From Chlorobaculum sp. (lineage in GTDB: Bacteria; Bacteroidota; Chlorobiia; Chlorobiales; Chlorobiaceae), in the NCBI GenBank assembly GCA_013334855.1, contig JAAXWU010000004.1:1-43952 (forward strand): a stretch of 43,952 nt of DNA, written 5' to 3'. The notes below the pieces were generated by a model. The model ran no database searches. It saw nothing but the letters and a program-made list of their open reading frames with translations, and was not told where the DNA came from. Position 1 is the stretch's first letter, and each line of letters begins with the position of its first letter. Below are positions 1 to 43,952 of the stretch, piece by piece. The position numbers and the translations under genes were made by a program.

Positions 1-343
1 TCGTCCAGCCAGCGGCGGCCAGGAGCTGGGAGCTGTAGAGCGGGTGGCGCACCAGCGCATAGACGCCGGTATCGACGAGGCGGTTGTCATCGACCGGGTA
101 GGGCAGGGGAGTGAGGTATTTGCGGATGCTGGTGACTCCGCCGATGACCAGCATCGCTCCAGCGAGCATCCCGGCCAAGAGAGCGATCCAGCGCGGAATG
201 GCAAGCTGCCGGTAGAGGTCGCCGCTCCGAAGATCGGGCCAGACGGGAGTGAAGACGAACAGCGCCACAAGCACGATCTGGATGACGACCAGGAGTTCAC
301 CTTTTGCGCCGAATCGCTTCGATCTTTTCAATTCCTTTTCCAT
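1..343 (-). CDS. Isoprenylcysteine carboxyl methyltransferase-like membrane protein (N-terminal part; runs off window)
   Basis: Reading the minus strand from the ATG at 343 gives an open frame that leaves the window at base 1, so only about 114 N-terminal residues are seen. It starts with a basic stretch (MEKELKRSKRFGAKG), then two hydrophobic segments (about residues 16-35 and 52-72), and then a TGVYALVRHPLYSS motif. That last motif is the hallmark of the ICMT/PEMT-like family of small integral membrane methyltransferases, where it precedes the SAM-binding region. The catalytic C-terminus lies outside the window, so activity cannot be judged. Substrate is unknown; bacterial members are rarely characterised. 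It is divergent from the isochorismatase-family gene at 446, with about 100 bp of AT-rich spacer between them. The family call is fairly safe and the function is inferred only. Confidence 0.75.
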   Translation of the reverse strand, partial: MEKELKRSKRFGAKGELLVVIQIVLVALFVFTPVWPDLRSGDLYRQLAIPRWIALLAGMLAGAMLVIGGVTSIRKYLTPLPYPVDDNRLVDTGVYALVRHPLYSSQLLAAAGWT

Positions 344-445
344 GCTGCTCGCTTGAGAATCGTTGAAATTGCTCTATCTTCAGAAATTTCAAAATTGTAG
401 GAAATTGTTTCAACAGCCGGATCAATATTTTTATCACCGACACCT

Positions 446-991
446 ATGATGATCTCAAAAGATGCCTTACTTCTTGTCATCGATATTCAGGAGAAACTCG
501 CTCCTGCCGTTTTTCAGTCTGATCGTGTCATAAAAAATACCGGCAAGCTGACCAGGGCTTGCAAACTTCTCGGGGTGCCTGTCATTTGTACAGAACAGTA
601 CCCGAAGGGTCTCGGAGGCACGGTCGATGAGCTGAAGGAGCTGATTGGCGAGGAGCCGCCGTACGAAAAGTTGTCGTTCAGTTGCTGCGGCAACAATGAG
701 TTCATCAAGCGCCTGCGCTCGCTTGGCCGCAACGACATCCTCGTGGTCGGCATGGAGACGCACGTGTGCGTCTACCAGACCTGCGTGGAGCTGCTCGAAT
801 TCGGCTACAACGTGCATCTGGTCACTGACGCCGTTTCGTCGAGAAGCGAGGAGAACCGCTCGCTCGGCATCCGCTGCATCGAGCGGGCCGGAGCCGCGCT
901 CACCAGCACCGAGATGGCGATTTTCGAACTCCTTCGCGTCGCCGAAGGGGATACCTTCAAGGCAATATCGAAAATTGTCAAGGAGGATTGA
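446..991 (+). CDS. Isochorismatase-family cysteine hydrolase
   Basis: A 181-residue single-domain protein of the isochorismatase/nicotinamidase fold. The catalytic triad expected for the family is visible: Asp13 in LLVIDIQEKL, Lys75 in PPYEKLSFSC, and the nucleophile Cys108 in GMETHVCVYQT. Length is typical for the small YcaC/YecD-like members. The substrate cannot be read from sequence. It lacks obvious nicotinamidase metal-site histidines near the Asp-Gln motif, so a generic amide hydrolase is the safest call. Two adjacent ATG codons (446 and 449) are possible starts and no strong Shine-Dalgarno is seen. It stands alone, followed by a 160 bp spacer. Confidence 0.88.
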   Translation: MMISKDALLLVIDIQEKLAPAVFQSDRVIKNTGKLTRACKLLGVPVICTEQYPKGLGGTVDELKELIGEEPPYEKLSFSCCGNNEFIKRLRSLGRNDILVVGMETHVCVYQTCVELLEFGYNVHLVTDAVSSRSEENRSLGIRCIERAGAALTSTEMAIFELLRVAEGDTFKAISKIVKED

Positions 992-1021
992 CCTCTTTTC
1001 CGCGCAGTCCACGATGCCGAC

Positions 1022-1052
1022 TCATGACGGGGCTGCCGGTTTCCCGTCATGA
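1022..1052. repeat. Inverted repeat TCATGACGGG / CCCGTCATGA
   Basis: A 10-bp perfect inverted repeat separated by about 11 bp lies between the isochorismatase-family gene and the SIMPL gene. It could form a hairpin downstream of the hydrolase gene, but no clear T-tract follows, so a terminator role is only possible. A CCCGTCATGA half also occurs at about 26884, hinting at a dispersed element. Confidence 0.5.
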
Positions 1053-1153
1053 CCTCCCGTTTCCCCGCCCTTTTGTCTGAATTTCCCCTTTTAGCGTTAC
1101 ATTTCGGAAAACATGGCAAGGCAGTTGCAAGTTCAACTTTAATCCGCTGAAAG

Positions 1154-1915
1154 ATGAAAAACGATCAGGACTCTCCCGGCATGTCGCGCTCCGTCGTGGT
1201 GTTCGGGGCGCTTGTCGCCTTCGGTCTCGTGCTTGGGGCGTATGTGCTCGGCTATCAGACCAAGCATATCGGCTCAGGCCGCTCGTCGATCACGGTCAAG
1301 GGGCTGGCGGAAAAACCGGTCAGGGCCGATATGGCGGAGTGGCAGGTGACGGCGGTCGCCTATGGCCCGACCTTTGCCGAGACGGTCGCGAACCTGCGCA
1401 ACGAAAAATCGGCGCTTGAGAGCTTTGTCGCCTCGCAGGGGTTCGACAAGGCATCGGTGCGCGAGACCGGCGAAACCGTGGAGCCTCGCTACGAGGATCA
1501 GGTGGTTGGCGAGCAGGTGCGGCAGGTGCAGAATGGCTTTGTCGGCAGGTATACCCTGATCGTGAGCAGCCGCGCTCTCGACAAAATCGTGGCCGCTCAC
1601 CTCTCGGCGCTCGACTACAAGGCGTCGGGGCACAACATCGAGTATGCCAATCCGAGTTACCTGGTCTCCGGTCTCGAAGAGATCAAGATGTCGCTCATCG
1701 GCGCGGCGACCGACAACGCCAAAAAGCGGGCGCAGGAGTTCGTCAAGCACAGCGACGCTAAGCTTGGCGCGATGCGGTCGGCCTCGCAGGGGGCGTTTTA
1801 CATCCTGCCGCCGGTGGCCAACGCCAGCACGGAGGATTATGGAGGCACCTACGATAAAACAACCATCGACAAAATCGCGAGAGTTGTGGTGACTATCGAA
1901 TTCTCGCTCCAGTAA
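1154..1915 (+). CDS. SIMPL-domain (DUF541) protein, membrane-anchored
   Basis: A 253-residue protein with one N-terminal membrane or signal-anchor helix (about residues 12-33, preceded by a short polar tail) followed by a SIMPL/DUF541 domain. The domain opens with the characteristic SSITVKGLAEKPVRADMAEWQV strand, here about residues 44-65, and ends near the C-terminus with VVVTIEFSLQ. The domain is expected on the periplasmic side. Its molecular role is poorly defined; family members include oxidative-stress and adhesion-related proteins. The ATG at 1154 follows GCTGAAAG, a weak ribosome site. The gene converges with lpxK, leaving only 21 bp between the stop codons. The family call is confident, the function is open. 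Confidence 0.85.
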   Translation: MKNDQDSPGMSRSVVVFGALVAFGLVLGAYVLGYQTKHIGSGRSSITVKGLAEKPVRADMAEWQVTAVAYGPTFAETVANLRNEKSALESFVASQGFDKASVRETGETVEPRYEDQVVGEQVRQVQNGFVGRYTLIVSSRALDKIVAAHLSALDYKASGHNIEYANPSYLVSGLEEIKMSLIGAATDNAKKRAQEFVKHSDAKLGAMRSASQGAFYILPPVANASTEDYGGTYDKTTIDKIARVVVTIEFSLQ

Positions 1916-1936
1916 ACGGGCTACGCATCTCCGCTT

Positions 1937-2989
1937 TCAGCGGGCCAGGATCGAGAGCAGCGTTGATTTCAGAATCTCCGCGCCGTCGAGAAACTCCGGT
2001 TCGATAGCGAGATAGCGGCATCCCGCATCCGCGAGCACGGCGGCAAGCGCCGGGTCATCGGCGATGCGGAACCAGTCCTTCTCCGTCGTGACCGGTACAA
2101 GTCCCTGCCGCTTCGATTCGGCGATGATCGAGCGGATCGTCGCCTCCGTGTATGGCTCGTGGTCGCGGAAGAACTTGGTCGCCGCAACCATTACGCCCGC
2201 CTCGTCGAGGCTGTGCAGGAAGCCCGCCGGTGCGCCGATTCCCGCGAAGGCGAGCGCTTTCATCGACAGTTCGCTTGCGCCCGCCAATCCATCCACCTTC
2301 ACTAATCCTCCCGGTTTGATGCGCGAGCGGAGCAGCGGCTTGCCGAAGCGCTTCAATCGCGCAAGCAGCGGCGCGGCTTTGGTTTCGTCCGTGATTTTGC
2401 TGATGATGATGAGGTCGGCGCGGGCAAGTCCACTAAGCGGTTCGCGAAGGCGTCCGGCGGGGAGCATTGCGTCGATCTCCTCAGGCGCTCCGGCGTTGAC
2501 CACCACGATGTCGAGGTCTCGCACGATTTTGCGGTGCTGGAAGGCGTCGTCGAGCACGATGACGCCGGGCAGGCGTCCGGCGAACTCGCGCATGAGGAAC
2601 TGCACTCCTTCGACGCGCTGCTCGGCCACGATGACAATCGCGCCGGGATTGCGGGCGGCGAGCATCGCGGTTTCGTCGCCCGCGTCGCGGCTGCCGAGCA
2701 GAAGACGCCGGCCATCCGAGACGAGTTGCACGCCTTTGGTCCGGCGTCCGTAGCCTCGCGACACGATGGCTGCCGGAACGCCCGAAGCTGCGTAGAACTT
2801 GACGATCCAGTCCACGAGCGGCGTCTTGCCGGTGCCGCCGGTGGTGATGTTGCCCACAGATACCACCGGAATCGGCGAGCGCCAGCTTTTGAAAATTCCC
2901 CGGTCATACAGCCGGTTGCGCAAGCTCATCGCCATGCCGTAGAGCGCGCCGACTGGCCGCAAGAGGATGGCGGCGCTACCGGGCGTCAT
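1937..2989 (-). CDS. lpxK: Tetraacyldisaccharide 4'-kinase
   Basis: LpxK phosphorylates the 4' position of the lipid A disaccharide at the cytoplasmic face of the inner membrane. The protein has an N-terminal amphipathic/hydrophobic stretch (LLRPVGALYGMAMSLRNR) and a P-loop, GGTGKT, at residues 51-56 inside VSVGNITTGGTGKTPLVDW, which is diagnostic for the family. Further on are SRGYGRR and EDAFQHRK-like segments (here LDDAFQHRKI) that fit LpxK. I prefer the ATG at 2989 (350 aa), which overlaps the end of the upstream acyltransferase gene by 14 bp. An ATG at 3013 would add eight residues. The longer open frame up to 3109 is overlap with the neighbour. The pairing with a lysophospholipid/lipid A-type acyltransferase suggests a small envelope-lipid operon. 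Confidence 0.93.
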   Translation of the reverse strand: MTPGSAAILLRPVGALYGMAMSLRNRLYDRGIFKSWRSPIPVVSVGNITTGGTGKTPLVDWIVKFYAASGVPAAIVSRGYGRRTKGVQLVSDGRRLLLGSRDAGDETAMLAARNPGAIVIVAEQRVEGVQFLMREFAGRLPGVIVLDDAFQHRKIVRDLDIVVVNAGAPEEIDAMLPAGRLREPLSGLARADLIIISKITDETKAAPLLARLKRFGKPLLRSRIKPGGLVKVDGLAGASELSMKALAFAGIGAPAGFLHSLDEAGVMVAATKFFRDHEPYTEATIRSIIAESKRQGLVPVTTEKDWFRIADDPALAAVLADAGCRYLAIEPEFLDGAEILKSTLLSILAR

Positions 2990-3611
2990 CGGCGAATGTT
3001 GTCGAGAGTTCATCGGCCCAGGCGCGGAAGGCCTCCTCGGTCGCAAAATCCGGTACTGTGACGAGATGCAGCGTGACCTTGACGCGGCTGAAGGGCATCG
3101 GGATTTCAAACCTGTCCCAGCTTTTCAGGCTTCGGGCGTTGTCGCAACGGATCTGCGCGAATACGAGCGGCGTGCGGTGCTGCGCGGCGAGCCGGAGCGT
3201 GCCGTATTTGAAGCGGTGTTGTGGGCCGCGTGGGCCGTCGGGGGTGACGGCCACGACGCCGCGACTCTTCAGGGCGACGCCGATGTTGCGTCGGACCTCC
3301 TCCTTGCCCCGCGAACTCGATCCGCGAATCAGCAGGAACCGGAGCCGGTCGAGTGTGTCGGCGAGAATCTGCCCGTCGCCGGAGAGGCTCACAACGGCTG
3401 AAATCTCGCGTCGGGGAAAAAGCCGACGCGCAAGCAGCCATCCGGCGATCATCTTGCCGTGCCAGAAGGCGAACATGACGCCACGCTGGTCATCCGGCAG
3501 CTTCTCTCCGGCGTACTGGACGTCGATCTTCAGCGTTGCGAAGAGCAGCTTCAGAACATGGGGGAGCAGGCGGGTGGCGCTCTTCAGGAGGATGTCTTTC
3601 ACGAAAGCCAT
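2976..3611 (-). CDS. Lysophospholipid acyltransferase family protein (DUF374)
   Basis: A 211-residue protein of the LPLAT superfamily, DUF374 branch. The HX4D-type catalytic region is represented by His51 in FAFWHGKM, followed by RGSSSRG at 97-102 and TPDGPRGP at 123-130, the usual DUF374 motifs for acyl-acceptor binding. An N-terminal hydrophobic segment (about 9-28) suggests membrane association. The family is thought to acylate lipid A precursors or lysophospholipids; the immediate lpxK neighbour, which overlaps its end, favours a lipid A role (inference). The frame stays open upstream to 3755, but the ATG at 3611 matches the usual family start. Confidence 0.87.
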   Translation of the reverse strand: MAFVKDILLKSATRLLPHVLKLLFATLKIDVQYAGEKLPDDQRGVMFAFWHGKMIAGWLLARRLFPRREISAVVSLSGDGQILADTLDRLRFLLIRGSSSRGKEEVRRNIGVALKSRGVVAVTPDGPRGPQHRFKYGTLRLAAQHRTPLVFAQIRCDNARSLKSWDRFEIPMPFSRVKVTLHLVTVPDFATEEAFRAWADELSTTFADDAR

Positions 3612-3689
3612 GCAGTGGGTCAAGGGTGTATCGGGAAATGGAGGCGAGGTGTTCAGCGCGGATTTTTTTATTGTTTTTGTGATCGTCGA

Positions 3690-3705
3690 TGCATTATATA
3701 ATGCA
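3690..3705. promoter_or_regulatory. 16-bp perfect palindrome in a divergent promoter region
   Basis: TGCATTATATAATGCA lies between the divergently transcribed acyltransferase gene (start 3611) and purD (start 3792). A perfect AT-rich palindrome in a divergent gap is a plausible operator or a symmetric promoter element. No regulator is encoded nearby and no function is known. Confidence 0.4.
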
Positions 3706-3791
3706 GTTTCCCGGCCCCGCATGGCCGGCTGCAATTTAACAATCCACGCCGACAAACCACAGGGTGATTTGCGGCCATCGTTTTACGCAAC

Positions 3792-5069
3792 ATGAAGGTT
3801 CTGATTATCGGAAGCGGCGCCAGAGAACATGCCATGGCCTGGGCCGTCGCACGCAGCAGCAAGGTTTCAACCGTTCTCGTGGCTCCCGGCAACGGCGGCA
3901 CGGCCACGATGGGCGGCAAGGTGCGCAACGTCGCCGTCAAAGCGACCGACATCGACGCTCTGCTCGATCTCGTCGCCAGAGAGTCGATCGGCCTGACGGT
4001 GGTCGGCCCGGAGCAGCCGCTCGAAGCGGGCGTCGTCAACCGGTTCCGCGAGGTGGGGCTGAAGGTGGTCGGCCCGACTGCCGAGGCGGCGCGGCTCGAA
4101 ACGAGTAAGGTGTTCGCCAAGGAGTTCATGAAGCGTCACGACATTCCGACCGCCAGTTACGAGGTGTTCCGCGATCACGCCTCAGCAAGAGCCTGGCTTG
4201 AATCGTGCGACTCGTTCCCGCAGGTGATCAAGGCGAGCGGCCTCTGCGCGGGCAAGGGCGTCGTCGTCGCGATGAGCCGCGAAGAGGCTCTCGGGGCGAT
4301 CCACGAGTTTTTCGAGTCGCGCATCTTCGGCGAGGCTGCCGACGAGGTGGTGATCGAATCCTTCCTCGCCGGACAGGAAGCGAGCGTTTTCGCCCTTACC
4401 GATGGTCGCGACTACCGCCTGTTCCTCTCCGCGCAGGATCACAAGCGCATCGGCGAGGGGGATACCGGCAAGAACACGGGAGGCATGGGCGCGTATGCCC
4501 CGACTCCGCTCGTGACGCCGGAGGTGATGCAGCGGGTCGAGGAAGAGGTCATCCGCCCGACGCTCGCCGGAATGAAGGCCGACGGTTACTCCTACACCGG
4601 CTTCCTGTACGTTGGCCTCATGATCGACAGCGGCGTGCCCTCGGTGGTCGAGTTCAACGCCCGCCTCGGCGATCCCGAAACGCAGGTGGTGCTGCCGATG
4701 CTCAGGAGCGATCTTTTCGACGCGCTCTTGGCGAGCGTCGATGGCGGACTCGACGCCGTGCCTTTCGAGATGCATGATGGAGCCGCCGCGACGGTGGTCA
4801 TGGCCTCGGCGGGCTATCCCGACGCATACGAGACTGGCAAGGCGATCACCATCGATCCGGCGGTGAACGATCTGGAGGGGGTGCTTGTTTTCCATGCCGG
4901 AACGCAACGTGAAGGCGACGCTCTGCTGACCTCCGGTGGCCGAGTGCTCTCGGTGTCGGCGCGGGCCGGTTCGCTCAAAGAGGCGCTCGACCGGGCCTAT
5001 CGCGGCGTGGCCGCCATCGGATTCGAAGGCGCGTACTATCGCCGGGATATTGGCGCGAAAGCGCTCTGA
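3792..5069 (+). CDS. purD: Phosphoribosylamine-glycine ligase (GAR synthetase)
   Basis: PurD joins glycine to phosphoribosylamine with ATP in purine biosynthesis. The 425-residue length matches the family. The N-terminal nucleotide-like domain begins MKVLIIGSGAREHAMAWAVARS, seen in nearly every PurD. The ATP-grasp domain includes KASGLCAGKGVVVA, DHKRIGEGDTGKNTGGMGAYAP (PurD signature) and EFNARLGDPETQVVLP. The C-terminal B domain ends IGFEGAYYRRDIG. All expected motifs are intact. It is divergent from the acyltransferase gene across 180 bp containing a palindrome, and followed 31 bp later by a JAMM peptidase gene. Confidence 0.97.
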   Translation: MKVLIIGSGAREHAMAWAVARSSKVSTVLVAPGNGGTATMGGKVRNVAVKATDIDALLDLVARESIGLTVVGPEQPLEAGVVNRFREVGLKVVGPTAEAARLETSKVFAKEFMKRHDIPTASYEVFRDHASARAWLESCDSFPQVIKASGLCAGKGVVVAMSREEALGAIHEFFESRIFGEAADEVVIESFLAGQEASVFALTDGRDYRLFLSAQDHKRIGEGDTGKNTGGMGAYAPTPLVTPEVMQRVEEEVIRPTLAGMKADGYSYTGFLYVGLMIDSGVPSVVEFNARLGDPETQVVLPMLRSDLFDALLASVDGGLDAVPFEMHDGAAATVVMASAGYPDAYETGKAITIDPAVNDLEGVLVFHAGTQREGDALLTSGGRVLSVSARAGSLKEALDRAYRGVAAIGFEGAYYRRDIGAKAL

Positions 5070-5100
5070 ATCATTCGGTATATCATCGTAGTGGTCTGTA

Positions 5101-5532
5101 ATGAAATTACCTCGTCGCAAGTTTGAGATCATCCAGGAGCACGCCGTCAGGGAGCTGCCCTACGAGTGTTGCGGCCTGCTCGTGGGCCGGAAGGTCGTTG
5201 ACCATCACGGCAATATCGACAATATCGTGCTCGAAGTCGCTCCGTGCCGCAACGCGCTCTATTATGGCAAGGAGAACGGCTTTGAAATCTCCTTCAACGA
5301 ATTCATCGACGTGGAGCGCGAAGCGCGCAGCATGGGCCTCGACGTTGTAGGCTCGTACCACTCGCACATCAACTCGACCGCCGTGCCATCGAGAAACGAC
5401 ATCGATTTCGCCAGCACAGGTCACTCGATGCTGATCATCTCCCTCTACGGCGGCGTGCCACGGGAGATCACCGCCTGGCTCCGCCGCGACTCCGGCGGCT
5501 TCCACCAGGAGCAGATCAAGGTGATGGCGTGA
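5101..5532 (+). CDS. JAMM/MPN+ metallopeptidase (M67 family)
   Basis: A 143-residue stand-alone JAB1/MPN+ domain. The zinc-site motif is complete: Glu22 in LPYECCGLLVG, then His87-x-His89-x7-Ser97-x2-Asp100 in SYHSHINSTAVPSRNDID. Prokaryotic members of this size remove C-terminal extensions from ubiquitin-like sulfur carriers or cleave carrier-protein conjugates (for example Mec+ and QbsD-like enzymes). A role in sulfur-carrier processing for cysteine or cofactor synthesis is therefore a reasonable inference, but no ThiS/MoaD-like or ThiF-like gene is present here. It begins 31 bp after purD and may be co-transcribed. The ATG at 5101 has no strong Shine-Dalgarno. Confidence 0.87.
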   Translation: MKLPRRKFEIIQEHAVRELPYECCGLLVGRKVVDHHGNIDNIVLEVAPCRNALYYGKENGFEISFNEFIDVEREARSMGLDVVGSYHSHINSTAVPSRNDIDFASTGHSMLIISLYGGVPREITAWLRRDSGGFHQEQIKVMA

Positions 5533-5549
5533 GAGTTCCGAGAATCGGT

Positions 5550-5596
5550 TTTCATCCTATAGGACTTATACGACCTATAAGTCCTATAGGATGAAA
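5550..5596. repeat. Large perfect hairpin built from CCTATAAGTC-type units
   Basis: Two 21-bp arms (5550-5570 and 5576-5596) are perfect reverse complements around the 5-base loop CGACC. Each arm contains CTATAGGACTTATA or its complement. Related elements lie at 8033-8075 and 21030-21077, all intergenic, so this is a dispersed repeat family. It sits downstream of the JAMM gene and could act as a transcript-stabilising or terminating hairpin. Confidence 0.85.
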
Positions 5597-5706
5597 TCGG
5601 GAAAAGCCTCTGAGCGACCACCCTCTTTTGAAAGCTCAGAACACCGGAAAAAATTTTGTACATTGCGCAACCGAAGATTTACAACAAGACTTAAAGCGAA
5701 AGACTA

Positions 5707-7191
5707 GTGCCAAAACGTCAGGACATCAAGTCCATTCTGGTGATTGGAGCCGGGCCGATCGTGATCGGGCAGGCGTGTGAATTCGATTATTCGGGCACCC
5801 AGGCGTGCCGCGCTCTGAAGGAGGACGGCTACCGGGTTATCCTGGTCAACAGCAACCCGGCCACGATCATGACCGATATAGAGCTGGCCGACGCCACCTA
5901 TATCGAACCGATCACTCCATATTACGTCACCAAGATCATAGAGAAGGAGAAACCGGACGCGCTGCTTCCGACGATGGGCGGCCAGACCGCGCTGAACACG
6001 GCGGTCAAGCTCGCCGAGACGGGCGTGCTCGAACGCCACGGCGTCGAGCTGATCGGCGCGAAGTTCCGTGCCATCCGCAAGGCCGAGAACCGCGAGTTCT
6101 TCAGCGATGCGATGAAAAAGCTCGGCCTCGAAATGGCCAAGGGCTTTTTCGTGCGCAACGAAAAGGAGGCGCGGGAAGCGCTCGACGAAATCGGTCTGCC
6201 GATCGTCATCCGCCCCTCGTTCACGCTTGGCGGCACGGGCGGCGGTTTTGCCGAGACCAAGGCGGACTACTACGACGTGGTGCGGCGCGGTCTCGCTGAA
6301 AGCCCGATTGGCGAGGTGCTGGTCGAGGAGAGCCTGATCGGCTGGAAGGAGTACGAACTCGAAGTGATTCGCGACCTGGCCGACAACGTCATCATCGTCT
6401 GCTCCATCGAGAACGTCGATCCGATGGGCGTGCATACCGGCGACAGCATCACGGTTGCCCCCGCGCAGACGCTCACCGACCGGCAATATCAGGAGCTGCG
6501 TGACGCCTCGATCAGGATCATCCGCGAAATCGGCGTCGAGACCGGCGGCAGCAACATCCAGTTCGCCATCAATCCGAAAGACGGGCGTATTGTCGTCATC
6601 GAGATGAATCCTCGCGTGTCGCGTAGCTCCGCGCTCGCCTCGAAGGCGACCGGATTCCCCATCGCGAAAGTAGCCGCAAAGCTCGCCGTGGGGTACACGC
6701 TCGACGAGATCACCAACGACATCACCAAGAGCACTCCGGCCAGCTTCGAGCCTTCCATCGACTACTGCGTGGTCAAGGTGCCGCGCTGGGACTTCGAGAA
6801 GTTCAAGAATGTCGATGCCCGTCTCGGCGTGCAGATGAAGTCGGTCGGCGAGGTGATGGCCTTCGGGCGCAACTTCCGCGAGGCGCTGCAGAAGTCGTTG
6901 CGCGGGCTGGAGATCGGACGTGCGGGCCTCGGCTGCGACGGCAAGGACATCATGAATGTCATCGACATGACCCAGCAGCAGCGCAAGTTCGCCAAGGAGG
7001 ATCTGCTCGAAAAGATCAAAATCCCAAAGGCCGACCGGATGTTCTACCTGCGTTACGCCTTCCAGGCGGGCGCGACCGTCGAAGAGGTGCACCAGTCAAC
7101 CGGCATCGATCCGTGGTTCCTCGATAACATCCGCCAGATTGTGGCCTTCGAGGATGAGCTTCGTCAGATGGCAGCCGCAAGCGAGGCATGA
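5707..7191 (+). CDS. carB: Carbamoyl-phosphate synthase large subunit, N-terminal half (split gene)
   Basis: A 494-residue protein corresponding to roughly the first half of the usual ~1070-residue CarB. It holds the first ATP-grasp module, which makes carboxyphosphate from bicarbonate and [24 protein letters not shown] at the N-terminus, [47 protein letters not shown] and [18 protein letters not shown]. It then enters the oligomerisation domain and stops after [20 protein letters not shown]. The carbamate-phosphorylating half is absent, and trpC begins in the 4-bp ATGA overlap at its end. The start is GTG at 5707. Split CarB is known in some lineages such as Aquifex and Methanocaldococcus; the second half must be elsewhere (inference). 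Confidence 0.93.
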
Positions 7192-7958
7192 CCTATCTGA
7201 CCCGGATTCTCGAAACCAAGTCGGGAGAGGTTGCCGAACTGAAAAAGCTGGAGCCGGAGCGTCGCTATCGCGAGATGCGCGGCGAAGTTCCGGCTACGAG
7301 AGATTTCCGCTCGGCCATCGCGAGCCGTGACGGCGGCATCAACCTGATTGCCGAGGTCAAGAAGGCGTCGCCATCACGCGGGGTGCTGGTCGAGGATTTT
7401 CGCCCGCTCGACATCGCCGCACGCTACGCCGAACTCGGCGCGTCGGCTTTTTCCGTGCTGACCGACCGCCACTACTTTCAGGGTTCGCCCGACTACCTGA
7501 AGGCGATCACGCAGAAATTTTCCATTCCCGTGCTCCGCAAGGAGTTCATCATCGACGAGAGCCAGATTTACGAAACCCGCCTCATGGGTGCCGACGCGGC
7601 GCTCCTCATCGTGGCGGCGCTCGAACCGTCGCAACTGCGGGACTATCTCCAGCTCTTCGCCGAACTTGGTCTGCACGCGCTCGTCGAGGTGCACGACCGC
7701 CGCGAACTCGAGGTTGCCATCGAGCAAGGCTCCACGATTGTCGGGGTCAACAACCGCGACCTGCGCGACTTCACCGTCGATCTCATGACCTCGGTCAACC
7801 TCAAACGCGACTATCCGGCAGGCGTAATCGCCGTCGCCGAAAGCGGCCTGAAACGCCTCGACGATGTGCTGCTCATGCAACAAGCCGGCTTCGACGCCGC
7901 GCTCATCGGCGAAGGCCTGCTCACCAGCGAAGAACTGAGGCGGTTTACCTGGGGGTAA
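7188..7958 (+). CDS. trpC: Indole-3-glycerol phosphate synthase
   Basis: A 256-residue TIM-barrel enzyme of tryptophan biosynthesis converting CdRP to indole-3-glycerol phosphate. Family motifs are clear: [13 protein letters not shown] (phosphate and substrate lysine), [29 protein letters not shown] (catalytic Lys/Glu region), [11 protein letters not shown] and [10 protein letters not shown]. The ATG overlaps the stop codon of the carB half by 4 bp (ATGA), so translation is probably coupled. Other trp genes are not in the window, so this trpC sits in a mixed pyrimidine/arginine-tryptophan transcript. Confidence 0.97.
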
Positions 7959-7965
7959 GTGCAGT

Positions 7966-7998
7966 GTGGACTTGGTGGACGACGTGGACGTAGTGGAC
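7966..7998. repeat. 9-bp-period GTGGACNNN tandem repeat
   Basis: Just after trpC the sequence reads GTGGAC four times at an exact 9-bp spacing. Related GTGGAC/GTCCAN repeats occur at 20447-20466, 30037-30070, 42438-42471 and 42970-42998, so this is a dispersed repeat family. Confidence 0.8.
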
Positions 7999-8032
7999 AA
8001 TTAAAGGAGGGAATTCTTTCCTCTTTCTCTTC

Positions 8033-8075
8033 TCCTATAAGACTTATAGGCCCTGTCAGACCTATAAGTCCTATT
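8033..8075. repeat. CCTATAAGTC-type palindromic repeat
   Basis: The spacer between trpC and rpe carries CCTATAAGACTTATAGG (itself a near-perfect palindrome), a 10-base gap, then CCTATAAGTCCTATT. It belongs to the same family as the hairpins at 5550-5596 and 21030-21077. It lies between two convergent genes. Confidence 0.8.
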
Positions 8076-8086
8076 CTTTTCTTCTC

Positions 8087-8749
8087 TTACTCCAACCCTT
8101 TCAGCTTCCTCGCGGCCTTCGCCGGATCGGCGGCTTTGAAGAATGCCGTGCCCGCGATGAGCGCGTCGGCTCCGGCTTCAGCCAGCATGGCGCAATTCTC
8201 CTCGGTCACGCCGCCATCGACGGCGATCACCAGCTCCGGATTCAGCTCCTTGCGCATGGTGTCGAGCTGCTCGATCTTTTTGACCGCGCCGGGGATGAAC
8301 TTCTGACCGCCGAAGCCGGGGTTGACCGACATCAGGAGCACCAGATCGAGATCGGCGAGCACCGGTTCGAGCAGCGCGACCGGCGTGGCGGGGTTGATCG
8401 AGACGCCCGCTTTGACGCCGAGGCTCTTGATAAACTGGATCGTGCGATGCAGGTGCGGGCAGGCTTCGAGGTGCACCGTCACCTGGTCGGAACCGGCCTT
8501 GACGAAATCCTCGATGTAACGGTCGGGATCGGTGATCATCAGGTGGGTGTCGATCACCATCGAGGTGCATTTCTTGATCGCCTGCACGATGAAGGGACCG
8601 AAGGTGATGTTGGGCACGAAAACGCCATCCATCACATCGCAGTGCATCCAGTCCGCGCCAGCGTTTTCAGCCAGCTCGACCGAAGCTTTCAGGTTCGTGA
8701 AATCCGCCGACAAAATGGAGGGAGCCAGAAGCGTAGTTTTTCCGGGCAT
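8087..8749 (-). CDS. rpe: Ribulose-phosphate 3-epimerase
   Basis: A 220-residue TIM-barrel epimerase interconverting ribulose-5-phosphate and xylulose-5-phosphate, used in the pentose phosphate pathway. Diagnostic motifs are APSILSADF (residues 9-17), WMHCDVMDGVFVPN (metal-binding His and catalytic Asp), DTHLMI, LLMSVNPGFGGQKF and VIAVDGGVTEEN (second catalytic Asp). The ATG at 8749 gives the canonical N-terminus. The frame stays open to 8890, but that would add 47 unrelated residues overlapping the upstream gene. It lies 41 bp downstream of the BamA/TamA-type gene on the same strand. Confidence 0.97.
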   Translation of the reverse strand: MPGKTTLLAPSILSADFTNLKASVELAENAGADWMHCDVMDGVFVPNITFGPFIVQAIKKCTSMVIDTHLMITDPDRYIEDFVKAGSDQVTVHLEACPHLHRTIQFIKSLGVKAGVSINPATPVALLEPVLADLDLVLLMSVNPGFGGQKFIPGAVKKIEQLDTMRKELNPELVIAVDGGVTEENCAMLAEAGADALIAGTAFFKAADPAKAARKLKGLE

Positions 8750-8790
8750 AAAACAGTCTGGTTTATGGGGTGAACGATAATGAAGTACGA

Positions 8791-10989
8791 TTAAAATGCT
8801 TCTCCGATTCCGAAATTGAACGTAAAATTTTTCAGGTTCATGTTTGAAAACTGCCAGGGGTGCGCATTGGCGGGATCGTGCAATTTCCATGCGAAGTCGA
8901 ACCGGAACGGGCCGATGGGTGATCCGAGACGCAGTCCGGCTCCCGCGTCCCAGGCGAAATCACGGCTCAGCGACTTGAACGAGAAGGCATAGGGGCCGCT
9001 TCTGTCCCAGATGTTGCCCGCGTCAGTGAAGAGGGTGATCCCCGATTTCTGCCCGAACAGTTTGAAGAGCTGCATCCGGTATTCGAGGCCGAGTTCGGCC
9101 TTGATGTCCGCGCCGAAGTTTGACGTGGCCGTGCTGGTGCAGTTTGCGGGGCCGAGCGTGCCGAAAATCCAGCCGCGCATACTGTTCGAGCCGCCCGCAT
9201 AGAAGCGGTGATCTTCCGGCGTTGATTGCGCCTTGCCGTAGGGACTCATCCAGCCGAGAGCGATTTTTGCCGCCACCTGCCGGTCAGGCGAAAGCTCTTT
9301 CGTTACGGCAAGCTGCGTATCGAGTTTGACGTACTGGTTGTAGGGCGTGCCGAAAATCTGGGCATCCGAGTTGGTGAATCCGACGTATGATTTTTTATCG
9401 ACGTAATTGTCGATCAGCCACAACAGACTGCCCGACTCCTCGGCCATGGCAGAGATGTTCCAGAAGGTCGTTCTTCTGCGCCGCGAGGTATTATCCCTGT
9501 TCGAATAGTTATATCGGAGCCTGAATGTCTGGTTCAGGCGAGTCTGAAGCAGGCTGTCGAGGCCGTGACTTACAGCAGCCTGATTTGCAGGATCGATGCC
9601 GATGTTTCGAGCGAGTTCGTTTTTGAAGAGCTGCTGGAAGCCGCGAAGCGAATCCTTGCGGGCCACTTCGAGTTCGAAGAAATCGAAGTCGAGTTTCGAG
9701 TTTCTCGCTGGCCGGGTGCTGTAGCTGCCCCTGAAGATTTCCCTCCGGCTGTCGAGCAGCACCGGCTGTTTCGATTGCGCGAATTCGACGGTTCCGGTAT
9801 AAAACGACCCCTGTTTGCCGAGCTTCGGGATGACCAGATCGGCCTTGACACTGAATTCGTAAGGGATGATCTTGTCGTACTGGTCAGGAGTCAGGCTCGA
9901 AAGTACGTTGGTGTTCGACGAAGTCTGCGTGCCGTAATTTCCGGAAAGCCTGAACTGCTGACCCGCGCCGAAGAGATTCCGGTTCTCGTAAGCGAGCGCT
10001 CCGCCGACGAAGAGAGAGCCGTAGCGGTTGTCAACCAGCAGCTTCGGTTCGATCTGGTGCTTGGGACTTGGATCGAGATCGATGGTCATCGGAATGGCTC
10101 CGGCGCGAACCGAATCCTTGTTCATCGAGATGGATGAAAAAAGATTCGTAGAACCGAAATTTTCGAGTGTTCGCTGTTCGAGCGACTGCCGGGTCAGGTC
10201 ACCCTGCTTCCAGGCGATGGCTGACGAAAATACTTTAGGCGAGAATTTCTGATGGCCGTAAATCGTGACCGAGACGTTCTCTCGTGTAAACAGTTTCGCA
10301 GTCGCAGGGTCATCTTTTTTCAGTGGATCGTGAACGATCACCTTCACCGGGCCATAGGCATACTGCTTTGGCAGGCTGACGTTGACGCGCACTCCGGCGT
10401 GAAGTCCAAGGGTATCGACTGTGATTCTGATGCTGTCGGGGTGAAGAAAGGTGTAACCTTGTTCCCGGAAAAAATCGAGCGTGCGATCCCGCTCGTCGAT
10501 CAGGTTTTCAACAGCGAAGATCTGCTTGGGCTTCAGGCGGCTTCGTCTGAAGTAGCGGGTGCGGAGATTTTCAGGGATGGAGTCCAGACCAGCGTAGCTG
10601 AGCGAATCGACAAGGGTCGGCTGGTTCTCTTTGATCCGTATCGACAGGCGTACGTTGCCATTGCCGTTACGGACGATGGTGGTATCGACGCTGGCGAAAA
10701 AGTAGCCCTTGAAGGTATAGAGCTTCTTGATGAGGTTGATGTCTTTCTCGAAATCCTCGGCGATGAAGGGGCGAACCGCGCCCGCGAAGAGTCCGGTGCC
10801 GAGAAAGGAGTCGCGCATGGAGGTTGAGATGATGCCGCGAATCTCTTCGGTCGAAAGGGCCTTGTTGCCGGTTATTCTGATGCTTTTGACCTGCGGGAGC
10901 GCCGTCGCGTTGCCGTTCATGGGGGGCGAACTCTCTTCAGCCCACAGCACTCCCGGCATGGAGAGCATGAGGAGGAGGCAGCATAGCAT
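8791..10989 (-). CDS. BamA/TamA-type outer-membrane assembly protein (POTRA domains plus Omp85 barrel)
   Basis: From the ATG at 10989 this is a 732-residue protein with a hydrophobic signal segment (LCCLLLMLSMPGVLWA, cleavage before EESS). POTRA-like repeats follow, starting VKSIRITGNKALSTEEI at about residues 35-51. The second half is a C-terminal 16-strand-type barrel containing RFYAGGSNSMRGW, the conserved Omp85 lid-loop motif, and a Phe-terminal beta-signal (FNFGIGEAF). It should insert or export proteins at the outer membrane. Without a search I cannot separate BamA from TamA/TamL; the short POTRA region favours a TamA-like member. The start is uncertain: a better Shine-Dalgarno and ATG exist at 11036, but a T10 tract puts that ATG one base out of frame (see findings). 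It sits downstream of a DUF2795 gene. Confidence 0.88.
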   Translation of the reverse strand: MLCCLLLMLSMPGVLWAEESSPPMNGNATALPQVKSIRITGNKALSTEEIRGIISTSMRDSFLGTGLFAGAVRPFIAEDFEKDINLIKKLYTFKGYFFASVDTTIVRNGNGNVRLSIRIKENQPTLVDSLSYAGLDSIPENLRTRYFRRSRLKPKQIFAVENLIDERDRTLDFFREQGYTFLHPDSIRITVDTLGLHAGVRVNVSLPKQYAYGPVKVIVHDPLKKDDPATAKLFTRENVSVTIYGHQKFSPKVFSSAIAWKQGDLTRQSLEQRTLENFGSTNLFSSISMNKDSVRAGAIPMTIDLDPSPKHQIEPKLLVDNRYGSLFVGGALAYENRNLFGAGQQFRLSGNYGTQTSSNTNVLSSLTPDQYDKIIPYEFSVKADLVIPKLGKQGSFYTGTVEFAQSKQPVLLDSRREIFRGSYSTRPARNSKLDFDFFELEVARKDSLRGFQQLFKNELARNIGIDPANQAAVSHGLDSLLQTRLNQTFRLRYNYSNRDNTSRRRRTTFWNISAMAEESGSLLWLIDNYVDKKSYVGFTNSDAQIFGTPYNQYVKLDTQLAVTKELSPDRQVAAKIALGWMSPYGKAQSTPEDHRFYAGGSNSMRGWIFGTLGPANCTSTATSNFGADIKAELGLEYRMQLFKLFGQKSGITLFTDAGNIWDRSGPYAFSFKSLSRDFAWDAGAGLRLGSPIGPFRFDFAWKLHDPANAHPWQFSNMNLKNFTFNFGIGEAF

Positions 10990-11020
10990 TCCCGCCCGGA
11001 GACGGCGGGGGATTGTTCCT

Positions 11021-11030
11021 AAAAAAAAAA
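11021..11030 (-). promoter_or_regulatory. T10 homopolymer tract at the 5' end of the Omp85 gene
   Basis: On the coding strand an ATG at 11036-11034, preceded by AGGGAG with 8-base spacing, is followed by CTA and exactly ten T residues. As written, that frame stops at TAG after five codons. One extra T would join it in frame to the Omp85 gene, adding a basic n-region (RRLRAG) before the hydrophobic signal segment. This is a candidate slippage or phase-variation site, or a sequencing/assembly error. Confidence 0.55.
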
Positions 11031-11049
11031 TAGCATTCTCCGCTCTCCC

Positions 11050-11277
11050 TCAGTTTAGCGGTTCTTCGTCGCTGTACCCGAAATCTTCGTCGGTGGGATA
11101 ATCCGGCCAGACCTCTTCGAGTGTTTCGTACAGCTCGTCGCTTTCGGGCAGAGCTTCGAGGTTTTCGATAACCTGCTGCGGCGCACCCGTTCTGTTTGCG
11201 TAATCGATCAGTTCATCCTTGGTGACAGGCCAGGGGGCATCGGCAATATATCGGGCAAGATCGAGATTCCAGTACAT
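11050..11277 (-). CDS. DUF2795-family small protein
   Basis: A 75-residue acidic protein beginning MYWNLDLARYIADAPWPVTKDELIDYANRTG. That opening matches the DUF2795 pattern, in which a short helical domain recognises the ALxxAxxPxTKxELIxYA consensus. The C-terminus is very rich in Asp/Glu (ESDELYETLEEVWPDYPTDED). No molecular function is established for the family. It ends 14 bp upstream of the ATG at 11036 of the Omp85 gene, so the two are likely one transcript. The start ATG at 11277 is the only sensible one. Confidence 0.75.
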   Translation of the reverse strand: MYWNLDLARYIADAPWPVTKDELIDYANRTGAPQQVIENLEALPESDELYETLEEVWPDYPTDEDFGYSDEEPLN

Positions 11278-11603
11278 ACTGACGGTAAATGGTTGATTCT
11301 GTGATGGTTAAAGGATTTTCCGCTGTCCGGTTCCTATCGATGCGTGCTCCTTCGTGCGTTTACTTCTCGTGACGTATTTTCGGTATGGTCAGGAGGTATC
11401 GCCAACGGGGAGAACGCAGACTGAACATCGCGACATAGACGCTTCCGTTCAGTAAAAGACCGTATCGATGCTGCATAAACCTGATGATTAGCAAGACTGC
11501 AACTCGTTGCTGCACAGGAGGTTGAATGCGTGATTCCCAAATAACAGCGTGGTTCCGTTAAAACTCACGAAATATAAAAAAAGATTTTTTGAATAATCAA
11601 AAG
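11278..11603. other. Intergenic spacer upstream of the DUF2795 gene and downstream of polA
   Basis: Apart from short open frames with no recognisable features, I see no gene. It contains a small hairpin, GCAACTCGTTGC (about 11498-11509), and an AT-rich stretch beside the polA stop codon. A promoter for the DUF2795-Omp85-rpe run is expected here, but no clear consensus was identified. Confidence 0.5.
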
Positions 11604-14468
11604 CTAATGGGCCTCCAGCCAGTTTTTTCCGACGCCGGTCTCGACCTCTACCGGGACGTTTTTCACCCCGCATTTCGCGGCGGCTTCGATCATGCAGCGC
11701 TCGACCATCTCCCTGAGCCGCGCCTCTTCGGCTGGCGGCGTCTCGAAGAGCAGCTCGTCGTGCACCTGCAACAGCATCGCCGAACGGAATGCCCCGGTTT
11801 TCAGCTCGCGGCTGACGGAGCACATGGCGTATTTGATGATGTCCGCCGCCGTACCCTGGATTGGCGTATTCATCGCGACGCGCTCGGCGGCCTTGCGCAC
11901 GTTGGCGTTCGGGCTGCCGAGGTCGGGCAGGTAGCGGCGGCGGCCCATCAGCGTCGTGACGTAACCGCGTTTCCGCGCCTCCTCGATGGTCGTCTGGAGC
12001 GAGGAGAACATGCCGGGGTACTTCGCCATGTAGGTGTCGATGATCTCTCGCGCCTCTTTCTGCGTGATGCCGAGGCGCTGCGACAGGCCGAAGGGCTGGA
12101 TGCCGTAGAGCACGCCGAAGTTGACCTCCTTGGCCTTGCGCCGCATGTCGGGCGTCACCTCCGCCGTGTCGAAGATGACCCGCGCCGTGGCCGCGTGGAT
12201 GTCCTCGCGGTTGCGGAATGCCTCGATGAGCATCGGGTCGCCCGACAGCTCGGCGGCGATGCGCAGCTCGATCTGCGAGTAGTCCGCCGAGAGCAGGAGA
12301 CTGTCGGGACTGGACGGAATGAAGGCGCGGCGAATCTCCTTGCCAAGCTCCGTGCGGATCGGGATGTTCTGCAGGTTCGGGTTCGACGACGAGAGCCGCC
12401 CGGTGGCCGTGACGGTCTGGTTGAACGAGGTGTGAACGCGGCCCGTCAGCGGATTGATCATCTTCGGCAGCGCCTCGATGTAGGTGCCCTTCAGCTTCTG
12501 CAGGCTGCGGTATTCGAGCAGGTCGGAGGCTATCGGGTGCAGCATGGCCAGCTCTTCGAGCACCTGCACGTCGGTCGAGTAGCCGGTTTTGGTGCTCTTT
12601 TTTGGCGGCAGCTTCAGCACCTCGAAGAGGATGTGCCCAAGCTGCTTCGGGGAGTCGATGTTGAAGGTTTCACCGGCTGAATCGAAAATCTTGCCAGTCA
12701 GCGTTTCAAGATCGCGCTTGACCGTCAGAGAACACTGTTCGAGGTGCGCCGTGTCTATCGAAACGCCTTGATGCTCCATTCCGGCCAGTACGCTGACCAG
12801 CGGGAATTCGAGCTGGCGGCACACGTCGAGCAGCTCTGGCGTCTGGTCGAGCTGCTCCTGAAGCGTCAGGCGCAGCTTGAGGGCGATGTCGGCGTCCTGG
12901 CAGGCGTAGTCCGAGAGCTTCTGCGGCTCCACCTCGAAGATGCCGATGGCTGACTTGCCCGTGCCGACCAGTTCCGAGTATTTGGTGGTTTTGCGTCCGA
13001 GATGCGACGCCGCGAGGTCGTCGAGATTATGCCGCGTTTCGGGATCGAGCACGTAGCTGGCGAGCATGGTGTCGAACTCGACCGGCGCAAGCTCCACGCC
13101 ATACTTCTTCAGCACGAGTATGTCGTACTTCAGGTTCTGCCCCGTCTTGGGCAGCGCCGGATGTTCAAGCAGCGGCTTGAGCCGGGCGACCGACTTGCGG
13201 GCGTCCAATCCCGGTTTGCCGAAGTAGACGAAGAACGCCTCGCCGGGTTTGACGGAGAATGAGATGCCCGCCAGCTCCGCCGCGAAGGTATCGAGGCTCG
13301 TGGTTTCGGTATCGACCGCGAACCCGGCGGAGCCTTCGAGCAGCGTCAAGAGCGCCTCGAACGCCTCCTCGCTGTCAACGAGGTGGTACTCCGAGCCTTC
13401 GCCCGCCGGGATGAGCGGCGGAGCGTCCGCACTTGCCGTCGCCTGTGCGCTCGCGGCGGAAGCGGCGGACGAGGCGGCGGGTGCGTCGATGCGCAGCACG
13501 GCGGGTACGCGGGCGGCGATGCTCTTCAGCTCCAGCCGCGCCAGGTGCGCGAAGAGCGCCTCGGGATCGGGCTTGCTTGCGTGCAGCGCTTCGAGGGTGA
13601 GCGGCAGGTCGAGGTCGGTGCGGATCGTCACCAGCTCTCGCACGAGCGGCATCATCTCTCGGAACGCTTCGAGGCTCTGGCGCGTCTTTGGCGTCAGTGC
13701 GTCGAGATTGGCGTAGATGCCTTCGAGCGAGCCGTACTTTTCGAGCAGGCTGGAGGCGGTTTTCGGGCCGATTCCCTTCGCGCCGGGGATGTTGTCCGAG
13801 GTGTCGCCGGTGAGCGTCAACAGATCGATGAACTGCTCCGGCGGCGCGCCGAACTGCGCCTTTACCTCGGCGCTGCCGACCAGCTCGAACTCGTTCTGCT
13901 TCTTGCCGGGCTTGAGGATGCTCACGCCATCGTGCACGAGCTGCGACATATCCTTGTCGGGCGTGACGATGAAGACCCGGCAGCTCTCCTCGAACTTCCG
14001 CGCCGCCGTGCCGATGAGGTCGTCCGCCTCGAAGCCGGGCATGATCACCAGCGGAATGCCGAGCGCCCGGATCAGCTCGCGGATGTCGCCGAGCTGGCTG
14101 ATAAGGTCATCCGGCGGGGCGGGGCGGTTGGCCTTGTACGCCTCGTACTTTTCGTGCCGGAAGGTCTTCTCCGGGCTGTCGAAGGTCACGGCGAGATACT
14201 CCGGGCGGTACTCCTCGATGATTCTGAAGAGGCTGGAGACGAAGCCGAACACCGCGCCGGTCGGTACGCCATCGCGAGTGCTCATCCGCGCCTGTTGCAG
14301 CGCGTAGAAGGCGCGGTAGACCATCGCCATGCCGTCGAGCAGGAAGAGTCCCGGCTTCTGTCCAGCGGGTTTCTCTGTCTCAACTGTCTTCTCAGGAATC
14401 GCCTCCCGCTTTGGCGACGCTTCGGGTTGCGGAGCGTCGAACAGGCCGATCTGGTTGTCGCTGCTCAT
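11604..14468 (-). CDS. polA: DNA polymerase I
   Basis: A 954-residue three-domain Pol I. The 5' nuclease domain (about 38-320) has FLLDGMAMVYRAFYA, MPGFEADDLIGT and GDTSDNIPGAKGIGPKTA. The 3'-5' exonuclease domain (about 370-560) retains Asp386/Glu388 in VDTETT, NLKYD (446-450) and YACQDAD (521-527), so proofreading looks intact. The polymerase domain has motif A DYSQIELR (Asp729), motif B RRKAKEVNFGVLYG and motif C QVHDELLFE (His903-Glu905). The ATG at 14468 overlaps the pheA stop by 4 bp (ATGA), implying translational coupling; the longer open frame to 14807 is overlap with pheA. Unusually, about 38 residues precede the nuclease domain and include QIGLF at 6-10, resembling a beta-clamp-binding motif. 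Confidence 0.97.
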   Translation of the reverse strand: MSSDNQIGLFDAPQPEASPKREAIPEKTVETEKPAGQKPGLFLLDGMAMVYRAFYALQQARMSTRDGVPTGAVFGFVSSLFRIIEEYRPEYLAVTFDSPEKTFRHEKYEAYKANRPAPPDDLISQLGDIRELIRALGIPLVIMPGFEADDLIGTAARKFEESCRVFIVTPDKDMSQLVHDGVSILKPGKKQNEFELVGSAEVKAQFGAPPEQFIDLLTLTGDTSDNIPGAKGIGPKTASSLLEKYGSLEGIYANLDALTPKTRQSLEAFREMMPLVRELVTIRTDLDLPLTLEALHASKPDPEALFAHLARLELKSIAARVPAVLRIDAPAASSAASAASAQATASADAPPLIPAGEGSEYHLVDSEEAFEALLTLLEGSAGFAVDTETTSLDTFAAELAGISFSVKPGEAFFVYFGKPGLDARKSVARLKPLLEHPALPKTGQNLKYDILVLKKYGVELAPVEFDTMLASYVLDPETRHNLDDLAASHLGRKTTKYSELVGTGKSAIGIFEVEPQKLSDYACQDADIALKLRLTLQEQLDQTPELLDVCRQLEFPLVSVLAGMEHQGVSIDTAHLEQCSLTVKRDLETLTGKIFDSAGETFNIDSPKQLGHILFEVLKLPPKKSTKTGYSTDVQVLEELAMLHPIASDLLEYRSLQKLKGTYIEALPKMINPLTGRVHTSFNQTVTATGRLSSSNPNLQNIPIRTELGKEIRRAFIPSSPDSLLLSADYSQIELRIAAELSGDPMLIEAFRNREDIHAATARVIFDTAEVTPDMRRKAKEVNFGVLYGIQPFGLSQRLGITQKEAREIIDTYMAKYPGMFSSLQTTIEEARKRGYVTTLMGRRRYLPDLGSPNANVRKAAERVAMNTPIQGTAADIIKYAMCSVSRELKTGAFRSAMLLQVHDELLFETPPAEEARLREMVERCMIEAAAKCGVKNVPVEVETGVGKNWLEAH

Positions 14469-15307
14469 GGATTCACCACTCCGTAGCTGCCGAGCACCTT
14501 GACCATCGTCGCGAACTCGCGGAGATTTTCGAGCGCGTTGTGGACGTTCTGATCCTCTCTGTGGCCGATGAAGTCGGCGTAGAAGAGATATTCGAACGCC
14601 TTTTTGCGCGACGGGCGCGACTCGATCTTGGTCAGGTCGATCCCCCTGAGCGCGATGGTGGCCAGCGCCCGGAAGAGCGACGCCTGTTCGTTGGGCAGCG
14701 AGAAGACGATCGAGGTCTTCTGCCGGGTCGTGTCGGGCCGGACTTTGAGGTGCGACAGGTCGGGATTGTTTTCGCGTGCGATGCAGAAGAAGCGGGTGAT
14801 ATTCCACTCCTCGTCGGCGAGATTTTCGCGAAGAATGTCGAGGCCGTACAGCTCACCCGCCCGCTTCGAGGCGATGGCAAGCGCCGTCCGGTCGCCGTTT
14901 TCCGAGATCATTTTGGCGCTTCCCGCCGTGTCGTAGGCCGCTTCGGCCTTGATGTGCGGATGGGTCGCGATGAAGTTGTGGCACTGCGCCAGCGCCTGCG
15001 GGTGGGAGAGCACTCGCGTGGCCTCTTCGACCGACGCGCCCGGAAGGCCGAGCAGGCAGTGCTCCACCTTGACGAAGGTCTCGGCGAGGATCACGACCGG
15101 GCGGCGGAGCAGCAGGTCGTAGTTCTGGTGGATGCTTCCGCCAAGCGAGTTCTCGATGGGAATCACCGCGTAGTCGGCTTTCTGATCCGTTACAGCAGTA
15201 AATACGTCATCGAAGCTTTCGCAAGGCAGCGGCTCTCCGAATCTCAGCGCGGCAATTTCACTGTATGCGCCGGGTTCCCCCTGATAAGCGATCAACCAGT
15301 TTGTCAT
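14465..15307 (-). CDS. pheA: Prephenate dehydratase
   Basis: A 280-residue monofunctional enzyme (no chorismate mutase domain) that converts prephenate to phenylpyruvate in phenylalanine synthesis. The catalytic domain begins WLIAYQGEPGAYSE and contains VIPIENSLGGSI and the catalytic Thr in NITRFF (Thr171). The C-terminal ACT regulatory domain (about 197-280) carries FRALATIALRGIDL (GALA-like) and IESRPSR, residues that bind phenylalanine in characterised homologues. Feedback inhibition by phenylalanine is therefore expected. The gene is divergent from yebC and coupled to polA through an ATGA overlap. Confidence 0.96.
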   Translation of the reverse strand: MTNWLIAYQGEPGAYSEIAALRFGEPLPCESFDDVFTAVTDQKADYAVIPIENSLGGSIHQNYDLLLRRPVVILAETFVKVEHCLLGLPGASVEEATRVLSHPQALAQCHNFIATHPHIKAEAAYDTAGSAKMISENGDRTALAIASKRAGELYGLDILRENLADEEWNITRFFCIARENNPDLSHLKVRPDTTRQKTSIVFSLPNEQASLFRALATIALRGIDLTKIESRPSRKKAFEYLFYADFIGHREDQNVHNALENLREFATMVKVLGSYGVVNP

Positions 15308-15528
15308 TCTTCGTTCTTGTCATTAATTTAAGGGCGCTTTAAAAGTTGTTGCGCGTCCCGATTGCTGCGCTGTCCCGACATATGACGGAACTGCTTACGA
15401 ACCGCCCATGACACTTTTTAAAAACGCTTTTAATACTTACCCCGCGGAATTTGCTTTTCTTAAAGTAAAATAAATCTTTTCATAATAGCGTCATTTACGG
15501 AATACCATCAAATATCGGATTGTAATCT

Positions 15529-16281
15529 ATGTCAGGACACAGTAAATGGGCGACCATCAAGCGCAAGAAGGCCGTCACCGACCAGAAGAGAGGAAATCTG
15601 TTCACCAAGCTCGTCAAGGAGATCACCATTGCGGCCAGGATGGGCGGCGGCGATCCGATGGGCAACCCGAGGCTGAGGCTCGCCATCGACACGGCGCGGG
15701 CCAACTCGATGCCGATGGAGAACATCCAGCGGGCCATCAAGAAGGGCACCGGCGAACTCGAAGGCGCCACCTACGACGAGATCACCTACGAAGGGTACGG
15801 GCCGGGCGGCATCGCCATCATCATCGAGACGGCGACCGACAATCGCAACCGCACCGTGGCCGACATCCGCCACATCATGAGCCGCAACGGCGGTTCGCTC
15901 GGCGAGAGCGGCAGCGTCGGCTGGATGTTCCAGCGCAAGGGTTCCATCGACGTGCCGAAATCTGCGGCGAGCGAGGATCAGCTCATGGAGCTGCTGCTCG
16001 ACGCAGGCCTCGAAGAGCTGGAGTCGGACGACGAGCAGTTCTACACGGTGCTGACTGACGTGAAGGATCTCGAAGCGGCCAAGAAAGCGCTCGAAGATGC
16101 CCGCATTCCGTTCGAGAACGCCAAGATGGATCTCTTGCCCGACAACTACATCGAACTCGATGGCGAGGATGCGCAGAAGGCGATGAAGCTGATCGACGCG
16201 CTTGAGAGCAACGACGACACCCAGGTGGTCTACAGCAACATGGAGATCAGCGAGAACGCCATGGAGAGCTTTGAGGATTGA
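15529..16281 (+). CDS. YebC/PmpR-family protein (TACO1-like)
   Basis: A 250-residue protein starting [22 protein letters not shown], the near-invariant YebC N-terminus. The middle has [23 protein letters not shown] and [24 protein letters not shown], both classical. The family was annotated as transcriptional regulators, and more recent work links YebC/TACO1 to translation of proline-rich stretches; the role here is inferred from family. It is followed 3 bp later by ruvC, a neighbourhood shared by many bacteria. A 221-bp AT-rich spacer separates it from divergent pheA and should hold its promoter. Confidence 0.96.
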
Positions 16282-16284
16282 CGA

Positions 16285-16854
16285 ATGATCGTGCTTGGCA
16301 TCGATCCGGGCAGCCGCAAGAGCGGCTATGGCGTCATCGCCGGGACGGCGGCGGGGTGGCGCGTGGTCGGATGCGGCCTCGTGCGCCTCGCCGCCTCGGC
16401 GACGCTGCATGAGCGGATCGGCCAGCTCTGCCGTGGCATCGACGAGGTGATCGCGCAGATGAAGCCGGAGGCGGTGGCGCTCGAAACGGCTTTCGTCGGG
16501 CGCAACGTACGGAGCGCTCTGATTCTCGGCCAGGTGCGCGGCGCGGTGCTCGCCACGGTGTTGAGGCACGGCCTGCCGGTGCGCGAATACGCGCCACGCG
16601 AGATCAAGCTCGCCGTCACCGGCACCGGCTCGGCGCGCAAGGAGCAGGTGGCCGCGATGCTGTCGCGGCTGCTCGATCTTGGCCTCGAACCGAAGCCGCT
16701 CGACGTCACCGACGCGCTCGGCGTCGCCTACTGCGATCTGGCCAGAGGCCAGACAATCGCTCGCCTGCCCGAAGGCGGCACAAAGAAAAGCGGGAACAGC
16801 CGGAACAAGGGGTGGGCGGCCTTCGTGGCCGACAACCCGGAGCTGGTTGCCTGA
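16285..16854 (+). CDS. ruvC: Crossover junction endodeoxyribonuclease RuvC
   Basis: A 189-residue Holliday-junction resolvase. The four acidic catalytic residues are in place: Asp7 ([14 protein letters not shown]), Glu67 (ALETAF), Asp140 and Asp143 ([12 protein letters not shown]). [17 protein letters not shown] and [20 protein letters not shown] are family signatures. The C-terminal tail of about 30 residues ([24 protein letters not shown]) is a little longer than in E. coli. It cleaves junctions after RuvAB migration; ruvA and ruvB are not in the window. It begins 3 bp after yebC, so they form an operon. Confidence 0.97.
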
Positions 16855-16872
16855 GAATCTTCCTGGAACCAA

Positions 16873-17439
16873 ATGAGAACCATCGTGCAGGGACACATTT
16901 TCAATCTGCCCAACTTTCTGAGTTTTCTGAGGATTCTCCTGATTCCGTGGTTCATCTACAGCCTCGACTCGGGCCAGACGCAAACCGCGATCATCATCAT
17001 GGTGGTCGCGCTGCTTTCCGACTGGTTCGACGGCCAGACGGCCCGATGGACCAACGAGGTCTCCGACATGGGCAAGATTCTCGACCCGCTGGCCGACAAG
17101 CTCTGCCTGGCGAGCGTCGCCATCTACTACCTCTGGAAAGGGGAGTTGCCGGTGTGGTTCGTGGCGTTTGTGGTGTTTCGCGATCTGGTGATCTTCTTCG
17201 GCGCGGCGTGGATACGTCACCGCCATAACGTATTGACGACGTCACTCTGGCCCGGCAAATGGGCGGTGGGCTTCGTCTCGATGATGTTCATCACAATGGT
17301 CTGGCCGCTTCCCCTTTTCCGCGAGTGGCCGGTCAAAGAGTTCTTCATGTACCTCTCCGCCGCAACCCTTTTCTACTCGTTCGTGGAATACTGCATCAGG
17401 TTCTACAAAATCCAGAAAGGAGTTGAATTCAAGGCCTGA
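16873..17439 (+). CDS. pgsA: CDP-alcohol phosphatidyltransferase (probable PGP synthase)
   Basis: A 188-residue integral membrane enzyme with the complete CDP-alcohol phosphatidyltransferase motif DGx2ARx8Gx3Dx3D at about residues 54-76 (FDGQTAR ... MGKILDPLADK). Several hydrophobic helices surround it (about 14-31, 36-50, 78-88, 93-111, 127-148, 155-175). The N-terminal NLPNFLSFLRILLIP matches PgsA-type proteins, so it probably makes phosphatidylglycerophosphate from CDP-diacylglycerol and glycerol-3-phosphate. Other alcohol acceptors cannot be excluded by sequence alone. It follows ruvC by 18 bp and ends the yebC-ruvC-pgsA run. Confidence 0.88.
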   Translation: MRTIVQGHIFNLPNFLSFLRILLIPWFIYSLDSGQTQTAIIIMVVALLSDWFDGQTARWTNEVSDMGKILDPLADKLCLASVAIYYLWKGELPVWFVAFVVFRDLVIFFGAAWIRHRHNVLTTSLWPGKWAVGFVSMMFITMVWPLPLFREWPVKEFFMYLSAATLFYSFVEYCIRFYKIQKGVEFKA

Positions 17440-17485
17440 ATCCGTCCTGTTTTTCCGTTATACCCCTAATCTCTTTCATTGCGGG

Positions 17486-17690
17486 ACGTTATCCACAGAT
17501 TAACGCTCTCAATATGGATAAGTGTACATGATTGACAGTCATTCGTGTATATTCCCCTTGTTAAATATAATCATGTCAATATGTTAACAGCTTTTCACGC
17601 CCTTGTTTCGTGCGTGTGGAAAATGTGGATAACTTGTGGGCAACCTGTTGGCTGACCTGTTGGCAAGGTGTGGAAGGGTGTGGAAAGGTC
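17486..17690. other. DnaA-box cluster (candidate replication origin or DnaA-binding locus)
   Basis: The gap between convergent pgsA and lpxC-fabZ contains two perfect DnaA boxes, TTATCCACA at 17489-17497 and its complement TGTGGATAA at 17624-17632. Near-matches include TATGGATAA (17513-17521), TGTGGAAAA (17615-17623), TGTGGGCAA (17635-17643), and TGTGGAAGG/TGTGGAAAG at 17669 and 17679. Between them lies an AT-rich segment (about 17550-17590) that could unwind. The architecture resembles oriC. However, dnaA/dnaN are not adjacent, and the flanking genes point toward the site rather than away, so a titration or regulatory cluster is also possible. Confidence 0.6.
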
Positions 17691-17701
17691 TGGAGAGCAT
17701 G

Positions 17702-17729
17702 AAAAAACCCCGGAACTCCGGGGTTTTTT
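17702..17729. terminator. Bidirectional rho-independent terminator
   Basis: A6, then the stem CCCCGG / CCGGGG around the loop AACT, then T6. It lies 27 bp beyond the lpxC-fabZ stop codon (minus strand) and its symmetric A/T flanks allow termination from both directions. It separates lpxC-fabZ from the DnaA-box region and pgsA. Confidence 0.9.
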
Positions 17730-17755
17730 GCGCTGACGTATTTTCTGGCGTCGCT

Positions 17756-19159
17756 TCAGCTCTTTTTGCTCATGACGGTGGCCATCAGCGAGGCTTCGCA
17801 GACCAGCTCGCCACGGACGTATGCCTTGGCGTCGAACTGGCAAACCGAGCGGCGCTTGTTGGTCATGATCGCCTCGATGACCAGCGTGTCGCCCGGCAGC
17901 ACCGGCTTGCGGAAGCGGGCCTTGTCGATGCCCATGAAGAAGACCACCGAGTCCTGGAGATTCTCGTTGCCGTTGAGCATGATGATGCCGCCGGTCTGCG
18001 CCATCGCCTCGATGATGAGCACGCCGGGCATGACCGGATTGCCGGGAAAGTGGCCCTGGAAGAAGGGTTCGTTCATCGTGACGTTCTTGATCGCCACGAT
18101 CTTTTCGTCGAGCTTGAATTCGACGATCTTGTCGATCAGGAGGAACGGGTAGCGGTGCGGCAGAATCTTCATGATCGCGTTGATGTCGAAGATCACTCCG
18201 GCCTTCTTTTCGTGCTGGAACTGGCGGGCCAGCTTGTTGCGGTCGGCGTACTTCTTGAGCTGCTTGACGAACTCCACGTTCGAAGCGTGGCCGGGACGTG
18301 CGGCGAGAATCTGCGCCTTGACCGGCATACCGAGCAGGGCCAGGTCGCCGAGCAGGTCGAGCAGTTTGTGGCGGGCCGGTTCGTTGGTGAAGCGCAGCTC
18401 GCGGTTGTTCAGGATGCCGTTCTGGCCAAGCACCAAGTGCGAGGTGTCCACGCCAACCTTGTCGGCCAGCGACTGAATCTGCGTTTCATCGAGCTGCTTG
18501 TCAACGATCACGATGGCGTTGTCGATGTCGCCGCCCTTGATGATCCCCTGATTTGCCAGCGCTTCGACCTCGGAGAGGAAGCAGAAGGTGCGGCACGGCG
18601 AGAACTCGGGGAGGAACTCCTTGTCGAGGTCGAACAGGCCGGAGTGCTGCGAGCCGAGCGCCGGATTTTTGTAATCGACCATCACGGTAGCCCGGAAGCC
18701 GTCAAGCGGCAGCGCCACGATGTCCACGCTCTTTTCCTGGTTGTGGTACTCGATGGTCTCGTCGATGACCAGGTAATTTTTCGGCTCGTCCTGCTCGGCG
18801 ATGCCCGCCGAGAGCAGCGCTTCGGCGAACGGGCGGGCGCTGCCGTCGAGCACCGGCGGCTCGGGAGCGCTCAGTTCGATGCGGCAGTTGTCGATCTGCA
18901 ATCCATACAGCGCGGCAAGCACGTGTTCGGTGGTGTGCACCTTCACATCGCCGATGCCGATGGTGGTGCCTCGAAGCACATCGACGACGTGATCGATCAG
19001 CGCCGGAATTTCGGGGCAGTCATCGATATCGGTTCTGACAAAGATGTAGCCGGTGTTGACCGGCGCGGGCTTGAAGGTGATCGTGCACTCGTGACCGGTG
19101 TGCAGACCGACCCCCTTGAGCGAAATTTCGTTCTGAAGGGTGCGCTGATGAATGAGCAT
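17756..19159 (-). CDS. lpxC/fabZ: Bifunctional UDP-3-O-acyl-N-acetylglucosamine deacetylase / 3-hydroxyacyl-ACP dehydratase fusion
   Basis: A 467-residue fusion. Residues 1 to about 310 are LpxC, the zinc deacetylase committing UDP-GlcNAc to lipid A, with LKGVGLHTGHE at the start. Its zinc ligands are His79 (TTEH), His264 and Asp268 (RHKLLD), and the catalytic His is His291 (RPGH). Residues about 320-467 are FabZ, with LPHRYPFLLIDKI, His370 in FQGHFPGNPVMPGV and Glu384 in IIEAMAQ, dehydrating beta-hydroxyacyl-ACP. The fusion is known in Bacteroidota/Chlorobiota and places the enzymes competing for hydroxyacyl-ACP on one chain. The ATG at 19159 gives the canonical LpxC start. A terminator follows at 17702-17729. 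Confidence 0.96.
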   Translation of the reverse strand: MLIHQRTLQNEISLKGVGLHTGHECTITFKPAPVNTGYIFVRTDIDDCPEIPALIDHVVDVLRGTTIGIGDVKVHTTEHVLAALYGLQIDNCRIELSAPEPPVLDGSARPFAEALLSAGIAEQDEPKNYLVIDETIEYHNQEKSVDIVALPLDGFRATVMVDYKNPALGSQHSGLFDLDKEFLPEFSPCRTFCFLSEVEALANQGIIKGGDIDNAIVIVDKQLDETQIQSLADKVGVDTSHLVLGQNGILNNRELRFTNEPARHKLLDLLGDLALLGMPVKAQILAARPGHASNVEFVKQLKKYADRNKLARQFQHEKKAGVIFDINAIMKILPHRYPFLLIDKIVEFKLDEKIVAIKNVTMNEPFFQGHFPGNPVMPGVLIIEAMAQTGGIIMLNGNENLQDSVVFFMGIDKARFRKPVLPGDTLVIEAIMTNKRRSVCQFDAKAYVRGELVCEASLMATVMSKKS

Positions 19160-19337
19160 GGATGGCTGAAGCTTGCGATGGAAAAGCCCAAAGATACGAA
19201 AGCGCCGCTAACTCTTCAAATCGGGGTTTCGATGGGGGGAACCTGTGCCCGACGACACATCGTGCATTCAGGAGGATTTTGACCCTCCGGACATTCACTC
19301 CAGCGACAAAAAATCGCAATTACTGTCGATGCAAGAT

Positions 19338-19497
19338 ATTGGGCTAAAGCCCTGACTTATTTTACTGTATTCCCATACCCCGGACTGAAGTCCGGGGCAA
19401 TTATCAAGAGTTTTAAAAGCCGGATTAATAATTGCCACGGCTTTCAAGCCGGGGTATAGAGGTAATTGATAATAATCAAGGGCTTTAGCCCAATTTC
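19338..19497. repeat. About 160-bp imperfect palindromic element (MITE-like)
   Basis: The outer arms ATTGGGCTAAAGCCC (19338-19352) and GGGCTTTAGCCCAAT (19480-19494) are inverted repeats. Inside are ATACCCCGGACTGAAGTCCG (left) and CCACGGCTTTCAAGCCGGGGTAT (right), and an ATAATTGCC/GGCAATTAT pair. The whole element could fold into one long interrupted hairpin. It contains no gene and resembles REP/MITE-type sequences mobilised by REP-associated transposases, none of which is in the window. It occupies most of the spacer between lpxC-fabZ and the inositol monophosphatase gene; the rest of 19160-19524 shows no gene. Confidence 0.7.
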
Positions 19498-19524
19498 TTC
19501 TTTTGCGATCCTCGCAAATCGTTG

Positions 19525-20334
19525 TCAGGGATTGACCGGCTTTCCCCCGAATTGCCTCTGCGCCTTCTCCAGCAGCATCGGATGGGTGACGGGGCTTCCG
19601 GCGAGGATACTCGTATGGGCGAACACATCCTCCGAGCCGCTGAATCCGGTCACGATGCCGCCCGCCTCGCGCACCAGTAGCACGCCCGCCGCGAAGTCCC
19701 AGGGAAAGAGGCGATACTCGAAGAAGCCGTCGAAGCGTCCGGCGGCGGTGTAGGCCAGGTCGATCGAGGCCGATCCGGCGCGGCGGATGCCCGCCGACTC
19801 CTGGATGACATCTTTCAGCAAGCCGATGTAGCCGTCGATGTAGTGATCGTAATCCCTGAAGGGCAGACCGGTGGCGAAGAGGTAACTCCCTTTTTCATCG
19901 CGCGTTGAAACACCGATGCGCTTGCCGTTCAGGAACGCGCCCTCGCCCTTCGAGGCGGTGAACAGCTCGTCGAGCACCGGCGCGTAGACCACGCCCGTCG
20001 CGAGCTGGCCGGAGGCGTCGCGCATGGCGATGCTGATGCCGAAGAGCGGGAAAGAGTGGATGAAGTTCAACGTCCCGTCAAGCGGATCGACAATCCAGAC
20101 GCGCCCGGATGCTCCTGCGCCGCTGGTGCCCTCCTCGCAGAGCAGTCCGTCGTCGGGGAATGCCTCCATGATGGTGGCCGAAATCACCGCCTCGCACTGC
20201 TTGTCAACCTCGGTGACGAAATCCTTGTACTCCTTGGCGACGATTTCGCGATGTGAAAGTTCGCCGAATCGCGAAAGGGTAATAGCTCCCGCCGCTTTGG
20301 CTGCTTTGATGGCTGTCTGGAGTTCGAGGTTCAT
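19525..20334 (-). CDS. suhB: Inositol monophosphatase family protein
   Basis: A 269-residue Mg2+-dependent phosphatase. Metal and substrate motifs are present in order: DFVTEVDKQCE (about residues 38-48), LLCEEGTSG (metal-binding Glu), VWIVDPLDGTLNFIHSFPLFGIS (Asp-Pro-Leu-Asp-Gly-Thr core), and FPWDFAAGVLLVREAGG near the C-terminus. Substrates in this family include inositol-1-phosphate, histidinol phosphate and others, so the symbol suhB is by similarity of type only. The ATG at 20334 is chosen; alternatives at 20343 and 20382 add 3 and 16 residues that look unrelated. It is transcribed away from tspO. Confidence 0.9.
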   Translation of the reverse strand: MNLELQTAIKAAKAAGAITLSRFGELSHREIVAKEYKDFVTEVDKQCEAVISATIMEAFPDDGLLCEEGTSGAGASGRVWIVDPLDGTLNFIHSFPLFGISIAMRDASGQLATGVVYAPVLDELFTASKGEGAFLNGKRIGVSTRDEKGSYLFATGLPFRDYDHYIDGYIGLLKDVIQESAGIRRAGSASIDLAYTAAGRFDGFFEYRLFPWDFAAGVLLVREAGGIVTGFSGSEDVFAHTSILAGSPVTHPMLLEKAQRQFGGKPVNP

Positions 20335-20446
20335 ACGGTGCATTGTGTCATGTGAACAAAAATTGCAGGCCCAATATATCATTTACCAGCGAATTGCAGG
20401 GGCAGCTCTTGTGCCCGCCCGGCAACGGCAAGCAGGTCGAAATCGT

Positions 20447-20466
20447 TGTCCACGTCGTCCGTGCCG
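20447..20466. repeat. Short GTCCANNN repeat fragment
   Basis: TTGTCCACGTCGTCCGTGCC, two 9-bp units of the dispersed GTCCAC/GTGGAC family, lies about 70 bp upstream of tspO. Confidence 0.5.
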
Positions 20467-20532
20467 GGAATTAACAGCCCGGAATGTCGCTTGTACTATG
20501 AAATTTCAGATTCGCAAAAACTCCACACTACT

Positions 20533-21009
20533 ATGAACAAACGGATTCTCACCCTCGTGCTCTGCATCGGCTTGTGTCTGGCGGTCGGTTTTGCGGGAAG
20601 CACATTTACCCCCAAGCCGGGTTCCTGGTACTATACCACCCTTGTCAAACCTTCATGGAATCCCCCGAACTGGCTTTTTCCGCCTGTCTGGACGATTCTG
20701 TTCATCATGATGGGCACGGCGCTCGCAAAAGTGCTTGGCGCGGGGTGGGAGAAGAGCGAGGTCAAAGCGGGCGCGGCGCTGTTCGCGGTTCAATTGATGC
20801 TGAACCTCGGCTGGTCAGCATCCTTTTTCGGAATGCAATCGCCGATGAAGGCGCTGGTCGTCATCGCTCTGCTGTGGATTTTCATTGTCCTGACCATGGT
20901 TGCCTTCGCCAGAGTCTCGAAACCGGCCTCACTGCTGCTTGCGCCATACCTCGCCTGGGTGAGCTTCGCCTCTTTTCTGAATTTCACTATTTTGCAACTG
21001 AATCCGTGA
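20533..21009 (+). CDS. tspO: TspO/MBR family tryptophan-rich sensory protein
   Basis: A 158-residue five-helix membrane protein. Family motifs are clear: the Trp/Pro-rich loop WYYTTLVKPSWNPPNWLFPPVW, LNLGWSASFFG, and PYLAWVSFASFLNFTILQLN at the C-terminus. TspO proteins bind porphyrins, cholesterol-like ligands or tetrapyrrole intermediates, and in phototrophs such as Rhodobacter they tune pigment gene expression. In a green sulfur bacterium, tetrapyrrole binding is a natural hypothesis, but no pigment genes are close. The ATG at 20533 gives a proper first helix; the open frame upstream to 20446 runs through repeat sequence. It stands alone. Confidence 0.92.
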   Translation: MNKRILTLVLCIGLCLAVGFAGSTFTPKPGSWYYTTLVKPSWNPPNWLFPPVWTILFIMMGTALAKVLGAGWEKSEVKAGAALFAVQLMLNLGWSASFFGMQSPMKALVVIALLWIFIVLTMVAFARVSKPASLLLAPYLAWVSFASFLNFTILQLNP

Positions 21010-21029
21010 AAGAGCAGGCCGGGGTGCGC

Positions 21030-21077
21030 TTATAAGTCCTATAGGTCGTATGTGACTTATAGGACTTATAGGTCGTA
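21030..21077. repeat. CCTATAAGTC-type hairpin downstream of tspO
   Basis: TATAAGTCCTATAGGTC and GACTTATAGGACTTATA form a 17-bp stem with one mismatch around a 6-base loop, followed by another GGTCGTAT unit. This is the third member of the family seen at 5550-5596 and 8033-8075. It separates tspO from the convergent broken lipoprotein gene. Confidence 0.85.
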
Positions 21078-21103
21078 TTTTCGACTTGCTCTTTGCAGCT
21101 CCG

Positions 21104-21655
21104 TCACTTCAGTGTTTTCAGCTTCGCGACGGCGATTTTTCCCGCCTCGATCAGCCTTTCCCGGATGGCAGCATTGCTGGTGTTTCCGGCTCCGACCTGG
21201 ATGTAGTAGCCGTCGGCCATAATGTAGATGCCGCCAGTCGTGATGAACGCTTCGTCGCCCACTCCCTCGACATCGGTTCTCATGCCCTCGAAATTATCCT
21301 TGAGGCTCTTGTAGATCGACGCCGTGCCGACGCCGCCGGGCGGGAAGAATGCGTCCTGCGTCAGCGAGACCTGCAAGAACGGTATCGGTTCGCCGCTGGC
21401 CGGGTTGTACAGGCAGAGCTTCATGCCCACCACCTGTTGTTCACTTTTCTCCGCAGGCTTGACCGCTTCCCCAAGCAGCTTGGCAGCCTCCTCCTGCGAA
21501 ATGAGCTGGCAGGGTTCGATGATTTTAGAAGCTTGCTACTGAACCGTCGCATTGCCGCCGCCGGTATCAGATTGCTGGGACGAGTCGCCGCCGCATCCCG
21601 CAAAAAGCAGGACTGCGCAGAGCGGAAGAATCCGGATGATGTGTGCTGGTCGCAT
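21104..21655 (-). pseudogene. Lipoprotein gene interrupted by an in-frame amber codon
   Basis: From the ATG at 21655 the frame encodes a lipoprotein signal ending in the lipobox LLFAGC (Cys21), then GGDSSQQSDTGGGNATVQ, then TAG at 21538-21536 (codon 40). The same frame continues without further stops for 144 codons (beginning QASKIIEPCQLISQEEAAKLLGEAV, ending AGKIAVAKLKTLK) to a stop at 21104. The downstream part reads as a normal protein domain, with EPCQLISQEEAAKLLG and GDEAFITTGGIYIMADGYYIQVG, typical of bacterial lipoproteins that resemble DUF3558-like sequences (weak similarity by eye). Restart at the internal ATG (21433) would give a fragment without an export signal. It is most simply a recent nonsense mutation or sequencing error. 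Confidence 0.8.
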
Positions 21656-21841
21656 GAGGTGGGGTGATTTTATTTTCGGTGGAAAGATTACCTTGAAAGG
21701 TAGGGAATTTTTGTGTGATGTGGTGGCGGCGCGATTGGGTTGCTGTGTGAGATTCAGTCGAAAAAGGTGATAGTAAAGTAAATGGTGTTTGGCAGAAACT
21801 ATCTATTTAATGTTGGGCTAACTAATTAATAAATATCAAGT

Positions 21842-22699
21842 ATGGAGCTAGATAAAAACGAATTTGAGTTGATAATGACCGAAATAGATGAAGAACTTTC
21901 TCGGAAAGAAATTAAAATACCAGGAAGGCCAATCAGTGCACTGCTGAATCTTTTCGAAAAGATGAATATATCTGGCCCATTGTTTCATCCGTTTGAAGAG
22001 GATTTAGATTTTCCTGTTACAGGAACCAACGCATCTGACCATGTGCATAACTGGTATTCAGATAGCTACGGCGAGCGGCTAAATATAGATGTTAGTCCAG
22101 CGAGTTTTCCTGTTTATCTTAAAGGAAGCTGTTACGAGGTTAAGCTGCCATTGGCTATTGGTAATTTTCTGATAGTTTCAAGCAAGCATAAAATTGGTAA
22201 TGAAAAAGTTATAAATTGTGTTGATTTTGTTCAAAAAATGACGAATAAAGTCAGAGCAAACCTTACAGAGAATGAAGAAGCTACTATACAAGTTATGTCC
22301 ATAACCTGTTTAGGTGTAGCTAATGAATTTAAGAAACATAAAACGGAACTTCTTAGTTCTGCTAAGGATGATTCATTAATAAGTTGTGAACTTTTATGTG
22401 GATATAATACAAATCCATCCTTGTCATCATGGCACTCACTGCAAATGGCTGAAAAGTGTATAAAAGAATATATTAAAAGGAAAAATGTTAAATTTTCAAA
22501 AATACATGATATAAATAAATTACGAGATGAGGCTATTGCGGTAGGTTATAAGCCTGACTCTAAGATTAATTGGGATGTTTTTGATTTTAATGCATCAGTA
22601 AGATATTCCCCAGATTCTATTAAAATGAATTTTGCTGTTCGTATTAACCACGAAGCTTGGCGGGTGGCTTTTAATTCTCTAAAGCAAATTAAAGACTAA
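21842..22699 (+). CDS. Hypothetical protein with a HEPN-like C-terminal region, AT-rich
   Basis: A 285-residue protein I do not recognise overall. Its base composition is far more AT-rich than every neighbour, with AAA, ATA and AAT codons abundant, which suggests recent transfer. The C-terminal third (about 195-285) reads SWHSLQMAEKCIKEYIKRKNVKFSKIHDINKLRDEA followed by ASVRYSP. This follows the pattern of small helical HEPN domains, in which AEKxLKAYL, a THDL-like motif and a RYP-like motif are typical. The N-terminal part has no motif I can name. HEPN domains are often RNases in defence or toxin-antitoxin systems, but no nucleotidyltransferase partner is adjacent. Function is unknown and the HEPN assignment is by eye. 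Confidence 0.7.
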   Translation: MELDKNEFELIMTEIDEELSRKEIKIPGRPISALLNLFEKMNISGPLFHPFEEDLDFPVTGTNASDHVHNWYSDSYGERLNIDVSPASFPVYLKGSCYEVKLPLAIGNFLIVSSKHKIGNEKVINCVDFVQKMTNKVRANLTENEEATIQVMSITCLGVANEFKKHKTELLSSAKDDSLISCELLCGYNTNPSLSSWHSLQMAEKCIKEYIKRKNVKFSKIHDINKLRDEAIAVGYKPDSKINWDVFDFNASVRYSPDSIKMNFAVRINHEAWRVAFNSLKQIKD

Positions 22700-22722
22700 C
22701 ATAGACATTAAAATATTCAACC

Positions 22723-23025
22723 ATGCTCATTCAAAACGAATCACCTTACATCGCCCATGTCTTCGTCTGCACCAATGATCGCGGGGGAGAGCGGAAATCT
22801 TGTGCGGACAGTAACAGCCAGCTCATCAAGGACAAATTGAAGGAAGCGGTTGAAGCGAAAGGGTGGAAAGGGAAGGTGAGAGTCTCGTCCTCCGGGTGCA
22901 TGGGGGTTTGCGCTCAGGGGGCCAATGTGATGATTTATCCGCAGAAGCTGTGGTTTTCCGAGGTGTCGCCGGATGATGTTGATGAAATCGTGTCTGCCAT
23001 CGAGCAGATTATGGAGAAGCGTTGA
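22723..23025 (+). CDS. Thioredoxin-like [2Fe-2S] ferredoxin
   Basis: A 100-residue protein with the cysteine pattern of thioredoxin-fold [2Fe-2S] ferredoxins (NuoE-like/Shethna type): Cys16 in HVFVCTNDR, Cys27 in RKSCADS, and Cys59/Cys63 in SSGCMGVCAQGANVMIYP. The fold core, HVFVCTN ... VRVSSSGCMGVC ... VMIYPQKLWFSEVSPDD, is classical. It probably shuttles electrons in the cytoplasm; its partner is unknown. Composition returns to the chromosomal norm here, unlike the AT-rich gene 23 bp upstream, so the two are probably unrelated in origin. Confidence 0.92.
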   Translation: MLIQNESPYIAHVFVCTNDRGGERKSCADSNSQLIKDKLKEAVEAKGWKGKVRVSSSGCMGVCAQGANVMIYPQKLWFSEVSPDDVDEIVSAIEQIMEKR

Positions 23026-23065
23026 TAGTCGATTTTGCGTCAATATGCGCCATTCCGAAAGGGTT

Positions 23066-23155
23066 TCCGACAAGTCGGGCCGCGGCGATCCATCTTTTAC
23101 AGTTGCTCCTGATTTTGTTTGGATTGCCACGTCGCCTTGCTCCTCGCAATGACGG
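23066..23155. repeat. Two dispersed repeat modules between the ferredoxin gene and ftsK
   Basis: At 23066-23095 is CCGACAAGTCGGG followed by CGCGGCGATCCATC; its relative is at 40626-40667. At 23121-23155, on the minus strand, is a copy of the GTCATTGCGAGGAGC ... GCGACGTGGCAATCC repeat; split halves of the same repeat lie at 40415-40427 and 40585-40600. Both are non-coding and lie between convergent genes. Confidence 0.65.
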
Positions 23156-23173
23156 ACGTATCAACATTCTCCC

Positions 23174-25633
23174 CTAATCCAGATTCCTCAACAACAGCTC
23201 CAGCGAGTCTTCGTTTTTGAGGAGCACGTCTCTCGGCTTGCTGCCGTCGCCCGCGCTGACGATGCCGTTGCGTTCGAGCTGGTCCATCACCCGGCCCGCA
23301 CGGCTGAAGCCGAGCCTCAGACGGCGCTGGAGGAGCGAGACGCTTGCCTGCTGGTGCAGGACGACGAGCCGGGCGGCCTCCTCGAACATGGCGTCGCGTT
23401 TGTCCCTGTCTTGATCCGAACCCGAGGAGGAGCCGTTGCCGTTGTTCGAAGGCGGCTCAGGCAACATGCACTCCTCCTTCAATGGCGGCTGCTCGCCGAT
23501 AAACTCGGTGATCGCATCGACTTCGTTCAGGGAGATATAGGGGCACTGGATGCGCTCCGGTTTTGACATCTTGGCCGACTGGAAGAGCATGTCGCCGCTG
23601 CCAAGCAACTGCTCCGCGCCCGAAACGTCGAGAATGGTGCGCGAATCGACCTTGCTGGCCACCTGGAAGGCGATACGCGAGGGGAAGTTGGCCTTGATGA
23701 TGCCGGTGATGACGTCAACCGACGGACGCTGCGTGGCCACGATCAGGTGGATGCCGACCGCACGGGCCATCTGCGCGAGCCGCGTGATCGGCTCCTCCAC
23801 CTCGCGGCCAGCCGTAATCATCAGGTCGGCAAGCTCGTCGATGACGACGACGAGGTAGAACATCGCCTCATCCTTCATCTTCCTGTTGTACTCGCCGATG
23901 TTGCGCACACCGCACTTTTCGAGCAGTTCGTAGCGATGCTCCATCTCCCGCACCACCGAGCGGAGCGCCGAGACAGCCTTCTGGGGATCGGTGACGATGA
24001 TCTGATCTTCCATGCCGGGAATCTTCGGCAGGAAATGGTCTTTCAGCAACTTGTAGGGCTTGAGTTCGACCCGCTTCGGATCGATCAGCACGAACTTCAC
24101 CTCGTCCGGTTTTTTCGAGTAGAGCAGGCTGGTGAGCAGCACGTTGATCGCCACGGACTTGCCCGCGCCTGTCGCGCCCGCGATCAAAAGATGTGGCATG
24201 GCGGCGAGGTCGTCGATGATCACCTCGTTCGAGATGCTCTTACCCAGCACGATCGGCAGGGCCATCGTGTTGTTCTTGAACTTCTCGACCTGCAACACCG
24301 AGCGCATCACCACCGGGCGCGGCTTGCGGATGGGGATTTCGACGCCGATGGCGTTCTTGCCTGGAATCGGGGCGATGATGCGGATGCCGCCCGACGAGGA
24401 GGCCATCGCCATGGCCAGATCGTTTTCGAGCGACTTGATGCGGCTGATCTTCACCTCCGGCGCAAGCTCCAGCTCGAAAAGCGCCACGCGAGGGCCAACG
24501 GTGGTGGAGATGCGCATGACGTCGATCTTGTAAATCTTCAGCTTTTCGATCAGCCGATCCTTGGTTTCGGCCAGGTGGCGCTCGTCGTAACTCTCGTCCT
24601 CGTCCTTCGGGCGCTGCAACAGATCGATAGAGGGAAAGCGGTACTTGACATGGTCGTGCGTCGTGACCTTGAGTCGCCGTTCGTCGAGATCGGCCTCCGC
24701 CTCCTGCACGCCCGGATTGATGACCATCTCCGGTCCCGACTCCGTTCTGAGGAGTACCGGCTCCAGCGGCTCGATCTCCTCGACCTCCGCCGGAATGATG
24801 ATCGGCTCCGGCGCGGGCAGCTTGACCGGTGGCGGCGCGACTTCCGGCTCCGGCTCTGTCACGGGAATCGGGGACTTGGAGGGCTTTTCAGGCGGCGTTG
24901 CTTTTGGTTTTCTTGCCTCTTTCGCAGCTTGCTTCTCCTGCTTTTTCCGCTCCTTTTCAAGCACAACGGCCATCCGCTCCGCCTTTCTGCGAGCCGCGGC
25001 CTCCTCCTTTTCCCGGAGCTTCCTTGCCCGTTCGGTTCTGATCATCTGCACGGTTGCCGACACCTTCGCGAAAAAGTCGCGAATGGTATAGAGCGTATTC
25101 GTGATGAAATCCCACCCCATGTAGAAGGTCAGCGCCACGCCGATGATCGCCGTCAGCGCCCATGCGCCGGTGAAGCCGATGACGGTCGAGAGGAACGACG
25201 CCATCATCCGCCCGGTCGCGCCGGACATGAGATCGGCAAATGGCGCGGCGGAAAGGCCGAACATGGCCGAGAGGTCGATGGCCATCAGAAGGGAGTAGAT
25301 CAGAAAGAAGAGCGCCGGGCTGAGCGGCTTCAACCGGAACAGACGCCATCCAAGCGCGAAAAAGCCAAGCAGCGGCAGCGCCGTCGGATAGCCGAGCAGC
25401 ACTCGGATAAAAACGACCGACACCCGCGCCCCGAAGAGGCCGAAGGGGTTGTGGATCGCCACGGCGACCGCCTGGGCCGCGCTGGAGAAAATCTCGTACC
25501 ACGGCAGCGTCACGATGTACGGCTCATCCTCGGCGTGGAATCCCGCCACCGCCGCGATGCAGAAAAGCGCGGCGAGCATCAGTGAGATGCCGCCGGCTTC
25601 CGTTGCGAGACTATCCCTGCGGAAAGCCTTCAT
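23174..25633 (-). CDS. ftsK: DNA translocase FtsK/SpoIIIE
   Basis: An 819-residue membrane-anchored DNA motor that segregates chromosome termini at division. The N-terminus has about four membrane helices (within residues 15-180), then a charged Lys/Arg/Glu-rich and Pro-rich linker (about 195-290). The alpha/beta motor follows, with Walker A GATGAGKS at about 486-493 and Walker B VVVIDELADLM (Asp599-Glu600). The C-terminal gamma winged helix is at about 749-804 (RRLRLGFSRAGRVMDQLERNGIV), which reads KOPS-type sequences. The ATG at 25633 is preceded by AAAGAG; a TTG at 25651 would add six residues. It lies 23-41 bp downstream of gcvT, depending on start, on the same strand. Confidence 0.96.
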   Translation of the reverse strand: MKAFRRDSLATEAGGISLMLAALFCIAAVAGFHAEDEPYIVTLPWYEIFSSAAQAVAVAIHNPFGLFGARVSVVFIRVLLGYPTALPLLGFFALGWRLFRLKPLSPALFFLIYSLLMAIDLSAMFGLSAAPFADLMSGATGRMMASFLSTVIGFTGAWALTAIIGVALTFYMGWDFITNTLYTIRDFFAKVSATVQMIRTERARKLREKEEAAARRKAERMAVVLEKERKKQEKQAAKEARKPKATPPEKPSKSPIPVTEPEPEVAPPPVKLPAPEPIIIPAEVEEIEPLEPVLLRTESGPEMVINPGVQEAEADLDERRLKVTTHDHVKYRFPSIDLLQRPKDEDESYDERHLAETKDRLIEKLKIYKIDVMRISTTVGPRVALFELELAPEVKISRIKSLENDLAMAMASSSGGIRIIAPIPGKNAIGVEIPIRKPRPVVMRSVLQVEKFKNNTMALPIVLGKSISNEVIIDDLAAMPHLLIAGATGAGKSVAINVLLTSLLYSKKPDEVKFVLIDPKRVELKPYKLLKDHFLPKIPGMEDQIIVTDPQKAVSALRSVVREMEHRYELLEKCGVRNIGEYNRKMKDEAMFYLVVVIDELADLMITAGREVEEPITRLAQMARAVGIHLIVATQRPSVDVITGIIKANFPSRIAFQVASKVDSRTILDVSGAEQLLGSGDMLFQSAKMSKPERIQCPYISLNEVDAITEFIGEQPPLKEECMLPEPPSNNGNGSSSGSDQDRDKRDAMFEEAARLVVLHQQASVSLLQRRLRLGFSRAGRVMDQLERNGIVSAGDGSKPRDVLLKNEDSLELLLRNLD

Positions 25634-25674
25634 GTTCTCTTTTTTCTTCAACAGGGAGTGCGCTCCTCTTCAGC

Positions 25675-26772
25675 TCATGGGCGGTCGGCGTGCACGAAGG
25701 GCAGCCGCCTGACCGAGCCGGGTTGCATGGTTCCGCGAATTTCGACGAAGATCGGCGTGCCCGGCTGTGCGTAGTCGCAGAGGAGGCTCACCGTACCGAC
25801 AGGCTCCTGAAGCGTCGGCGAAATGGTGCCGCTGCACACCTCGCCGATCTCCTGGTGATCGGCGTTGAACACCTTGAAGTGCTGACGCGGAATGGCGCGA
25901 CCCTCAAGACTGAAGCCGACCACGTTCTTGCGGGGCGCGATCTCGACCTGCTCACACGCCTGCTTGCCGATGAAGTTCAGCTTGCCCATCTTCACCACCC
26001 ACTTGAGACGCGCTTCGAGCGGGTTGACATCCTTCTCGATCTCGTGGCCGTAGAGCGAGTAGCCCATTTCGAGCCGCAGGGTGTCGCGTGCGCCAAGGCC
26101 GATGGGCTGGATGCCATCCTCCTTTCCGGCCTCCATCAAGGCCGTCCAGAGCGCGACCGCCTGTTCGTTCGGCAGGCAGATTTCGACGCCCGCCTCGCCG
26201 GTGTATCCGGTGCGGGCCACGATGATCTCCGAGCCGCCGAACGGCAGCGTCATGAAGTGGAATGAACGGAGCTTGTCGATGCCCGCGCCGGGGAATACGC
26301 GCTCAAGAATATCGAACGATTTCGGGCCCTGCAGGGCAATGAGCGACAGCTCGCTGGTGTGGTTTTCAAGCGTCACCCCCCCGAACTCGCCAATATGGCT
26401 TGAAAGCCAGTCGAAATCCTTTTCGCAGTTGCTCGCGTTGACGATGATGAAAAAGGTGTCGGCGCTGACGCGGTAGATGATCAGGTCATCGACGATGCCG
26501 CCGTCGGGATAGAGCATCAGCGTGTACTGCGCCTGCCCGTCCACGATTTTGGCGAGATCGTTGGTGGTCATGTACTGGAGGAACTCCAGCGCCCGCGCTC
26601 CCTGGACGTAAAAATTACCCATGTGCGACACGTCGAAAAGCCCTGCCGCTTCGCGCACGGCCTTGTGCTCGGCGATGATGCCGGTATACTGCACCGGCAT
26701 CAGAAATCCGCCGAAATCGATCATTTTCGCACCGGCAGCTTCATGCCAGGCTGAGAGCGCAGTCTTTTTCAT
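25675..26772 (-). CDS. gcvT: Aminomethyltransferase (glycine cleavage T protein)
   Basis: A 365-residue T protein that transfers the methylene group from the H-protein-bound aminomethyl arm to tetrahydrofolate. Motifs include [66 protein letters not shown] (folate-site region) and [20 protein letters not shown], ending with the C-terminal GCVT_C domain. The start ATG has a good AGGAG at 5-base spacing. No gcvH or gcvP is adjacent. I looked upstream for a glycine riboswitch and saw none. Confidence 0.97.
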
Positions 26773-26940
26773 TGAACTCCTTTAGTCGATTAAATGAATA
26801 TGATGGAATGTCTTGTAAAAAAACAATTTACTTAAAAGATCAAAGCCCTTTTTCAAAAGTGGCGCAACAGGATACCCCTTCCGCCCGTCATGACTGCGGA
26901 GACTCAGGAGCAGGCCCGTCCGGCACGGTGAACCGCCCGC

Positions 26941-27576
26941 TCAGCCGATGATCATCACGTCATCGAGTTCGTTCCGGTCATCACTCCTGCGGGGAAAGTG
27001 CTGGCTCAACAGCTTGCCGCACTGCTCCACGGCCTTGCAGATCGCCTCCCCCTGCCGCTTCTCGCCGATGCCTTTGATGATCGTCGCGACCACCTCCTCC
27101 CAGGCATGCTTGCCCACCTTGGCGTCGATGCCGCTGTCGGCAAGCACCCGAACGCTGTGCTCGAAGAGTGAAATGTAGATGAGAATGCCGGTGCGATCCC
27201 GCGTTTCGTGCACTTTGCGAAGGTAGAAGGCGCGTATTGCCGCCTCCTCGACCTCTTCGGCAATCTCCTTGCGGTTCACGAAGGGGCGTTTCAGGGCGGG
27301 ACTGCGCTTGACGGCCTCGTGCGCCACGATGAAGCAGAGGGCGAAAAGGGCGAGGAACATCCACATATTCTCGTTCCGAAGCAAAAGCGTGCCGCCGATG
27401 GCGAGCATGAGGGAGATAGCTCCACTCGTCGCCATGATCGCCGCCGGATAGTTGCTGCTGGACCAGACCGCCATCACCACGATCTCGCCCGAGGTCGTGG
27501 CTTCGGCCTGCTTCACCGTTTTCTCGATTGTCAGCCGCTCCGACGCGGTCAGAAATTTCTGGATGTTGTCTTTCAT
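26941..27576 (-). CDS. TPM-domain membrane protein
   Basis: A 211-residue protein of the TPM (DUF477) superfamily. The N-terminal helix-strand unit FLTASERLTIEKTVKQAEATTSGEIVVMAVWSS is typical. Two membrane helices follow (about 45-65 and 70-88), then the second half of the domain with RTGILIYISLFEHSVRVLADSGIDAKVG. The membrane insertion inside the domain is a recognised arrangement in this family. It follows a second TPM gene and lemA on the same strand, with 33 bp between stop and start, forming the common LemA-TPM cluster. Function is unknown; such clusters are linked to envelope stress and, in Bacteroides, to aerotolerance loci. Confidence 0.82.
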   Translation of the reverse strand: MKDNIQKFLTASERLTIEKTVKQAEATTSGEIVVMAVWSSSNYPAAIMATSGAISLMLAIGGTLLLRNENMWMFLALFALCFIVAHEAVKRSPALKRPFVNRKEIAEEVEEAAIRAFYLRKVHETRDRTGILIYISLFEHSVRVLADSGIDAKVGKHAWEEVVATIIKGIGEKRQGEAICKAVEQCGKLLSQHFPRRSDDRNELDDVMIIG

Positions 27577-27609
27577 GCGCTCTCTTTCCGATAGTGATTG
27601 CCGCCGCGC

Positions 27610-28371
27610 TTACCAGTCGCCCGACGCGCCGCCGCCGCCGAATCCGCCGCCACCGCCGCTGAATCCCCCGCCGCCACCAAAGCCGCCGGAGCCGCCGCCG
27701 GAGGTGAAGATTCCGCCACCCGGCCCGCCGAATCCGAATGGCCCGCCGTGGTGGCGTCCGCTGAACATGCGGAGATAGAAAAACAGCACGAGCAGAATGA
27801 TGAAGACAATCGGAATCGACGGTTTGTCGCTCTTCCCTTTTGCTTTTGCGATGGAATCGACCTTGAATTCACCCTTGACTGCCGAGATCATCGCGTCCGT
27901 CGCGCCGACGAATCCAGCGTCGAAATCCCCGCTTTTGAATGCCGGTTTGATAATGTCGCGAATGATGCGGCCCGACTGGAGATCGGTCAACCGCCCCTCC
28001 AGGCCGTAGCCAACCTCGATGCGCATCTTGCGATCCGCTTTGGAGACGATGAGCAAGATGCCGTTATCCCGCTTTTTCTCTCCGATCTTCCACGCCTCGG
28101 CGACACGGATCGAAAACTCCTCGATTGGCTCGCCCTGAAGCGACGGCACCGTCAGAATCGCGATCTGCGTGCCCTCCTCGGCCTCGATGGCGGCGAGCTT
28201 CTGCTCGATCCGCGCCTTCGCGGTGGGAGAGATCATGGCGGCGTAGTCGTTCACCCGCTGCGTCAGCGCCGGAACGGGCGGGAACGCCGCCAGGAGCGGA
28301 GCGCTCGCAAGCAGGAGCGCCAGCGCGAAGCAGGCGGAGAGCAGCCACCGTGATCTCATGCTGATTGTCAT
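27610..28371 (-). CDS. TPM-domain protein with glycine-rich tail (YgcG type)
   Basis: About 253 residues: a cleavable signal segment (LLSACFALALLLASAPLLAA), a periplasmic TPM domain (VPALTQRVNDYAAMISPTAKARIEQKLAAIEAEEGTQIAILTV through GYGLEGRLTDLQSGRII), one transmembrane helix (IPIVFIILLVLFFYLRMF), and an extremely Gly-rich C-terminus ending GGGASGDW. That layout is the YgcG family. The GTG at 28374, ATG at 28371 and ATG at 28359 are alternative starts; signal peptide placement fits any of them. It lies 8-11 bp after lemA. The low-complexity tail is normal for the family. Confidence 0.88.
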   Translation of the reverse strand: MTISMRSRWLLSACFALALLLASAPLLAAFPPVPALTQRVNDYAAMISPTAKARIEQKLAAIEAEEGTQIAILTVPSLQGEPIEEFSIRVAEAWKIGEKKRDNGILLIVSKADRKMRIEVGYGLEGRLTDLQSGRIIRDIIKPAFKSGDFDAGFVGATDAMISAVKGEFKVDSIAKAKGKSDKPSIPIVFIILLVLFFYLRMFSGRHHGGPFGFGGPGGGIFTSGGGSGGFGGGGGFSGGGGGFGGGGASGDW

Positions 28372-28382
28372 CACAGGGTTGT

Positions 28383-28970
28383 TCAGAATTTTACCTGAGG
28401 CACAACCTTGGCCGCCGCGTCAGCCTTGAAGTACTCCTTCGGCTTCAGCTTGAGCGCCACGCTGTTGGTCAGCGAATTGGGGAACTTGCGTATCGAGAAG
28501 TTGAATACCTGCACCGCCTCGTTGTAGCGCTGGCGAGCAACGCTGATGCGGTTCTCCGTCCCTTCGAGCTGCACCTGCAAGTCGCGGAAATTCTCGGTTG
28601 CCTTGAGTTCGGGATAGCGCTCGACCGCCACCAGCAGTCTCGACAGCGAGGATGAAAGCTGGCCTTGGGCAGCCTGGAACTTCGACATGGCGGCAGGATC
28701 GCTGAGCATCGCCGGAGTGAGCTGGATGGAGGTGGCCTTCGCGCGGGCTTCGATCACCGCCTGAAGCGTCTCTTTCTCGAAATTGGCTGCCCCCTTCACC
28801 GTGGCGACGAGATTTGGCACCAGGTCGGAACGGCGCTGAAGCTGCGATTCGAGATCGCCCCACGCACGATTGACCGCCTCTTCGTTCTGCTGCATCGTAT
28901 TGTAGCCGCACCCGCTGAGCATGACGAGCGCCAAAAGGAACGGGAACACCCTTGAAATATATCGGATCAT
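28383..28970 (-). CDS. lemA: LemA family lipoprotein
   Basis: A 195-residue LemA protein. The N-terminal signal ends in a lipobox, [10 protein letters not shown] (Cys21), so this version is probably a lipoprotein. The helical LemA domain is clear: [50 protein letters not shown], then a second helical pair containing [39 protein letters not shown] and the final [18 protein letters not shown]. The ATG at 28970 follows GGAGTAATGCA, a good ribosome site. It heads the lemA-TPM-TPM run. Molecular function is unresolved for the family. Confidence 0.94.
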
Positions 28971-29147
28971 TGCATTACTCCTTCGGTTTGAAAAGTCTGG
29001 TAACATTTGTCAAAATAGAACATTCCCATGCCCGATGCAAACCGCCGTGCTCACTTCATGCGGTGTATTTTTCAGCGCTTTTATTGTATATCAAGCACTG
29101 TTGCGATACATTACCATGTTTCCTTTACCCCTCATACCCCTTATATC

Positions 29148-29972
29148 ATGCGCAAAGCACTCATCTTCGCGGGCCTCTACAGCCTGCTTTGCCCGAATTC
29201 ACTTCAGGCGGCCTTTGACTCTATGCCGGTCGATCCGAAAGGGATCGCCATGTCGGGAGCCATGACCGCCCTCTCCGGCAACGCCTCGGGCCTCTTTTAC
29301 AATCCGGCATCCAGCGCCACCGGACAATCCTTCGCCGGAATCTCTTACGCCGTGCCGTATGGCGACTCGACTCTCCGCAATCTCTCCGGCGCGGTCACGC
29401 TCGGCAAGCTGCCGTTCGACAGGCGCGGCGCTCTCTCGGTTGGCATAAACCGCTATCACGCCGATAGTTACCACGAAGAGACCATTGTCGCCGGATATGC
29501 GCGTGAACTCCTTCCCAAAGTTCGAGCCGGTCTCGCGGTCTCGCGGATGACGCAGAAGATCGACGGCTTCGGCGAGCACTCCGCCACCGGCGTCAATGCC
29601 GGATTGCAGGCCGACCTCACCCCCGCCCTGACCATCGCCGTGAGTTCAACGAACCTCAATGCACCAACGATTGGTGCGGCGAAAAGCAAGCTTCCACGAA
29701 CGACGCTCACCGGCATTTCGTACCGCCTCGAAACCGGCAGTATGCTGACGGTCAACGCCCAAACCGCCCCCGGCCACTCAGCCCGCCTGCTTGCCGCAGG
29801 TGATTTTCCGGTTTACCGCTCGCTGCACCTCATGATCGGCACAGCCACCAACCCCTCGCTCATCTCGGCAGGCGCAAGTTTCGGAAGCGGGCGGCTCAAA
29901 GCCACCGCCGCCGTAAGCCGACACATCGACCTCGGCACGACGAGCGCCTTAGGCGTGGAGGTGAGTTGGTAA
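29148..29972 (+). CDS. Outer-membrane beta-barrel protein (UPF0164/PorV-like)
   Basis: A 274-residue exported protein with signal sequence MRKALIFAGLYSLLCPNSLQA, cleavage before AFDSMPVD. The mature part starts with GIAMSGAMTALSGNASGLFYNPAS, the pattern seen at the start of FadL/UPF0164/PorV-type barrels, where GxxxMGGAxxAxxxDxxAxxxNPA is common. The rest is a series of alternating amphipathic strands (AVTLGKLPF..., TLTGISYRLETG..., LMIGTATNPSLISAGASFGSGRLKATAAVSRH) ending LGVEVSW with an aromatic C-terminus. Cargo and function are unknown. The ATG at 29148 is chosen because the frame upstream, open to 29028, has no signal-like character. It is divergent from lemA. Confidence 0.75.
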   Translation: MRKALIFAGLYSLLCPNSLQAAFDSMPVDPKGIAMSGAMTALSGNASGLFYNPASSATGQSFAGISYAVPYGDSTLRNLSGAVTLGKLPFDRRGALSVGINRYHADSYHEETIVAGYARELLPKVRAGLAVSRMTQKIDGFGEHSATGVNAGLQADLTPALTIAVSSTNLNAPTIGAAKSKLPRTTLTGISYRLETGSMLTVNAQTAPGHSARLLAAGDFPVYRSLHLMIGTATNPSLISAGASFGSGRLKATAAVSRHIDLGTTSALGVEVSW

Positions 29973-30036
29973 TTAAAACATAGCACAACGGAGACTGCAA
30001 GGGCAGCAATGCGAGAAGAATCGTTTTCCATTCTCC

Positions 30037-30070
30037 GTCCAACCAGTCCATAACGTCCATAGCGTCCACG
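30037..30070. repeat. GTCCANNN tandem repeat (9-bp period)
   Basis: Four GTCCA units at exactly 9-bp spacing. It lies where the 5' end of the decayed antitoxin-like gene that follows should be. Confidence 0.75.
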
Positions 30071-30074
30071 TTCA

Positions 30075-30376
30075 GCGAGATCAAAATCAGCGCAGCAAGC
30101 CCTTGCGTATGCCCGTGGTGAAGTAACGGCAGGATTTGTCGCGCATGTGACGCGGTTGATGTAAAGGCGATATGGCTGAGCCTGCGCCTCACGAAACCGG
30201 AATTTCCCAATCGGTTCGGTTTCAATGTCCGCACGGTGCAGGACTGGGAACAAAAACGCCGCGATCCCGAACGCTCAGCGCGAGTGCTACTGACCGTCAT
30301 CGCTCGATAACCTGAAGCCGTCCGCCGCTCGCTGACGCCAAACCCCAACGAAGCCTCGCCAGATTTGCAGACTTGA
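30075..30376 (+). pseudogene. Decayed HTH antitoxin-like gene (HigA/NadS type)
   Basis: Conceptual translation gives [20 protein letters not shown] in one frame, then, after a frameshift near 30147-30149, [57 protein letters not shown] follows at 30308, and PEAVRRSLTPN continues in the same frame. The pattern (FVAHVPDxVDVKxIRxxLGLTQxEFAxRFGFSVxTxxDWEQGRRxP...ARxLLxVIxRxPEAVxxAL) is a common XRE-type type-II antitoxin. The gene carries at least a frameshift and a stop, its start is missing behind a GTCCA repeat, and no toxin gene is adjacent, so it is a relic. Confidence 0.75.
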
Positions 30377-30408
30377 GTGAAACTGTTAATGCAAGAAAAT
30401 TTTACACA

Positions 30409-30627
30409 ATGGCCGTAACCGGCAAAGGAGCTGCCAGCGCTGAAGTCGCCGAATTAGGCTCAATACAACAAGTCAGAGAGTTTAATAATACAGACCTTAC
30501 CCTATGAGAAAAATGTAAAGCTGCCAACAAAAAGCGTGAAGAAGCCAAAACAAAGTTAGAATGGATCACCAGTCATTTTGCACAACAATCCTGTGTAATA
30601 TTTCCATATCAACATCGATTTCGTTAA
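30409..30627 (+). pseudogene. Unrecognised ORF remnant with an in-frame TGA
   Basis: From the ATG at 30409 the frame reads MAVTGKGAASAEVAELG and SIQQVREFNNTDLTL, then TGA at 30505, then EKCKAANKKREEAKTKLEW ITSHFAQQS to a TAA at 30625. The frame is also open upstream to about 30312 (PQRSLARFADLSETVNARKFY). A TGG to TGA change (DLTL-W-EKCKAANKK) would explain the break. I do not recognise the family. It is probably the remnant of an accessory gene next to the dead antitoxin. Confidence 0.45.
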
Positions 30628-30882
30628 GCCATGTGATTGCACTTTCGCCATTCTTTGCATTTCGAAAAAAGCGATGTTTTTGAAACGAAAAAAGATACGG
30701 GCAATTACTTGGTGAACGCTGATCAACAAATAAAAAAGTCTCCGAAAGATTTCATATCCTCACGGAGACCCGGTCTATCCAATAATTTCCTGTTCATGCA
30801 CCCGAGGTCTTGCGAGACCTGGTGAGCGTGCAGCGCTTGAATCAGGGGCGGATGGCGTAATCAGCCGACTATTCGGCGAAAT
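30628..30882. other. Intergenic, no gene supported
   Basis: A 62-codon open frame (30637-30825, +) exists but has no recognisable features, signal or ribosome site. It is treated as chance. Nothing else was identified here. Confidence 0.5.
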
Positions 30883-31056
30883 TTATTTCGCTTCAGCGTT
30901 TGCTTCCTTGGCTTTCAAAAACATACAGCTTCCTTCAGCCGCCACATCCTTGCCGAAGCAGGCACCCGCAGCAGAATTCGAAGGATTGACGGTAAAGCTC
31001 TGGCACTGCTGACACTGCTTGCCGGGCTCCGCCTTCTGTTTGTACATGATCTCCAT
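30883..31056 (-). CDS. Small four-cysteine HiPIP-like iron-sulfur protein
   Basis: A short minus-strand gene of 57 codons, ATG at 31056 (or 31047, preceded by GGAG at short spacing, giving 54 aa). It encodes KQCQQCQSFTVNPSNSAAG then ACFGKDVAAEGSCMFLKAK. Cysteines 15, 18, 33 and 44 give C-x2-C-x14-C-x10-C. The CxxCxxF, GxC, GK-V and GxC features and order are those of high-potential iron-sulfur proteins. The x14 spacing equals that of the short Rhodocyclus-type HiPIP, although the last loop is shorter. No export signal is visible at this start, which is unusual for HiPIP. It would carry one [4Fe-4S] cluster as an electron carrier (inference). It is followed by alanine/lysine residues at the C-terminus. 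Confidence 0.7.
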   Translation of the reverse strand: MEIMYKQKAEPGKQCQQCQSFTVNPSNSAAGACFGKDVAAEGSCMFLKAKEANAEAK

Positions 31057-31280
31057 TATCGTGCATCAATGTATCGGTTCAAAAGTATACTCGTCCGTCT
31101 CCTGACGGTCGGCTGGTATATACCCTGGAGGGAAAGCCGGATCGTCACGAACCATGCGCATTACGGAGATCGCGGAGATGCCTGCGAACGGTCAACAGGC
31201 ATCTCCGCAACAGATCAACTATCCATCACCGGTATCCAGTCACGCCAGAACTCATCGTTTAGGAATGGGTCAGCGATGCT

Positions 31281-32852
31281 TCACCTGTTCCAGGCGGAGA
31301 TTCCGAAGCTCAAATGCCCCTGGATTCCGGGGTGAGCTTTGCGGCCAAACGGAACGGAAAGTTTAATCTCGTGATTGGCTATCTGTTCATAACTCATCTT
31401 TTCGCTGCCGTTCCCCATTGTGCCGCCCAATGAATTATAGCTGACTTCCCATGCTGATTCACCATCTTGCGGAGGCGTCATTTTGACGACGAGCGTGTCA
31501 TTGACCAGGTAACTGCCTTCGAAATGCCCGTCCGGCCAGAATGTGTGTTTGAGTTCATATTCAGAAACGCGGATGCCGAGCTTCAGCGCATAGGTCAGAG
31601 ATGGATCATTGACATTTGTGCGGGCCTTGTTCGACAGAAAGATCGTTGAGAGGTAGATCTGTTTCGGATTTTCGGGAGTGGCTTCGGTCAAAGCTTTGTA
31701 GCTGATGCAGGCCACGGAGTCCTCCTCGGCCACGCGGCGCGTCAGGTACCACTGCTTGCCCTTCGGCGCGGCAAGAACTTCCAGAAGGTAGAGGGCATCG
31801 ACATCCTTCTTTTTGCCTTCAAGCGTTGTCGGCAGGTAGACCTGCTCGATGTTGGCCCAGATGTCCACACGCACATCGCCGAAAAGAAAGCGGGTCAGGT
31901 TCTGATACGCCTCTTCGCTGTTGACGATGCCGAAAAATCCTGAGTGCGAACGGTACGCATAGGCTGTTGCGCATGGCCTGCTCGTTTGGCCCGAGCGATC
32001 GATGCCCCACACCGACGCGTTCTCGATTCGCACCAGCCCGTCGCTGCCGTGACCGGCAAAGGTGCGCGAGACGCCCATCGCCACCTCGTAATCGTCGCGA
32101 TTGGTGCCGATCATGCAGAACATGCGCTTCGACGGAAAGGCCTCCTCGGGCAGCCAGTCAACCCGCTCGGTATTCTTGAACTCCGATTCGAGGTCGAGAT
32201 AGTCGGCCATTTTTTCACGGTTGAAGTTGTTCATATCCGCCTTTTCGAGCCATTGCGGCACATTCAGCCCGGCCATTTCGATGCCGTTATGCGGGGTTGC
32301 GTAGGTGAACATCTTGTCAACGCACTGCACCGCCTCGCGGTCGCCGATCCGGGAGTTCTGGAGAAATGCGCGGCAGATCAGCCCGCCCATGGAGTGCGCG
32401 ACGAGATAACATCTGAACTCTTTTTCAGTTACGCCGTTCTCTTCATGGCTGCACACCAGATCGCGAACTTTGTAAATCAAGGTGTTCAGCCCTTTGGCGA
32501 ACGCTTCGATGGGCGGACATTTGCCCGAGCCAAGCAATTCCGATGCCTGGTCATAGTAGCGGTAGATAACGATGGAGGATTGTTTGAAGCTGCCCGCCCA
32601 GCCGTCATCGACGATGTCCATGCCATTATCGTATACTTCGTGATAATTGTAATCGTTAATCAGCCGGAGTATCGGCGACTCGAAAATGAATTTCCTGGCG
32701 GGTTTCAGCTTGTCGATATTGGCGCGGTAGACCGTCGAACCGTCATTGAATCCGCAGAATGGATCGGCGGCTGTCTGGTTTTTTTCCGCGTCAGACATGG
32801 CGTAGCCGCGTACATAGATAATCGGGTAGTAGGGCGCTCGGGGATTTGACAT
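31281..32852 (-). CDS. Large alpha/beta-hydrolase (PGAP1/lipase-like)
   Basis: A 523-residue protein beginning PRAPYYPIIYVRGYAMS, an oxyanion-region strand as in lipases. The nucleophile elbow is YLVAHSMGGLICRAFL with Ser154. After it come TYATPHNGIEMAG, typical of PGAP1/GPI-deacylase-like and triacylglycerol lipases, GHGSDGLVRIENA (possible acidic residue) and YRSHSGFFGIVNSEEAYQNL (candidate catalytic His). The last 170 residues form a separate beta-rich domain (QVYLPTTLEG ... LSFGISAWNR) of unknown role. There is no signal peptide, so it appears cytoplasmic. The ATG has a strong AAGGAG at 7-base spacing. It stands alone before the ATPase operon; substrate is unknown. Confidence 0.85.
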   Translation of the reverse strand: MSNPRAPYYPIIYVRGYAMSDAEKNQTAADPFCGFNDGSTVYRANIDKLKPARKFIFESPILRLINDYNYHEVYDNGMDIVDDGWAGSFKQSSIVIYRYYDQASELLGSGKCPPIEAFAKGLNTLIYKVRDLVCSHEENGVTEKEFRCYLVAHSMGGLICRAFLQNSRIGDREAVQCVDKMFTYATPHNGIEMAGLNVPQWLEKADMNNFNREKMADYLDLESEFKNTERVDWLPEEAFPSKRMFCMIGTNRDDYEVAMGVSRTFAGHGSDGLVRIENASVWGIDRSGQTSRPCATAYAYRSHSGFFGIVNSEEAYQNLTRFLFGDVRVDIWANIEQVYLPTTLEGKKKDVDALYLLEVLAAPKGKQWYLTRRVAEEDSVACISYKALTEATPENPKQIYLSTIFLSNKARTNVNDPSLTYALKLGIRVSEYELKHTFWPDGHFEGSYLVNDTLVVKMTPPQDGESAWEVSYNSLGGTMGNGSEKMSYEQIANHEIKLSVPFGRKAHPGIQGHLSFGISAWNR

Positions 32853-35391
<2,539 letters not shown>

Positions 35392-35399
<8 letters not shown>

Positions 35400-35718
35400 T
35401 CCCGATAAACATCGCCTGTCGGAGGACGGTCGGCCCCTCGAAAAGCGCGTGGGATCGAGCGAGCGGCGGAAGATGCGGGCGCGGCGTCACGGGGTGAGCA
35501 GTATCTGGTCGGGGATGGCCATGTTCGGCATTATCGGCTGGTCGGTGGTCATTCCGACGCTCGCGGGCGTGATGCTCGGCCGCTGGCTCGATGCGAGTTA
35601 TCCGGCGCCAGGCCGTTCGTGGACGCTGGCGCTGATCATCGCGGGGCTTGTCGTCGGCTGCGTGACCGCGTGGCGCTGGATCGCCGAGGAGAACAGGAAT
35701 ATGCACAAGGAGGAGTGA
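35392..35718 (+). CDS. atpQ: N-ATPase accessory membrane protein AtpQ (AtpI-like)
   Basis: A 108-residue protein from a GTG start at 35392 that overlaps atpC by 8 bp. A basic N-terminal tail (about 1-38, many Arg/Lys) is followed by two membrane helices (FGIIGWSVVIPTLAGVMLGRWLD and WTLALIIAGLVVGCVTAWRWI). The AtpI-like pattern GxxGxxxxxPTxxGxxxGxWLD is visible. AtpI homologues assist c-ring assembly. In N-ATPase operons, atpQ and atpR sit at exactly this place between atpC and atpB. The Na+/Mg2+ handling role proposed for AtpQ/AtpR is from the literature, not from this sequence. Confidence 0.88.
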
Positions 35719-35722
35719 GAAT

Positions 35723-36013
35723 ATGGAATATTGGTCGTATGTGCTCGCAGTTATCTGCGGCTTTTTGCTGGGGTTGCTGTTTTTCGGCGGTCTCTGGCTG
35801 ACCGTACGGAAAAGCCTCGGCTCGAAGCGTCCGTGGCTCTGGTTTCTCGTCAGCATGGTTTCGAGAACGGGCGTGACGATGGCGGGATTCGCGTGGATTT
35901 CTGGAGGCAGCGCCGTGCGCCTCTTGTGCTGCGTCGCAGGGTTCGCGCTTGCAAAACTCGTTGTGCTGTTGCTCACTCGTCAACCCGCGAAGGAGGGTGA
36001 ACCATGCATCTGA
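35723..36013 (+). CDS. atpR: N-ATPase subunit AtpR
   Basis: A 96-residue membrane protein with about three hydrophobic helices: LAVICGFLLGLLFFGGLWLTV, WLWFLVSMVSRTGVTMAGFAWI and VRLLCCVAGFALAKLVVLLL. The FGGLWLTVRKSLxSKRPxLWFLxSxxxR pattern is typical of AtpR, a protein found only in N-ATPase operons and conserved in arginine residues (here Arg29, Arg36, Arg48). It is proposed to interact with the c-ring. A strong AGGAGG precedes the ATG by about 10 bases. It overlaps atpB by 10 bp. Confidence 0.88.
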   Translation: MEYWSYVLAVICGFLLGLLFFGGLWLTVRKSLGSKRPWLWFLVSMVSRTGVTMAGFAWISGGSAVRLLCCVAGFALAKLVVLLLTRQPAKEGEPCI

Positions 36014-36699
36014 GTGGTGATGAAGTCGTGTTCTGGCACTACGGGTTCGTGAAACTGAACCTGACTCTCGTGATGACCTGGGCGCTGATGGCGCTGCTTG
36101 CGGGTGGATCGGCATTGATCACCCGGCGACTCTCCTCAGGGATCGTGATTTCGCGGTGGCAGGGGTTTCTGGAGATCGTGGTCACGCTTTCACGCCGCCA
36201 GATCGAGGAGGTAGGTCTCCGTCACCCTGAAAAGTTCATGCCATTCCTCGTCACGCTTTTCCTCTTCATCGCGACAGCGAACCTTTTGAGCATCGTGCCG
36301 GGTTACGAACCGCCTACCGGTTCTCTATCGACGACCACTGCGCTCGCCGTGTCGGTGTTCATCGCCGTGCCACTGTTCGGCATTGCCGACAAAGGGGTGA
36401 TTGGGTACCTGAAGGGCTACGCTGAGCCGACCCTGATCATGCTGCCCTTCAACATCATCGGGGAGCTGACGCGAACCCTGGCGCTGGCCGTCAGGCTGTT
36501 CGGGAACATGATGAGCGGCGTGATGATTCTGGCGATTCTGCTCACGATTTCGCCGCTGTTTTTCCCGATTCTGATGAACATTCTCGGCCTGCTCACCGGC
36601 ATGGTTCAAGCCTACATTTTCAGCATTCTCGCAACTGTGTACATCGCTGCCGCAACCCGTGACGATGGCCGGTCAAGCAACGAAACGACAACCAAATAA
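36004..36699 (+). CDS. atpB: N-type ATP synthase a subunit
   Basis: A 231-residue a subunit forming the ion half-channels. The essential arginine is Arg164 in TRTLALAVRLFGNMMSG, equivalent to the conserved stator Arg. GLRHPEKFMPFLVTLFLFIATANLLSIVPGYEPPTGSLSTTTALAV and the C-terminal VQAYIFSILATVYIAAA are family signatures. Five or six membrane helices can be seen. The ribosome site AAGGAGGGTGAACC immediately precedes the ATG. It lies between atpR and atpE, as in other N-ATPase operons. Confidence 0.95.
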   Translation: MHLSGDEVVFWHYGFVKLNLTLVMTWALMALLAGGSALITRRLSSGIVISRWQGFLEIVVTLSRRQIEEVGLRHPEKFMPFLVTLFLFIATANLLSIVPGYEPPTGSLSTTTALAVSVFIAVPLFGIADKGVIGYLKGYAEPTLIMLPFNIIGELTRTLALAVRLFGNMMSGVMILAILLTISPLFFPILMNILGLLTGMVQAYIFSILATVYIAAATRDDGRSSNETTTK

Positions 36700-36719
36700 T
36701 CTGACAGGGAGAACACCTC

Positions 36720-37007
36720 ATGGACATCCTGACTATCATCGCTCTCGCCTCTATCATCATGGCTGGACTGACCATCGCCATTGGCGCTATCGCACCAGCT
36801 CTGGGCGAAGGGCGCGCTGTTTCGACGGCGCTCTCATCACTCGCCCAGCAACCGGATGCGGCACCGACCATCACCAGAACGCTTTTTGTCGGACTGGCCA
36901 TGATTGAATCCATCGCGATCTACAGCTTCGTGATCTCCATCATTCTGATCTTCGCCAACCCGTTCTGGAACTATGCGATAGCGCATCTCGGGACAGGAGG
37001 CCGCTGA
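36720..37007 (+). CDS. atpE: N-type ATP synthase c subunit (two-carboxylate type)
   Basis: A 95-residue hairpin proteolipid. Helix 1 (about 4-28) leads to GEGRAVSTALSSLAQQPDA, and helix 2 (about 54-80) contains MIESIAIYSFVISIILIFANP. Glu63 is the ion-binding carboxylate; Ser64 and Tyr68 match the Ser and Tyr ligands of Na+ c subunits such as Ilyobacter. In helix 1, Glu30 occupies the position of Ilyobacter Gln32, so the site has two carboxylates. That arrangement is typical of N-ATPase c subunits; the structurally studied Burkholderia c17 ring has it. Whether H+ or Na+ is translocated cannot be settled from sequence. GGGAG lies about 8 bases upstream. Confidence 0.95.
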   Translation: MDILTIIALASIIMAGLTIAIGAIAPALGEGRAVSTALSSLAQQPDAAPTITRTLFVGLAMIESIAIYSFVISIILIFANPFWNYAIAHLGTGGR

Positions 37008-37009
37008 CC

Positions 37010-37786
37010 ATGCTGATCGACTGGTTCACCGTTGTCGCTCAACTGGCCAATTTTCTGATCCTGGTCTGGCTGCTCAAGCGTTTTCTCTACCTGCCGGTGC
37101 TGAAGGCGATTGACGAGCGTGACGGGAAAATCGCCGGGGAGCTGGCTCATGCGGCTTCCGTCCAGGATGCGGCGGCAAAAGAGCGAGGAGAGTGGGAACG
37201 CAAAAGCGCCGAGTTCGAAAGGCTGCGTGGGGAGATGTTGCGTCAGGCGACCGACGAGGCCGAACGGAAACGGTCTGAACTGCTCGCCAGCGCCAAAGAG
37301 GAGTATGCCGGTTTGCAGCAGCGACTTCAGGAAGCGTTGCGCAAAGAGGAGCATGACCGGCAGGGTGAATCGATACGGCGCATCAGGAGTGAGGTGTTAG
37401 CGCTTGCCGGAAAGGTGCTCGAAGAGCTTGCCGACTCGACGCTGGAGGAGCGGATCGTCGCTGTTTTTTGCCACTGGCTTCAGGATTCTGGAAAAGAGCA
37501 AATCGCCGTATTGGCAGACACGCTCCGGGATCCGGGCGTCCGGCATGTCGTCCGAAGCTCGTTCGAACTTTCGGCGTTGCTCCGACGACAGATCGGGGAG
37601 ACGCTCGGCGCGTTGCTCGATGCGGAGGTTCATCTGGAGTACGAGACCTCGCAAGCGGAGATTTCGGGCATCGAGCTGTGCGTCAACGGCAACTGCATCG
37701 CCTGGAACCTCGGCACGGCGCTCGCCGCGCTCGAAAAATCAGCGTGCGGCGACGAGTCCCGCGCCAGCACGGCACAGGCATCATGA
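37010..37786 (+). CDS. atpF: N-type ATP synthase b subunit with delta-like C-terminal extension
   Basis: A 258-residue b subunit, far longer than the usual ~160. Residues about 5-27 form the membrane anchor ([24 protein letters not shown]), then comes a long charged coiled coil (about 33-135, rich in Ala/Glu/Lys/Arg). A C-terminal domain (about 140-235) follows with [67 protein letters not shown]. That last part resembles the delta/OSCP C-terminal region in layout and fits the absence of an atpH gene from the operon. It overlaps atpA by 4 bp (ATGA). AGGAGG precedes the ATG by about 9 bases. Confidence 0.93.
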
Positions 37787-39309
37787 GTGAGGTGAAGCGC
37801 AGCACGCTCGACCAGGCGCTCGACGCCATCCGTGACGCCAGAATGGCGTGGTCCGCCCGGCTGGAGCTGGTCGAGGAGGGGGTCGTTACCACGGTGCTGA
37901 ACGGTATCGCCAAGCTCGGCGGACTTCCCGGAGTCGGCTACGAGGAGCTTGTCCGGTTCCAAGACAACCTTTACGGCATCGCCTTCAATGTCGATCCCGA
38001 CGAAGTGGGCGTGCTCCTTCTGGGCGACTATTCGAAGCTCAGAACCGGCGACCGGGTCTGGCGCACAGGACGGGTGATGGATATTCCGGTCGGCGAAGCG
38101 CTGATCGGCAGGGTGATCGATCCCTTGGGCACGCCACTCGACGACCTCGGCCCGCTGAACTTTCAGGAGCGCTGGCCAATCGAGCGCCCCGCCCCGGCCA
38201 TCATGGAGCGAGCGCCGGTGAGCGTGCCGCTGCAAACGGGCATCAAGGTGATCGACGCCATCGTGCCGGTGGGCCGGGGCCAGCGCGAGCTGATTCTCGG
38301 CGACCGGCAGACAGGCAAGACCTCGATTGCGATTTCGGCGATCCTCAATCAGGTTGACAAAGGGGTGCTCTGCATCTACTGCGCTATCGGCCAGAAAGGC
38401 TCCTCGGTGGCCAAGGTGGTGGCGGAGCTTCGGAGCCGGGGGGCGATGGAGAACAGCATCGTGGTAGTGACCGAAGGCAACGATCCATCGGGTCTGCAAT
38501 ACATCACCCCCTACGCGGCAACGAGTATCGCCGAAAGCTTCATGGCGCGGGGCCGGGACGTGCTCATCGTCTACGACGATCTGACCAACCACGCGAGGGC
38601 GTACCGTGAGCTTTCGCTGCTTCTGAAACGTCCGCCTGGCCGCGAAGCCTTTCCCGGCGACATCTTCTTCATCCATTCCCGCCTGCTCGAACGCGCCACG
38701 CACCTCGAAGATTCCAAAGGCGGCGGATCGCTGACGGCCTTGCCCATCGTCGAGACTGAGGCGCAGAACATCTCGGCCTACATCCCGACAAACCTCATCT
38801 CCATCACCGACGGGCAGATTTACCTCTCACCGGCACTCTTCGAGCTTGGCATTCTGCCCGCGGTCGATATTGGCAAATCGGTCTCGCGCGTCGGCGGAAA
38901 GGCCCAGTTTGCCGCATATCGCGAGGCGACCGGCAGCCTGAAGCTGGCCTATTCGCAGTTCGAGGAGCTTGAAAGCTTTGCGCGGTTTGGCACCCGGCTC
39001 GACGAAGCGGGCCGCGCCACCATCGAGCATGGCCAGAGGATTCGCGAGTGGTTCAAGCAGGAGGAGTTCGCCGTCTTCTCCATGAGCGAGCAGATCACGA
39101 TGCTGCTGGCTCTCACCGAGGGATATTTCAGCGCCGTGCCGCTCGACCGGGTGCGCGAGGCCATGGAATCGGTCAGAAAAGCGGCCTCAGCGCTGCCCGC
39201 CGGGGCACTCGAAAGAATTGCCTCGAACGAGAAACTGCAAGTCGAGGAGCGTGAGACTCTGCTCAGCAAGGCGCGAGAGGCGCTCGAACCGTTCAGGAGC
39301 GAGCCATGA
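37783..39309 (+). CDS. atpA: N-type ATP synthase alpha subunit
   Basis: A 508-residue alpha subunit. The ATG at 37783 overlaps the atpF stop (ATGA); the frame is open further upstream to 37468 only because it runs through atpF. The P-loop GDRQTGKT is at 173-180. [62 protein letters not shown] and [41 protein letters not shown] are the classical alpha motifs, including the conserved Arg finger region (SVSRVG). It begins directly [21 protein letters not shown], shorter at the N-terminus than housekeeping alpha subunits that bind delta. It overlaps atpG by 4 bp. Confidence 0.96.
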
Positions 39310-40211
39310 GCGACAGCGTCGAAAAGCTTCGCCGGAAGATCGAAAAAGCGGGATCGCTCGGTTCGGTGGTCAGCACGATGAAGACGCTGGCCGCGACCAA
39401 CATCCGTCAATACGAGGCGGCGGTGAGTGCGCTTGGCGACTACTACCGGACGGTCGAGCTTGGCCTTTCGGTCTGCTTCCGCCAATCGGCAGGAGTGGCG
39501 AACAGCCGGGAGAGGGCAAAAGAATCAGAGCTGAAGACCATTGCCGTCGTGTTCGGTTCCGATCAGGGGCTTATCGGCCAGTTCAACGGCCAGCTTGTCG
39601 ATACGGTGCGCAACTCACCGGAACTCAGGAGTGCCGGAGGTACCGTGTATCTCTCAGTCGGCGAACGCATACAGGCGTCACTTCTCGACAGCGGCCTGGA
39701 AACGAAGCAGTTGTTCCGGGTGCCAAACTCCGTCAACGCCATCACGCCGCTGGTGGGAGAACTCCTGTCGGGGATCGAAAAAATCCGCGCCGATTTTTCG
39801 TTCTTCAAGCTGATCCTCTTTTACAACAGCCCGGTGACCGGAGGGATTTACAGGCCGGTCACGAGGTTTCTGCTGCCTCTCGATGAGGCTTGGGAGGCTA
39901 ATATTCGCAAAGGGGCTGGCGCCTGGCCCGGCAAGGCCATTCCCGAAATGCCGAACGGCCTGGAGACGACCCGGTGGGCGCTGCTCAGAGAGTACCTCTT
40001 CGTCTCGCTGTTCCGGGCGTGCGCGGAATCGCTCGCTTCCGAAAACGCCAGTCGGCTGGCGGCGATGCAGCGGGCCGAGAAGAACATCGACGAACTGCTC
40101 GATGATCTCACCATGCAATACAACCAGCGCCGTCAAGCCGATATTGACGAAGAGCTTTTCGACGTGATCGCCGGTTTCCAGGCGCTGAAAGACGCCGCGC
40201 ATCGTCGCTGA
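39306..40211 (+). CDS. atpG: N-type ATP synthase gamma subunit
   Basis: A 301-residue rotor shaft subunit. The N-terminal helix [40 protein letters not shown] and the C-terminal helix [52 protein letters not shown] form the expected antiparallel coiled coil. The central Rossmann-like part has [18 protein letters not shown]. The sequence is divergent from housekeeping gamma subunits, as normal for N-ATPases. It is the last gene of the operon; no terminator hairpin was recognised right after it. Confidence 0.94.
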
Positions 40212-40257
40212 ATTCAGTGGAGGATAAGTATTACTGCGGCAATAGAAAACCCACGAT

Positions 40258-40370
40258 AATTGTCCGGCTCTAAAAGCTTTTCAGCTTTCTATACCCGCCA
40301 TGCTCAGGGATCAGAGGTTCTGGTTAGATGAAGTTGCCACGAAAGGGTAGGGTTAGCGCAAGCGCAAGAA
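40258..40370 (-). pseudogene. Truncated copy of the S23-type four-helix-bundle gene 5' end
   Basis: On the minus strand the stretch PEPLIPEHGGYRKLKSF is followed by TAG and preceded by LALALTLPFRGNFI and TAA. The intact gene at 42275-42889 has IQLLRLPRNPFRGRIMNIEPLIPEHGGYRKLKSFQ at the same place. The two DNA segments match base by base over most of 40262-40350 and the match fades on either side. This is a decayed partial duplicate with stops, not a functional gene. Confidence 0.8.
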
Positions 40371-41060
40371 TTCGATGGAGTGTCAAGTCAAGACCAAACA
40401 GTCTTGTGTATTCCCCGTCATTGCGAGTTTCCTGAATCTGGACCGATACCGCACACGAACTTTGAACAAAGTACTCAATGGGAATGGATCGCAAGTCCGG
40501 GTATCGGACGAAACGCAAAAGACGATTTCGATTTTGAAAAAGTGAAATACTTGTAAAATAGCTCATGTTCTTGGAAAAAAGCATAGCGACGTGGCAATCC
40601 ATGCTGAATCAGCGAATGCAGTAAAGATGGATCGCCGCGTCCCGACAAGTCGGGAGTCGCGATGACGAATATCCATTATTCGAGAAGCAGACCGCCATGC
40701 TCATCAAAAAAAACACTGGACTGATAAAATTATCCGTCAGTTTTGCCTTGACACACCAGTAGTGAAAAAAGCGGCGAAAGGATGAACAATCGGGCATTTT
40801 CCAGGCAATCGCGTCCATCCCTTTTCTGAATGAGCCAACACTAAAGCCTTCCAGCGAAACCACTTGTTTTTGCATTAACATCTATTTTGTGCTATGTTTT
40901 AAGTGAATTAGTATAGTGAAGGATATAACTTGTTATAATATAAATGTTTAATGAAATTGAGCCGCTACGGGTATTACCGAAGCTATGCTTCGAGAAAGCA
41001 TCAATATGGCTTTTGATTTTTCAGGTGGTGAAGTATTAAGTCTTTGGGTCCAATGAGGAG
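40371..41060. repeat. Spacer with dispersed repeat pieces, no intact gene
   Basis: Halves of the GTCATTGCGAG...GCGACGTGGCAATCC repeat lie 157 bp apart (40415-40427 and 40585-40600). At 40626-40667 is GATGGATCGCCGCG followed by CCCGACAAGTCGGG, related to 23066-23095. From about 40870 the sequence becomes AT-rich and may hold the promoter of the PEP-CTERM gene. Open frames at 40324-40602 and 40609-40881 (minus) have no recognisable features. Confidence 0.5.
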
Positions 41061-41102
41061 GGCTTGTTGGGCTTAAATGATAAAACATTAAAACATATTA
41101 AA

Positions 41103-41810
41103 ATGGAATCTCGACACGGGATGCTTTCTGGACGGCTGATGCTCAAGAGGCCTTTGACCGGGCTTGTGGTTGGATTATGCCTGGCTGGCTTTGGCGTGGT
41201 TAATGATGCTGCCGCTACGCCCATCGTTATTGACAATGCTTCGTTTGAAACCCTTCCTCCTGGTGGTTTCACAGGCTTTTTTGAATCCGCTGCCTGGACC
41301 CTCGCTTCCATTCCAGGGTGGAGCAATAGCGGTATGAGCAGCGGGCAGGCAACGTTAGCCGGGTACTCGGGGAATCCGGCTCCCTCTGATGGTCTATACA
41401 TGGCGTTTTCTGACAGTGAGTCGATCTCGCAGGTTGTGGCTTCTGCTGTTGCCGGAACGACCTATACGTTACAGGTCGATGTTCTGCACAGAGCTGATGG
41501 TGTTGGTAATGGAGCTATGGTAAGCTTGACATTCGGCGGCGTAGCGGTAGCGACGGGAACCGGAACTGACAACCTGGGTGCATGGAATAACTGGAGCGCG
41601 ACATACACCGCGACTGCCGCGGACGCCGGGAAGGATGTTGCTATCGTGCTGGGAAATAGTGGTATGGGTGGTCAGGGCAACTTTGACAACGTTCGTCTGG
41701 ATGCATCCGCTGTTCCTGAGCCAGCAGCAGTTTCGCTTTTGGGGATTGGCGGACTTGCCATGGCTGGCGGGCGATTTGCGGGACGCCGCAAACGGGAGTC
41801 TGTAGCGTAG
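41103..41810 (+). CDS. PEP-CTERM sorting-domain protein
   Basis: About 235 residues from the ATG at 41103. A signal peptide (LKRPLTGLVVGLCLAGFGVVNDAAA) precedes a mature domain starting TPIVIDNASFETLPPGG, a carbohydrate-binding-like beta-sandwich (DNASFE...WTLASIPGWSNSG; YTLQVDVLHRADG; WNNWSATYTATAADAGKDVAIVLGN; GQGNFDNVRLDA). The C-terminus has the tripartite exosortase signal: VPEP, a hydrophobic segment (AVSLLGIGGLAMAGG) and a basic tail (GRRKR). It should be exported and processed by an exosortase. Start choice is uncertain: a strong GAGGAGGG at 41054-41061 suggests TTG at 41067, while ATG codons at 41121 and 41139 are also possible. No exosortase or polysaccharide genes are nearby. Confidence 0.88.
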   Translation: MESRHGMLSGRLMLKRPLTGLVVGLCLAGFGVVNDAAATPIVIDNASFETLPPGGFTGFFESAAWTLASIPGWSNSGMSSGQATLAGYSGNPAPSDGLYMAFSDSESISQVVASAVAGTTYTLQVDVLHRADGVGNGAMVSLTFGGVAVATGTGTDNLGAWNNWSATYTATAADAGKDVAIVLGNSGMGGQGNFDNVRLDASAVPEPAAVSLLGIGGLAMAGGRFAGRRKRESVA

Positions 41811-42131
41811 ATTTTATTTTCTTTACCGCTCTCGCGCCGCAAACGGTTTGGCAATCCAGTGTTCCGTCAGCGGTGGGAGAGTGCGGGAAGACTATCGTTT
41901 GACCACGAAACAACCCACATTTTCTCTGCCCTGACCTTTCCTGCGTTACGCGAGGTTTCGCCTCGTTTTCACCTTGTCAGCATCGTACTGATCAAATAAA
42001 ATGCATTTTTTTTGGTATTCCTGAATGCCGCAATATTAGAGCCTGTTAACCCGGACGGTTGTTTCGTTGTGCAGCCTGTGCTGTGTAATGGCTATATTGA
42101 GCGAAATAAAGAGCAAAAAAGAAGAAAAACC
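41811..42131. other. Intergenic, no gene supported
   Basis: This 321-bp gap after the PEP-CTERM gene shows no recognisable gene or repeat. A GC-rich palindromic run (GTTACGCGAGGTTTCGCCTCG, about 41945-41965) may form a small hairpin. The last part is AT-rich and precedes the small membrane-protein frame. Confidence 0.4.
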
Positions 42132-42272
42132 ATGCCATTACTGCTTGCCGTCATTGCCGTTGCCGTTCTGGTCGCGATCATCGCCGTGCTGCTGCTCCGC
42201 CCGGTCGCGAGCTGGCTCGCCAGCGAGTGGCACGCCGCCAAGTGCCGGAATTATCCGAACAGATTGCAGTAA
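42132..42272 (+). CDS. Small single-helix membrane protein (hypothetical)
   Basis: A 46-residue frame from the ATG at 42132: a long hydrophobic helix (MPLLLAVIAVAVLVAIIAVLLLRP, about 22 residues) followed by an amphipathic/basic tail (ASWLASEWHAAKCRNYPNRLQ). The hydrophobicity pattern is too regular to be obvious noise, but there is no clear Shine-Dalgarno and no family I can name. The frame is open upstream to 42012 without features. It converges with the S23-type gene, leaving 2 bp between the stop codons. Confidence 0.4.
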   Translation: MPLLLAVIAVAVLVAIIAVLLLRPVASWLASEWHAAKCRNYPNRLQ

Positions 42273-42274
42273 TT

Positions 42275-42889
42275 TTACCGGTTACTGTCACGATGCGCAG
42301 ACCGGATACGGTAAAGCTTTTCGGTGAAGCCGCCTTCGGTTTCGAAGCGTTGCGCAAGCGTGTCAATCTGACGGTCGAGCAGGCTGCAAGCGACAACGGT
42401 CAGCGTGAGGGCGGCATTGGCGGCGAGTTCGGGGAGCGTGGACGGCATGGACACGATGGACGGCGTGGATGGGTTTTTTCCGGTTGACTGGTTTTTGTGC
42501 TCTTGCAGCACCCAGTGCTCGACTTCGTCGGCGGTGGAACATTTTCGCTGGATCAGCGATTTGCGTCGGGGGTCGGTTGGCGGCCAGAGGGGAAGCTGGC
42601 GTTGTCGCAGATAGTCTTCGTAATCGAGGCGCAGCTCTTCGAGGCTTGCCCGTGCGACGCTGGTCAGTTTGAGTTCGGTCTTTCTTGAAGTCCCGGAAGC
42701 CTGGCTGCCCTCCGCGATGTTCTGCACACCGGATCGTGCCGCCTGAACCATCTGGTCATGCGTTCGACTGCGCTTTTCGATGTACCGGTCACAAAAGCGA
42801 ACGGTCACGTCATAGACAAGCCGCGCAATCTGAAAGCTCTTCAGCTTTCTGTACCCGCCATGCTCAGGAATGAGTGGCTCAATGTTCAT
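42275..42889 (-). CDS. Four-helix-bundle protein (23S rRNA intervening-sequence/S23 type) with repeat-encoded insert
   Basis: A 204-residue protein. YRKLKSFQIARLVYDVTVRFCDRYIEKR (13-40), AARSGVQNIAEGSQASGTSRKTELKLTSVARASLEELRLDYEDYLR (50-95) and a last helix (about 155-182, ending near GGFTEKLYRIR) follow the S23/IVP helical-bundle pattern (F-L-AWQxA, IxSSIxNIAEG, F-xxA-GSxxELxxxL). Function is unknown for the family. Between the second and last helices, residues about 140-154 (STPSIVSMPSTLPE) are encoded by a GTGGAC 9-bp repeat (42438-42471), an in-frame intrusion. The ATG at 42889 is chosen; the frame is open to a TTG at 43006 that overlaps the dnaG stop. A decayed partial copy lies at 40258-40370. 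Confidence 0.85.
   Translation of the reverse strand: MNIEPLIPEHGGYRKLKSFQIARLVYDVTVRFCDRYIEKRSRTHDQMVQAARSGVQNIAEGSQASGTSRKTELKLTSVARASLEELRLDYEDYLRQRQLPLWPPTDPRRKSLIQRKCSTADEVEHWVLQEHKNQSTGKNPSTPSIVSMPSTLPELAANAALTLTVVACSLLDRQIDTLAQRFETEGGFTEKLYRIRSAHRDSNR
42438..42471. repeat. GTGGAC 9-bp-period repeat inside a coding region
   Basis: Units GTGGACGGC, ATGGACACG, ATGGACGGC and GTGGATGGG run at exact 9-bp spacing inside the S23-type gene. Because 9 is divisible by three, the reading frame survives. Confidence 0.8.
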
Positions 42890-42969
42890 AATCCTGCCGC
42901 GAAAGGGGTTTCGGGGTAATCGCAACAATTGAATGTACTTAAAAGCAGCGAAAGAACGCGCATCCTCCA

Positions 42970-42998
42970 GTCCATTACCGTCCATCCAAGTCCATCTC
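42970..42998. repeat. GTCCAN repeat between dnaG and the S23-type gene
   Basis: Three GTCCAT units, here at 10-bp spacing, just downstream of the dnaG stop codon. Same family as 7966-7998 and 30037-30070. Confidence 0.65.
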
Positions 42999-43002
42999 CC
43001 CC

Positions 43003-43952
43003 TCAATCCCCCAGAATTCCCCTGATCGACTCGTCAACCTCTTGCTCCATTGCGCGGAACTGTTTGTTGTGTTCGAGCAGCGCTCTCGATAGCTGCTCCT
43101 GTTCGTGCGTGCTTGCGGCTGATCGGAGTTGCGCGAGGATTCGCTGCTTCTCTTTCTGCAGCGGTTCGAGCACGAGCGTCTTGACCGCCACGAGGAAGTG
43201 CGAGAGGCAGCGGCGGGCGTGCTGTTCGAGTTCGGCGGGGGTCGGGCGCGTGGCTTCGTTGACCGGCAGACGGAAGAGGATGTCGAAGGCGAGGTTGCGG
43301 TTCTCCTCCGTGTCGATGGCGCTGATCTCCGAGGAGATGTCGATGTGGCCGTCACGGTCGCTCATGCCTCGGAACCGCTCGATCAGATGAGCGACGATGG
43401 CCTGCGCGGCGGGATGGTCGAGGCGGAACATCGTTTCGTGCGATGCGGCGAAGGCAAGCACTTCGTTGCCGTAGTATGTGCTTTCGAGCAGCGCTTCGAG
43501 GAAGGTGCGCTCCGTGACGGAGAGCGGTCTCTGTCGCACGGGCGGCTGCGGAGCCGCTTCTTCGCGGCGCTGGCGCGGCTCTCGCGCACTGCGTCCGGCG
43601 TCGCTCGCGGCCATCACCTCGCGGAGCGTCTGGCGGCCAAGGTCGAGCTTTTTGGCGAGTTCGTCGAGGTACAGCTCCTTCTGCACCGGATCGGCGATCA
43701 GGGCGATGCTTTTTGTCATGGCCGAAACCGCTTTCGAGGCGGTGTCGGGACTCTCCATCCATCCTGCATCCTGGTAGCAGCGGAGCTGGAAATCCTGAAA
43801 CGAGCTTTTTTCACTCTCCAGCTCACCGAGAAACGCCTCCTTGCCGTAGTTGCGGATGAAGCTGTCGGGATCCTCCGCGCCGGGCAGCATCACCACCCAC
43901 GGCGTCAGCCCCTCGGCAAGCAGGATGTCGATCCCCGCGAGCATCGATTTCT
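43003..43952 (-). CDS. dnaG: DNA primase, C-terminal part (runs off window)
   Basis: The minus-strand frame enters from beyond base 43952 and gives about 316 residues. The first part, KSMLAGIDILLAEGLTPWVVMLPGAEDPDSFIRNYG, is the end of the TOPRIM catalytic core of DnaG, where the LPxGxDPDSFxR motif is typical. A helical stretch follows (KAVSAMTKSIALIADPVQKELYLDELAKKLDLGRQTLREVM), then an Arg/Pro-rich linker (about 120-140) and the C-terminal helicase-binding domain (PLSVTERTFLEALLES ... ESIRGILGD). It makes primers for replication and contacts DnaB. The zinc-binding N-terminus and RNA-polymerase core lie outside the window. It ends at 43003, overlapping a possible TTG start of the next gene. 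Confidence 0.93.
   Translation of the reverse strand, partial: KSMLAGIDILLAEGLTPWVVMLPGAEDPDSFIRNYGKEAFLGELESEKSSFQDFQLRCYQDAGWMESPDTASKAVSAMTKSIALIADPVQKELYLDELAKKLDLGRQTLREVMAASDAGRSAREPRQRREEAAPQPPVRQRPLSVTERTFLEALLESTYYGNEVLAFAASHETMFRLDHPAAQAIVAHLIERFRGMSDRDGHIDISSEISAIDTEENRNLAFDILFRLPVNEATRPTPAELEQHARRCLSHFLVAVKTLVLEPLQKEKQRILAQLRSAASTHEQEQLSRALLEHNKQFRAMEQEVDESIRGILGD

Follow-up and report, generated by a model that had tools for sequence, protein, structure and literature searches.

An out-of-frame T-tract kept near the start codon of TamA/TamL-like Omp85 genes in two genera of Chlorobiaceae, probably read through by transcriptional slippage

Transcriptional slippage at an A-tract is known from dnaX of Thermus thermophilus. 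For other dnaX genes with poly-A, transcriptional realignment was argued (Antonov 2013, PMC3711429), and that paper places Chloroherpeton thalassium and two Chlorobium species among the dnaX genes with shorter runs. A 2016 review (PMC5009743) lists C. phaeobacteroides dnaX as a candidate for ribosomal frameshifting, so that dnaX is an uncertain parallel. According to the same review, slippage joins two frames in Shigella spa13 and mxiE, yielding 25-30% of the product for spa13, and in insect endosymbionts, where a homopolymer puts genes out of frame, it corrects 12-50% of the transcripts. A homopolymer near the start is also found in phase-variable envelope genes such as those of Neisseria.

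The gene described here encodes an Omp85-superfamily protein of the Chlorobiaceae, and was examined in a window (the whole stretch of DNA analysed, 43,952 nt of Chlorobaculum sp. contig JAAXWU010000004.1) and in its relatives. It resembles dnaX in having a kept A/T homopolymer of 9-10 together with a frame transition. In dnaX, however, the slip lies deep inside the gene and gives two products, whereas in the Omp85 gene the tract occupies codons 2-4 in most species, the unslipped product is not apparently useful, and production of the entire protein would hinge on slipping. The proposed joining of two frames is shared with spa13 and mxiE; the spa13 slip (PMC5009743) follows 58 codons and is confined to a single pathogen group, while the Omp85 tract is start-proximal and found in two genera of a family. 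The corrected endosymbiont genes covered by the review likewise have their frame broken at a homopolymer, but contain long poly-A runs in reduced genomes of >70% A+T, whereas here T10 is rare and TTT is a minority Phe codon. As in phase-variable envelope genes, the homopolymer is near the start, but an in-frame length was found in only one of 47 species. The tract would represent a known type of recoding in a start-proximal form, which both genera have kept. A literature search on slippage, phase variation and Omp85 in Chlorobi, in which subscription journals were thinly covered, gave no report of a tract in the Omp85 gene, and Chlorobium was not mentioned in the searched text of PMC1088944.

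The features of the locus are listed in Table 1. Direct reading of the minus strand gave the order AGGGAG, 8 nt, ATG, CTA, T10, AGG, as the preliminary description had reported, and the TAG that ends the ATG frame after five codons was equally present. One extra T is needed to enter the Omp85 frame from this ATG. Eleven Ts would open the frame and place ..FLGTIPRRLRAG in front of the listed 732-aa ORF, which begins inside its own hydrophobic stretch (MLCCLLLML) and thus lacks a preceding basic residue. The ATG of this ORF, at 10989, lies inside the hydrophobic core and was counted against the slippage model. The CTA codon between the ATG and the tract is peculiar to the window copy among the 47 tract-bearing copies described below. 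The window belongs to a draft genome in 233 contigs with a completeness of 88%. The DUF2795 gene and the Omp85 gene are probably co-transcribed. The end of the DUF2795 gene (..DEDFGYSDEE..) was also recognised by eye in the upstream DNA of relatives.

Table 1. Features at the start of the Omp85 gene in the Chlorobaculum sp. window
Feature	Position	Strand	Remark
Shine-Dalgarno-like AGGGAG	11045..11050	-	Overlaps TGA of the upstream DUF2795 gene; direct reading
ATG, out of frame in the DNA; proposed true start of the Omp85 gene	11034..11036	-	
Zero-frame mini-ORF MLFFF*, from unslipped mRNA	11019..11036	-	Ends at TAG
T10 homopolymer, proposed slippage site	11021..11030	-	
Basic n-region segment (..GTIPRRLRAG), Omp85 frame, without own start codon	10990..11020	-	
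Omp85-superfamily gene (POTRA + Omp85 barrel)	8791..10989	-	Profile matches
DUF2795 gene, directly upstream	11050..11277	-	

Against the Pfam profiles the 732-aa ORF scored 61.9 bits for POTRA and 145.7 bits for Omp85, in both cases above the cut-off. Among the NCBIfam models the best score was that of TamL (NF052279, 301 bits against a cut-off of 400), with lower scores for BamA (TIGR03303, 118 against 297) and TamA (NF047950, 65 against 625). The protein shares the POTRA and Omp85 barrel architecture of TamL, BamA and TamA but falls under every curated cut-off. BamA and TamA chains made up the majority of the matches in a sequence search of the PDB. A TamB homologue (PF04357, above cut-off) was present in each of the four genomes searched, elsewhere in the genome from the Omp85 gene. 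On these profile and sequence matches we call the product a TamA/TamL-like Omp85 protein. Weak second matches were noticed in open frames of 806-945 aa in genomes of the genus, and suggested a separate BamA-like gene.

The Omp85 gene was found in 20 of 21 genomes of the genus, 85 of 86 of the family and 97 of 98 of the class, and internal stops occurred in none of the listed matches; the family genome with no match (G008) is outside the 85. Upstream DNA was read for the 85 family copies and for 12 copies from outside the family. A run of T9-T11 just behind ATG, GTG or TTG was present in 47 of the 85 family copies, in two genera, with T10 in 39, T9 in four and T11 in four. A copy with T7 and no start codon before it (G012) was counted as tract-less. 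None of the 12 homologues outside the family had a T- or A-run of at least 8 in the stretch scanned, which reached from 150 nt upstream of the open frame to the aligned region. The start codon adjoined the tract directly in 40 of the 47 (ATG in 23, GTG in 16, TTG in one), and an ATG stood 13-15 nt before it in six, which are distant species. The type of start codon changed at least three times on the tree, a variety that is not proof of a start because start codons were selected for by the scan. Upstream of the start, AGGAGG was matched over at most 5 nt in five genomes, 4 nt in 14 and 3 nt in 20, and not at all in eight, counts that lend weak support to a Shine-Dalgarno sequence.

Across both strands of the 21 genus genomes, T10 was matched 0 to 10 times per genome (three times in G019), with any T11 counting twice. 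ATG followed by T9 occurred 38 times in these genomes; 18 of the occurrences were the Omp85 site, which was the sole one in eight genomes. TTT accounted for 18% of the Phe codons in the Omp85 genes of the window's genus (19 genomes) and 42% in those of the other genus (28 genomes). Two strains of one species (L008 and L034) were 100% identical over 5190 nt.

The tract was out of frame with the Omp85 gene in 46 of the 47 genomes, including five single-contig genomes. One additional T would restore the frame in 34, two additional (or one fewer) in 12 and none in one. Broken down by length, the T10 genomes require +1 in 30 and +2 in nine, the T9 genomes +1 in one and +2 in three, and the T11 genomes +1 in three and no shift in one. 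This in-frame exception (G072) is a draft genome, 80% complete. The preliminary description had named in-frame tracts in all close relatives as evidence against its reading; G072 is the one genome of the 47 with such a tract. A stop codon stood in the zero frame directly at the end of the tract in 36 of the 47. The homopolymer at the frame junction is at least nine long and purer than coding for Phe requires, as in programmed transcriptional slippage, and the frame discontinuity is conserved with both halves coding, as in genes decoded by slippage. The upstream half is very short, a start codon with a few more behind it, and it is taken to be coding because of that start codon and of the cases of tract loss. 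The required shift changed seven times on the tree; one of these changes leads into frame, not clearly fewer than by chance, so active avoidance of in-frame lengths is not proven.

A usable start was defined as an in-frame ATG, GTG or TTG located 3-25 codons before the hydrophobic core, with at least one K or R. A hydropathy script set the position of the core and may have erred in single cases; an ATG or GTG at the edge of the core in the window, G005 and G020 was not counted as a start. By this definition a usable start was absent from 33 of the 47 tract genomes and present in 37 of the 38 tract-less genomes. The interval from tract to core contained no ATG, GTG or TTG in 35 of 47, and in 16 of 47 CTG, ATT, ATC and ATA were missing as well; an in-frame ATG, GTG or TTG was present there in 12 (G019 and G017 among them). 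Before the tract, and after the preceding in-frame stop, such a codon was found in three (G018, G052 and G072).

From tract to core the Omp85 frame was open in 47 of 47 genomes, compared with 41 and 20 for the other two frames, and its net charge was at least +1 in all 47 (mean +2.66, against +0.13 and +0.45 in the other frames). An open frame, a positive charge and few starts together place the basic n-region of the signal sequence behind the tract, where in most species it lacks a start codon. Over the first 33 nt after the tract, codon periodicity was weak, with 22/24/31 differences by codon position in 15 of 16 sister pairs (G036/G071 was left out, as its frames differ). The mature gene gave 278/179/777 differences, counted only from pairs differing at <30% of 600 nt.

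On a tree built by a quick method from the mature proteins (85 rows, 701 columns), the presence or absence of the tract required five changes, which we interpret as loss of the tract in G012, G045, the G040/G046-G049 clade, G065 and a clade of 30 species. An in-frame start was found in four of these about five lineages. In G065 a deletion of 32 nt (T10 plus 22) relative to its sister G080 has joined a GTG straight to GCAAAAG. The 30-species clade has TTG before GCAAAAGC or a close variant of it (three members aligned). The G040/G046-G049 clade and G045 have a broken tract with a GTG in frame (G049, G046 and G045 aligned). G012, with its T7, has no in-frame start and is a case that the slippage model does not explain. 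An independent-pairs sign test on the losses was not significant; with five events only, formal pair tests are powerless.

Taken from sequence comparison, the best explanation for these observations, and in our judgement a probable one, is obligatory transcriptional slippage at the start of the TamA/TamL-like Omp85 gene, and we infer that the slippage occurs at the tract itself. Ribosomes would load at the codon preceding the tract, and RNA polymerase would slip on the T-run, so that the mRNAs would have fewer or more Us. A complete signal sequence (MFFFL..RR..hydrophobic core), and hence an exported barrel protein, would be encoded only by those mRNAs that are in frame. In the 36 of 47 species with the stop at the tract end, the unslipped mRNA would yield a peptide 4 to 9 residues long. 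The frequency of slippage would set and cap the level of the Omp85 protein, which is probably made solely when a slip occurs on the T-run. Transcriptional slippage is the most likely form of recoding because shifts in both directions fit, because the tract is pure T despite TTT being a minority codon, and because T10 is rare. Two results support the suggestion that expression or export may depend on such slippage: a usable start is missing from 33 of 47 tract genomes but from one of 38 tract-less genomes, and an in-frame start is present in four of the five tract-loss lineages. Against slippage stand the in-frame start downstream of the tract in 12 of 47 and before it in three, the unexplained G012, the small number of losses, the weak periodicity and an excess of RNA folding.

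An unlikely alternative to polymerase slippage is that ribosomes undergo programmed frameshifting on the U-run (U UUU UUU, in many cases next to a stop). This would account for the zero-frame stop directly after the tract in 36 of 47, as prfB-type frameshift sites have a stop codon directly following, and a single -1 step would suffice in 34 genomes. It would also be favoured by RNA folding behind the tract, which exceeded that of dinucleotide shuffles and was stronger in tract than in tract-less genomes. The mean folding z was -1.99 in the other genus (15 of 28 below -2), and -0.89 (one of eight below -2) and -1.33 (four of 11) in the window's own genus, compared with -0.13 to -0.21 for a control inside the gene. 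Over a stretch common to both groups, tract genomes gave -1.46 (19 of 47 below -2) and tract-less genomes -0.79 (nine of 38). Mononucleotide shuffles gave a mean z of -1.82 for the tract genomes, with 19 of 47 below -2. However, a gene with -1 programmed ribosomal frameshifting should need one and the same shift in all its members, and 12 of the 47 tract genomes need the opposite shift. A ribosomal site should work one way, whereas polymerase slippage lengthens or shortens the RNA, and the variable direction therefore disfavours the ribosome. In many folds of the other genus the stem begins ~18 nt from the tract, farther off than the usual frameshift stimulators at 5-9 nt from the slip site; its 3' arm changes place between species, and a stem is kept in the tract-less G040/G046-G049 clade.

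It is also improbable that translation starts behind the tract, at ATG, GTG, TTG or a non-canonical codon, with the NTG-T10 element being a short leader ORF or a regulatory U-tract. The 12 genomes with an in-frame ATG, GTG or TTG between tract and core would allow such a start, and a zero frame that ends right at the tract (36 of 47) would suit a leader. Yet no such codon is available in 35 of 47, the near-cognates are missing too in 16 of these 47, and a leader role gives no prediction of in-frame starts in the tract-less lineages. No hairpin signal was detected upstream of the tract (z means -0.31, -0.05 and +0.17), and for this reason an intrinsic terminator of the upstream gene, composed of a hairpin and the T-run, was rejected.

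Phase variation, in which the DNA tract would change in length and the gene be on in part of the population, is very unlikely. The length of the homopolymer is suitable, and T9, T10 and T11 all occur, but ON and OFF lengths, which should both be common in a phase-variable gene, are not: the tract is T10 in 39 of 47 and in frame once, and 46 of 47 species, five single-contig genomes included, would be OFF while the 85 copies are free of internal stops. The comparison across species thus gives no support to the phase variation raised in the preliminary description. A one-base sequencing or assembly error in the window contig, which had been put forward as an equally good explanation and is compatible with the draft state of the genome, is scarcely credible and was rejected for the family, as 46 of 47 tract-bearing species, among them the five single-contig genomes, are out of frame.

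Returning to polymerase slippage, a further reading is that the family keeps the gene permanently out of frame in its DNA and uses the slip at codons 2-4 for tuned control. The tract stays at T10 in 39 of 47 as the surrounding frame shifts, and polymerase stuttering, possibly responsive to the UTP level or to polymerase speed, would set the amount of protein. We regard this reading as tentative and rather doubtful. If dependence on slippage is true, ordinary gene finders cannot locate the true start of the Omp85 gene in many Chlorobiaceae, and slippage at a start-site homopolymer would be required for an envelope protein conserved in two genera, not for a second product or the rescue of a decaying gene. 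Some species carry the tract, others lack it or have it broken, which offers a natural experiment on why a cell would keep a gene out of frame, and C. tepidum is cultivated. As a parallel within these genomes, dnaX had an A9/A10 tract in six of the seven examined (no ORF was found for G000); the frame past this A-tract stopped 20-26 nt after the first A in four genomes and ran on for ~690-700 nt in two.

Recurring hairpins were found approximately 18 nt 3' of the Omp85 tract, the T9-T11 run just behind the proposed start codon of the Omp85 gene, in many species of the second genus of the family that harbours this tract (e.g. loci L146 and L053). In this genus, the RNA folding behind the tract had a mean z of -1.99 relative to dinucleotide shuffles, with z < -2 in 15 of the 28 tract genomes. 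The position of the 3' arm was variable, and a hairpin was retained in one clade lacking the tract. These hairpins may be a by-product of repeated Ala-Lys and Leu codons.

For one relative, G012 (locus L010), the Omp85 gene presented a T7 run with no start codon upstream of it, and a search for an in-frame start behind the T7 found none. An error in the sequence would account for this, or else the gene has an atypical start.

Among the six genomes with the dnaX tract, the frame past A9/A10 reached a stop 20-26 nt from the first A in four, and was open for a further 690-700 nt or so in two. As at the Omp85 gene, the tract was retained while the frame changed, which makes dnaX a second example. 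The gene holding the third A/T10 run of genome G019 looks like ksgA/rsmA, as judged by reading its translation. For the window genes, Pfam provided the names rpe, DUF2795 and polA; the remaining names were read from the ORF listing.

Locations of the A/T runs and of the window gene groups
Feature	Location	Description
dnaX tract	L185-L190 (G024, G027, G002, G015, G019, G001)	A9/A10
Third A/T10 run of G019	L195, ~998	In frame (KKK), close to gene start
carB-like and trpC-like genes	Window 5704-7958	Directed towards the rpe-omp85-DUF2795-polA-pheA-like group
rpe, omp85, DUF2795, polA, pheA-like	Window 8087-15307	Strand opposite to carB-like/trpC-like
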